A stretch of 38,969 bases of DNA from a virus. The position numbers were made by a program, and so were the translations under genes. Every line of letters starts with the position of its first letter. The stretch's first letter is position 1. Below the pieces are notes generated by a model. That model was not told where the DNA came from. It saw only the letters and a program-made list of their open reading frames with translations, and did not search any database. The stretch is from IMG/VR virus record IMGVR_UViG_3300021440_000010, positions 1 through 38,969 of that record; one strand, given 5' to 3'. Of the stretch, positions 1 through 38,969 are shown one piece after another.

Positions 1-62
1 ATATAATCCTCGATTGCGGCGTTCAAAGCCTTCAGTTTCTTCAGAAGCTCACTCTTTTCCAT
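1..62 (-). CDS. Start of the 43-aa acidic/basic small protein (redundant copy, cut by the window edge)
   Basis: This is the first part of the gene given in full at 38773-38904, repeated because of the terminal overlap. The ATG is at 62-60 on the minus strand with AGAGG upstream. Reading leftward it runs off the window after about 20 codons. It should be counted once. Confidence 0.85.
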   Translation of the reverse strand, partial: MEKSELLKKLKALNAAIEDY

Positions 63-68
63 GAAAAG

Positions 69-96
69 ACCTCTCTTATTCAAGCTGAAAGTAGGT
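69..96 (-). promoter_or_regulatory. Recurrent late element (copy heading the ejection-protein cluster)
   Basis: On the minus strand ACCTACTTTCAGCTTGAAT is followed by AAGAGAGGT and then the ATG at 62. The 5' arm ACCU-a-CUUU (96-88) can pair with AGAGAGGU (76-69), leaving one bulged A and one U-G wobble, which would cover the SD of the 43-aa gene. The 15-nt core is identical in the copies before the gp4-like, portal and fibre 2 genes. A redundant copy lies at 38911-38938. The role (promoter, RNA switch or both) is inferred. Confidence 0.7.
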
Positions 97-103
97 TTGA
101 GGC

Positions 104-427
104 TTACCGCACAGCCTTCAGCTGTGTAGCACTGCCAAATATTTGTACTTGAACCACGCCAGACTCTGGAATGTCCATCGCATCGTCTCCGGGCTTGATA
201 ATCAAGGCCCTTACCTCGCCAGACTTGCCGTATAACAGCGCTGGAGTAGGCACGGTGACATTGAATGGCAGAGGAACGGAGCCTTTATCGCATACTCTAT
301 CCATGACAACGAAGAAAGGACACATTACGATGTGCCATTCTTGGTAATTTCGCTCGTCCCACTGCCCAGTAAGGACAGTGAGGAGGTCGATGATAGGCGT
401 AGTCTTGCCGACAAGTCCAGAATACAT
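104..427 (-). CDS. Hypothetical virion-region protein, 107 aa
   Basis: I do not recognise a family. The protein is mostly hydrophobic with beta-prone stretches, and has no clear signal peptide or long membrane segment. Its ATG overlaps the stop of the gp10-like gene (TGATG), so it is probably translationally coupled to it. It is the last gene of the gp4-gp10 cluster. A 6-bp hairpin (110-126) lies inside its 3' end, just before the next late element. In P22 this position follows gp10 and holds the tail-needle gene, but this protein lacks the long coiled coil of a needle, so I do not assign that role. A small tail or closure component is a guess from position only. Confidence 0.7.
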   Translation of the reverse strand: MYSGLVGKTTPIIDLLTVLTGQWDERNYQEWHIVMCPFFVVMDRVCDKGSVPLPFNVTVPTPALLYGKSGEVRALIIKPGDDAMDIPESGVVQVQIFGSATQLKAVR

Positions 428-2076
428 CAGATTACCGCCGTGGTTGGCGTAACACGCTGGCTACACGCAGTAAGTTCGAGCGAAGTCGGGTGAGAATACG
501 TCACTTTCAGTACGCACAAGCGATTGTAACCCAGAACTGGGAACCTTACGCGGTGATTGTACTGGCCAGTCTTGCCCATCTTGGCATGGCGAACGTGACC
601 AAAAGTCATCCCACCGTTGCTTGACACTTCCAAGAGCAAGTCCGGCTGCAGTTTGTAGTCAGCCCATGTACCGACGTTGCATTCGATGGACAGTTCATTG
701 AAGATAAACGGCTTTTCATCGTTCACTATTACGGCACCTTGTCTGTGACGTATCATCGGAAGCCTTGCGACATGTCCATCGACTTGCCTCATGCCGTAAT
801 CCTCGTACCAGTATTCATCGGAATGGCGATACAGACAACCGTCATTGCAGCATACAAGGAATTCGCCCTTGAACCACAGCATTGCAGAGGCTCTCCACTG
901 CGTTTCCTCGCCGCTGTCCAAGACACGGCTTACTCGCTGGTGCCACTGCTTCGTCTCGGTGTCGTAAACCCATGTTTCCTTGACCGTGTTGAGCTGTAGT
1001 ACATAGAAGTTGTGGCTACCTTGTGCGTAAGCGAATGCATAGGCAGAGTCACCAGTCTCTTGCAATAGCTTTTCGTCAAGCCAATCCTCGCTGATCTTGG
1101 TGTACTGCTGGCCGGAGACCATGAGCACACCCTTTGCATAGGACTCGCCAGAACCAAGGTAGTACAGATTACTACCACAGATTGCAATGGAGTTCGGAGC
1201 CTGAATACCGTTCGATGCATTGGTCGTGTAGGACTGTCTCTGCCAAGTCGAATCCTCGCCAGAACCGCGCTGCCAGATCTCGATGGTCTTGTATCCGAAC
1301 AAGTAAAGGTTAGGGCCGATGGCGGCGATTGCCCTTATGTTGTCCGAACTCGACTCTGCGTTGAAGAACTGCTGTACACCGTAGCTATCAAGGAACATCC
1401 ATTCGAACGAATCTACAGTGTCCTTCAAGATCTTGTACGGATTAGACGGATCATAGACTGGCACACGCTTGCCATCCACGACTTGCGTCATGAACACTTC
1501 TCGCGTGTCGCTGTTCAACGGATAAGGAATCGAATAATACAGGAAGCCGCTGGTTCGGTCATTGATAACAACGGAGCCACCAACGACAGCCACATGGCTG
1601 GGATTGATCTGGCCACCGTCACCAGTGACACGCTCAGGCAAGGTAATGCGTATAAGGTCTCCGCCTTCCAGCAAGTGGTAAGCCCAGAGATTGGAACCGT
1701 CCGCAATCAATAGGTAAGGATTGATTCCACCAGTCTCGGCGAAGTGGACACGGTTGGAACCGCTTGCCACGTTGCCTATCCTTGTGCAGTTGCCAATCCA
1801 GTCCAAGCGATACACGACATTGCCGTACACGACGAAGGCGTTTTCTTGCTGGTTCTGGCTCGTCAGACCGATGCTGGCCACGTATGCGCCACGGCAGCGA
1901 GCAGATCCGTGAACCTTGCGGATAAATTCAAGGCCAGGCAGTGAGGCTAGGTACTGGTTCTCGTTGTTCACATCAAGGAACATGTTGCAAGACCAGCTAG
2001 TACCCATCGTAGCCGGATGCTTGCCCTTGTTCGTGCCTGGGCTAATAAGGTAATTGCTGACAGTTGTTTTAGACAT
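427..2076 (-). CDS. P22 gp10-like tail hub / packaged-DNA stabilisation protein
   Basis: This 549-aa protein resembles the P22 gp10 family, which plugs the portal-gp4 channel after packaging. Supporting features are an N-terminal stretch on source and placement of coordinates (near ISPGTNKGKHPATMGTSWSC), repeated beta-propeller-like motifs such as VVYGNVVYRL and LLIADGSNLWAY, and a central NLYLFGYKTIEIWQ segment typical of the family. It is longer than P22 gp10 (about 470 aa). It starts 2 nt after the stop of the gp4-like gene with GAGGG upstream, and its stop overlaps the next ATG. The order scaffold, coat, gp4, gp10 matches P22-like phages and supports the call. Confidence 0.8.
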   Translation of the reverse strand: MSKTTVSNYLISPGTNKGKHPATMGTSWSCNMFLDVNNENQYLASLPGLEFIRKVHGSARCRGAYVASIGLTSQNQQENAFVVYGNVVYRLDWIGNCTRIGNVASGSNRVHFAETGGINPYLLIADGSNLWAYHLLEGGDLIRITLPERVTGDGGQINPSHVAVVGGSVVINDRTSGFLYYSIPYPLNSDTREVFMTQVVDGKRVPVYDPSNPYKILKDTVDSFEWMFLDSYGVQQFFNAESSSDNIRAIAAIGPNLYLFGYKTIEIWQRGSGEDSTWQRQSYTTNASNGIQAPNSIAICGSNLYYLGSGESYAKGVLMVSGQQYTKISEDWLDEKLLQETGDSAYAFAYAQGSHNFYVLQLNTVKETWVYDTETKQWHQRVSRVLDSGEETQWRASAMLWFKGEFLVCCNDGCLYRHSDEYWYEDYGMRQVDGHVARLPMIRHRQGAVIVNDEKPFIFNELSIECNVGTWADYKLQPDLLLEVSSNGGMTFGHVRHAKMGKTGQYNHRVRFPVLGYNRLCVLKVTYSHPTSLELTACSQRVTPTTAVI

Positions 2077-2078
2077 CG

Positions 2079-2846
2079 TTACATGCCCTCGCCATTCAAG
2101 CCGTTAAAGTACGAGTCACGCCAGTCCGTGCCGAGCCTATTCGTCTGGAGCATGCGCTGGGTGATATTGTTGCGCTTGATGAGAGACTTGGCCGCAATGA
2201 AGTCCGTGTTGCAATCGGCCTTCTTCTCCGGCGATAGCTCGAAGTAGTTGGCAAGGCGCAAGCACAGCCCAGACATGAGCACTTCATTGTAGAGGTCGCT
2301 CAAGTAGATCGTGTCGTTTAGGTTGTACGTAGGCAACTTGGAGTTGTACCATACCCTCACTTGGTTACGAGGGTCGCCGTCGAGGTGAAGATGTCCAACC
2401 ACGCGCTGCTCAAGTCCGCTTGGCACGTCCTCGACCTGGGTATCGTACGTCCAAGACAGTGCGATCGTGTACGGATTCTTCTGTGCCATCTGGACATGGT
2501 TGGAATTGTTGAGCACGATGAAACGGTCTCCAATACGGCGAGCCACGGATTCGACCTTCTGAGGAGCTTCCATGTTCACAGTGACGTCGGTACGGATTTC
2601 ACCAGCTTGCAACTTTCTGAAGTAGATGTCGCTTGCGCAAGGCACGTCAACCCATTCTTGAGCCATGGCGATATAGCCTTGGTTGTTGAGCTGCGTGATA
2701 AGACGGTTCAGCTCCTTGCAAGCCACGACGGGCATATTGCCGTCACCGTAGTCATCTGCGGATTCGTACGTGCCTACGGCCTCGCCAAGCCCAGTCATGC
2801 CAATGCTTTCGTAAGCGTCTTGAATTAGTTGGTTAACGGCTATCAT
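2079..2846 (-). CDS. P22 gp4-like tail accessory / head-completion protein
   Basis: This 255-aa protein begins MIAVNQLIQDAYESIGM. The pattern of an N-terminal helix that nucleates tail assembly, followed by a conserved acidic block (ADDYGDGNMPVVACKELNRL), is typical of P22 gp4-type head-completion proteins, which bind the portal dodecamer and receive gp10. It is longer than P22 gp4 (166 aa). It lies between coat and the gp10-like gene, as expected. The gene is the first of a new late cluster: a terminator follows coat, then the recurrent element, then a GAAAGAGG SD 5 nt before the ATG. No lytic-transglycosylase motif (reported in P22 gp4) is evident. Confidence 0.65.
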   Translation of the reverse strand: MIAVNQLIQDAYESIGMTGLGEAVGTYESADDYGDGNMPVVACKELNRLITQLNNQGYIAMAQEWVDVPCASDIYFRKLQAGEIRTDVTVNMEAPQKVESVARRIGDRFIVLNNSNHVQMAQKNPYTIALSWTYDTQVEDVPSGLEQRVVGHLHLDGDPRNQVRVWYNSKLPTYNLNDTIYLSDLYNEVLMSGLCLRLANYFELSPEKKADCNTDFIAAKSLIKRNNITQRMLQTNRLGTDWRDSYFNGLNGEGM

Positions 2847-2850
2847 AAAA

Positions 2851-2879
2851 ACCTCTTTCTTTTCAAGCTGAAAGTAGGT
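2851..2879 (-). promoter_or_regulatory. Recurrent late element before the gp4-like gene
   Basis: Minus strand: ACCTACTTTCAGCTTGAAA, then AGAAAGAGGT, then ATG at 2846. The arms ACCU-a-CUUUC (2879-2870) and GAAAG-AGGU (2859-2851) give a 9-bp stem with a single bulged A that covers the SD. It lies directly downstream of the coat terminator, which favours a fresh transcription start here. Confidence 0.72.
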
Positions 2880-2883
2880 CTGA

Positions 2884-2912
2884 ACAAAGAAAGGCCAGCC
2901 TCAAGGCTGGCC
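2884..2912 (-). terminator. Terminator after the coat gene
   Basis: On the minus strand a perfect 8-bp stem GGCCAGCC / GGCTGGCC with loop TTGA (2912-2893) is followed by TTTCTTTG. It ends the single-gene coat unit and is closely similar to the terminator at 34174-34201. Confidence 0.85.
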
Positions 2913-2936
2913 CTTACTTAACCAGGAGATCAGTGA

Positions 2937-4184
2937 TTAAGCTTCGATGTAGATCACCACAGCGTTGCGCGGTTCGTACAGAGAGGCAGCGTATGCCGAG
3001 TCAATACGGACGAGCTTGTTGAGGTTGGTGCCATCGCCGAAGATACGCATCTTCACGCTAGAGCCGCCCACGGTCGACACAGTTTCATCGTCAGAACCAG
3101 GGAGCTGGTCGAACTGATAAGTGTCGTATGCAAGCGCATCCTTAGCACGGACTTCGCAGACAACGTAGGTCTTGGAAGTGCCGAGAGCGTAGGTAGCGGT
3201 GAGGCTGGACGTACCAGTGGCAACCCATGCGTTCGGGTTGTTTGCAGCCTTGCCATCGAGAGTGATGCGGAGCGGGGAGATCGTAGCGGAAGTACCAGCA
3301 CCGTTGGCGGACAGCACAACGATCTGAACCGGAACTTCGGTCTGGATGCCCGACGTATCAACAACCTTCAAGCCAGCCACGTTGAACACAGCGCCCTTGA
3401 ACAAGTTAGTACCAGTGATGGTCGTAACTTCGTCGAAGCCGTCAGTAGCGGCAACTACGTTGTTCGTAAGAGTGATGGTAGCAGTAGCTGCAGAAGCCGG
3501 AGTCGTGATCTGCGGAAGATCCGGAGTTTCAACCCAGCCAGCAGTTGCATACTTACCGATGGCGTTTTCGCCATAGAGCTTCATGAACACACCGTCGTTG
3601 GTGATGAACTTGTTGGAAACGGCCTTGCTGGAGATTTCAGCTTCGACATCCGGATCAAGGAAGCCGACGAGGTCAGAGCTGAGAGCAAGCTTGCGGAGCT
3701 TTGCCGTAGCCTTGCCGAGCACACCGTAGTCAGCGCCGTCGAGAGTAGCTGAAGTCTTCGGAGCGACCACAGCCATGAGGGCCTTGAAGATTTCGTTGTT
3801 GACGATCTTCTTTTCCTGAGAACGTGCGAGAGTCGTAGCCCACGGGCCAGCGATTTCTTGCTGGAAGGATTCTACGTCGCCAAGGCGCTGCCACGGGCCG
3901 AGTTCGGCGCTGACATTGTCGTTGTCGAGGTAGACAGCCGTTTCGATTTCAGTGATGTCGGACGGGTCAGCAACCACGCCGTTTACCACTTTCGGCTTGC
4001 CTGGGATGTAAAGGTTGTAGGACTTACCATACTTCTTGCCAGCAAATTCCGACTGGGACATCTTGGACACAGAAGCCTTGGTGAAAACACGAGCGTCAGC
4101 CACGTTAGCGGCAATCAGCTTGACTTTCTTGTTGTTCGAAAAGGAGTTACTTACGTTAGCTCCAACCTGACCATAAACTGCCAT
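2937..4184 (-). CDS. Major capsid (coat) protein, P22 gp5-like
   Basis: This 415-aa protein has the layout of the P22 coat family (HK97 fold with an inserted domain). It has an N-terminal region with many short motifs, a central part that ends around YATAGWVETPDLPQITT (similar in position to the FDDVLRSPKLPVLT stretch of P22), and then an insertion rich in Thr/Ala with KGAVFNVAGLKVVD, like the P22 GDKISFAGVKFL strand. I chose the ATG at 4184 because GGAGG lies 8 nt upstream; the earlier in-frame ATG at 4211 has no SD. It is a monocistronic unit, with a recurrent element and a structured 180-nt leader in front and a strong terminator behind, consistent with very high late expression. Confidence 0.85.
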   Translation of the reverse strand: MAVYGQVGANVSNSFSNNKKVKLIAANVADARVFTKASVSKMSQSEFAGKKYGKSYNLYIPGKPKVVNGVVADPSDITEIETAVYLDNDNVSAELGPWQRLGDVESFQQEIAGPWATTLARSQEKKIVNNEIFKALMAVVAPKTSATLDGADYGVLGKATAKLRKLALSSDLVGFLDPDVEAEISSKAVSNKFITNDGVFMKLYGENAIGKYATAGWVETPDLPQITTPASAATATITLTNNVVAATDGFDEVTTITGTNLFKGAVFNVAGLKVVDTSGIQTEVPVQIVVLSANGAGTSATISPLRITLDGKAANNPNAWVATGTSSLTATYALGTSKTYVVCEVRAKDALAYDTYQFDQLPGSDDETVSTVGGSSVKMRIFGDGTNLNKLVRIDSAYAASLYEPRNAVVIYIEA

Positions 4185-4355
4185 AATAATTTCCTCCGCC
4201 ACGCTGTTCAAGCGTTACAACATGCGTGACAAATTTTGACTCGTCTTGAGTCTGTTAAACTTGTTTGGATTTGCTCTGTGCGTTCAGAACTGTGTCACGC
4301 ATGTCTGGCTGAGCCGCCAGTTGGCGAAGGAATCGGATTAGCTATGTCCTATTCA
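4185..4355 (-). promoter_or_regulatory. Structured 5' leader of the coat mRNA
   Basis: The coat gene is the only late unit with a long leader. It contains a perfect 12-bp inverted repeat (4220-4231 with 4293-4304, ACATGCGTGACA on the plus strand) enclosing 61 nt. Inside is a smaller hairpin GACTC/GAGTC. A 5-bp ACGCT/AGCGT hairpin (4201-4215) sits just before the SD, and a CGCCA/TGGCG inverted repeat lies near 4317-4326. Such a fold could stabilise the mRNA or let coat control its own synthesis; both are inference. Confidence 0.6.
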
Positions 4356-4374
4356 TTCATACTTAAAGTAGGGA
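4356..4374 (-). promoter_or_regulatory. Recurrent late element before the coat leader (divergent copy)
   Basis: Minus strand CCCTACTTTAAGTATGAAT. Only the CCTACTTT core and a downstream TGAA match the other copies. It lies 181 nt from the coat ATG, so it cannot cover that SD. It directly follows the scaffold terminator. That the core survives where SD pairing is impossible favours a promoter role. Confidence 0.6.
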
Positions 4375-4404
4375 ACAACAAAAAAGACCACCTAGTAGGT
4401 GGCC
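4374..4404 (-). terminator. Terminator after the scaffold gene
   Basis: Minus strand GGCCACC-TACTA-GGTGGTC (4404-4386; 7 bp with one G-T pair) is followed by TTTTTTGTTGTT. This is a classical intrinsic terminator, and it abuts the CCTACTTT core of the coat unit. Confidence 0.85.
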
Positions 4405-4425
4405 TTTCTTGACATTTTTCGACAC

Positions 4426-5442
4426 TTATCGGTGACGTCTTACGAAGTCGATTAGACTGGCGTCATCGCCGTACATGTCCGGAGCAGTCCTTACGCTGCC
4501 GCCAGCACCGGGCTTGCCAAGGTTCGGAATCTTCGGGGCCGTGGGCTGGACTGGTTCAGCCTTGCGGCTGGACAGTTCCTTGGCCAGTTCATGGCACTCG
4601 ATCACGGCATCCATAGGATTGGCCGCAAGTCTCATGATACGGACAAACGATTCCTTGCTCTGCAGCATTTCGTTGAGCACGGCTGGGCCGTTCGGATTGC
4701 TGAAGATGTAGTCACGCACAGCCGGAGCTTCGTCCAGCACATCGGCCAAGCCATTGGCAACGCCTTTCTGGACAGTCTTCTCGAACTCGGCGTATCCATC
4801 ACCGAACGTCTGTTTGGCATTGGTGTTGAAGTAGTCTGCCATCTGCTTCTGCTGTTCAGCGACCTCGGCATCGGCCTGGGCCTTTGCATCGGCTTCTGCC
4901 TTGGCCTTGGCATTGTCAGCATCGATCTGGGCCATGCGCTGGTCAACGCCACGCTGGGTCAAGTAGCCGATGTACTCATCGTCGGTCTCGAAGTCGTTGC
5001 GTGTCTTGACTGGCTCTTCCTTGGCCACGGACTTCTTGATTTCATCAATCTGTGCCTGGAATTCCTTGCGCATTTCTTCGCGCTGGGCATCCATCTCAGC
5101 CTTGTGCTTTTCCTTCATCTTGCCAAGCTGTCTCTGGAAGGCATGTTCCGCTTTTTGCTCCTTGGTCAGTTTGGAAAGGTCTGGCTTGGGCTGCGGTTCG
5201 GCTGGCTTGTCTTCGGCTGGCTTCGGTTCTTCCTCGGTCGGCTTGTCTTCTTCCGGCTTGCTCCAGTCCTTCGGCGGTTCGTTAGACCATTCCTCGGACG
5301 GCTTGGTCTCTTCCGGCTTCGGCTCTTCGGACGGAGTCTCCACTGGAGTTTCTTCTTGCTGCGGCTTTTCTTCGACAACAGCTTCAGCAGCAGCTGGTGT
5401 TTCTTCCTTGAATTCGTTCATCAAGTCTTCTGCGTAACTCAT
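4426..5442 (-). CDS. Scaffolding protein (candidate)
   Basis: This 338-aa, very polar protein has a Glu/Pro/Lys-rich low-complexity region at about residues 10-95 (repeats such as KPEETKPSEE), then a long predicted coiled coil at about 95-205 with many Ala, Glu, Lys and Gln, and a basic C-terminus ending DFVRRHR. A basic helical tail that binds coat is the known working end of P22 gp8 scaffold. It lies directly upstream of coat and is similar in length to P22 gp8 (303 aa). Its ATG overlaps the preceding stop (ATGA) with AGGAGAG upstream. The assignment rests on composition and position rather than sequence identity. Confidence 0.75.
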   Translation of the reverse strand: MSYAEDLMNEFKEETPAAAEAVVEEKPQQEETPVETPSEEPKPEETKPSEEWSNEPPKDWSKPEEDKPTEEEPKPAEDKPAEPQPKPDLSKLTKEQKAEHAFQRQLGKMKEKHKAEMDAQREEMRKEFQAQIDEIKKSVAKEEPVKTRNDFETDDEYIGYLTQRGVDQRMAQIDADNAKAKAEADAKAQADAEVAEQQKQMADYFNTNAKQTFGDGYAEFEKTVQKGVANGLADVLDEAPAVRDYIFSNPNGPAVLNEMLQSKESFVRIMRLAANPMDAVIECHELAKELSSRKAEPVQPTAPKIPNLGKPGAGGSVRTAPDMYGDDASLIDFVRRHR

Positions 5443-5888
5443 GGATCTCTCCTAGTTTTGTCATTTTCAATTTCGTATGCGGAACCGATCTGGTTGCCGT
5501 AAAAGTCCGTCTCAATCACTGCGCCTTCGAGGTCAACGTCCTCATGTTGACGTTTCAGTGCATTGGCTTTCATGATCTGGTCACGTATGGCACTGCGGCC
5601 ACATTTCTTGAGGTACACAAGAACCTCCTTGGGTCTGCGGCTGAGGTCTACCTTGTTCGAATAGTTCACGACGGCGAGCAATACCTCGCTCTGGAAATCC
5701 ACGTCTTGACTGAACGTGCGCCAGAGCTTTCCAGCTCGCACGGCTTCGGCAATGCTCCACTGGCTGATACTGTACAGCAAGTGCCCAAGCATGTCATCGA
5801 CAGCTGCGTCAATGTTGTCAGCACGTTTCATTATCAGTGCTTCCTTGAGTGCATCTGCATAATCGTCGCCTAGTCTGTTCTCTAGCAT
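5439..5888 (-). CDS. Sigma-region-2-like small protein (candidate transcription factor)
   Basis: This 149-aa protein is not a clear family member by eye. Residues of about 60-115 (FQSEVLLAVVNYSNKVDL, then a short loop, then YLKKCGRSAIRDQIMKA) follow the pattern of sigma factor region 2: an 'E.LLA' helix, 'F/VD.S' turn, 'YL..c.R.aIRD.i.K' helix. No region 4 is visible. It sits between the CxxCxxCC gene and scaffold, a position where some phages carry late regulators. Its stop overlaps the scaffold ATG (ATGA). The start at 5888 has only a weak AGAG upstream. The alternative is an unrelated helical virion-assembly protein. Its interest is that the late units share a repeated promoter-like element. 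Confidence 0.6.
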   Translation of the reverse strand: MLENRLGDDYADALKEALIMKRADNIDAAVDDMLGHLLYSISQWSIAEAVRAGKLWRTFSQDVDFQSEVLLAVVNYSNKVDLSRRPKEVLVYLKKCGRSAIRDQIMKANALKRQHEDVDLEGAVIETDFYGNQIGSAYEIENDKTRRDP

Positions 5889-5916
5889 GTGCTAATCTCT
5901 TGAGCTTCTTGGTAAA

Positions 5917-6171
5917 TTACTCTATTTGCAGTTTATCGCATGCCTCTTGCGTACGTGCGTAGAATTCGGCCTCACTGACCGTGTCCTTGAAGTAATGTTC
6001 ATACACCCAAGCCACGTTACAGATGGGAGGACGCTGCTCGTATATCTGACACAAATTGTCATCGCCGAGGAACTTGCACGAACCGTCAGGCTTTGCATAG
6101 TTGGCCATACTAGGTACTTCACCAACATGTCTACAACATTCACCGCACTTTGCACAAACCCATCTTGCCAT
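5917..6171 (-). CDS. CxxCxxCC (YkgJ-like) metal-binding protein
   Basis: This 84-aa protein has Cys6, Cys9, Cys12 and Cys13 (CAKCGECCRH), followed by Cys32, Cys41 and Cys51 (SCKFLGDDNLCQIYEQRPPI-C). This is the pattern of the YkgJ / putative zinc- or iron-chelating cluster family (PF03692 type), here reduced to little more than the cluster. Bacterial relatives include flagellin lysine-N-methylase-like proteins, but the biochemical role of the short forms is not established. It lies 85 nt downstream of large terminase with AGGA before the ATG, inside the morphogenesis operon. A role in redox, in metal handling or in modifying another protein are all possible. Confidence 0.8.
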   Translation of the reverse strand: MARWVCAKCGECCRHVGEVPSMANYAKPDGSCKFLGDDNLCQIYEQRPPICNVAWVYEHYFKDTVSEAEFYARTQEACDKLQIE

Positions 6172-6256
6172 ATTCGTCCTATTTTGCTATATTGTGGTTA
6201 TTGGTGTTCCTAGCTTCAATTTGGTGGCTTTCAACACCCTCGGCACTTCACCGACA

Positions 6257-7555
6257 TCATCCCATCAAACTCCTTGCGTAGAGCCTTATCTTGGCCATGT
6301 CCTTTTCCGTATGCTGCTGCATCACCGGGTCGTCCAGCTCATACTTGCTCAGGCATGTCAAAGCCAGTGCGTCTGCAATGTCGGTAGACATCTTCAATGC
6401 AGCTCGCAAGTCTTCCTTCTTGGTGAGCAGCAGTCTTCCTTGGTTGTTGTGGAGCCAGCCTATGGCACAGAGTTGTCGCTTCAGTTCCGGTGACAGATCG
6501 AAGCCGTCGCAGTAAAGACCGTGCTTGATATGCCACGCAAGGTTGAAGTACATCTCGGAACGGACATTGGCGTACTTGTCCTTGTTCAGTTCCGATGCAG
6601 CCCTTGCGAAGTTCACTTGTTCACATGGCAGCTCATACTTGAGAATGTTGTACTCATAGTCCGAAAATGCTGCGTCCATGTTGAGCTCGTCTATATGCAA
6701 CGCCTTGTTGCTTTCACGAATGCGACGCACTGTCTCCTCATGGTCTATGCTGTTCAGCTTCCACATCTCTAGTATTTCATTGCCGCGCCTCTTGACAAAG
6801 GCAGTGGCGTCCCTTTCCACGCCTTCGGCGCAGTCGAGCCCAGCAATGACACGGCTGTCCGTGGTAGGGGCTGGCTGCTTGGGGAAATCGCCAAGGTGTA
6901 CAATGGCTGAACCGCCGAGATCTGTGATGACCTCGCCGAGGATTTCGGAACGGTACATCACATCGTCTTGGATGTTGCTGACAATGAGCTTGAATTGTTC
7001 ATCACTGATGAATGTGTTGTCGCGTGTAACGGCTCGGATGACTTCCCAGTCGCATTCCGGATCTGCGAACATGACATTCCATAGTGAGCCAGGGCGAGGC
7101 GTGGTTGCTCCGATGATGCGCGGGTTTGCAACCTTCGGGCCACGCATGACTGGGCCCCAGATCGCGAAGATATCCATATCACTAAGAAAGAGCTCGTCCA
7201 AAATCATGAGCTCCACATTGCTGTAACCACGGACGGCCTCCTTGGCCGCGTAAGTGCCGAAGTAGACGTGGGCATCGCCGAACGTCATCATCATTGGCGA
7301 TTCACGCCATACGATCTTGTCATAGATGCCCCAGTCGTTGGCCATGGCCTTGATTTCTGCGAACAACGTGTCGTGCAGTGTATCGTAACGCTGCCCACCG
7401 AGCAAGACATTCTTGCCCTGAAGAAGCGTGAGCAAGGCCATGACAGCACAGATGTAGGATTTTCCGGCACCTCGACCGCACAAGAGCAAGGACTTCCTAG
7501 CCTTGCTCTTCATTAGCTTGATCTGATGCGGTAATAGCTTCAGATCTATCTTCAT
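6257..7555 (-). CDS. Terminase large subunit
   Basis: This is the 432-aa packaging motor ATPase and nuclease. The Walker A motif GRGAGKS is at residues 27-33 and Walker B LMILDE ends at residue 121. A downstream GATTPRPGSLW segment fits the coupling motif region. The C-terminal nuclease domain starts near VIAGLDCAEGVERDATAF, whose Asp is the expected first metal ligand. I chose the ATG at 7555 because CAGGAG lies 6 nt upstream; the longer reading from 7594 lies within the preceding gene. It follows the candidate small subunit by 1 nt, the usual terS-terL order. Confidence 0.9.
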   Translation of the reverse strand: MKIDLKLLPHQIKLMKSKARKSLLLCGRGAGKSYICAVMALLTLLQGKNVLLGGQRYDTLHDTLFAEIKAMANDWGIYDKIVWRESPMMMTFGDAHVYFGTYAAKEAVRGYSNVELMILDELFLSDMDIFAIWGPVMRGPKVANPRIIGATTPRPGSLWNVMFADPECDWEVIRAVTRDNTFISDEQFKLIVSNIQDDVMYRSEILGEVITDLGGSAIVHLGDFPKQPAPTTDSRVIAGLDCAEGVERDATAFVKRRGNEILEMWKLNSIDHEETVRRIRESNKALHIDELNMDAAFSDYEYNILKYELPCEQVNFARAASELNKDKYANVRSEMYFNLAWHIKHGLYCDGFDLSPELKRQLCAIGWLHNNQGRLLLTKKEDLRAALKMSTDIADALALTCLSKYELDDPVMQQHTEKDMAKIRLYARSLMG

Positions 7556-7556
7556 C

Positions 7557-7904
7557 CTAAACTCCTGAAATGGAGACTTCCAGCTTGGAGTCAACCTTGG
7601 CGTCGGACTTGACTTCCATCTTGGTCACGGCGTCTTCGGACTGGTCATGAGTAAGACCAACGATCTTGAGGCCAGTCTCAACCAACTTCATCAAGTCAGC
7701 GTCCTTGGTCTTGATAGCCTTTACGTACAAGTCACCGATCTTGGCATCTTGAATGGCAGCGTCAAGCAACTGTGCTCGCATTTGCTTACGCAGATTACGA
7801 GCACGTACAGACGCTTCTTGGGCCTGTTTGGCATTAAGCGGAGTAAAAACCTGTGCATTTGGCACACGTTTCTTTTTTCCGCCATTCGCATCGCTATCAC
7901 ACAT
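7557..7904 (-). CDS. Candidate terminase small subunit
   Basis: This 115-aa protein is basic and helical in the N-terminal two thirds (QAQEASVRARNLRKQMRAQL, GDLYVKAIKTKDADLMKLVE) and has a polar beta-prone tail. I see no confident HTH or family motif. The assignment as small terminase rests on size and on lying immediately before large terminase. It starts with GGAGG 5 nt upstream and overlaps the end of the 80-aa gene by 8 nt. Confidence 0.6.
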   Translation of the reverse strand: MCDSDANGGKKKRVPNAQVFTPLNAKQAQEASVRARNLRKQMRAQLLDAAIQDAKIGDLYVKAIKTKDADLMKLVETGLKIVGLTHDQSEDAVTKMEVKSDAKVDSKLEVSISGV

Positions 7905-8139
7905 GTCCGCCTCCCATCCGAATCATTACCAGCTCCTTCAGAATGCACTTCAATGTCGCGTCGATGTCGCCCTTGCTTATCCATGAGTAGAGTCTGGTGT
8001 ATTCTTCATCCGCAGTCGGCTTCACTGGCTCGACCTTGACTGGCTCAGACTCGTACAAAGGGCGCACTGGTTCCTTGTCATACGGCGCGTCTGTTATCGC
8101 TGGCTCTTGTTTGACAGTCTTTTTGACATTCTTTGACAT
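7897..8139 (-). CDS. Hypothetical protein, 80 aa, first gene of the packaging/scaffold unit
   Basis: This unrecognised protein has a Lys/Pro/Glu-rich N-terminal half (repeated EPVK/EPVR motifs) and a short helical C-terminus (YSWISKGDIDATLKCILKEL). It has no membrane segment. It is headed by a recurrent late element with GGAG upstream of the ATG, and overlaps the next gene, so it is part of the packaging operon. Confidence 0.65.
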   Translation of the reverse strand: MSKNVKKTVKQEPAITDAPYDKEPVRPLYESEPVKVEPVKPTADEEYTRLYSWISKGDIDATLKCILKELVMIRMGGGHV

Positions 8140-8140
8140 A

Positions 8141-8173
8141 AATCTCTCCGGTTATCAATCTCGAAAGTAGGGT
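8141..8173 (-). promoter_or_regulatory. Recurrent late element before the packaging unit (divergent copy)
   Basis: Minus strand CCCTACTTTCGAGATTGATA, then CGGAGAG and ATG at 8139. The core CCTACTTTC is kept at the usual 25-nt spacing. SD pairing is limited to CUUUC/GAGAG. The core also forms the 3' arm of the hairpin at 8164-8187. Confidence 0.6.
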
Positions 8174-8187
8174 TCTGCACCTACTTT
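8164..8187 (-). terminator. Hairpin after the 137-aa gene (possible terminator)
   Basis: On the minus strand a perfect 8-bp stem AAAGTAGG / CCTACTTT has an 8-nt loop and begins 3 nt after the stop codon at 8190-8192. The T tract is weak (TTTCG), so it could act as a regulatory hairpin rather than a terminator. Confidence 0.5.
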
Positions 8188-8189
8188 TG

Positions 8190-8603
8190 TTACGCCAATC
8201 TTACGACGATTTCGCAAGACGTAGCCGAGAGAGGCCCGTCGATCTTGCTGATGATACGTGCTGCCAGTTCCTTGGATATGGGAGTCACGACCTTGTCTAC
8301 GTAGTCTTCCAAGCCCATGATGTCGTGTACAAGCTCAGTAAGGCTGAACAGTTCCATGGCCCTGAAGGTGCTTGACTCCGTGACGCCTTGGTAGGTACAG
8401 ACAACCTCGTAGTTCTGGCCCTTGGTCTTGTGTGCGAAATCGAGCATTTCCTCGGCAATGGCATAGCGGAGGTCATCTGCGGCGAATGCGTCGCTGTATT
8501 CCTGGTTACGCATTGCCATCATCTTTGCGATGTGCTTGAGAAGGATTGTGGCGTCGTTGCAGTTGTTGACGATGTCGAAAAAGGTATGTATGGTCTTCTG
8601 CAT
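8190..8603 (-). CDS. Hypothetical protein, 137 aa, first leftward gene
   Basis: I do not recognise a family. The protein is helical, with MMAMRNQEYSDAF, an acidic middle and no membrane segment. It begins the leftward block opposite the integrase. AGGAG lies 6 nt before the ATG, and an 8-bp hairpin follows its stop. It precedes the first recurrent late element, so it may be expressed apart from the late units, perhaps early or in the lysogen. A regulator is possible from position, but I see no HTH motif. Confidence 0.7.
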   Translation of the reverse strand: MQKTIHTFFDIVNNCNDATILLKHIAKMMAMRNQEYSDAFAADDLRYAIAEEMLDFAHKTKGQNYEVVCTYQGVTESSTFRAMELFSLTELVHDIMGLEDYVDKVVTPISKELAARIISKIDGPLSATSCEIVVRLA

Positions 8604-8806
8604 AGTTATCTCCTGATGCAGAAGAAATTACTTCAAAATGTACCCGACTTGTACCCAGCCGTCATCTAGGCCGCACCATTGCTATAAATGGTGTTGACTA
8701 TTGTTATAACTAAGAGTTAATTTTTGCCGAAATTTCGCGAATTTCGCCAGTCATACTCCTCCAGAAGTGTTATATTTGTACCCAAACCAGCACCCAAGGA
8801 GTTGAA
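8604..8806. promoter_or_regulatory. Divergent control region between the leftward block and integrase
   Basis: This 203-nt region has no gene. It contains two palindromic sites. ACCATT-gctata-AATGGT (8675-8692) lies 1 nt from a TTGACT (8694-8699) that could be a rightward -35 with a weak TTAATT 17 nt later. CGAAATT-tcgcg-AATTTCG (8728-8746) follows a TTTTTGCCG that recurs twice after the integrase gene. These look like operators for a repressor or excisionase, but none is identified. The integrase SD AAGGAG is at 8796-8801. Confidence 0.55.
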
Positions 8807-9958
8807 ATGCTAAAAATATCGTACACCATCTGGGCAAAGCACGGCCAGAACCTGTACTGCCGTGTCCGTCAAGCGGGGCAGAAGCCTCTGGACATAAACC
8901 TACACACGACAGACATGGCCAAGGCCGAGGCTTTCGCCAAGCTGAGGCGAGCCGAACTTGAGCTGTACAACTCCTACCTACTGGCCGGAGAGGAGGTTCC
9001 GCCAGACGTCGCGGCGAAGTTACTACGAAGGGGCAGCCCCGCAATTGCACAGAAAGGCCCTTCCAAGGCCCTGCAGACGTTGAGGGTATGCTTGGATGGG
9101 TTCGAGCTAGATTTGCGCCGTAGGGGCCAGCGTGAGCGAACCATAGCCACGTACTGCAAGTCGGTCAAGCAGACCGTGCCTCTGGACTTGACCGTGGCGG
9201 ACTTCACCAGGGCCAACGTACGTACATGGCTGGCGAAGCACGACAGGCTCAAGACGGCCACGCGCAAGTCCTACTCGGTCGCTACGAGGGAGTTCTGCAA
9301 GTACTTGATAAACGACCACGGCCTAGACCAGTCCGTACTGAACGACTGGCCCATGGTGAAGGTGCAGCAAGAGGAGAAGGGCTGGTGGAAGCTCCAGGAG
9401 ATGTACCACATCATCGAGGCCATAGAGTGCCGCGACAAGGTCATGGAACAGCAGATGAAGACTTACTGCTGGGTCATGGCGACGTGCGGGTCGCGTCAAG
9501 GCGAGACATACGAGCTTCGGTGGTCGGACTTCCACGACGGGGTTCTGACATTCAGGGCCGAGACCACGAAGTCGAACCATACGAGAAGGGTTCCGCTCGA
9601 CATGCGCGTGGCCAAGATGCTTCTGAGGTTGCCGAGGCACGGCCAGCGCATTTTCGACGCATTGCCGGACTCGCAAGCTGGGCGTTACGCCATACTCGCG
9701 AGGGCGGTAAAGCAGTGCAATGCCCCACACGGCGGCCTACATACGTTCAGACACAGCGCCAGCATGATACTGTACAGCAAGTGCTCGGACATCAAGGCCG
9801 TGTCGCAGATGCTCGGCCACAGTCCGGAGACGGCTCTGAAGTACTACCAGGCCAGCCGCCAGTCGGACGAGCTACGCTCCACCGTCGAGAGCGCGTTCGG
9901 TGACGAGAACATGATCCCTTCGGCCATGGACGAACTGATCAAGGCGGGGCTGATCTAG
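8807..9958 (+). CDS. Tyrosine recombinase (phage integrase)
   Basis: This 383-aa integrase catalyses site-specific insertion and excision. An N-terminal arm-binding-like part (1-90) is followed by a SAM-like core-binding domain (about 90-185) and the catalytic domain. The catalytic set is visible: Arg230 (CGSRQGE), Lys255 (TTKSN), His312-x-x-Arg315 (HTFR), His338 (LGHS) and the nucleophile Tyr346 or Tyr347 (ALKYYQ). AAGGAG lies 5 nt before the ATG. Its G+C content is visibly higher than that of the AT-rich flanks, which fits a gene acquired as a module. No attP core could be identified. Confidence 0.93.
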   Translation: MLKISYTIWAKHGQNLYCRVRQAGQKPLDINLHTTDMAKAEAFAKLRRAELELYNSYLLAGEEVPPDVAAKLLRRGSPAIAQKGPSKALQTLRVCLDGFELDLRRRGQRERTIATYCKSVKQTVPLDLTVADFTRANVRTWLAKHDRLKTATRKSYSVATREFCKYLINDHGLDQSVLNDWPMVKVQQEEKGWWKLQEMYHIIEAIECRDKVMEQQMKTYCWVMATCGSRQGETYELRWSDFHDGVLTFRAETTKSNHTRRVPLDMRVAKMLLRLPRHGQRIFDALPDSQAGRYAILARAVKQCNAPHGGLHTFRHSASMILYSKCSDIKAVSQMLGHSPETALKYYQASRQSDELRSTVESAFGDENMIPSAMDELIKAGLI

Positions 9959-10300
9959 GTTATTCTGTTACTTTGTCTGGTTTTTGCCGCAGTTTTGCAT
10001 TTTAGCGCCAGAAAAAAAGGAGTAGCAACTACTGCTGCTCCAATAAATAAAGGTATATATATAATATTTCTCTTTTGGTACTTTTCTCTTTGCTTTTTTG
10101 TTAGTTTGTATGGTTTTTGCCGCAAAACTGCAAAAACATGCCCTACCTAAAATGAGTAGCAGTAGTTACTACTGCCCCAATAAATAAAGTATTATATATA
10201 TTTTCTCTTTGGTACTTTCTCTTTTGTTGTACCATACACTCACATACAAACTAAACAGGACTAGCGGTGCCAGTCCGATTTTTGATGGGTGTATGGTAGC
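9959..10300. repeat. AT-rich tandem half-units with palindromic sites (candidate origin/operator region)
   Basis: Two imperfect copies lie about 137 bp apart. Each has GGTTTTTGCCGC (9979-9990 and 10112-10123), a palindromic AGTAG/CTACT site (10020-10040 and 10154-10175), CCAATAAATAAAG (from 10040 and from 10177), an alternating TATATA tract, and TTTCTCTTT-GGTAC-TTTCTCTTT. The second palindrome, 10159-10175, is perfect (8-bp arms around a central T). Downstream, TACCATACAC (10230-10239) and GTGTATGGTA (10289-10298) form a perfect 10-bp inverted repeat around a GGACT/AGTCC hairpin. No gene is present. Iteron-like repeats beside AT-rich DNA and replication genes suggest an origin or an immunity-type control region. 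Confidence 0.6.
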
Positions 10301-10329
10301 TTGCAATTCAAATTTGGTGTTTTTATATT
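10301..10329 (+). promoter_or_regulatory. Sigma70-type promoter for the leader RNA
   Basis: TTGCAA (10301-10306), a 17-nt spacer and TATATT (10324-10329) match the host housekeeping consensus well. A start near 10336 would transcribe the structured region ending at the terminator at 10559-10611 and, with readthrough, the replication genes. Confidence 0.6.
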
Positions 10330-10335
10330 AAGGCC

Positions 10336-10611
10336 ATCATCGAGGACGGCCCGTGCCGTGATTGGACGGTCGGAGTCGCCATGGAGACCTTAGTTCCGCT
10401 TTAGAGAAGAGTAAAGTAATTTACCGAACACAGAGATGGTGCGATCTGGCGCACGCTTCGGAAAAAGTATGCTGCCACCATTTCTACCAAGACTTTCAAA
10501 TATCGCAAATACAGGTTGTGATCGACAATAGTCCGCAATGTAGGATTTTCCGAAGCATGCGGTGTCGGGTTGGGACCTGTATTCCCAAGAAAACCCGGCA
10601 CCGCTTTTTTT
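10336..10611 (+). ncRNA. Candidate structured leader RNA / small RNA ending at an intrinsic terminator
   Basis: About 275 nt without a credible gene lie between a sigma70-type promoter and a very strong terminator. An 11-bp perfect stem GCTTCGGAAAA (10455-10465) / TTTTCCGAAGC (10546-10556) closes an 80-nt domain. Smaller helices such as GTGCG/CGCAC (10440-10455) and CGGC/GCCG (10347-10358) are visible. The arrangement could be a free phage small RNA or an attenuation leader for the replication operon, whose first SD lies immediately after the T tract. It matches no RNA family I can name. Confidence 0.5.
10559..10611 (+). terminator. Strong intrinsic terminator before the replication operon
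   Basis: The stem GCGGTGTCGGGTT (10559-10571) / AACCCGGCACCGC (10592-10604) is 13 bp with one U-G pair. It is followed directly by TTTTTTT (10605-10611). It ends 17 nt before the ATG of the first replication-operon gene, so full expression downstream needs readthrough, antitermination or an unseen promoter. Confidence 0.9.
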
Positions 10612-10627
10612 GTGCCAAAGGAATGCC

Positions 10628-10963
10628 ATGACCAAGTATGAAATGTTCAAGCCCTACCGTGAGCTCTTGCTGAAGGAGTTCAACAACGTCCTCGCCGCAG
10701 CATACAATGCCGAGGAGGAAGTCCTCAACGCCAACCAGTACTGGAAATCCAGCGACACGCTGAACCGTCTGCTGATCTCCATCCGCAGAAGCAAGCAGAG
10801 ACTCGACCGCAAGTACGCCGAGATAAGCGAGGAAATCAGGAAGGCCGAGGCCAATGAGCCAAAGGCCGCCGAAGTCGACACGGCGCAGATGGACAGGTTC
10901 GAAAGGCGAGAGGAACTGATGAACCCAGACCCCTTCGATAAGGGCAACTGGAACAAGATTTAA
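10628..10963 (+). CDS. Small coiled-coil protein, first gene of the replication operon
   Basis: This 111-aa charged protein is almost wholly alpha-helical (residues 10-85 rich in Glu, Lys, Arg, Leu), and ends in an acidic, Pro/Asp-containing tail. I do not recognise a family. I chose the ATG at 10628 because AAAGGAA lies just upstream and the preceding in-frame codons overlap the terminator. It precedes the helicase gene by 22 nt, so a helicase loader or replication accessory role is possible from context only. Confidence 0.75.
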   Translation: MTKYEMFKPYRELLLKEFNNVLAAAYNAEEEVLNANQYWKSSDTLNRLLISIRRSKQRLDRKYAEISEEIRKAEANEPKAAEVDTAQMDRFERREELMNPDPFDKGNWNKI

Positions 10964-10985
10964 TTATGAAAGGAGATAGAATAGG

Positions 10986-12431
10986 ATGGAAAACTTCGTA
11001 CGTTTTTTCACCAAGAACTACAGCATCAACCAGAAAGGCGAGGTCGTCAAGTCCAACGGCCACCGCGTTTCGATCCACGACGTATTCAAGGCTTACCGCG
11101 ATGCCCAGGAGAACGCTGGCAACGAGGTGAATCTCAAGGAAGGCGATGTCGCCCAGTACGTCTCGGACAACACGCCAGCCACGCCGCCGAAGCCAGTCTT
11201 CGACCTCCGCAGCTTCATCGAGAGCTACATCACCGAGTTCGCCAGCGACAAGAAGCCAGCCCAGCAGAAGTGGAAGATCGGCCCAGCATGGCGCACCATC
11301 GAGCGCATCACCAACGGAATCCCAACGCCTTCCGACCTCAGCGAGCTTCAGAACGCTGTACGCGCATACGCCATCGACCAGAGCCTCGGAAAGCAAGCCA
11401 AGATGGACGATATCCGCTGCATCCTCACCGACATGGCCGTGAACGCCAACGGAAAGCGCGTGGTCGCCATCGTGGAGAAGATCAAGCACGACCCGGAATC
11501 CCTCGGCATCGCCAAGGAAACGCTGAAGAAGCTCCACGACTTCTGGAAGATCAGCCAGAGCTTCGACGTGTTCTTCACCCTCGTCATGCACTGGATGTGG
11601 CAAGTCAAGCGCAAGCTCCTCGGTCGCGAGACCATCTGGGCGCTGTGGATCAACTTCTTCGGTGGCACGGCAATCGGCAAGACCAGCTTCCTCAACGCTC
11701 TCTCCGAGCCGTTCGATGACTTCGCGCTGTCCACGTCCATCAGCAAGCTCCTCGACGAGGAACGCCAGATGCTGAAGCTCACGGCTTCCTACATTATCAA
11801 CCTCGACGAACTCTCCGTCAACAACCGCGAATCGCTCTATTCCGACAAGGAAGGGCAGCTTGGCCGTGACCAGCAAGCGACATTGAAGTCCTTGCTCACT
11901 CAGGTCAAGATGCAGACCCGCGTCATGGGCGGACAGCGCCAGACCACTCGTAGGCTCACATTCTCTTGCTGCTCCTCGGCAAACGAACACCTCTACGACA
12001 TCATCTACGACGAGAAGACCATGCGCCGCTACTTCGAGTTCGACTGCGGCGTGGACAAGGTCGAGGACTTCTCCGCCATGGACGAGATCAAGACCCACAT
12101 TCTCGACCTCTGGAAGGCCGTGGACGAAAGCCTCGAAGAAGGCTACTGGAACCCGAAGTGCCCGGTGTGGGAGGAAATAGCCTCCGAACAGGCCACGTAC
12201 TATCCGACCAACACGACTACTGGCATGTGGATCGAGGACGCCCACGTCGTAGCTGGTACGAGGGAAGACCATGAGGACATGCAGGGCCTTTACGACGAGT
12301 ACAAGGACTACTGCAAGGAACGCGGACACATGAACAAGTCCTACAAGAAGTGGTCTGTCGACATCGAGCACCTTATCCGTGGTTCCAAGCAAGCCAACCA
12401 CATCTACATCAAGATCATGCCGGAGGCGTAA
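10986..12431 (+). CDS. VirE/VapE-like SF3 replicative helicase
   Basis: This is a 481-aa P-loop ATPase. Walker A GGTAIGKTS covers residues 226-234 and Walker B IINLDE ends at residue 275. A polar sensor stretch FSCCSSANEHLYD and the arginines in MRRYFEF follow, as in VirE (PF05272-type) and related superfamily 3 helicases that unwind phage and plasmid origins. The N-terminal 200 residues carry no recognisable primase (no Toprim or AEP motif), unlike many longer primase-helicase fusions, so the primer source is unclear. GGAG lies 10 nt before the ATG. Its stop overlaps the polymerase ATG (TAATG). Confidence 0.8.
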   Translation: MENFVRFFTKNYSINQKGEVVKSNGHRVSIHDVFKAYRDAQENAGNEVNLKEGDVAQYVSDNTPATPPKPVFDLRSFIESYITEFASDKKPAQQKWKIGPAWRTIERITNGIPTPSDLSELQNAVRAYAIDQSLGKQAKMDDIRCILTDMAVNANGKRVVAIVEKIKHDPESLGIAKETLKKLHDFWKISQSFDVFFTLVMHWMWQVKRKLLGRETIWALWINFFGGTAIGKTSFLNALSEPFDDFALSTSISKLLDEERQMLKLTASYIINLDELSVNNRESLYSDKEGQLGRDQQATLKSLLTQVKMQTRVMGGQRQTTRRLTFSCCSSANEHLYDIIYDEKTMRRYFEFDCGVDKVEDFSAMDEIKTHILDLWKAVDESLEEGYWNPKCPVWEEIASEQATYYPTNTTTGMWIEDAHVVAGTREDHEDMQGLYDEYKDYCKERGHMNKSYKKWSVDIEHLIRGSKQANHIYIKIMPEA

Positions 12432-14335
12432 TGCGTATCGCGGTAGACTGCGAATTCAGTTTCGACGCGGACAACGAGTTCTTCCTTGTCTGCGCCGCCG
12501 TCACCGAGGAAGGCGGCGAAACGCATACCTGGTGGTACGACGAGCTTGAAAAGCTTACGGAATACTTACTGTCGCACAAGGGCGACACCTTCGTAGCGCA
12601 CAACGTCGAGACCGCCGAAGGCTACATGTTCCAGTCGCTTGGCTTGCGCCCTACCAAGTTCCGCTGGCACGACACGCTCATGATGAGCCGCGTGGTACAC
12701 AACAAGTGCGCCGAGACCCACTTGAAGCACGGTCTTGCAGACTGCCTTGCGCGTGAGCACATCAAGAAGCTGGACAAGGATCAGAAGCACGAAGACCAGT
12801 CCTTGTGCATCTGGAAACAGGACTGCTCTTGGGAGGCGCACCTTGCCAAGCTCGAAGCCAGCAAGGATCACTTGCTTGAGTACTGCCTATCCGATACCGC
12901 GTACTTGCTGAAGCTCGACTCCGTTCTGGACAAGAGCATGGCCAAGCGGCTTAACCATGTGCTGGACAAGGCCAAGCCGCTTGAGGCGTCTCGTAGGTCG
13001 CACTACTTCGGGTTCCTCTCCGCCATCGCCTCGGAGATCTCATGGAACGGCATACCGCTGGATCGCGAGCGCGTGAAGAGGCTGCTCACCAATGCGCCGA
13101 CTGCGATGTCCCATGCGCAGATGGCCTTCAACAGGCTGTACAAGGATTCATTCCGCGAGAGCAAGGGCAAGCTGACCAAGAACGTTGCGAAGTGTCGCGA
13201 GTACGCCGCAGAGGTCTACGGCGCGGATCCTCCGCTGACTAGCTCCGGACAGATCTCGCTCGCCTCGGCCAATACCAAGAACCACAAGGACTTGGATGAC
13301 TTTCTCGGCGACTACTACAACCTCGACAAGAAATGCCGCGCCCTCGCCAGCTTCTCCAAGAAGTCACGCGAGAAGAACTGGCTAGGCATGTACTTGCCCA
13401 AGCGCGGAGTAGTAAGGCCGAGAATCAACATGCTCGGTACACAGACTGGCCGATGCGGCAGCAAGCCTTCCACTGGCTTCATCTACACTATGGGCAAGGC
13501 TTTCAGAGGGCTTATCAATCCGCCAGAGGGATATGTCATCGTCGAACTCGACTTCCATTCCGAGGAGATCGGATGCCAGGCATATCTGTCCGGTGACAAG
13601 ACCATGGCTGAAATGTACGAAGGCCCAGACTACTACACTTCAATCGCACAGAGGCTTGACCCTACCGTAAAGGACAAGCATGACCCAAAGCGTAAGAAGT
13701 ACAAGGTCATCTCGCTCATGTCCAACTACGGCTGCGGAGCTGCACACCTTGCCGAGATTGCTGGCATCCCTGAGTCGGAAGCTAGAGGTACACTCAAGGA
13801 TCTCAAGGCGATGTTCAAGACGTACTGGAAGTATGTCGGAAAGTGCCTGGACAAGTGCGGAGAAGGTTCAAGCATCGCATTCTCCGACGGATTCCGTATC
13901 AAGAACGCCGGAGGCAAGGTCACAAGCCTTGGCAACTGGCCATTCCAAGGTGTCGGTGCGCTTATCCTCCGCAAGCTCCTCATAGAGCTGTACAAGGCAA
14001 ATATCCGTGTCGTAGCTCCCATCCACGATGCCATCGCCTTCATGTGCAAGGAGTCGGAATGGAAGGATGTCTCGGACAAGGTCGCACAGATCATGCGTGA
14101 CGTGTCCGAGGAATGCCTCGGTACGCTTGTCGATGTCGGAGACCCAGAAGTGACATACCATGACATCGTGAACTGCCACTCCGAATTCTCCACTCGCGAG
14201 CAGTACGCCTCCGAGGCACCGAACAAGTACCAAGAGGAATTCCAGACTTACATGATGCAAGGCGTACCGTCGGCCAACGATGCAGACTATAGTAATTTGT
14301 ACGTTGATGAAGAATGGAAGGCTGCCAATGAGTAA
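12431..14335 (+). CDS. DNA polymerase, family A, with 3'-5' exonuclease domain
   Basis: This is the 634-aa replicative polymerase. Exonuclease motifs are Asp6-Cys-Glu8 (exo I), AHNVE near 56-60 (exo II, with the usual Asp not obvious) and YCLSD at 151-155 (exo III). Polymerase motifs are TGRCGS (339-344), motif A with Asp374 (VELDFHSEE), motif B around Lys423-Gly434 (KKYKVISLMSNYG), NWPFQG (502-507) and motif C His532-Asp533 (PIHDAI). The Glu that usually follows HD is Ala here. The usual SQIE-type sequence of motif A is HSEEIG. There is no 5'-3' exonuclease domain. GGAGG precedes the ATG at 12431, which overlaps the helicase stop. Confidence 0.92.
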   Translation: MRIAVDCEFSFDADNEFFLVCAAVTEEGGETHTWWYDELEKLTEYLLSHKGDTFVAHNVETAEGYMFQSLGLRPTKFRWHDTLMMSRVVHNKCAETHLKHGLADCLAREHIKKLDKDQKHEDQSLCIWKQDCSWEAHLAKLEASKDHLLEYCLSDTAYLLKLDSVLDKSMAKRLNHVLDKAKPLEASRRSHYFGFLSAIASEISWNGIPLDRERVKRLLTNAPTAMSHAQMAFNRLYKDSFRESKGKLTKNVAKCREYAAEVYGADPPLTSSGQISLASANTKNHKDLDDFLGDYYNLDKKCRALASFSKKSREKNWLGMYLPKRGVVRPRINMLGTQTGRCGSKPSTGFIYTMGKAFRGLINPPEGYVIVELDFHSEEIGCQAYLSGDKTMAEMYEGPDYYTSIAQRLDPTVKDKHDPKRKKYKVISLMSNYGCGAAHLAEIAGIPESEARGTLKDLKAMFKTYWKYVGKCLDKCGEGSSIAFSDGFRIKNAGGKVTSLGNWPFQGVGALILRKLLIELYKANIRVVAPIHDAIAFMCKESEWKDVSDKVAQIMRDVSEECLGTLVDVGDPEVTYHDIVNCHSEFSTREQYASEAPNKYQEEFQTYMMQGVPSANDADYSNLYVDEEWKAANE

Positions 14336-14501
14336 GTTCCTTGAACACCTTGTCCTTGCCGCTGCCAGCTCCGCCTTCGCGTATTTCGCATGGTGGACAT
14401 GGCACGACATCAAGCGCGAGAAGCGCCCGGAAGTCACAGAAGAAATGATCGACGATGCCTTCAACCAGATGCTCGAAGATCATTCGTTTGAACCTGATTA
14501 A
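14328..14501 (+). CDS. Small single-pass membrane protein, 57 aa
   Basis: The protein has a hydrophobic segment at about residues 5-24 (LEHLVLAAASSAFAYFAWW), a basic stretch (HDIKREKRPE), and then an acidic cytoplasmic-type tail. Its ATG overlaps the polymerase stop by 8 nt, with GGAAGG upstream. A membrane protein coupled to the polymerase gene could tether replication or act in exclusion or lysis. I cannot choose among these. Confidence 0.7.
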   Translation: MSKFLEHLVLAAASSAFAYFAWWTWHDIKREKRPEVTEEMIDDAFNQMLEDHSFEPD

Positions 14502-14502
14502 C

Positions 14503-14570
14503 TTGTCCGTAAAATATCACACAACTTATATGTTAAAAACTATTTACAAACTATGAGCGTGTGGGATAAT
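14503..14570 (+). promoter_or_regulatory. Tandem sigma70-type promoters for the SSB-like gene
   Basis: The first candidate is TTGTCC (14503-14508), 17 nt, TTATAT (14526-14531). The second is TTTACA (14543-14548), 16 nt, GATAAT (14565-14570). Both point rightward to the SSB-like gene in an otherwise gene-free 141-nt gap. They would allow SSB to be made independently of the operon upstream. Confidence 0.6.
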
Positions 14571-14642
14571 GGACGATTCGGACACTTTAATCTAATTTAC
14601 TAACCGTTAACAGAAATGCCAATAAAACTAAAGAGGTTAATC

Positions 14643-15287
14643 ATGGCAGAAGCAACAAACAACGAATTCATGACCGCGAAGCCGTCCGAAGGCGGCGAAT
14701 TTGAACTCCTCGAAACTGGTGCCTACTCCGGAGTCTGTGTGGGCCTTACCAAGCGAGAATTCAAGAAGTTTAAGAGCGAAGATACGGAACCCAAGTTCCA
14801 GTTCATCTTCCAAGTCGTTGATGGCGACACGAAGCATTACCTGCGTACCTTGCCGTACCGCAATGTCATCAACGAAAAGTCCAACCTTTTCCAGTTCCTC
14901 AATTCTTGGCTCGGCGTTAGCCTCGAAAAGGCATCCGATGGCATCGACCTCGGCAAGTGTGTCGGCCTCAAGGCCCAGATCGTCGTGGATGTTCAGGAAC
15001 GTGACGGCAAGTCCTACAACGTCATTTCCAATGTCCTCAAGGCCAAGAAGAATGACCCAGTCCAGTTCGTCGCAGACGATGCTGCCCCAGCATTCTTGAA
15101 CAAGGGCCCATTCATCTGCTCTCGCTGGATGGACGGTCTCAAGTTCGCCGAAGCCGAACAGTCCGCTGATTTCTCTGACGATGACCTCGTCAAGGAAGCC
15201 GAAGCAAAGAAGGGCTCGGCAATCAAGAAGGTCGACGGCAAGGACTTCATCGAGAATAAGGACGAAGATTCCGAACTCCCGTTCTAG
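14643..15287 (+). CDS. Single-stranded DNA-binding protein-like (replication)
   Basis: In this 214-aa protein the N-terminal 150 residues look like a phage OB-fold ssDNA-binding protein (many beta strands, KFQFIFQVVDGDTKHYLR, a basic/aromatic centre). The C-terminus is acidic and ends DEDSELPF, closely resembling the DDIPF tip through which SSB recruits replication proteins. The start at 14643 has AGAGGT 6 nt upstream; an earlier ATG at 14616 has no SD. Two promoters precede it and a terminator-like hairpin follows. It completes the helicase, polymerase and SSB replication set. Confidence 0.75.
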   Translation: MAEATNNEFMTAKPSEGGEFELLETGAYSGVCVGLTKREFKKFKSEDTEPKFQFIFQVVDGDTKHYLRTLPYRNVINEKSNLFQFLNSWLGVSLEKASDGIDLGKCVGLKAQIVVDVQERDGKSYNVISNVLKAKKNDPVQFVADDAAPAFLNKGPFICSRWMDGLKFAEAEQSADFSDDDLVKEAEAKKGSAIKKVDGKDFIENKDEDSELPF

Positions 15288-15301
15288 CCAATTTGTCGAC
15301 C

Positions 15302-15345
15302 GCCCAGACCGACTCGAAATAGACTGGGCCCTTGGATGGTTTTTT
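15302..15345 (+). terminator. Terminator-like hairpin after the SSB-like gene
   Basis: GCCCAG (15302-15307) / CTGGGC (15324-15329) is followed after about 10 nt by a TTTTTTCTTT tract. The gap between stem and T tract makes it less than ideal. Confidence 0.5.
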
Positions 15346-15530
15346 CTTTGTGGTTTAACCTGGGCTTGGCTCGCAAGGGCCAATCCTAGAAGGCGCAAGG
15401 GTTTGGTTTTAACGATCAATACACTGTTTTCCTTTGCTCCTTCTAGGGTTTCTGCCTTCGGTGTTCTTGATTTCTATTAAGTGATCATCCACATTTCCTT
15501 ATAGATAAGCAATTCCTATAGATAAGTAAC

Positions 15531-15553
15531 AAGCGGCTCCGTAAGGGGCCGCT
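15531..15553. terminator. GNRA-capped hairpin at the early/late convergence
   Basis: AAGCGGCTCC-GTAA-GGGGCCGCTT forms a 10-bp stem (AAGCGGC/GCCGCTT plus UCC/GGG) with a GTAA tetraloop, followed on the plus strand by TCCCGTTTCC. It probably stops early transcription before the facing 295-aa gene. Confidence 0.65.
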
Positions 15554-15622
15554 TTCCCGTTTCCTAAAATTTACTTGTACATACCCCTGCCAGTCCTCGC
15601 ATTTCCCGCTATATTGCGGCTC

Positions 15623-15781
15623 ATGCTTAATACGAAAAGAATACGCGAAATACTGACACAGCACGACTTGAAACCTCACGAAGTCGATGACATTGCACGG
15701 TACTGCGAGACCGTGCAATACGAGATTACAGAGGATGAGGTTCAAGCATTGGCCTTGTTCTTCAAGTACCACTTGCGCTGA
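15623..15781 (+). CDS. Possible small protein, 52 aa
   Basis: The sequence MLNTKRIREILTQHDLKPHE continues as a helical, soluble protein ending FFKYHLR. There is no clear SD before the ATG at 15623, and it overlaps the end of the facing 295-aa gene by 40 nt. A TATATT at 15610-15615 could be a -10 element. The amino-acid composition is natural, so I list it with low confidence. Confidence 0.4.
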   Translation: MLNTKRIREILTQHDLKPHEVDDIARYCETVQYEITEDEVQALALFFKYHLR

Positions 15782-16629
15782 TATTCCTTTATCTTTTGGC
15801 GATTCTGCGCACGGTACTCAGCCGCGTATGCCCTTGCACTCTCCTTGTGTCTCTGGTAGTAGGCTCGATTGTACTCGCGCTGTGCTTCCTTCTTGTCGTT
15901 GGTAGATTCGAAGCGTGGCCTGCCAGCCTTGGCATTGGCCTTCTTGAGCCGCTGTCGCGGTCGCTTGCAGATCAGGGCAATCTCAGACTCGCTGTAGTTG
16001 CGCTTGACAAAATCGTCATAGCTCAGCACGTCATGGACTCCGTACAAGAGACAGTCCTCGCAATACTGGTCGTATGCCTTGTGCGTTTCTTCGCGCAAGA
16101 CCCTAGTCCTATCGCCTTGCCTTTCAAATTCGTTCCAGCGCCGCTTCTCGAACCTTTCAGAGTAATCGGAATCGGTCATTAGCCTTGCTACTTTGTGCGA
16201 AGCCAAGGAATCGAACAAGGTAAGCGAACCGTTCTCGGAGTTGACTACGGAGCCATTTCCGTCCAGATGGTTGTAGCGCTGTCTAATATCTTGTAGCCAT
16301 TTATCCACAACATGCTGTGCAATGCTGTAGCAAGCTGAGCGAACGTTTAAGTAAAAGCTATAACGACGATTGTATTCGCTATTCTTGACCATGTCTCGAA
16401 GCCTATTGTACGTGGCGATCTGCACCATGGTTTCTAGGTCGGCCATGTCGCCGTAATCGTAAGAGAATAGCTTGAAGCTGGTCAGTTGTATAAGCGTGAC
16501 TATTTTAATGACTCGCCAGCAGTTCTCCATCGGTGTCTGCTTTGGGTCAAGCAGAATCCTTTGCTTGCCTATGTTGCACCGTTCTGGCCAGTACACGGTC
16601 TGGCCATGGACTGTTCTTTTATACGGCAT
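15742..16629 (-). CDS. Candidate sigma-like / DNA-binding regulatory protein with basic repeat tail
   Basis: This is a 295-aa protein. Residues 35-115 (CWRVIKIVTLIQ, DMADLETMVQIATYNRL, then YSFYLNVRSACYSIAQH) follow the spacing of sigma factor region 2: an acidic 'DLE' helix, then a 'F..YL..VR.AC' helix. The C-terminal 60 residues are a Tyr/Arg/Lys-rich helical repeat (REYNRAYYQRHKES, AEYRAQNRQKIKEYQRKWY) as found at the ends of some phage HNH nucleases and DNA-binding proteins, but I see no HNH motif. GGAGG precedes the ATG at 16629. It is the last gene of the late block. Region 2 membership is my inference from pattern. Confidence 0.6.
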   Translation of the reverse strand: MPYKRTVHGQTVYWPERCNIGKQRILLDPKQTPMENCWRVIKIVTLIQLTSFKLFSYDYGDMADLETMVQIATYNRLRDMVKNSEYNRRYSFYLNVRSACYSIAQHVVDKWLQDIRQRYNHLDGNGSVVNSENGSLTLFDSLASHKVARLMTDSDYSERFEKRRWNEFERQGDRTRVLREETHKAYDQYCEDCLLYGVHDVLSYDDFVKRNYSESEIALICKRPRQRLKKANAKAGRPRFESTNDKKEAQREYNRAYYQRHKESARAYAAEYRAQNRQKIKEYQRKWYLKNKANA

Positions 16630-17092
16630 TATTGGGCCTCCATTCTGTGTGTACCTTGTTCACATTGCAGTGCAACGGATCGTCAGCCGAGTACGGAAAT
16701 CCGTACCAGCTCTTGGACAAACTAACAGCCTTGCGTATGACCTCAGCCTTGAATGAGCTGTACGCGGCCATGTCGCGTAGCCACAGCTTCAAGAACAAGT
16801 TTGTGTCATAGAATGACAGTGACTGGCCATAGCCAAGACAGTCGTGCAGCCACCAACCAGCCCGCTCCTCGAACGTGCCAAGGTTAGGCACATACCAGTC
16901 AATAATTGCTGGGCCGCTGCGACCGTCGAACTGGAAACCAGGCTCTGTACGTGCTATAAGTGTACCGACATCGGTGACCGCGTGAATTTCCACTGGACGT
17001 ATCAAGGAATAGCGACGCTGCTTATTCGGCTTTATGTCGAACAGCGTCGATGCCCCAGTGATACATCTGAAACTGTAGATCGCTTTCATCAT
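16619..17092 (-). CDS. DUF1353 family protein
   Basis: This 157-aa protein matches the DUF1353 pattern (PF07087 type): PGFQFDGRSGP, then a run ending RAGWWLHDCLGYG, then an aromatic/acidic helix (FYDTNLFLKLWLRDMA). The conserved His-Asp pair is present. The family is common in tailed phages near lysis and tail genes, and its function is unknown. The start at 17092 (ATGATG) overlaps the glycosyltransferase stop, and the SD is poor, so it is probably coupled. The longer reading from 17131 lies inside the upstream gene. Confidence 0.75.
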   Translation of the reverse strand: MMKAIYSFRCITGASTLFDIKPNKQRRYSLIRPVEIHAVTDVGTLIARTEPGFQFDGRSGPAIIDWYVPNLGTFEERAGWWLHDCLGYGQSLSFYDTNLFLKLWLRDMAAYSSFKAEVIRKAVSLSKSWYGFPYSADDPLHCNVNKVHTEWRPNNAV

Positions 17093-18252
17093 ACCAAGTC
17101 GAAGGCTATCTGGTTGATTCCAGTGCCCCATGTGTCAACGTAACGGTTCATGCACTGCTCGGATTCGAGGATACGGCCTTCCTTGAGCAAGAATTCCCAG
17201 CCCTGACCAACGACCTTGTTGTACGTGTCGCGATCCTTGAGCATGCGGAGCTTCTCGTCCAGCTGTTCCACTGTAGCGCCTTGCGGCACACGGCAGATTT
17301 CTGGAGTCTTCTCGTACGGAGAATCGGGGAACACGCTGCCAAGGAATGCAGAGCTACATACGGCTGCTTCCACATAACGTAAGTCGCTGCGGCAACGGTT
17401 GATCTCGTTGGGTACGAGAGGAGCGATGACCAAGTCTGGCCTGAGACGGCATACAAGGCCAGCATAGCGGTTAGGAGTCACCCAAGGCACTGACCGCACC
17501 TTGTCTTGAATGTCGTTCCATAGAGGAGTTGGGTTGCCCATCTGCGTGACACGCAAGTCACCTTCCTTGACATGCTTGATGACCCATTCCTTCCACTCTG
17601 CTGAACCGTAGTCGCCAAGTTCCTCGGCAACGTCCTCGCCCTTCTCGTTCTTGTGCGCCGGATGATAGTGCTGCGGACACTGCGTAAGGACGAGATGGAG
17701 CTGCTTCAAATCTTGCTGCAGCGGTGGACGGCGTTCGATGTTCCACTCGCCACGCGCAACCGCGTTCGGAATGACAACGACATTGCTTACGCCGTGCTTG
17801 AGGAACTTGTTCGCAAGGTACTGGTTCGTGGTAGTCACGACATCGCAGAGCTTCAAGGCTTCTACTGTCGACTGGTTATGCTTTTCGTCCCAAGTCTTGG
17901 TAGCAATAGCATCGAAGTCAGAGTCACCTTCCTTGATGCTGTCCTTGTCGTTGAAGCAGTTGTCATCGAAGTCGTTGATGATCTTGAAGTTGAACTTGGA
18001 CTGAGCCGCCTTGAGCTGCTTTATCAGCTCCAAGCCTTGCCAGCCAGCACATGACTTGAGCACGATCGAGCGTGTGGCACCGAGGATACCAGGCTCCATC
18101 AATGGCGAAGGCACTTCGATACAGTGGAGGCCGATGCCTTCGAACCAGTTCAAGGTGAAGGCTGGCTTGGAAGCCCTGTAGTAACGGCAACCGCTGCCAC
18201 CGCTTGTGACAACTTGTACGAAAGGCTTCTGTGGATTGAGATCTGCTTTCAT
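17089..18252 (-). CDS. GT4-like glycosyltransferase
   Basis: This 387-aa protein has the two-domain layout of GT-B enzymes. The N-terminal part has GSGCRYYRASKPA and NDFDDNCF. The linker is the family-typical CDVVTTTNQYLANKF, then VVVIPNAV. The C-terminal part has a sugar-nucleotide-like site region (LVIAPLVPNEINRCRSDLRY, close to the usual 'aPl......ks.lK..E' pattern). GGAG lies before the ATG, which overlaps the 63-aa gene (ATGA). Two glycosyltransferases in a late operon next to fibre genes suggest decoration of virion proteins or of the host surface; the acceptor is unknown. Confidence 0.75.
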   Translation of the reverse strand: MKADLNPQKPFVQVVTSGGSGCRYYRASKPAFTLNWFEGIGLHCIEVPSPLMEPGILGATRSIVLKSCAGWQGLELIKQLKAAQSKFNFKIINDFDDNCFNDKDSIKEGDSDFDAIATKTWDEKHNQSTVEALKLCDVVTTTNQYLANKFLKHGVSNVVVIPNAVARGEWNIERRPPLQQDLKQLHLVLTQCPQHYHPAHKNEKGEDVAEELGDYGSAEWKEWVIKHVKEGDLRVTQMGNPTPLWNDIQDKVRSVPWVTPNRYAGLVCRLRPDLVIAPLVPNEINRCRSDLRYVEAAVCSSAFLGSVFPDSPYEKTPEICRVPQGATVEQLDEKLRMLKDRDTYNKVVGQGWEFLLKEGRILESEQCMNRYVDTWGTGINQIAFDLV

Positions 18253-18440
18253 TTATAGACTCCAGTTGAAAAATCGTTTGGCTGGCTCGTAGCACAGCAA
18301 TAAGGACTTGATGTTGGTGACTTACACGGAGCATAGCTATGCCTAGTCGTGTATGACGGTTCCTCACGTTCGTATTCTTTGTATGCATTGCTTGCCATCT
18401 GACAAGCAAGCAGGGCTGCTGCAATTCCGCCACCTACCAT
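18249..18440 (-). CDS. Small possible lipoprotein / membrane protein, 63 aa
   Basis: It begins MVGGGIAAALLACQMASNAY. ALLAC resembles a weak lipobox with Cys13, but the n-region lacks a positive charge. The rest is polar and rich in Ser, Tyr and Cys. Its ATG overlaps the upstream stop (TAATG) and its stop overlaps the next ATG. A small lipoprotein in a lysis-like neighbourhood could be an outer spanin, but this is weak. Confidence 0.55.
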   Translation of the reverse strand: MVGGGIAAALLACQMASNAYKEYEREEPSYTTRHSYAPCKSPTSSPYCCATSQPNDFSTGVYK

Positions 18441-19090
18441 TAGTGAAACTCCGATTGTTTAATGACGGGGAATGACACATGCTGTTTCCAGTACGCAAGA
18501 AACTTTGTACGGAATTCGTTGAACTCCGCCGGATTGAATGTGCCTTGTGAGTCATGCTTGCACTGGACATCGACTACTGCGACGTTGCGACCCATGGCAA
18601 GGCACTGCAGACAAGCGTCGACGTCGTAGCCGAAGCGCCAGTGGTATTCATGCGGTTCGTAAGCCTTGATGAATGCCTTGTCGAAGACCATGAAGCATCC
18701 GTCAACGGATACGAGGTCTGGTCTGTAACCAGGGCCGTCAAGCATAGGGTATTCGCCGCCCTTGCCGTCGCCTTGAATGATAGCGCCGACCGTTACGATG
18801 TTGCGCTGCGGTTGCCACCACTGCACTGAATCGAATAGGCATAGCGTACCTATGAGTCCAGCCACGCCTACGTTGTCTATACGCATGCGTTCGCACTGGG
18901 CTGGGATCAGCTCAGGCGTACGTACAATGAGGTCATCGTGGTGGAATACTGCGTAGTCGAAGTCGTAGTCCTTGAGCATGCCGATCTTGCTCGCCAAGGT
19001 CTGGTGAGTGTCATCGTTCTCTAGGTAGATTACGCCTTCCTTCGGTCTCTCCGGCTTCTTGATAACCGGAATAAATTCTTGTATCTTCAT
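18440..19090 (-). CDS. GT-A type glycosyltransferase-like protein
   Basis: This 216-aa protein resembles family 2-like sugar transferases found in phages. It has FDYAVFHHDDLIV (a DD motif in the DxD position), GLIGTLCLFDS, then VDGCFMVFDKAFI and DVDACLQCLAMGRNVAVVDV near the C-terminus, a typical order for these enzymes. It has no obvious SD; the upstream sequence is TTTCAATGGC before the ATG. It stands two genes upstream of the GT4-like enzyme, and the two may act on the same acceptor. Confidence 0.7.
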   Translation of the reverse strand: MKIQEFIPVIKKPERPKEGVIYLENDDTHQTLASKIGMLKDYDFDYAVFHHDDLIVRTPELIPAQCERMRIDNVGVAGLIGTLCLFDSVQWWQPQRNIVTVGAIIQGDGKGGEYPMLDGPGYRPDLVSVDGCFMVFDKAFIKAYEPHEYHWRFGYDVDACLQCLAMGRNVAVVDVQCKHDSQGTFNPAEFNEFRTKFLAYWKQHVSFPVIKQSEFH

Positions 19091-19124
19091 GCCATTGAAA
19101 TTACTTCATTTCAACAACAGTTTA

Positions 19125-19205
19125 TCAGTGCCCCCAAGTTCCATCATGAGGGTCGAAAAAGATGAAGCCGAGCGCGACAACTATGGCGATAAACAGCAAG
19201 GTCAT
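19125..19205 (-). CDS. Very small membrane protein, 26 aa
   Basis: MTLLFIAIVVALGFIFFDPH and six further residues: one membrane segment and a short polar tail. The ATG overlaps the stop of the holin-like gene (TAATG), which suggests coupled expression. Such small membrane proteins accompany holins in several phages. It is too short for routine gene callers. Confidence 0.6.
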   Translation of the reverse strand: MTLLFIAIVVALGFIFFDPHDGTWGH

Positions 19206-19534
19206 TATTTCTTGAGATCCTTTATTGCGTCGACCAATGTGTTCAGCTGTACGTTAGTGACTGCCAGAGTCGAATTAAGCGTATTGATTTGCTTCTGCAG
19301 ATCCTCGATAAGAACATCCCGATGCTGTGCGTTGTCCTTCAGGATCCCGATCTCCCAAGTGGCCTTCTGGACGGCGTCGTGAAGCTCAAGCGAGTCCTTG
19401 TCCCTAGTCGCCTTCGTTTCAGCACGATCTGCCTTCTGCTTGGATATATCTTGCCAGACCTTGACCAAACCAGCCAAGTTTGTAAGAAGAAGCACCAAGG
19501 CCCCGATAAGTGCAGCCCATAGTTCAGTTGTCAT
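19205..19534 (-). CDS. Holin-like membrane protein with coiled-coil tail
   Basis: In this 109-aa protein residues 1-25 (MTTELWAALIGALVLLLTNL and on) form one membrane segment. The rest is a long charged coiled coil (SKQKADRAETKATRDKD, VLIEDLQKQINTLNSTL). Single-span proteins with a coiled-coil tail occur as holins, holin-associated proteins and inner spanins. The ATG at 19534 overlaps the preceding stop (TAATG), and another in-frame start at 19546 is 12 nt upstream. The neighbourhood (end of fibre genes, next to small membrane proteins) fits lysis. No endolysin is recognised nearby. Confidence 0.55.
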   Translation of the reverse strand: MTTELWAALIGALVLLLTNLAGLVKVWQDISKQKADRAETKATRDKDSLELHDAVQKATWEIGILKDNAQHRDVLIEDLQKQINTLNSTLAVTNVQLNTLVDAIKDLKK

Positions 19535-20649
19535 TATCGCCCCCATGCTGACATCATCATTCGCGTTCCGCTGATCCTATACACTTGGCTACCACCACCG
19601 ATAAATTCGTAATTGATCTTCGGAGTATAGTTGTACAAGGATGGGCACGAACTCGGAAGAGCCGACCATGCGGACACGGCAGGGTCGACAGTCAATGCGG
19701 ATACCGTTACTCGCGATGACCACGTTAGATTGGACAACGAGGCTTGACTAACGACTGAAGAACCAGTAAAGGTTCCACCCGTCGAATCGTTGGCTGTATA
19801 GCGAATGCACTCCGGCCAGTTTCCCTTTCCGTACAGCGAAAACTGTGCAGAGTACGCATAGTACTTTACCTCAGTAGGATACCATATCGTCCTAGTGGTA
19901 GTGCGCAGCTCAAAATCATCAGGGAAAAACCCATAGTCGCCAGTAAGGGCATAGTAAGTCAACGGCACGACTGCAGAATTGTAAGCAAGCGTAATCGGGT
20001 TGATTTCGGCACCAGAAGGGATGATGTGCGTATCAATCGTGGAACTGATGGCGGACTCTCCCGGCGGAGCATACTCGTCTACAGGTACTTCGACAAGCTC
20101 CCAGTCTCCGCTCATGGTTCCGCTGCGCCCATACATATCACCTAGTACGCGAGGCTGAAGCCGTGCAAAGAAGCTGGAGTATGCGTTATTTCTGGGGACG
20201 AAATAGCCGATACGGCCCATAATGTTTCCGCTAGTGTATGGATTTCCAGTAACGTATGCGCTATGTATGGTCTTTAACCAACCAGAATTGTAGATCAAAA
20301 ACCTCTTGTAGCCAGATTGATCTCCTATGGTGCTTTCTGGGTCGCCTTGTATAGGCAGCGTTCTGTAGAAAGGCGCTTGCTCGACACCCCAATAGGCAGA
20401 CAGACCAGACATCGGCGCAAAGTAGCTTGAACCATCGGCATAGGGAACCCATTCTGGGTAGCCGTATATAGTCTCGCCGTCGGTAGAATAGTTAAGCACA
20501 CGCGATATTGATGCGGCCATCTGCTTGTCGTACTGACTTGCAGTAGACCATGTCAATGAGTACATGGCCAAGTTCGTGTCTGGAACCGGAACCACCTTAA
20601 TGTAGTATCCGCCAGATTCGAACGCAGAATTTCCACTTCCAATAACCAT
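19534..20649 (-). CDS. Beta-rich tail/fibre-associated protein, 371 aa
   Basis: It is rich in Tyr, Ser, Thr and Gly, with no charged helices and no signal peptide, as is usual for receptor-binding tips or virion decoration proteins. It ends with the strand-like QVYRISGTRMMMSAWGR. It follows the 307-aa gene by 1 nt. I know no family for it. It may act with the 307-aa protein as a distal tail component. Confidence 0.65.
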   Translation of the reverse strand: MVIGSGNSAFESGGYYIKVVPVPDTNLAMYSLTWSTASQYDKQMAASISRVLNYSTDGETIYGYPEWVPYADGSSYFAPMSGLSAYWGVEQAPFYRTLPIQGDPESTIGDQSGYKRFLIYNSGWLKTIHSAYVTGNPYTSGNIMGRIGYFVPRNNAYSSFFARLQPRVLGDMYGRSGTMSGDWELVEVPVDEYAPPGESAISSTIDTHIIPSGAEINPITLAYNSAVVPLTYYALTGDYGFFPDDFELRTTTRTIWYPTEVKYYAYSAQFSLYGKGNWPECIRYTANDSTGGTFTGSSVVSQASLSNLTWSSRVTVSALTVDPAVSAWSALPSSCPSLYNYTPKINYEFIGGGSQVYRISGTRMMMSAWGR

Positions 20650-20650
20650 A

Positions 20651-21574
20651 TTAAATATACCCCGTTGCTGTAACTGTGTAGTGTGATTGCGAGAGATCTA
20701 AAGGGTTCCAGTCTGGGTAGCCTACGATGCCAACATTGAGGGTTACAGACTGGTTTTTCATCTGGTACGGATAGCCACTTGATAGAGTAACCCACTGTGT
20801 AAATGTCGAGGATCCCGCTACCGGAGCGGTGTATAGTGCTGAAGCGGATGCCGAAGCAGAAGCAGACACTGTGCCGAAGTTTCCAGATTGTTGAACAAGG
20901 CCAGATATGCGGTCACCTGGGTACAAATTACGACCGTCCCACCAACCTGGGTCTCCGCTTTGTACAAACTTACCAGACCATGGGCCATAATGATTAGCCG
21001 ACAGATTGGAGTTGATGTTCCTCGAATACGACGCACCAGCCACGATATAAGAGCTCCTGTTTTCTCCAAGCCAGTCATAGGTTACAGCTGTCAAAATAAG
21101 CGAAGCCGTTCCGCTCTTGTCATACCTATTAGCACTTGCCGAATATTCAGCGGTGAAAGGAGCGCCGTATTGATTAAAGTCCCAACGGATTTCGACATCC
21201 CCAGTCATGATACCAGTGGCAGAGTAGAACTTGTTCAGCTCCTTAGCGCTTATAGAAGCAGACGAGATTAACCCAGTACTGCTTAATGCGCTGAATCCAT
21301 TTAAACTGTATGTGGACAGGGCATACTTTCCTGTGATATTCGTAACGACAACCTTACAACCTATAGGTATAGAGAATGTCTTGTGTGTGGTTCCAGCCAT
21401 CCATGATACTAGAGTATCACCACTATACCAGCTCACATTGTAGTAAGCGCCGTTATAAGGCGTTATGTCAAAAGTCGCCTTCGGTATAGACGGCCATACG
21501 GTCACGCCATTGCATATAACGGCTGCAACTGTATTTCCGTTGTAAAGGATGTCTTGCGCAGAACGTAAATCCAT
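20651..21574 (-). CDS. Tail-tip type protein, 307 aa
   Basis: The N-terminus contains DILYNGNTVAAVICNGVTVW, a hallmark of a group of phage minor tail/virion proteins in which a short beta hairpin precedes variable Ig-like domains. The rest is beta-rich and polar (YNVSWYSGDTLVSWMAG, an Ala/Ser run ASASASASALY). The ATG overlaps the stop of the 419-aa fibre (TAATG). Surface or tip exposure is likely by context. Confidence 0.65.
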   Translation of the reverse strand: MDLRSAQDILYNGNTVAAVICNGVTVWPSIPKATFDITPYNGAYYNVSWYSGDTLVSWMAGTTHKTFSIPIGCKVVVTNITGKYALSTYSLNGFSALSSTGLISSASISAKELNKFYSATGIMTGDVEIRWDFNQYGAPFTAEYSASANRYDKSGTASLILTAVTYDWLGENRSSYIVAGASYSRNINSNLSANHYGPWSGKFVQSGDPGWWDGRNLYPGDRISGLVQQSGNFGTVSASASASASALYTAPVAGSSTFTQWVTLSSGYPYQMKNQSVTLNVGIVGYPDWNPLDLSQSHYTVTATGYI

Positions 21575-22833
21575 TATGCATTCCCCGTGACGATGTAGAC
21601 AATATTAGTGCCAGTTGCCAGAGCGGACGCGGAAACGATCTGGATTCTCGGATCGAAGAACGCAGAGTTGTTCACTGAGGACACGGTTCCGCTTGGCCCA
21701 GCAGACAATGAGCTAGGCGCAAGATAGTTTGCGCTGTCAATGCTTACCACGATCGCATTAGCGACTTCAGAAGTAGACAGCGGAGAGGCAAACGCGATGT
21801 TGATGGTGTTTACACCCAACACGCTTGAATGCAGACCGTTACCAGTCATGGTCGAGTCAGTCTCTACACCAGTGAACAAGCCGCCGGATGCAGAAGCTGG
21901 CAAGAAATCGGACGAGGCAGATGCATCCATCTTGCTCGACAATGCGCTGTTGTAAGCATAGTCACCGCTAGGCTGGTATGCGGACATGCCAGACTTCTCT
22001 TGGTATTCAGACAAGTCTACTCCAGTGATAAATCCAGACGGATTAGATGTGGAGTAGAAGTCGGAAGACGCAGAAGCGTCCAGCTTGCTGCTCAGGGCAG
22101 AAGCGTCCGCATAATCACCACTGGGAGCGAATTGACCACTCGCAGACTCAGGGATGTAAGATGATAGCGAAGACTCATAGGCGTAATCCCCAGAAGGTGC
22201 GAACAAACTAGAAGACGAAGCGTCCAGTTTCGAAGAAAGCGAACTGTTGTATGCATAATCACCCGACGGAGCGAACATTCCGGATGCACTTTGTTCGATA
22301 TAGGTTCCGGTAAGGCCAGAAACCGTCGAACTGATGCTCGAAATGTTGTTTGTAACTTCACTTGTAAATGAACTGTATGAGCTCTCGAAGACGTAATCGC
22401 CCGATGGAGCAAAGTTGCTAGATGCGGATGCGTCAAGCTTGCTGGAAAGGGCAGATTCCTTGGCGTAGTCGGTCAAATCCGACGTCGTGATGAACCCGGA
22501 CGGGTTTGTAGCGCTGTAATAATCACCACTTGGTTGGTAGTCCCCGCTTGGCTGGAACATGCTGGAAGCCGTTGCGTCAAGCTTGGCCGACACGACTGCG
22601 GACATGGCTGAGCAGCACTCGTCCACTGCGGACTGGTCGGCCTTGCTGCTGACCATGGAAGACACGATAGAAGACACCACGGACGATTCGACGCCGCCAG
22701 CCAATGCACTGCCAGAAATGCCAGAGATGGCACCGCTGGGGTTGTATTCCAGACCGGAATAAGGTATGTACGCGCTCATGTTGGCGCTGTTGCCCAAGTC
22801 AAGTAATTCACCGATGCTGAGTATTTCTGGCAT
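21574..22833 (-). CDS. Repetitive fibre protein, 419 aa
   Basis: It consists mainly of a 20-30 residue repeat of the form SSKLDASASS-x-FAPSGDYAY-x-S-x-L, with variants such as NPSGFITGVDLSEYQ, the same family of repeats as in fibre 2 (27393-29894). The C-terminal 100 residues are not repetitive (GNGLHSSVLGVNTINIAF and on). It starts at 22833 with AGAGGA 6 nt upstream, behind a recurrent late element and an 11-bp hairpin, so it begins its own unit. Confidence 0.75.
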   Translation of the reverse strand: MPEILSIGELLDLGNSANMSAYIPYSGLEYNPSGAISGISGSALAGGVESSVVSSIVSSMVSSKADQSAVDECCSAMSAVVSAKLDATASSMFQPSGDYQPSGDYYSATNPSGFITTSDLTDYAKESALSSKLDASASSNFAPSGDYVFESSYSSFTSEVTNNISSISSTVSGLTGTYIEQSASGMFAPSGDYAYNSSLSSKLDASSSSLFAPSGDYAYESSLSSYIPESASGQFAPSGDYADASALSSKLDASASSDFYSTSNPSGFITGVDLSEYQEKSGMSAYQPSGDYAYNSALSSKMDASASSDFLPASASGGLFTGVETDSTMTGNGLHSSVLGVNTINIAFASPLSTSEVANAIVVSIDSANYLAPSSLSAGPSGTVSSVNNSAFFDPRIQIVSASALATGTNIVYIVTGNA

Positions 22834-22840
22834 AATAAAT

Positions 22841-22864
22841 CCTCTTTTCAATCCGAAAGTAGGT
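22841..22864 (-). promoter_or_regulatory. Recurrent late element before the 419-aa fibre unit
   Basis: Minus strand CCTACTTTCGGATTGAAAAG, then AGG and ATG at 22833. CCU-a-CUUU (22863-22856) pairs with AAAG-AGG (22847-22841), again with one bulged A. Here the CCTAC is also the 3' arm of the upstream 11-bp hairpin, so two mutually exclusive folds are possible. Confidence 0.68.
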
Positions 22865-22885
22865 CTGGGACTTGCCCAGACCTAC
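22856..22885 (-). terminator. 11-bp hairpin between the 740-aa and 419-aa fibre genes
   Basis: The plus strand shows GTAGGTCTGGG (22859-22869) and CCCAGACCTAC (22875-22885) with a 5-nt loop. Read leftward, the stem is followed by only TTTC, so termination may be partial. It overlaps the recurrent element. Confidence 0.6.
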
Positions 22886-22906
22886 CTATCAGATGTATCT
22901 ATGCCG

Positions 22907-25129
22907 TTAGACTGGCACTGGGTTCGCACCGTCCGTCCAGATGTCAGCCGTGGCAATGTACCACATGGTCGCGGACTCGCCCGGATTGATGTTTGCGGTG
23001 TTTCCGTGGAACGAGTCGGTCTTCACGTTTGCCGATGCTGCGGAACACAAGTTAACGAAGTCAAGACGAGCATCCGCCGTGAGCCCTGTCGGATAGATTT
23101 CCAAGTCGAACGTGTGTACAGCCGCGCCAGTTTCGTGAAACAGATAAGTGAAGTAATGCTGTTGCGGAACGGCGACGAAGGCACCAGCCTTGTTGATACC
23201 GTATGTGGCAGTGCCATTCGGTCTCGACTGGAAGCCGTACAGCGTCTGGTCTGGAAGGCCGCTCATCTTGACGGTACGTGCAGCCCAGTTTCCAGCGCCC
23301 TCGTTGTACTGCGATGCCGCTGTCACTTGATTGCCACCGAAGCCAGTAGACAACGAGTTGCCAGATTCAGACCAGTTGCCAGCAGAGTAGCTGTTCCAGC
23401 GCTGGATCGACGCCGTGTCCACCACTTCCGAAGAATAGTTCGGATAAGCGCCAACCGTGAATTTCAAGCTGGTGCTGTTCAGCTTTACCTCGGTGTTGTT
23501 TACCGCGTCCTCGAAGCGGTAACCGTCATCCTGAAGCGTGATTACGCTTGATGCACTGCCAGTCGTGTTGTAACCAGTCATGCGCATTCCGTACTCGTTG
23601 AACACAGTCTTGGCCTCTGGTCGGCTGTTGTCCTTGTCGTAGGAGCTGAACACAAGGTCACGGCTGGTGAGCGCGTAGAAGTAGTCGCTGTGCAATCCTT
23701 CGAACTTGCCGGAGCATGCGGTAACACCGAGAGGATAACCGCTGGTTCCGTTGCCACTAAGGCCGTAGTTGATGCTCAGACTGTCCAGCTTTCCGTTCCA
23801 GTAAGCGATGCTGGAATGGTTGATTACGGCTGAGTCGCCCGGCGTGTACAGGGTGATACTCGGATAGCGCAAGACGGAGGTGCCGTTGTAGTAGCCGACG
23901 TCTTGCCACATGCCGTTACCAGTGTCGCCCGTTCCCTGATAGCGGTGCGCGGAGAGCCAGTTGTCATCGTACATGTTGCTGCCGAAGTTGCCCACGCCAC
24001 GGATGCCGCCAACAGAGAAGGAAGCAGACTCGTCGCCCCAGCCCGGAAGCGGAACGTCATAGGTGACTCCCTGAACGCCGTAATCCGCATAGGCCGTAGA
24101 ACCGCCCATGTCCGCCCTCACGCGGAAGCCGGATGCCCTTGCCGTGGAGCTTACGTTGTTTCCATTGAGCTCAACAGCGGTAGACAAGACTTTGGTGGAG
24201 TATCCGCTGGACGTGAAGAAGGCGTTGTTGGAGCCGTACGATGCCGTCTTGTCAGATGCCGTCAACTGGATAGGGTCGGACGCGCCCAGCGGAGAGCCAC
24301 TGGTTCCGTTTCCAGTGATGTTGTAGTTCGCCGATACGCCAGTGAACTTGCCGACGGAGCTTCCGTTGATGGAAGTGATGGCAGAGTCGGAGTCAGCCTT
24401 CACTGCACTGTAAGGCACGAAGGCGGACATGCCGGAAGCGTCTTGCTTGGCGTTCCACCGACGGATGGACGACATGTCCACCAGTTCAGAAGAACCGCTT
24501 GCGTTGAATGAAATGTACGGATCTGGACGGTTCTGGTCACTAACTGCAGCAACGATGCTGGTCTGGTTATAGCCAGAGCCGTAGCCGCCGTAGATTCCCA
24601 AGTAAGGCGAATCGACCGTGGTGGCCGTGATGACATTGCACTTGATGTACGAGCAGTCATGCGCAGAGAGCGACATGCTGCGTCCATCGAGCATGCTGTG
24701 AGAATACCAGCCACGATGGTTCTCGGTATCAAGAGCGGACGGCCATTCGTAACCTATCTTGGAATTGGTGAACGAATGCTCCGCAGTCCATGCGGAAGGA
24801 ACCTCGAAGCGGATGCCTGAGTAAGCCAGCTTCATGGAGCTGACTGGATCCTCGGCGCTGCGCTGCGAAGTGAAATGCACTGGGTCGTTTAGACCGAGCA
24901 GCGATGCAGACGTGCCAAGACCAGACAAGTTGCCGTCATGGTACACCGTCGTAAGTGCCATCGGATTGCCTACACCAGAGCCGTCGATTGCTGTGATGAA
25001 GTTGGATCCGGCAGAGTACGAATAAGTGATCTTGGCTTGAGCCGAAATGTTGTCTCTTGCTTGCTTCTGCTCGGCAGTCGAGAAGGCTTGTGCCGTGCTT
25101 GCTAGGACTTTGTTAATTTGTTCGCTCAT
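22907..25129 (-). CDS. Large fibre protein with three internal repeats, 740 aa
   Basis: The N-terminus (STAEQKQARDNISAQAK) is typical of phage tail fibres. The body has three long repeat modules, each ending with a related motif: SSIRRWNAK, SSIAYWNGK and ASIQRWNSY, and each containing GNGTSG-x-PLG or a close form. The C-terminal 90 residues (HYFTYLFHETGAAVHTF and on) form a separate beta-rich tip. AAGGAG precedes the ATG. It lacks the particle-binding N-terminus of fibres 1 and 2, so it may assemble onto one of them. Confidence 0.75.
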   Translation of the reverse strand: MSEQINKVLASTAQAFSTAEQKQARDNISAQAKITYSYSAGSNFITAIDGSGVGNPMALTTVYHDGNLSGLGTSASLLGLNDPVHFTSQRSAEDPVSSMKLAYSGIRFEVPSAWTAEHSFTNSKIGYEWPSALDTENHRGWYSHSMLDGRSMSLSAHDCSYIKCNVITATTVDSPYLGIYGGYGSGYNQTSIVAAVSDQNRPDPYISFNASGSSELVDMSSIRRWNAKQDASGMSAFVPYSAVKADSDSAITSINGSSVGKFTGVSANYNITGNGTSGSPLGASDPIQLTASDKTASYGSNNAFFTSSGYSTKVLSTAVELNGNNVSSTARASGFRVRADMGGSTAYADYGVQGVTYDVPLPGWGDESASFSVGGIRGVGNFGSNMYDDNWLSAHRYQGTGDTGNGMWQDVGYYNGTSVLRYPSITLYTPGDSAVINHSSIAYWNGKLDSLSINYGLSGNGTSGYPLGVTACSGKFEGLHSDYFYALTSRDLVFSSYDKDNSRPEAKTVFNEYGMRMTGYNTTGSASSVITLQDDGYRFEDAVNNTEVKLNSTSLKFTVGAYPNYSSEVVDTASIQRWNSYSAGNWSESGNSLSTGFGGNQVTAASQYNEGAGNWAARTVKMSGLPDQTLYGFQSRPNGTATYGINKAGAFVAVPQQHYFTYLFHETGAAVHTFDLEIYPTGLTADARLDFVNLCSAASANVKTDSFHGNTANINPGESATMWYIATADIWTDGANPVPV

Positions 25130-25138
25130 AAAAGCTCC

Positions 25139-25639
25139 TTAGTTCGACGCTATTCTGTTGATGCCATAAATTCTACGGACGGACATAGATGTTATCGATG
25201 TTACGTTCCCGTTATACAGCTGATACGCTTTTAGTAAATCCAGCGTATTTGCATTAGTGAACTTCCATAAAGAACTTCTGGTGACAAATTGGTTTGCCGT
25301 GCTACCGTTACCATTTAGATTTACAACAGACAACAAAATATTTTTGTTGGTAGTAGCAGTAATGTCCTCACTAAAGAATTCAGACACAATAGGTACAATA
25401 CTGTATTCCACACTTGTCAGGTTATTGCCATAAGTCCACACTATCTTGATTCGTTCGAAGTTAGTATAAGCCTCCGACAAGGTACAAGAACTATTGCTTT
25501 CTGTGTTGCACAGCACGGTCTCGTCAGCCTCGGCCACTACACGGTTGTTATCAATGTCTTCTCTAAGACGTACACCAGTTCCAGCCACGACTGGAACCGC
25601 CGTGACAGGCCCTCTTACTGCTTGCGGATTGATTGCCAT
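25139..25639 (-). CDS. Fibre-tip domain protein, 166 aa
   Basis: It shares a C-terminal module with its two upstream neighbours: DETVL, then LSEAYTNFERIKI, then ending RRIYGINRIASN. The N-terminal 40 residues (GTGVRLREDIDNNRVV) resemble a short fibre cap. AAGGAGA lies 7 nt before the ATG. It is probably a receptor-binding or chaperone-like tip, based on the shared module. Confidence 0.65.
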   Translation of the reverse strand: MAINPQAVRGPVTAVPVVAGTGVRLREDIDNNRVVAEADETVLCNTESNSSCTLSEAYTNFERIKIVWTYGNNLTSVEYSIVPIVSEFFSEDITATTNKNILLSVVNLNGNGSTANQFVTRSSLWKFTNANTLDLLKAYQLYNGNVTSITSMSVRRIYGINRIASN

Positions 25640-25651
25640 ATTAAGTTCTCC

Positions 25652-26140
25652 TTATGCACTGATGCGGTTGATGCCGACGACCTTGTAGACTCTCAGGATA
25701 TTATTGAAGGACTGCGGTGTAATTGTGGTAAGATTCGCCGAATAGATGTCTATAACATTCTTCAATGCCAGTGTTGTTCCAGAGGTGCCTATACCCCCAA
25801 GTACAAAGTGGCTAGAATTATCACACCCAACCAGACCACTAAAGCCATAGTAAATACCGTCTGGTTTACATTTGAATCTGATTCTACCAGGTGCTGATAT
25901 AGAAGTGGAACCACCCTTCCACCCAACAGTGATTTCGATGTCTTCAAAATTTGTGGATGTTTCGCTTAGCACCACACTGGCAACAACTGTACCATCAGCC
26001 GTAAGGTCTTCAAACAGCACGGTCTCGTCCACGCTCACCGTCTTATGGACGTTGTCAATCTTGATGCCTTTCCCAGCCGTGTACACTTGGCCGACCGGGA
26101 TTCCTACTAGCTGTCCAGCTACGCTATTGATTTCTGGCAT
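25652..26140 (-). CDS. Fibre-tip domain protein, 162 aa
   Basis: It is a paralogue of the 166-aa protein and of the C-terminus of the 412-aa fibre: it contains VDETVLFEDL, LSETSTNFEDIEI and the end YKVVGINRISA. AAGGAGG lies in front of the ATG. Free-standing tip domains beside a fibre with a fused copy suggest alternative or mixed tips. Confidence 0.65.
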   Translation of the reverse strand: MPEINSVAGQLVGIPVGQVYTAGKGIKIDNVHKTVSVDETVLFEDLTADGTVVASVVLSETSTNFEDIEITVGWKGGSTSISAPGRIRFKCKPDGIYYGFSGLVGCDNSSHFVLGGIGTSGTTLALKNVIDIYSANLTTITPQSFNNILRVYKVVGINRISA

Positions 26141-26152
26141 ATAAATTCCTCC

Positions 26153-27391
26153 TTACTGTGCCGAGGCCGTGCGGTTGATGCCGACAACACGTTGGATTGT
26201 GGACGGAGATACTGCTGTGTTAACGGAAGTACCCAGGTTGAATTGGTTGAATCTTTGGAATGACAATGCGCTGCCGTTAGCCGAAGGGAACACAAGTCCA
26301 ACATTAAACCTTGCATAAGAGCCGTTTCCAGCAACACCTTGAATGTTAAGCGGAGCACCGTTTCCAGTATCTTCGGCTGACAATTTGATCATCTTGAAAT
26401 CTTGTTGGTTGGTGTCCCCGTAGCCACCAGCATATATGCCGATTCTTTCAAAGTTGGACATAGATTCACTTAACTCAATAGTTGGCGAAGCACTAACCCA
26501 TACCGATGGGCCATCCCACAAAACGGTCTCAATGGAGTTCAATAGGCTCACCCTCAGCGTATTTCCGTCCGGATTGTCGATGTGGATGCCAGGCCCAGCA
26601 ACGATGTCAACTAGGTCGGGCTTGTCTTGAATGTACGACGGAGAAGCACTTGCCGACTCGCTCCAAGAAGCTTGAGCTTGTGCGGTCAGGAAGCCGGACT
26701 CGTTGGCAGTCGTGTAGTAGTTGCCGCTTACAGAGCTGACGGCACTTTCTGCGTAGGCAGAAGCGATGCCACTAACAGCCGCTTCGTCCATTCCGCCGAG
26801 AGCCGATCCGTCAATAGAGGAAATCTGGTCAGCAGTGTTATAACCGAACGTAGGAGTGTAAGCGGTAGTTAAGAACCCGCTTGGGTTGTCAATGCTGTAG
26901 AAAGAACTAGATGCAGAGCTGTCAAGCTTGCTAGACACGGCAGATTCAGCATAGGCAGATGCGATACCGCTTACGGCAGCCTCGTCCATTCCGCCCAGTG
27001 CAGAGCCGTTGATGGAACTGATCTGGTCAGCCGTGTTGTACGCAAAGGACAAAGTATCTTGCTTGCCCGACACTCCGCTCTCCACATACGAAGAAGCGAT
27101 GGCCGATACGGCTGCACTGTCCGGCAATGCGGAGATCAGACGGCCAGTGCCGTCATAGTAGGCGCTGTTCGCCATCGATGCGTTTGCCGCGTTGCCAGCC
27201 CGTTCAGCACTGACAGGTGCGTCGTTAACAGATGTCACATAGGCCGTGCCAGCGTAGAGCTGTGTAGCCGTACTAGACACGACTTGGTAGGCCGAAGCAA
27301 TGGCGGACACGTCCCCAGAATTGGTAGGGGCGTAGCCAGCCGAAGCCGCGCTGATTAAGTTACCCGAAACACTTGATAGAACGTAAGCCAT
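26153..27391 (-). CDS. Repetitive fibre with fused tip domain, 412 aa
   Basis: The N-terminal 250 residues are Ala/Ser-rich repeats, including a near-exact duplicate module YNTADQISSI(N/D)GSALGG followed by MDEAAVSGIASAYAESAVSS. The C-terminal 150 residues are the tip module shared with the next two genes (ETVLWDG, LSESMSNFERIGI, QRVVGINRTASAQ). I chose the ATG at 27391 because GGAGG is 6 nt upstream; the longer reading starts inside fibre 2. Confidence 0.72.
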   Translation of the reverse strand: MAYVLSSVSGNLISAASAGYAPTNSGDVSAIASAYQVVSSTATQLYAGTAYVTSVNDAPVSAERAGNAANASMANSAYYDGTGRLISALPDSAAVSAIASSYVESGVSGKQDTLSFAYNTADQISSINGSALGGMDEAAVSGIASAYAESAVSSKLDSSASSSFYSIDNPSGFLTTAYTPTFGYNTADQISSIDGSALGGMDEAAVSGIASAYAESAVSSVSGNYYTTANESGFLTAQAQASWSESASASPSYIQDKPDLVDIVAGPGIHIDNPDGNTLRVSLLNSIETVLWDGPSVWVSASPTIELSESMSNFERIGIYAGGYGDTNQQDFKMIKLSAEDTGNGAPLNIQGVAGNGSYARFNVGLVFPSANGSALSFQRFNQFNLGTSVNTAVSPSTIQRVVGINRTASAQ

Positions 27392-27392
27392 T

Positions 27393-29894
27393 CTATACCT
27401 CCGCCCATCCAAGGGCCGAAACGTAGATGTAGTCGCCGCTAGGCTGGTAATCACCAGCTGGCTGGTATGCAGTCATGCCGCTAACTTCTTGGTACGCACT
27501 CATAGCAGATGCGTCTTGCTTGCCAGAGACTTGACCATCAACATAAGCGCTGTCCACAAAACCGCTCTCATTCGCGGTCGTGTAGTACCCAGACATGTCA
27601 GCCGTGAGCTGGTAAGGAGTAAGGTCGACACCAGTGATAAAACCGCTAGGGTTGGTTGCACTGTAATAGTCACCACTTGGCTGGAACTCGCTAGATGCGG
27701 ATGCGTCAAGTTTCGCACTAACTGCGCTGTTGTAGGCATAGTCGCCAGACAACTGGTATGCACTCATGTCTGCCGTAAGCTGGTACGGAGTCAAGTCAAC
27801 GCCAGTGATGAAGCCGCTTGGGTTCGCTGTCGTGTAGAACTCTGCCGAATTGTATGCCGTAGCATCAAGCTTACCGCTGACGGCACTGTCAACGTATGTT
27901 TCCGTCGCATATCCAGCCAACGACTGATGGGCAGTCAAGTAGCCAGACGGATTGCTGTCCATCGGATAGAACGAAGAGCTTTCGCTCTTGTCCATTTTTC
28001 CGCTTACCGCACTATCGACATACGATTCCGTGGCGTAACCAGCAAGGGACTGGTGCGAGGTCAAGAAGTCGCCGGAAACAGTGCTGAACGCCGTAGTGTC
28101 TAGTTTGCTAGAAACACTTGAGTCTACATAAGCCTCCGTTGCGTAGCCAGCCAGTGACTGGTGAGCCGTCAAGAATCCGGATGGGTTGGAAGTGGAATAG
28201 AAGTTGCTGGATGCAGACGCATCAAGCTTTGAAGACAAACTAGATTCGTGCGCGTATGCCGACATGTCAGCGGTCAGCTGGTACGGCGTAAGGTCGACAC
28301 CAGTGATAAAACCAGACGGATTGCTGGACGGATAGAACAAGGAGCTGGCCGAGGCATCCATCTTGCTGGACAGATCCAGACTAGCGACATTCACGCCTAT
28401 CACAGCGGAACTTCCGCTGTTGTAGGCCGTCATAGTGCTGTCTACGCACAAAGTACGGTGGTCGACACTGATCTGGTCATTGGTGTTATCGACGTTGACC
28501 GGGGCTATGCCGTTGTATTCGTGACCCTTGATTGCAGAGCCAGAGATACCAGTAATCTTGCTGCCGTCGCCTTCCAAGCCGCTGAACGGTAGGTAAGCGG
28601 ACATGTCATCGGCGGATACATAGTTACCGCTCGGCTGGAACATGCCAGAAGCACTCTGCTCGATGTATTGCCCAGTAAGGCCAGACACCGTAGAAGAAAT
28701 GCTGGAAATGTTATTCGTGACTTCGCTGCTGAAGGAGCTGTACGTACTGGTGTCCACGTAGCCAGACAAGCTGGAATTGTAGGCGTAATCACCGCTAGGC
28801 TGGAACACGCCGGAACTAGACCAGTCAATCTTGGAACTGATGGACGAGAATTCGCCACTCCATCCGCTGATAGAGCTGACTGCGGACTCCGCATAAGAGG
28901 ACGCCACGGAGGACACGAAGGCACTGTCGATGGTTCCTGCCGCGATGGCGGAGCCAGAAATACCAGTAATCTGACTGTCTGCATTGTACTCGATTGCGGA
29001 ATAGTCCACCTTCGAGGACAAGTTCATGTCGAAAGTCTGCTCCACCCATTGCTTGGTAGCGCAAGTGTCAGGCACGGCATTGATACCGCTGTAGATGCGG
29101 TGTACTTGAAGCTCGCAGTCCACTTGCTCGAAAGTGTTAACGCCTTCTATAAGCAGATACAGATAACCGTCAGCCTGAGCCTTGAAGTCGTAAGAAAATT
29201 CACAGAGACACGGGTCGTTGACGCTGTTGTCGATGTCGTAGTTACGGCGAACCAAGTCATGGTCAGTGCCGTCACTGAACTTCAGATTTGCAGACAAGGT
29301 TTCGTAGTTGATTCCAGAACCAGTCGGGTCGACCTTGATCGTGCAAGTGATGTGATAGAACTTGTCCTTGCCTACATGAAGGCCGTTGGCCGCGTAGACT
29401 TCCATAGTACCGTCGACGAATGTCGGGTACAGAACACCATTGGAAATGTCCTCGTCACTGCACTTGACCCACTCAAGGAACTCGTCGGAGTCGTTAGGCG
29501 CAATTCCAATGTCGAACGTGGTAACGCCAGCGTTGTCAAACTTGTCGATGTCAATGGATCCGTCACTGGACACAACCTCGTAGGTATTGCCGAGCAAGGA
29601 TCCGCCACCGCCGCCGCACGGCGTCATCCTGCGGATAGTGAACTGGGACATGCCATACTGGTCTTGTACGTCGAGCCAGTAGGTCTGTGCAGCGTTTACG
29701 AACAGGCCAGCAGCACGGCCATTGTTGTCAAGGATGACTGGCTGGGACAGCTGCGAGCCGTTCTCATCATAAAGAGCAGCAAGGTCATCGGTTGACTCCA
29801 GATGCACGTAAAGGCGTCCAGCCACGTTAAGCTGGCCACCTTTAAGCTGGAATTGCTGCGTGGGGTCAAATAACCTCAAATACTTTACAGCCAT
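27393..29894 (-). CDS. Tail fibre 2, particle-binding N-terminus plus long repeat shaft, 833 aa
   Basis: Residues 1-95 (FDPTQQFQLKGGQLNVAGRL, then PVILDNNGRAAGLFVNAAQT) match the N-terminus of fibre 1 and resemble the head-binding domain of P22-type tailspikes. A CGGGGG hinge follows at about 98-103, then a beta-rich domain (110-260). Next come many copies of motifs such as HQSLAGYATE-x-YVDSAVSGK, NPSGFITGVDLTPYQLTADM and PSGDYAYNSA to the C-terminus. The ATG at 29894 has GAAAGAGG upstream and lies behind a recurrent late element; the longer reading runs back into fibre 1. It heads the fibre unit. Confidence 0.82.
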   Translation of the reverse strand: MAVKYLRLFDPTQQFQLKGGQLNVAGRLYVHLESTDDLAALYDENGSQLSQPVILDNNGRAAGLFVNAAQTYWLDVQDQYGMSQFTIRRMTPCGGGGGSLLGNTYEVVSSDGSIDIDKFDNAGVTTFDIGIAPNDSDEFLEWVKCSDEDISNGVLYPTFVDGTMEVYAANGLHVGKDKFYHITCTIKVDPTGSGINYETLSANLKFSDGTDHDLVRRNYDIDNSVNDPCLCEFSYDFKAQADGYLYLLIEGVNTFEQVDCELQVHRIYSGINAVPDTCATKQWVEQTFDMNLSSKVDYSAIEYNADSQITGISGSAIAAGTIDSAFVSSVASSYAESAVSSISGWSGEFSSISSKIDWSSSGVFQPSGDYAYNSSLSGYVDTSTYSSFSSEVTNNISSISSTVSGLTGQYIEQSASGMFQPSGNYVSADDMSAYLPFSGLEGDGSKITGISGSAIKGHEYNGIAPVNVDNTNDQISVDHRTLCVDSTMTAYNSGSSAVIGVNVASLDLSSKMDASASSLFYPSSNPSGFITGVDLTPYQLTADMSAYAHESSLSSKLDASASSNFYSTSNPSGFLTAHQSLAGYATEAYVDSSVSSKLDTTAFSTVSGDFLTSHQSLAGYATESYVDSAVSGKMDKSESSSFYPMDSNPSGYLTAHQSLAGYATETYVDSAVSGKLDATAYNSAEFYTTANPSGFITGVDLTPYQLTADMSAYQLSGDYAYNSAVSAKLDASASSEFQPSGDYYSATNPSGFITGVDLTPYQLTADMSGYYTTANESGFVDSAYVDGQVSGKQDASAMSAYQEVSGMTAYQPAGDYQPSGDYIYVSALGWAEV

Positions 29895-29899
29895 CGGAA

Positions 29900-29927
29900 A
29901 CCTCTTTCTTTCAAGCTGAAAGTAGGT
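29900..29927 (-). promoter_or_regulatory. Recurrent late element before fibre 2
   Basis: Minus strand ACCTACTTTCAGCTTGAAAG, then AAAGAGGT and ATG at 29894. ACCU-a-CUUUC (29927-29918) and GAAAG-AGGU (29908-29900) give a 9-bp stem with one bulged A and a 9-nt loop. A competing CTTTCA/TGAAAG hairpin exists inside it. No separate terminator is seen after fibre 1. Confidence 0.7.
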
Positions 29928-29932
29928 CAGGA

Positions 29933-32344
29933 CTACTCCGCTGAACTGATCGGGTTGACACCGAAGAACTGTGCAGACTCTCCCCATGAACCGACGAGCA
30001 CCTCGAACATGTCGTTCGGAAGTGACTTGTCTGCGGCGCATAGAGGCATGTACCCGCTTATAGGGAAGTCCGCACACATGCCCCCGTTCTGGTTCGTGGC
30101 GAACAGAGCCTTGGCCCTGTACGGTGTGCAAACACTGAGGTTGCTAACGCTGTACACGCTGTTCTGTACTGTAGGCTCTGGAAGCGGTTCGAACGTCTCG
30201 TTAATGACGGCAGGGAGTACGAACACCTTGCAAGGTTCAACTCCGTTCTCGAAGTACATTGCGTTGGCTGTTCCTCCGGTGCCCCAGTTTCTGGCAACGA
30301 CACGTGTCCCAGGAAGGTCGCCGTTCGTAGGTCTGCCGTGCTGTCTCGGACAGTTTCCGTCGTTTCCACGGTACTCGTACTTCGTCTCAAAGTAGTCAAG
30401 AGACCTGTCCGTTACGCTACCAGTGCCAGGAACGTATGTGGTCATACCCCTGAGGAATCTGTATGCAAGGCTTGGGCCAGACCAGAACGGACAAGTGATG
30501 CCTGGGACAGTCGTGTTGAATACGTTGTCGGTAATAGCAAGGCCAGTCATTGCACATTCATACACTTCTTCGAGGTGGTCGCTGACACTGTTATGCGCAC
30601 CGATATGGATACAGCTCGAACCGTTGAAGCGGTTCTTGCGGAACTCCATGGACATCGTCCAAGTCATCCGATTGCCCTCGAAAATAGAGCACGGATACAC
30701 GTAGATAGGCGTGTTGGCGATGTTGCACTCAAGGAAGATAGGATTGTCCGAACCAATGACACCGTCCGAAACCGTGCAGCGCCACATCACAAGCTGTTTT
30801 GTATGGTAGAGAGCGCTATCCAAGTCTGCACCGACACCGATGCGGTGTCCGTTCATGTTCAAGCTGGTATTGAGCCAGTTCAGCTGCACGTAGTAGGAAT
30901 TGATGTCGCAGTTCAGAGCAAACGAACTGCCGTTGTCGTTCCAAGTCTGGCAAAGCACGGAGTTGACCGTGGCTACACAGTTCTTCGTAGTGACATTGAT
31001 GTACTGGTGCTCAAGGTTCAAGTTCAAGCAGACAACGTTGCTCAGAGTGATGTTGTTGTCGAAGTGTGCCTCGGAAATGGTGGCATTGGAGATGCTCGTA
31101 AACGGCATTTCGGAGGTGATCGTTCCAACCGGACGGTTGTACAAGTCGATCGCCGTGAAGCCCCAAGCAGCTGCCCACAACAGATACACGTTCGCGTTCT
31201 GGAAGTTGGCAAGGTCGAGCACGTTGTTCGAACCAGTGTTCGCGTACTGGCGATATGCCGTGCTCTGTCCGATGTTGTAATTGGAATCGTTGAACCAGCG
31301 GTCGGTAAGAACCATGTCTTGGAAGATGCAGTACCAGTCCGTAGACAAGGCACGGTCATCGATGTTGCAGTGCGTTAGCAGCAAGCTGCCCGGTGCCGTC
31401 AACGTCATCGGTTTGCCACTGATTCTTGCATTAGCCACGCCAACCACGCCGTTGCCGAGACTGGTGTCAGTGAAGTGGTTTGTCCTGGACTGGTGAAGCT
31501 CTGCAGCGCCGCAGCTCCAGAACGACTTTACAGTACGGAACCAAGAAGATTCTGCATAGTCTTGATGCAAGAAGATGAAGTCGGCAACGTAGTCGTTGAC
31601 GGGTTCAGAAATCTCGGCAGCGATACAGTTGAACTTGGCCTTGGTGAACTTTGCGCCTTGGTCGAAAGAAATCGTCTTCGTACAAGAGAGCGTACCCTCG
31701 CTGGTGTAAGTACCAGTAAGGAAGCGCGGCACTGGCGGCATGAAGATGCCGTGCGTACCTACAACTGGCAAGTAGGTCAAGAATGCGGACATGTTGCTTT
31801 CACGTCCTGCCTCGATGCCGTAGTAGTTACACGGCAGCTCGCGCATGTCCGAAAGCAAGAGCCAACGGCCATGGTCGCTGACAGTAGAAGCAATGATACA
31901 GCCTCCGTCAGCCTCTTCTGTACACTGGCTATCCCACATGTACATACGCGGCCCAGCATAGGTTGTGCCGTCGTAGCCGACAACGGTTACAAATTCGAGC
32001 GAGGGATCCGCTTCCTCAAGGCCAGAGATGTTCTGGACGATGGTGTCGTTCTTCGCAGTCGGCATGTTGAAGCCGAACTGGAAGTCGCTTATCTTCACGT
32101 ACTGGCCGTTGTCGTACTTTTCGACTTCGACGTCGTAGATGGCGGCTTCCATAAAGACCGTGTTCTGCTGTTCACCAGCATTGTCGAGGATGACCGGGTT
32201 CGGCCCTTCCACGAAGTCGTTGCCAGTCAACAGGAAGGTGTCTGCAAGCGTGTCGGAGCCATGCAGATGGATCTTGAGACGGCCAGCTACGAGAGGCTTG
32301 CCTTCAAGGTCGAAGTATTGCTGTGGAGCCAAACTAATTTTCAT
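29933..32344 (-). CDS. Tail fibre/spike 1, particle-binding N-terminus and beta-helix body, 803 aa
   Basis: The first 95 residues (APQQYFDLEGKPLVAGRLKI, then PVILDNAGEQQNTVFMEAAI) resemble the P22 tailspike head-binding fold and match fibre 2. The middle (about 150-620) has the spaced Asn/Ile/Val/Cys pattern of a right-handed parallel beta-helix (for example ITLSNVVCLNLNLEHQYINV). A distinct C-terminal domain follows. It is therefore a candidate tailspike that binds or cleaves surface polysaccharide; the catalytic residues cannot be named. It overlaps the end of portal by 11 nt with GGAGG upstream. Confidence 0.78.
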   Translation of the reverse strand: MKISLAPQQYFDLEGKPLVAGRLKIHLHGSDTLADTFLLTGNDFVEGPNPVILDNAGEQQNTVFMEAAIYDVEVEKYDNGQYVKISDFQFGFNMPTAKNDTIVQNISGLEEADPSLEFVTVVGYDGTTYAGPRMYMWDSQCTEEADGGCIIASTVSDHGRWLLLSDMRELPCNYYGIEAGRESNMSAFLTYLPVVGTHGIFMPPVPRFLTGTYTSEGTLSCTKTISFDQGAKFTKAKFNCIAAEISEPVNDYVADFIFLHQDYAESSWFRTVKSFWSCGAAELHQSRTNHFTDTSLGNGVVGVANARISGKPMTLTAPGSLLLTHCNIDDRALSTDWYCIFQDMVLTDRWFNDSNYNIGQSTAYRQYANTGSNNVLDLANFQNANVYLLWAAAWGFTAIDLYNRPVGTITSEMPFTSISNATISEAHFDNNITLSNVVCLNLNLEHQYINVTTKNCVATVNSVLCQTWNDNGSSFALNCDINSYYVQLNWLNTSLNMNGHRIGVGADLDSALYHTKQLVMWRCTVSDGVIGSDNPIFLECNIANTPIYVYPCSIFEGNRMTWTMSMEFRKNRFNGSSCIHIGAHNSVSDHLEEVYECAMTGLAITDNVFNTTVPGITCPFWSGPSLAYRFLRGMTTYVPGTGSVTDRSLDYFETKYEYRGNDGNCPRQHGRPTNGDLPGTRVVARNWGTGGTANAMYFENGVEPCKVFVLPAVINETFEPLPEPTVQNSVYSVSNLSVCTPYRAKALFATNQNGGMCADFPISGYMPLCAADKSLPNDMFEVLVGSWGESAQFFGVNPISSAE

Positions 32345-34136
32345 TCTTCATTCCTCCGAACATTGCCTTGGCCATTTCGGTATTGGCCTTTACCTTGGCC
32401 GTATCGAGCTGGATGGCTTGCTTCTGCAAGTCCATGATGGCCTTCTCGTTTTCGATCGCAGCCTTGTCCGTGTCAAGGCCAGCATCAAGCTGAGCCTGAA
32501 GAATCATGTCTTCTTGCTTGTACTTATGATCCATCGCAGCCTTGGCAAACTGGGCGTTCAGATCGCGTTCGTTGTTGTCTTGGAACAGCTCGTAGCGCTT
32601 CAACTGTTCTTGCAGTTCTTGGATCTGCTGATCCTTCTGGCCGATGGCGCTCTTCATCTGTTCGATGACGTCTTGCTGCTGCATTTCCATCTGAGACGGG
32701 CCTGGGTTCATGTTAATGGAGCCGAACACGTTCTTGAGCACTGCGTTGTCTGGGTGAGTGAGGAAGATGCCGTTGACGAGGCTCATGCGCTTGTCCTCAG
32801 GAACCACGCTCATCAAGGTCATGAGTTCTTGGCGAGCCACTTGCAGCTCGATACCTTGTTCAGGGCCTTGGATGACTTCGAGCACGACCTTGCCCATGCC
32901 GAGCAACTGCATGACAGTCTCTCCGACGGACTTGAACGTGTCGCGAAGGTTCGCATAGAAATGTCGGATAGTACACTGGGTCTGGCGTTCGCCAGCGAGA
33001 ACTTCTGTCGCCGTCTTCTGAGGGGTTTCGCCCATCATGAGACCCTTGGCGTCAACGCCAGTAATTGTAGACAGCAGTTCAAGATTGCTGCCGATGATTC
33101 CAGTAATGTCATCGAACTGGACACGGTTATCAACACGGGTAGGCGCGTTGTATTCAATCTTGTGGTCTGGTGAGAAACGGTTGTACAGCAAGAGCGGGTT
33201 CACGTTTCTGTTGAAGTTGCGGTAGCCGTCTGCATAGCCCTCGACTGCTTCCGGTTCGGTAATGAACGCCGACTTCGGAGCCTGAGCAAGCCTTTCGCAA
33301 AGCTGCGTGAAGGCATAGTTGATCAACTTCTGGATAGGCGCACCCTTGCGGACAAGACCTTGCCAGATCATCGTATCGTCAATCCATACGCGCTCGCCAT
33401 ACACTGGGAAGACCGGAATGCGGTCGATTTCAAGGGTGATAGGCTCGTCGATGAAGTCTTGGTTGAGCATGCGGTACACTTCGCACTTGTTTTCATGCAT
33501 GCGGTAGTACGTGACGATGGCCATCGTGTCTGCGGAATGGTTGTCGGTCGTGTTCACCAAGGCACGGACACCCTTCTCTGGAGCCCATTCCTCGCCATAC
33601 TTTGCACGAACCCATTCCTTTGATCTGTACTCGACGATTCCAGCCTCCATCGCGTCATGTCCATCCATTTCCACGGAATCTGGATCGTAATAGACATTCT
33701 CGACCTTCTCGATGTTGTACAAGGCTGGCACGTCCACGGCCTCTCCAGTCTGAGGATCCATGACTTGCTCGGAACCGATAGCCATGTAGGCAAGGCCGAA
33801 CGCCGTGTCGTTGTACAAGGCGTCGAACGCTGCGCGAGCATTGGAACCAGCCTTGAGGAAGGCTTCGCAAGCCTGGTCGATTTCGTCGACGGGGCTGTAG
33901 AACTTGTACGGATAGCTCGCATACACGTTGACCGTGCTGTTGACGGAATTGCCAAGGATGTTTACAGTCTTCTTTAGGCGAGTACCGTCGATTACCTTCA
34001 GGTCATCGTCATCCCACTGGTTGCCGCTCAAAAAGTCGCGGTCAGCCTTAATACGGTCGATCTGCGTGCTGCGCTTTGCGTTGGCTCGGCTTTCGAATTT
34101 CTGCCAAGCTTCAATGGCTTGCTCGGTATTCAGCAT
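32334..34136 (-). CDS. Portal protein, P22-like
   Basis: This 600-aa protein forms the dodecameric portal. Landmarks are an N-terminal clip/wing start (MLNTEQAIEAWQKFESRANA), RLKKTVNILGNSVNSTVNVY, a wing segment NVYYDPDSVEMDGHDAMEAG, GLVRKGAPIQKLINYAFTQL near the stem, and a Gln/Lys-rich helical C-terminus (a short barrel) after about residue 480. It is shorter than P22 portal (725 aa). The ATG at 34136 has AGAGG 6 nt upstream; the longer reading to 34274 enters the 531-aa gene. It lies far from terminase on the circle, unusual for this group. Confidence 0.85.
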   Translation of the reverse strand: MLNTEQAIEAWQKFESRANAKRSTQIDRIKADRDFLSGNQWDDDDLKVIDGTRLKKTVNILGNSVNSTVNVYASYPYKFYSPVDEIDQACEAFLKAGSNARAAFDALYNDTAFGLAYMAIGSEQVMDPQTGEAVDVPALYNIEKVENVYYDPDSVEMDGHDAMEAGIVEYRSKEWVRAKYGEEWAPEKGVRALVNTTDNHSADTMAIVTYYRMHENKCEVYRMLNQDFIDEPITLEIDRIPVFPVYGERVWIDDTMIWQGLVRKGAPIQKLINYAFTQLCERLAQAPKSAFITEPEAVEGYADGYRNFNRNVNPLLLYNRFSPDHKIEYNAPTRVDNRVQFDDITGIIGSNLELLSTITGVDAKGLMMGETPQKTATEVLAGERQTQCTIRHFYANLRDTFKSVGETVMQLLGMGKVVLEVIQGPEQGIELQVARQELMTLMSVVPEDKRMSLVNGIFLTHPDNAVLKNVFGSINMNPGPSQMEMQQQDVIEQMKSAIGQKDQQIQELQEQLKRYELFQDNNERDLNAQFAKAAMDHKYKQEDMILQAQLDAGLDTDKAAIENEKAIMDLQKQAIQLDTAKVKANTEMAKAMFGGMKNEN

Positions 34137-34141
34137 GAAAA

Positions 34142-34168
34142 ACCTCTCTATTTCAAGCTGAAAGTAGG
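34142..34168 (-). promoter_or_regulatory. Recurrent late element before portal
   Basis: Minus strand CCTACTTTCAGCTTGAAATA, then GAGAGGT and ATG at 34136. CCU-a-CUUU (34168-34161) pairs with AGAG-AGG, with one bulged A and one U-G wobble. It directly follows a strong terminator. Confidence 0.7.
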
Positions 34169-34173
34169 GCTGG

Positions 34174-34201
34174 GACAAGAAAGGCCAGCACTGGGCTGGC
34201 C
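34174..34201 (-). terminator. Terminator between the 531-aa gene and portal
   Basis: Minus strand GGCCAGC-CCAGT-GCTGGCC (34201-34183; 7 bp) is followed by TTTCTTGT. It shares its stem sequence with the coat terminator, as if the terminator and promoter-like element form one repeated cassette. Confidence 0.85.
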
Positions 34202-34206
34202 TTTGA

Positions 34207-35802
34207 TTACTCTTCTTCGTCTTCCTTGGCCTTCTTCTTGAAAGCCTCGTCGATAATCTTCTGCGACTCGACATTCAGCTTCTTGTACCAAGGCTGTCTC
34301 TTGTAGGATTCCGTGTAGGACTTCTGAACAGATTCGCTGTCGTATACCTTGAACGGATTGGTTCCTACAACTGGTTCGACACGACTACCCGCTTCAGCAA
34401 CGATTTGTCCACCGTAGTTGCCGAGGTTGTAAGCAAGTCTGTTGGCATCGATGTCGGCAACCTTTTCCGGGAAGAATTCACGGTACTTCGCCGCGTCTTC
34501 CTTTCCAAGAACCATGGTCGGCTTCCACAGCTTTCTACGCAAGCCCTTGAAGGCATCATCGGTCAGAACGAAAGACCATCCTCTGGGGTTATATCCAGTG
34601 ATCTTGCCGTTCTCGATTTCGACAGCCTTCGGCATCTTTACGTTCGCATCATAGTAGTTGAGCAACTGCTTTGCGCTGTACTTGCCTTGAGCATCAGGGG
34701 CGACATCGAAGTATTCGGCAATCTGCGGAACCTTGATAGCCTTGGCATACTTGCCGCCGCTCGCGTCTGGTACAATGGTCTTGGATCCATCCAGGGTTCC
34801 CATCACATTCTTGGCCAAGTCCTTGTTGTACAAGTTGATAGCATCCTTCAAGTCTGCACGTTCGGTAGAGCCACCAACACGGGCACCCTTCCTAACGCCT
34901 CGCGCAAGGTCTTGTCCGAACTTGCTCGGAAGCTGCGATGCAGCTCCGCCAGCTCCAAGTGTCATTGCTGGGCGAGTTCCACCAGCCAGCAGGGCTAACA
35001 CGGCTTGGCCGTAGTCCGCCTTCTGGTTAGTATCGGACAAGCGCTCCGTACCATACTGACGAGCAGCCTCTGCTGCGCCTTGCAATCCAGCGTTGATAGA
35101 ACCCATCACAAACGAATTTGAAAGGGGCGGAATGAATCGGCCTAGCGAAAGAGACGGGGCAAGCGTCATTGCTAATGACGTAGCGGCGTCAAGCCTACGA
35201 AGATCTTTCAAGGTTTCTTCGTCGCCGCCTTGGCCAGTAAGGACTGCGTTCTCCGCTTCCTGAGTGCTGGACGGATAGAATAGCTTGTTGAGCCAGTAGT
35301 TAGCACCTTGCTGGCCTTCCTTCAATAGCTGTGCGCGGTCGAACTGTGTCTGGTAATCACGGACAAGGTTAAGGAACTCTTGGTAAGCGCCTGGGACATC
35401 CGTGTTGTAGCCGAGTGCCTTGGCCTTCTTCTTCAGTTCATTTGTGCCGAGGTTGTACCAGTCTTGGCCATCATAGGCAACGCCTTGCAACAGCGGGAGA
35501 ATCTTGCTGGCTTCGTTAAGTCCTTCGTACTGGTCTGGAGCCTTGTATCCATTCGCACCTTCGAGCCAGCCAAGCAAGGAATCGGACGGAACATCTCTAA
35601 GGACAAATTCATAACCCTTCTCGAAGTTCTCCATTGGCTTCCATTTCATCAGCTGGTCGCGATACTTGTCATACAATTCCATACGCTCTTGGAGAGTGTA
35701 CTTCTTTGTAGCGCGGTCTTGCTCTTCCTTTGCGTCAAGAGCCTTCTTGGCCGCTTGCGACATGATCTGGTAGTACTTGTCGGAATCGATCTTCTGTGCC
35801 AT
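34207..35802 (-). CDS. Candidate ejection (gp16-like) protein, 531 aa
   Basis: It has helical N-terminal and C-terminal thirds, with a central Gly/Ala/Leu-rich part (TSLAMTLAPSLSLGRFIPPL, QAVLALLAGGTRPAMTLGAG) that could insert into a membrane. That layout and its place before portal are typical of podovirus DNA-ejection proteins such as P22 gp16, but I see no direct sequence match. The C-terminus is very acidic and basic (KAKEDEEE). AAGGAG lies 5 nt before the ATG at 35802. No lytic-transglycosylase motif was found. Confidence 0.65.
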   Translation of the reverse strand: MAQKIDSDKYYQIMSQAAKKALDAKEEQDRATKKYTLQERMELYDKYRDQLMKWKPMENFEKGYEFVLRDVPSDSLLGWLEGANGYKAPDQYEGLNEASKILPLLQGVAYDGQDWYNLGTNELKKKAKALGYNTDVPGAYQEFLNLVRDYQTQFDRAQLLKEGQQGANYWLNKLFYPSSTQEAENAVLTGQGGDEETLKDLRRLDAATSLAMTLAPSLSLGRFIPPLSNSFVMGSINAGLQGAAEAARQYGTERLSDTNQKADYGQAVLALLAGGTRPAMTLGAGGAASQLPSKFGQDLARGVRKGARVGGSTERADLKDAINLYNKDLAKNVMGTLDGSKTIVPDASGGKYAKAIKVPQIAEYFDVAPDAQGKYSAKQLLNYYDANVKMPKAVEIENGKITGYNPRGWSFVLTDDAFKGLRRKLWKPTMVLGKEDAAKYREFFPEKVADIDANRLAYNLGNYGGQIVAEAGSRVEPVVGTNPFKVYDSESVQKSYTESYKRQPWYKKLNVESQKIIDEAFKKKAKEDEEE

Positions 35803-35811
35803 AACCACTCC

Positions 35812-37008
35812 TTAGTACTTTACGGTCTTGATCTTCTTGCCGCACTTGAATACAGCGGTACGGTTGCCCTTGCTGCCAAGCGTGGAACGGGTTACGGATA
35901 CCTTCTGTCCGTTAGATGCCGTGAACTCGTAGGAACCCTTGTCATCGAGTTCGTACGTATTGATGTTCTTCGGATCAGTAGCCTCGGACAGAGCCGTCTC
36001 TTGCTTTGCCGCCAAAGCCTTGCCACGCGCTTGAAGGGTATCGATCTTTTCTTCTGAACGGGTAGCGTTGTACTCTTCCTTGTGTGCTTCACGCACTTCC
36101 CTCGGCAAGCTGTACCAGAATTCGTCAATGCGCTCTTGGTCGGCATTGGTGAGGCCGCTCTTCTTCGTGATGTTGTTTGCATTGGCAGCTCGAAGGTCGG
36201 ATACAAAATTCTTGAAGTCTTGGAATGTCTTCGGCTGGTCGATCTGCGGAGCACCACTACGGAATTTCGAAAGCAACTGCTTGGCCTTCGGATTCTTGTT
36301 AATCTGGTACTGGATGAAGTTTAGCTTGTTCTGGAAACCCGGACGCTGGCTGTTGTCACCCATCATCATGGCGCTTTCAGTGTCGATAAACGAAGCGACC
36401 AAGTCCTCGGCAATCTTGTCCTCGGCAGTCTTTCCGCCGTTGGCAGCGGCAATCTGCTGTCTGGTCGTGATGCGGTTCTGATGAGCCATTGCAGAAGCGA
36501 TGTCACCAGCGTTGGCACGGTTGGCAGCAAGGCGCATGTCGAGGTCGTCCATTGCTCGGCCAGCTTCGCCTTGGAGCTTCACGATCTCCATCTTCAGTTC
36601 TTGGATTCTGCTCTCGTTCTCAGCGTATTCAGCCTTGAGGTCTTCAATGGCTTGCATCCTTTCAGTGTAAGCCATACCTTGTCCGTAGTTGTTAGCACCC
36701 CACATGCGAGCACGTTCGGCACCACCAGCACCGCCTTGTCCGAAGCTCGGAGAAGCCGGATCGGCTGGCTGTGCTACAGCGTCCGGAGTACGGCTAGGGA
36801 CATAGCCATTCATAGCGTTGGACGGGTTGGTATAGCCAACCATTCCATTAGCTGCAAGCTGTGCCACAGTCGGGCCAGCTCCGTTGCCATAAGCCATTGC
36901 GTACGTGTTGGACGGATTGGAAAGCGGTCGATAGCCTTCCATAGAAGCCCTAGCCTTGCGGCTCAATTCCTCGTCAAGTGTAGGTTGCCATTTCCATTCA
37001 AAGGCCAT
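35812..37008 (-). CDS. Candidate ejection (gp20-like) protein, 398 aa
   Basis: The N-terminus MAFEWKWQPTL resembles that of the 88-aa protein (MAFTFNWAG). A Pro/Ala/Asn-rich stretch follows (about 30-100), then a coiled coil (AIEDLKAEYAENESRIQELK) and a helical middle. The C-terminal 60 residues are beta-rich (GSYEFTASNGQKVSVTRST). It heads its own unit with a recurrent element. The role as part of the ejectosome is inferred from position and coiled-coil content. Confidence 0.6.
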   Translation of the reverse strand: MAFEWKWQPTLDEELSRKARASMEGYRPLSNPSNTYAMAYGNGAGPTVAQLAANGMVGYTNPSNAMNGYVPSRTPDAVAQPADPASPSFGQGGAGGAERARMWGANNYGQGMAYTERMQAIEDLKAEYAENESRIQELKMEIVKLQGEAGRAMDDLDMRLAANRANAGDIASAMAHQNRITTRQQIAAANGGKTAEDKIAEDLVASFIDTESAMMMGDNSQRPGFQNKLNFIQYQINKNPKAKQLLSKFRSGAPQIDQPKTFQDFKNFVSDLRAANANNITKKSGLTNADQERIDEFWYSLPREVREAHKEEYNATRSEEKIDTLQARGKALAAKQETALSEATDPKNINTYELDDKGSYEFTASNGQKVSVTRSTLGSKGNRTAVFKCGKKIKTVKY

Positions 37009-37014
37009 ATTTAA

Positions 37015-37043
37015 ACCTCTCTTATTTCACGCTGAAAGTAGGT
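37015..37043 (-). promoter_or_regulatory. Recurrent late element before the 398-aa gene
   Basis: Minus strand ACCTACTTTCAGCGTGAAAT, then AAGAGAGGT and ATG at 37008. ACCU-a-CUUU (37043-37035) pairs with AGAG-AGGU (37022-37015), with one bulged A. It lies within 6 nt of the previous stop, with no terminator. Confidence 0.68.
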
Positions 37044-37048
37044 CTGGG

Positions 37049-37735
37049 TTAGGCGAAGGCACCGTCGTAGTTCTTTCTGTTCCAGCTACCGAGCAGAGGA
37101 TTGTTCACCTTGCGGCTAATGACTGGGTAGACGGCACGTCCGATGGAATCGGCCTTGAGCAATTCTTGCGCAGCCAGAGATGCTTCTTGAGTGTTAGGAT
37201 ACTGCTGGAACGTGTACCAAGTCGGCTTGCCCTTCCACTGCACCTGTATGCGAGCGTCCGGTGTCAAGCGTATGCCAGTAATGGCACTGGAAGATACCTT
37301 GAACGGCCTACGAGATTCGGACTCGTTCCAGAACTGCGGAAGACGCTTTTCGTCGGCAATGCCAAGCTCAATCGCTGCACGAAGCTCCTTCGGCTTCATG
37401 CCAGGGCGAATGTACTTCTTGATGGCGTCGTTATGCTCCTTGATGGTCTGCATACGGCCAGCTTCGTCGATGGTGTCGGAATAGCTCTTACCAAACTGGT
37501 TCATGTTCGCTGCACCAGGAATGTTGACAACTTGGTAGTTGTGGTAACGGTCTGGTGCGAACTCGGTTGGGTACTGCTTCGCCATGAAGGCATCTGCACC
37601 ACCGGGCACACCAGGGGTGAAACTTGCACCAGAAGCGATAGACAGCAAGGACGGGCCACCTCTCATGGCTCCGCCCACGCCCATACCGAGGGCCAGCTGC
37701 AGCAACGCCTTGGCTATTTCGGTCTTAGAGGCCAT
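37049..37735 (-). CDS. KTSC-domain virion-region protein, 228 aa
   Basis: The C-terminal 85 residues match the KTSC domain (PF13619 type, named after a lysyl-tRNA synthetase C-terminal similarity): FKVSSSAITGIRLTPDARIQ, then VQWKGKPTWYTFQQYP, then LLKADSIGRAVYPVISRKVN. In phages this domain is often fused to virion or ejection proteins; its function is not known. The N-terminus (ALLQLALGMGVGGAMRGG) is hydrophobic and Gly-rich and could contact membrane. GGAGG precedes the ATG. It lies between the gp7-like and gp20-like candidates. Confidence 0.78.
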   Translation of the reverse strand: MASKTEIAKALLQLALGMGVGGAMRGGPSLLSIASGASFTPGVPGGADAFMAKQYPTEFAPDRYHNYQVVNIPGAANMNQFGKSYSDTIDEAGRMQTIKEHNDAIKKYIRPGMKPKELRAAIELGIADEKRLPQFWNESESRRPFKVSSSAITGIRLTPDARIQVQWKGKPTWYTFQQYPNTQEASLAAQELLKADSIGRAVYPVISRKVNNPLLGSWNRKNYDGAFA

Positions 37736-37736
37736 A

Positions 37737-38003
37737 CTAACCTCCTATCTGCGCCTTGATTTCCTCGTTGCGCTTTTCAAGACGTGCAATCTCTGCCTTG
37801 ATTTCCAAGATCTTTGCCTTTGTGTTAGGATTTTCAAATTCCTTTAACATGTCGGCATATTCTTGGTTGGCCTTACGTTGTTCATAACCACGCACGGCTC
37901 CGCCCCAGTTGGCGGCGTCGTTACGGATAGTTTGCTGGTAATTGTTCGATCCGCCTTGAATCGGATTGATATTCACACCAGCCCAGTTGAAAGTGAAAGC
38001 CAT
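37737..38003 (-). CDS. Small coiled-coil virion-region protein, 88 aa
   Basis: It starts MAFTFNWAGVNINPIQGGSN and ends in a coiled coil (ILEIKAEIARLEKRNEEIKA). I chose the ATG at 38003 because GGAGG lies 7 nt upstream, within the end of the previous gene; longer readings lie inside that gene. The shared MAF-x-x-x-W start with the 398-aa protein suggests a common docking peptide or a duplication. It probably belongs to the ejection set. Confidence 0.7.
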   Translation of the reverse strand: MAFTFNWAGVNINPIQGGSNNYQQTIRNDAANWGGAVRGYEQRKANQEYADMLKEFENPNTKAKILEIKAEIARLEKRNEEIKAQIGG

Positions 38004-38004
38004 A

Positions 38005-38769
38005 TTACTTACCTCCACCGAACCAAGAAGCCAAGAACTGGCCACCAGCTCCACCAAGTCCAGCGAGCAAGTCCCAGCCGGATGTGCCTTGCTGGGCATT
38101 GGCAGCACCAGCGATAGCATTGGCCTGAGACTGTAGCACAGCATTGCGGTTTGCAATGCCAGCAGACATCGCATCGCCGAGTCCACCAGTATATGCTTCA
38201 CGATCCCTGCCGTATGCATCGACTGCATACTGGTTTCGTGCATTCGTGGCATTGTAGTTGTTCCAGTTGTTCTGGGAATTTACGTTGTACTCATTGAGAG
38301 CCTGTTGACGGTCTTGCATGAGACGGTTGTACGCCTTTTCCCATTCCTCACTGGCCAGCGCTTGCTGCTTGGCCCCGACACGGTTAATGAAGTCTGAGGA
38401 AAATCTTGAACCAGAACCAGCCGCGCTGTTCTCGATGGCGGCCATGGCAGCGTCTACACGCTGGTTCGCCGCCGGATCCATGAAGCTGTTGACATCGCCG
38501 CCGTACGAGAAACCCTCGTTCTGATAGACTGGCGAGTTCAAGAAATTCTGCAGCGCAGTGTTGTAGTTCGCAGCACCTTGTCCGTACGTAGACGCGATAA
38601 GATTCTTGTAAGAGTTGATGTCAAGTTGGTTGGCGTTACTGGTATTTTCAGCAAGCCCCTTAATCTTGTCATACGCCTCTTGTGCGCGTTCAGCGTCAGA
38701 CTTGTTGCCCATATAGCTACCGAGCGCACCAGCCGCAGCTAGACCACCCGCAATAATAGCTGGCCACAT
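38005..38769 (-). CDS. gp7-like DNA ejection / transfer protein, 254 aa
   Basis: The N-terminus MWPAIIAGGLAAAGALGSYM is a hydrophobic Gly/Ala-rich segment followed by a long helical region, then a Gly/Ala-rich C-terminus (GLGGAGGQFLASWFGGGK). P22 gp7 and many podovirus ejection proteins begin with such a segment, which inserts in the host envelope. AAGGAGG lies in front of the ATG. It follows the 43-aa gene by 3 nt and begins the ejection set. Confidence 0.7.
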   Translation of the reverse strand: MWPAIIAGGLAAAGALGSYMGNKSDAERAQEAYDKIKGLAENTSNANQLDINSYKNLIASTYGQGAANYNTALQNFLNSPVYQNEGFSYGGDVNSFMDPAANQRVDAAMAAIENSAAGSGSRFSSDFINRVGAKQQALASEEWEKAYNRLMQDRQQALNEYNVNSQNNWNNYNATNARNQYAVDAYGRDREAYTGGLGDAMSAGIANRNAVLQSQANAIAGAANAQQGTSGWDLLAGLGGAGGQFLASWFGGGK

Positions 38770-38772
38770 AAA

Positions 38773-38904
38773 CTAATCCTCCTTGTCCTTCTTTTCGGAC
38801 TTGTTAGGCTTGTCTTCGGCCTCGGACATGTCGACATTGTCGATATAATCCTCGATTGCGGCGTTCAAAGCCTTCAGTTTCTTCAGAAGCTCACTCTTTT
38901 CCAT
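38773..38904 (-). CDS. Small charged protein, 43 aa
   Basis: MEKSELLKKLKALNAAIEDY is followed by a Lys/Glu/Asp-rich tail ending KKDKED. It is one amphipathic helix and a charged tail, with no membrane segment. It is the first gene behind a recurrent late element, with AGAGG before the ATG, and the gp7-like gene follows by 3 nt. It is below the size limit of common gene callers. It may be a chaperone or a small virion part; the family is unknown. Confidence 0.75.
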   Translation of the reverse strand: MEKSELLKKLKALNAAIEDYIDNVDMSEAEDKPNKSEKKDKED

Positions 38905-38969
38905 GAAAAGACCTCTCTTATTCAAGCTGAAAGTAGGTTTGAGGCTTACCGCACAGCCTTCAGCTGTGT
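38843..38969. repeat. 127-bp terminal direct repeat, right copy
   Basis: Identical to bases 1-127. It holds the start of the 43-aa gene, a second copy of the recurrent element (38911-38938), and the 3' end of the 107-aa gene (38946-38969). See the left copy for interpretation. Confidence 0.95.
38911..38938 (-). promoter_or_regulatory. Recurrent late element, redundant copy of 69-96
   Basis: The same site as 69-96, present twice only because of the terminal overlap. It should be counted once. Confidence 0.7.

Follow-up and report, generated by a model that had tools for sequence, protein, structure and literature searches.

Which element separates the integrase gene from the replication genes of an uncultured temperate phage, and how might it act on the genes that follow it? 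The window, by which we mean the whole stretch of DNA analysed, is a 38,969-base virus record (positions 1 to 38,969), and its source is such a phage. The tyrosine integrase gene (8807-9958, plus strand) is followed by a 669-nt intergenic region and then by a rightward replication module, which holds a VapE-like primase/helicase gene at 10986, the gene for DNA polymerase A (PolA) at 12350 and an SSB-like gene at 14616. The head and packaging genes run leftward. A preliminary description of this DNA, made from its letters, had placed an unidentified small RNA or premature-termination switch before what it called the first replication gene. The gene that stands there is a 111-aa ORF without a family, and the VapE-like primase/helicase and PolA come next.

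The element in nine related phages

No DNA similarity to the window was found among 50,697 phage records, and single-protein searches with its primase and polymerase found no relatives either. Matches obtained with a polymerase alignment were dismissed as relatives, being distant phages that have no other gene in common with the window. Searches with the terminase and the portal protein led to close relatives among IMG/VR contigs, and a search with the integrase added two further contigs and a 36-kb contig from a yak-omasum MAG (L216, JAGCFN010000090.1), which carries integrase, leader and polymerase relatives. The element between the integrase and replication genes is present in nine phages, namely the window and eight relatives (seven IMG/VR contigs and the MAG contig). 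The seven IMG/VR relatives apparently come from rumen samples, judged by their sample numbers, the source being stated for the MAG alone. The MAG that holds L216 is labelled Bacteroidaceae. Shine-Dalgarno-like sites precede 19 of the 29 window genes, and because most of the genes have such a site, this label is doubtful as an indication of the host.

In all nine phages the leader lies directly 5' of the first gene of the replication module. That gene varies among the relatives while the leader itself stays. The window primase is only 37% identical to those of G003, G005 and G006, and no homologue of it was detected in G001 or G002; the leader RNAs of the window and G005 are 73% identical at the DNA level over 220 nt. 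The leaders fall into two types, type A (the window, G003, G005, G006, L206 and L216) and type B (G001, G002 and L208). Between the integrase and the leader of the window (9954-10224) lies an AT-rich, diverged tandem duplication with a spacing of about 135 nt and with inverted repeats. Other repeats occupy this position in G001 (TGAAGTCA) and G002 (TGAAGACA). By their sequence and place, these repeats are candidate origin or integrase arm sites.

The preliminary description had recognised no known RNA family and no credible gene in this region, and both statements agree with what we found. A search of the whole window against Rfam 15 gave nothing at the gathering threshold, the region 9900-10700 gave nothing credible at E<=10, where the weak matches look like chance, and the element had no Rfam match in the relatives. 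The longest open stretches over the RNA change frame and strand from one relative to another. In the open-access literature we found no description of this leader RNA, only functional analogues. We class the leader as a new RNA family that belongs to a known kind, the structured regulatory leaders.

Fold of the leader RNA

Comparison of the nine sequences strongly supports a structured RNA 5' of the replication operon. The predicted features in the window are collected in Table 1.

Table 1. Features of the replication leader in the window
Feature	Position	Strand	Description and basis
P1, sigma70-type promoter	10301..10329	+	TTGCAATTCAAATT...TATATT, 17-nt spacer; sequence, conservation
P2, promoter-like element	10393..10422	+	GTTCCG-N18-TAATTT; fixed spacing, 11 instances
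Helix Pa, 5' strand	10432..10441	+	AGAGAUGGUG; partner 10476-10485
Helix Pa, 3' strand	10476..10485	+	CACCAUUUCU; partner 10432-10441
Pseudoknot helix Pk, 5' strand	10455..10465	+	GCUUCGGAAAA; inside Pa loop
Pseudoknot helix Pk, 3' strand	10546..10556	+	UUUUCCGAAGC; overlaps candidate anti-Shine-Dalgarno stretch
Hairpin Pb	10503..10521	+	UCGCA/UGUGA, kissing loop; comparison of relatives
Kissing strand K5	10508..10516	+	AAUACAGGU; 9 perfect pairs with 10575-10583
Terminal hairpin T	10559..10604	+	13 bp, inner 3-bp stem; folding, alignment
Kissing strand K3, loop of T	10575..10583	+	ACCUGUAUU; complementary to K5
T-run, intrinsic terminator tail	10605..10611	+	Sequence; not kept in all relatives
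Repeat D	10612..10616	+	GUGCC; complementary to 3' strand of T
Shine-Dalgarno site	10617..10622	+	AAAGGA; sequence
First ORF, replication operon	10628..10963	+	111 aa, no family

All nine leader RNAs fold better than chance, with z values from -2.9 to -6.0; for a 278-nt stretch of the window, the plus strand gave z = -3.1 and the minus strand z = -1.5. In the alignment A11 of six sequences, 98% of the cells in the four helices are paired, as compared with 35-53% in slid controls, and the covariation score is 0.42 as compared with 0.18 after shuffling (0 of 500 shuffles).

The two stems already pointed out in the window were both recovered. The 11-bp stem is Pk, whose strands form 11 perfect pairs around 80 nt. 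The terminator stem is the outer part of T, in which 10559-10571 and 10592-10604 form 13 pairs including one U.G, ahead of the seven Ts; a simple terminator scan did not list this hairpin, probably because its loop exceeds the limit of the scan. Pk begins within the loop of Pa and ends beyond it, and therefore Pa and Pk together form a pseudoknot. Pa covaries in type A (GCGGGUG/CACCCGC, GUAGGU/ACCUAC). When partner strands were swapped among six sequences, which are partly identical, Pa and Pk each gave p=0.005, which is about the smallest value that six such sequences allow.

In each of the nine phages, a stretch of 7-9 nt in the loop of Pb is perfectly complementary to one in the loop of T. 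Seven different strand pairs occur: AAUACAGGU/ACCUGUAUU, GAACCAG/CUGGUUC, GAUAGAG/CUCUAUC, GGACAAG/CUUGUCC, CCCUUAAU/AUUAAGGG, CCCUUUCU/AGAAAGGG and CCGUGAC/GUCACGG. A swap/permutation test over the nine phages gave p=2e-5, and within A11 six of the seven kissing pairs show compensatory changes of both partners, the pairing being broken in none.

A covariance model of Pb and T from type A scored its own members at 102-113 bits and elsewhere found only noise. Run on type B, it did not detect the members of that type; the two types are united by position, promoters and architecture, not by a sequence score. In 393 genomes of the order to which the yak MAG belongs, model R1 matched that MAG only. 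Two further helices were considered and set aside. A helix Pc flanking Pb was not above the swapped control (p=0.2), and a long-range pairing between the GTTCCG stretch and the sequence 3' of Pb is good in G005, G006 and type B and poor in the window and G003, and is not claimed for the window.

Promoters and the ribosome site

The promoter P1 is present as it had been described, with TTGCAA at 10301-10306 and TATATT at 10324-10329 separated by 17 nt. Its 14-mer TTGCAATTCAAATT is identical in eight of the nine phages and is followed in most by a -10-like hexamer. The same 14-mer precedes similar genes in unrelated contigs (L193, L194, L196-L199, L201 and L203-L205), which range from 9.6 to 355 kb and many of which are large; in L193, the one contig tested, the gene after it encodes a gp32-like SSB (PF08804). 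P1 is supported as a promoter because TTGCAATTCAAATT stands before genes in unrelated contigs too, and this distribution may be a sign of a common host group.

The two boxes of the second element, GTTCCG-N18-TAATTT, lie exactly 18 nt apart in each of 11 distinct instances; one instance reads TAATGT, and the intervening sequence is variable. The instances are found in the replication leaders and at other sites in the relatives, namely in G002, ahead of the left operon of G001 and, in G003, both ahead of the left operon and just past the terminase gene; the window holds one exact copy. Other spacings are isolated cases, except for a 19-nt GTACCG variant in L206 and L216. A fixed spacing with a free spacer is the pattern of a promoter, and the element is therefore read as a putative second promoter, P2, inside the leader, with a start site expected at about 10429. 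A small conserved hairpin between the two boxes was rejected, the constant feature being the 18-nt spacing.

The ATG of the first ORF lies 16 nt past the last T of the T-run, and the interval contains repeat D, which copies part of T's 5' strand and stands directly before the Shine-Dalgarno site. D is complementary to the 3' strand of its own T hairpin in eight of the nine phages (swap p=0.003), and its variants (GUGCC, GGUGUC, GGUGC, and GUGCGCC or UGCGCC) are each matched to their own hairpin. The stretch just 5' of T is complementary to the Shine-Dalgarno region over 6-10 bp in six of the nine phages (G001, G002, G003, L206, L208 and L216), for which the swap test gave p=1.6e-4. This masking is weak in the window, with 4 bp only (TTCC/GGAA), and no such complementarity was found in G005 and G006. 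In several type A RNAs, nearest-neighbour folding exposes part of the Shine-Dalgarno site.

G005 alone lacks D, and it nevertheless keeps the leader RNA. Its primase ribosome site directly follows T and resembles the primase site of G006, which lies 3' of the small ORF; this arrangement suggests that G005 lost D, the Shine-Dalgarno site and the small ORF by deletion. The tail of the terminator varies as well. The 8 nt after T contain eight Ts in G006, seven in the window and four in G002 and L208. A hairpin with a T-run is present in the window, G003 and G006. In G002, L208 and L216 the T-run is lost or weak, and there the hairpin and the loop-loop contact are kept.

Proposed function and comparison with known leaders

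The most economical reading sets the pseudoknot/kissing fold in competition with a masked state of the ribosome site, termination being an extra layer in the phages that have a T-run. We consider it somewhat probable that the leader RNA gates the replication operon, chiefly by masking the ribosome site and in addition by termination where the Ts remain. Transcription would start at P1, at about 10336, and possibly also at P2, right before Pa. The RNA would fold into Pa, the pseudoknot Pk, hairpin Pb and terminal hairpin T, with the Pb-T kiss tying the fold together, and this fold would decide whether the replication genes get made. With the RNA folded in this way, the pseudoknot would (in type A) sequester the stretch 5' of T, and the kiss would hold T. 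In the other state, that same stretch would bind the Shine-Dalgarno site while D would pair with T's 3' strand, so that the ribosome site would be masked. Where a T-run follows T, the hairpin could also end transcription early. We infer that there are two such states, which of them is ON, and that some factor shifts the balance.

A free small RNA of the phage would account for part of these observations. Such an RNA would start at P1 or P2, end at the terminator (about 185-275 nt) and target proteins or other RNAs in trans, while leaky read-through would serve the replication genes. The conserved strong promoter, the compact fold and the good terminators of the window, G003 and G006 are in line with it, as is the retention of the RNA where the first genes are unrelated and also in G005, which has no D, and a discrete RNA would arise wherever T terminates. 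However, the T-run is weak or missing in three of the phages, the complementarities to the Shine-Dalgarno site and of D would serve no purpose, and the element always lies directly 5' of the first replication gene; we regard a trans-acting RNA as rather unlikely. A transcription attenuator only, in which T terminates and an alternative upstream pairing prevents termination, accords with the 13-bp stem and seven Ts of the window and the eight Ts of G006. But no helix that would compete for T's 5' strand and recurs across the relatives was evident among those listed, and the loop-loop contact would stabilise T rather than oppose it. Pure attenuation is unlikely as the common function because the T-run is not conserved, and overall we judge it improbable. 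The switch first proposed for this DNA is borne out as a structured RNA, by covariation in the relatives, but termination is not its shared function.

Slightly less probable again is a DNA-level or replication-origin element, where the region would be part of the origin and its transcript a primer, or its repeats protein-binding sites. The left half of the same intergenic region is AT-rich and full of repeats, and D, as a partial copy of T's 5' strand, might serve as an operator in the DNA, yet the compensations in the loop-loop contact and the pseudoknot join distant segments and are features of RNA.

The proposed gating of the operon has functional analogues. To our knowledge, the repZ system of ColIb-P9 does not include an intramolecular kissing loop to a terminal hairpin, and conserved structured pseudoknot leaders have rarely been described in DNA phages. 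In ColIb-P9 (IncI-alpha), a long-range pseudoknot in the repZ leader is reported to govern translation of a replication gene (Asano & Mizobuchi 1998, cited in PMC10724649). The two are alike as replication-gene leaders with a long-range pseudoknot, whereas repZ is set by an antisense RNA and the phage leader is without a conserved antisense promoter. A consensus scan of the relatives found no conserved sigma70-like promoter on the minus strand over the leader, and control of the repZ type was rejected on this ground. In T4, the gene 32 leader has a pseudoknot upstream of the ribosome site of a phage replication gene (PMC3014915). That pseudoknot is small, single and bound by gp32, whereas the fold here is much larger, with a loop-loop contact and a terminal hairpin. 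ROOL and GOLLD are ornate bacterial or phage-associated RNAs, ROOL being named for the rumen (PMC12286853); the present RNA, in contrast, has no Rfam match, is far smaller and sits in an operon leader.

In T4 genes e, soc, 49 and I-TevI, the Shine-Dalgarno site or AUG is masked in long transcripts, and promoters beside the masking arm of gene e yield unmasked short transcripts (PMC3014915). In this phage family, the leaders of the left operons resemble this arrangement. Of the eight that were folded, most mask the Shine-Dalgarno site or AUG similarly, with the 5' arm close to TAATTT. The replication leader is unlike gene e in that its masking stretch lies downstream of P2, and transcripts from both promoters would carry it. 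The leader of the leftward structural operon in the window (8594-8654, minus strand) has GAAGTAATTTC and then a perfect 10-bp hairpin (8625-8616/8603-8594), with the Shine-Dalgarno site in the loop and the start codon opening the 3' arm. The left leader in L188 (relative G003; 3840-4115, plus strand) consists of GTTCCG-N18-TAATGT, a circularly permuted tRNA-like domain, a large hairpin and a Shine-Dalgarno site. The tRNA-like domain matches Rfam YrlA at 36 bits, under the gathering score of 69; the idea of a Y RNA was rejected, as no TROVE/Ro protein was found in eight records including that of G003.

A wider proposal, which we advance tentatively, is that the leader represents a new class of switch RNAs, pseudoknotted and loop-locked. 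It would respond to a signal, whether a small molecule, a host factor or a replication protein, and time the start of DNA replication in a temperate rumen phage. The scheme would extend to the whole family, with masked ribosome sites beside a special GTTCCG-N18-TAATTT promoter in each of the two divergent operons. A 2010 review described the gene 32 pseudoknot of T4-type phages as perhaps the sole viral example in translational autoregulation (PMC3014915). The leader described here would be an unrelated and larger pseudoknot case, placed between the integrase and replication genes of a temperate phage. Its fold, backed by covariation, is open to simple paired-mutation tests, and its alignment and model provide a new RNA family for rumen phages.
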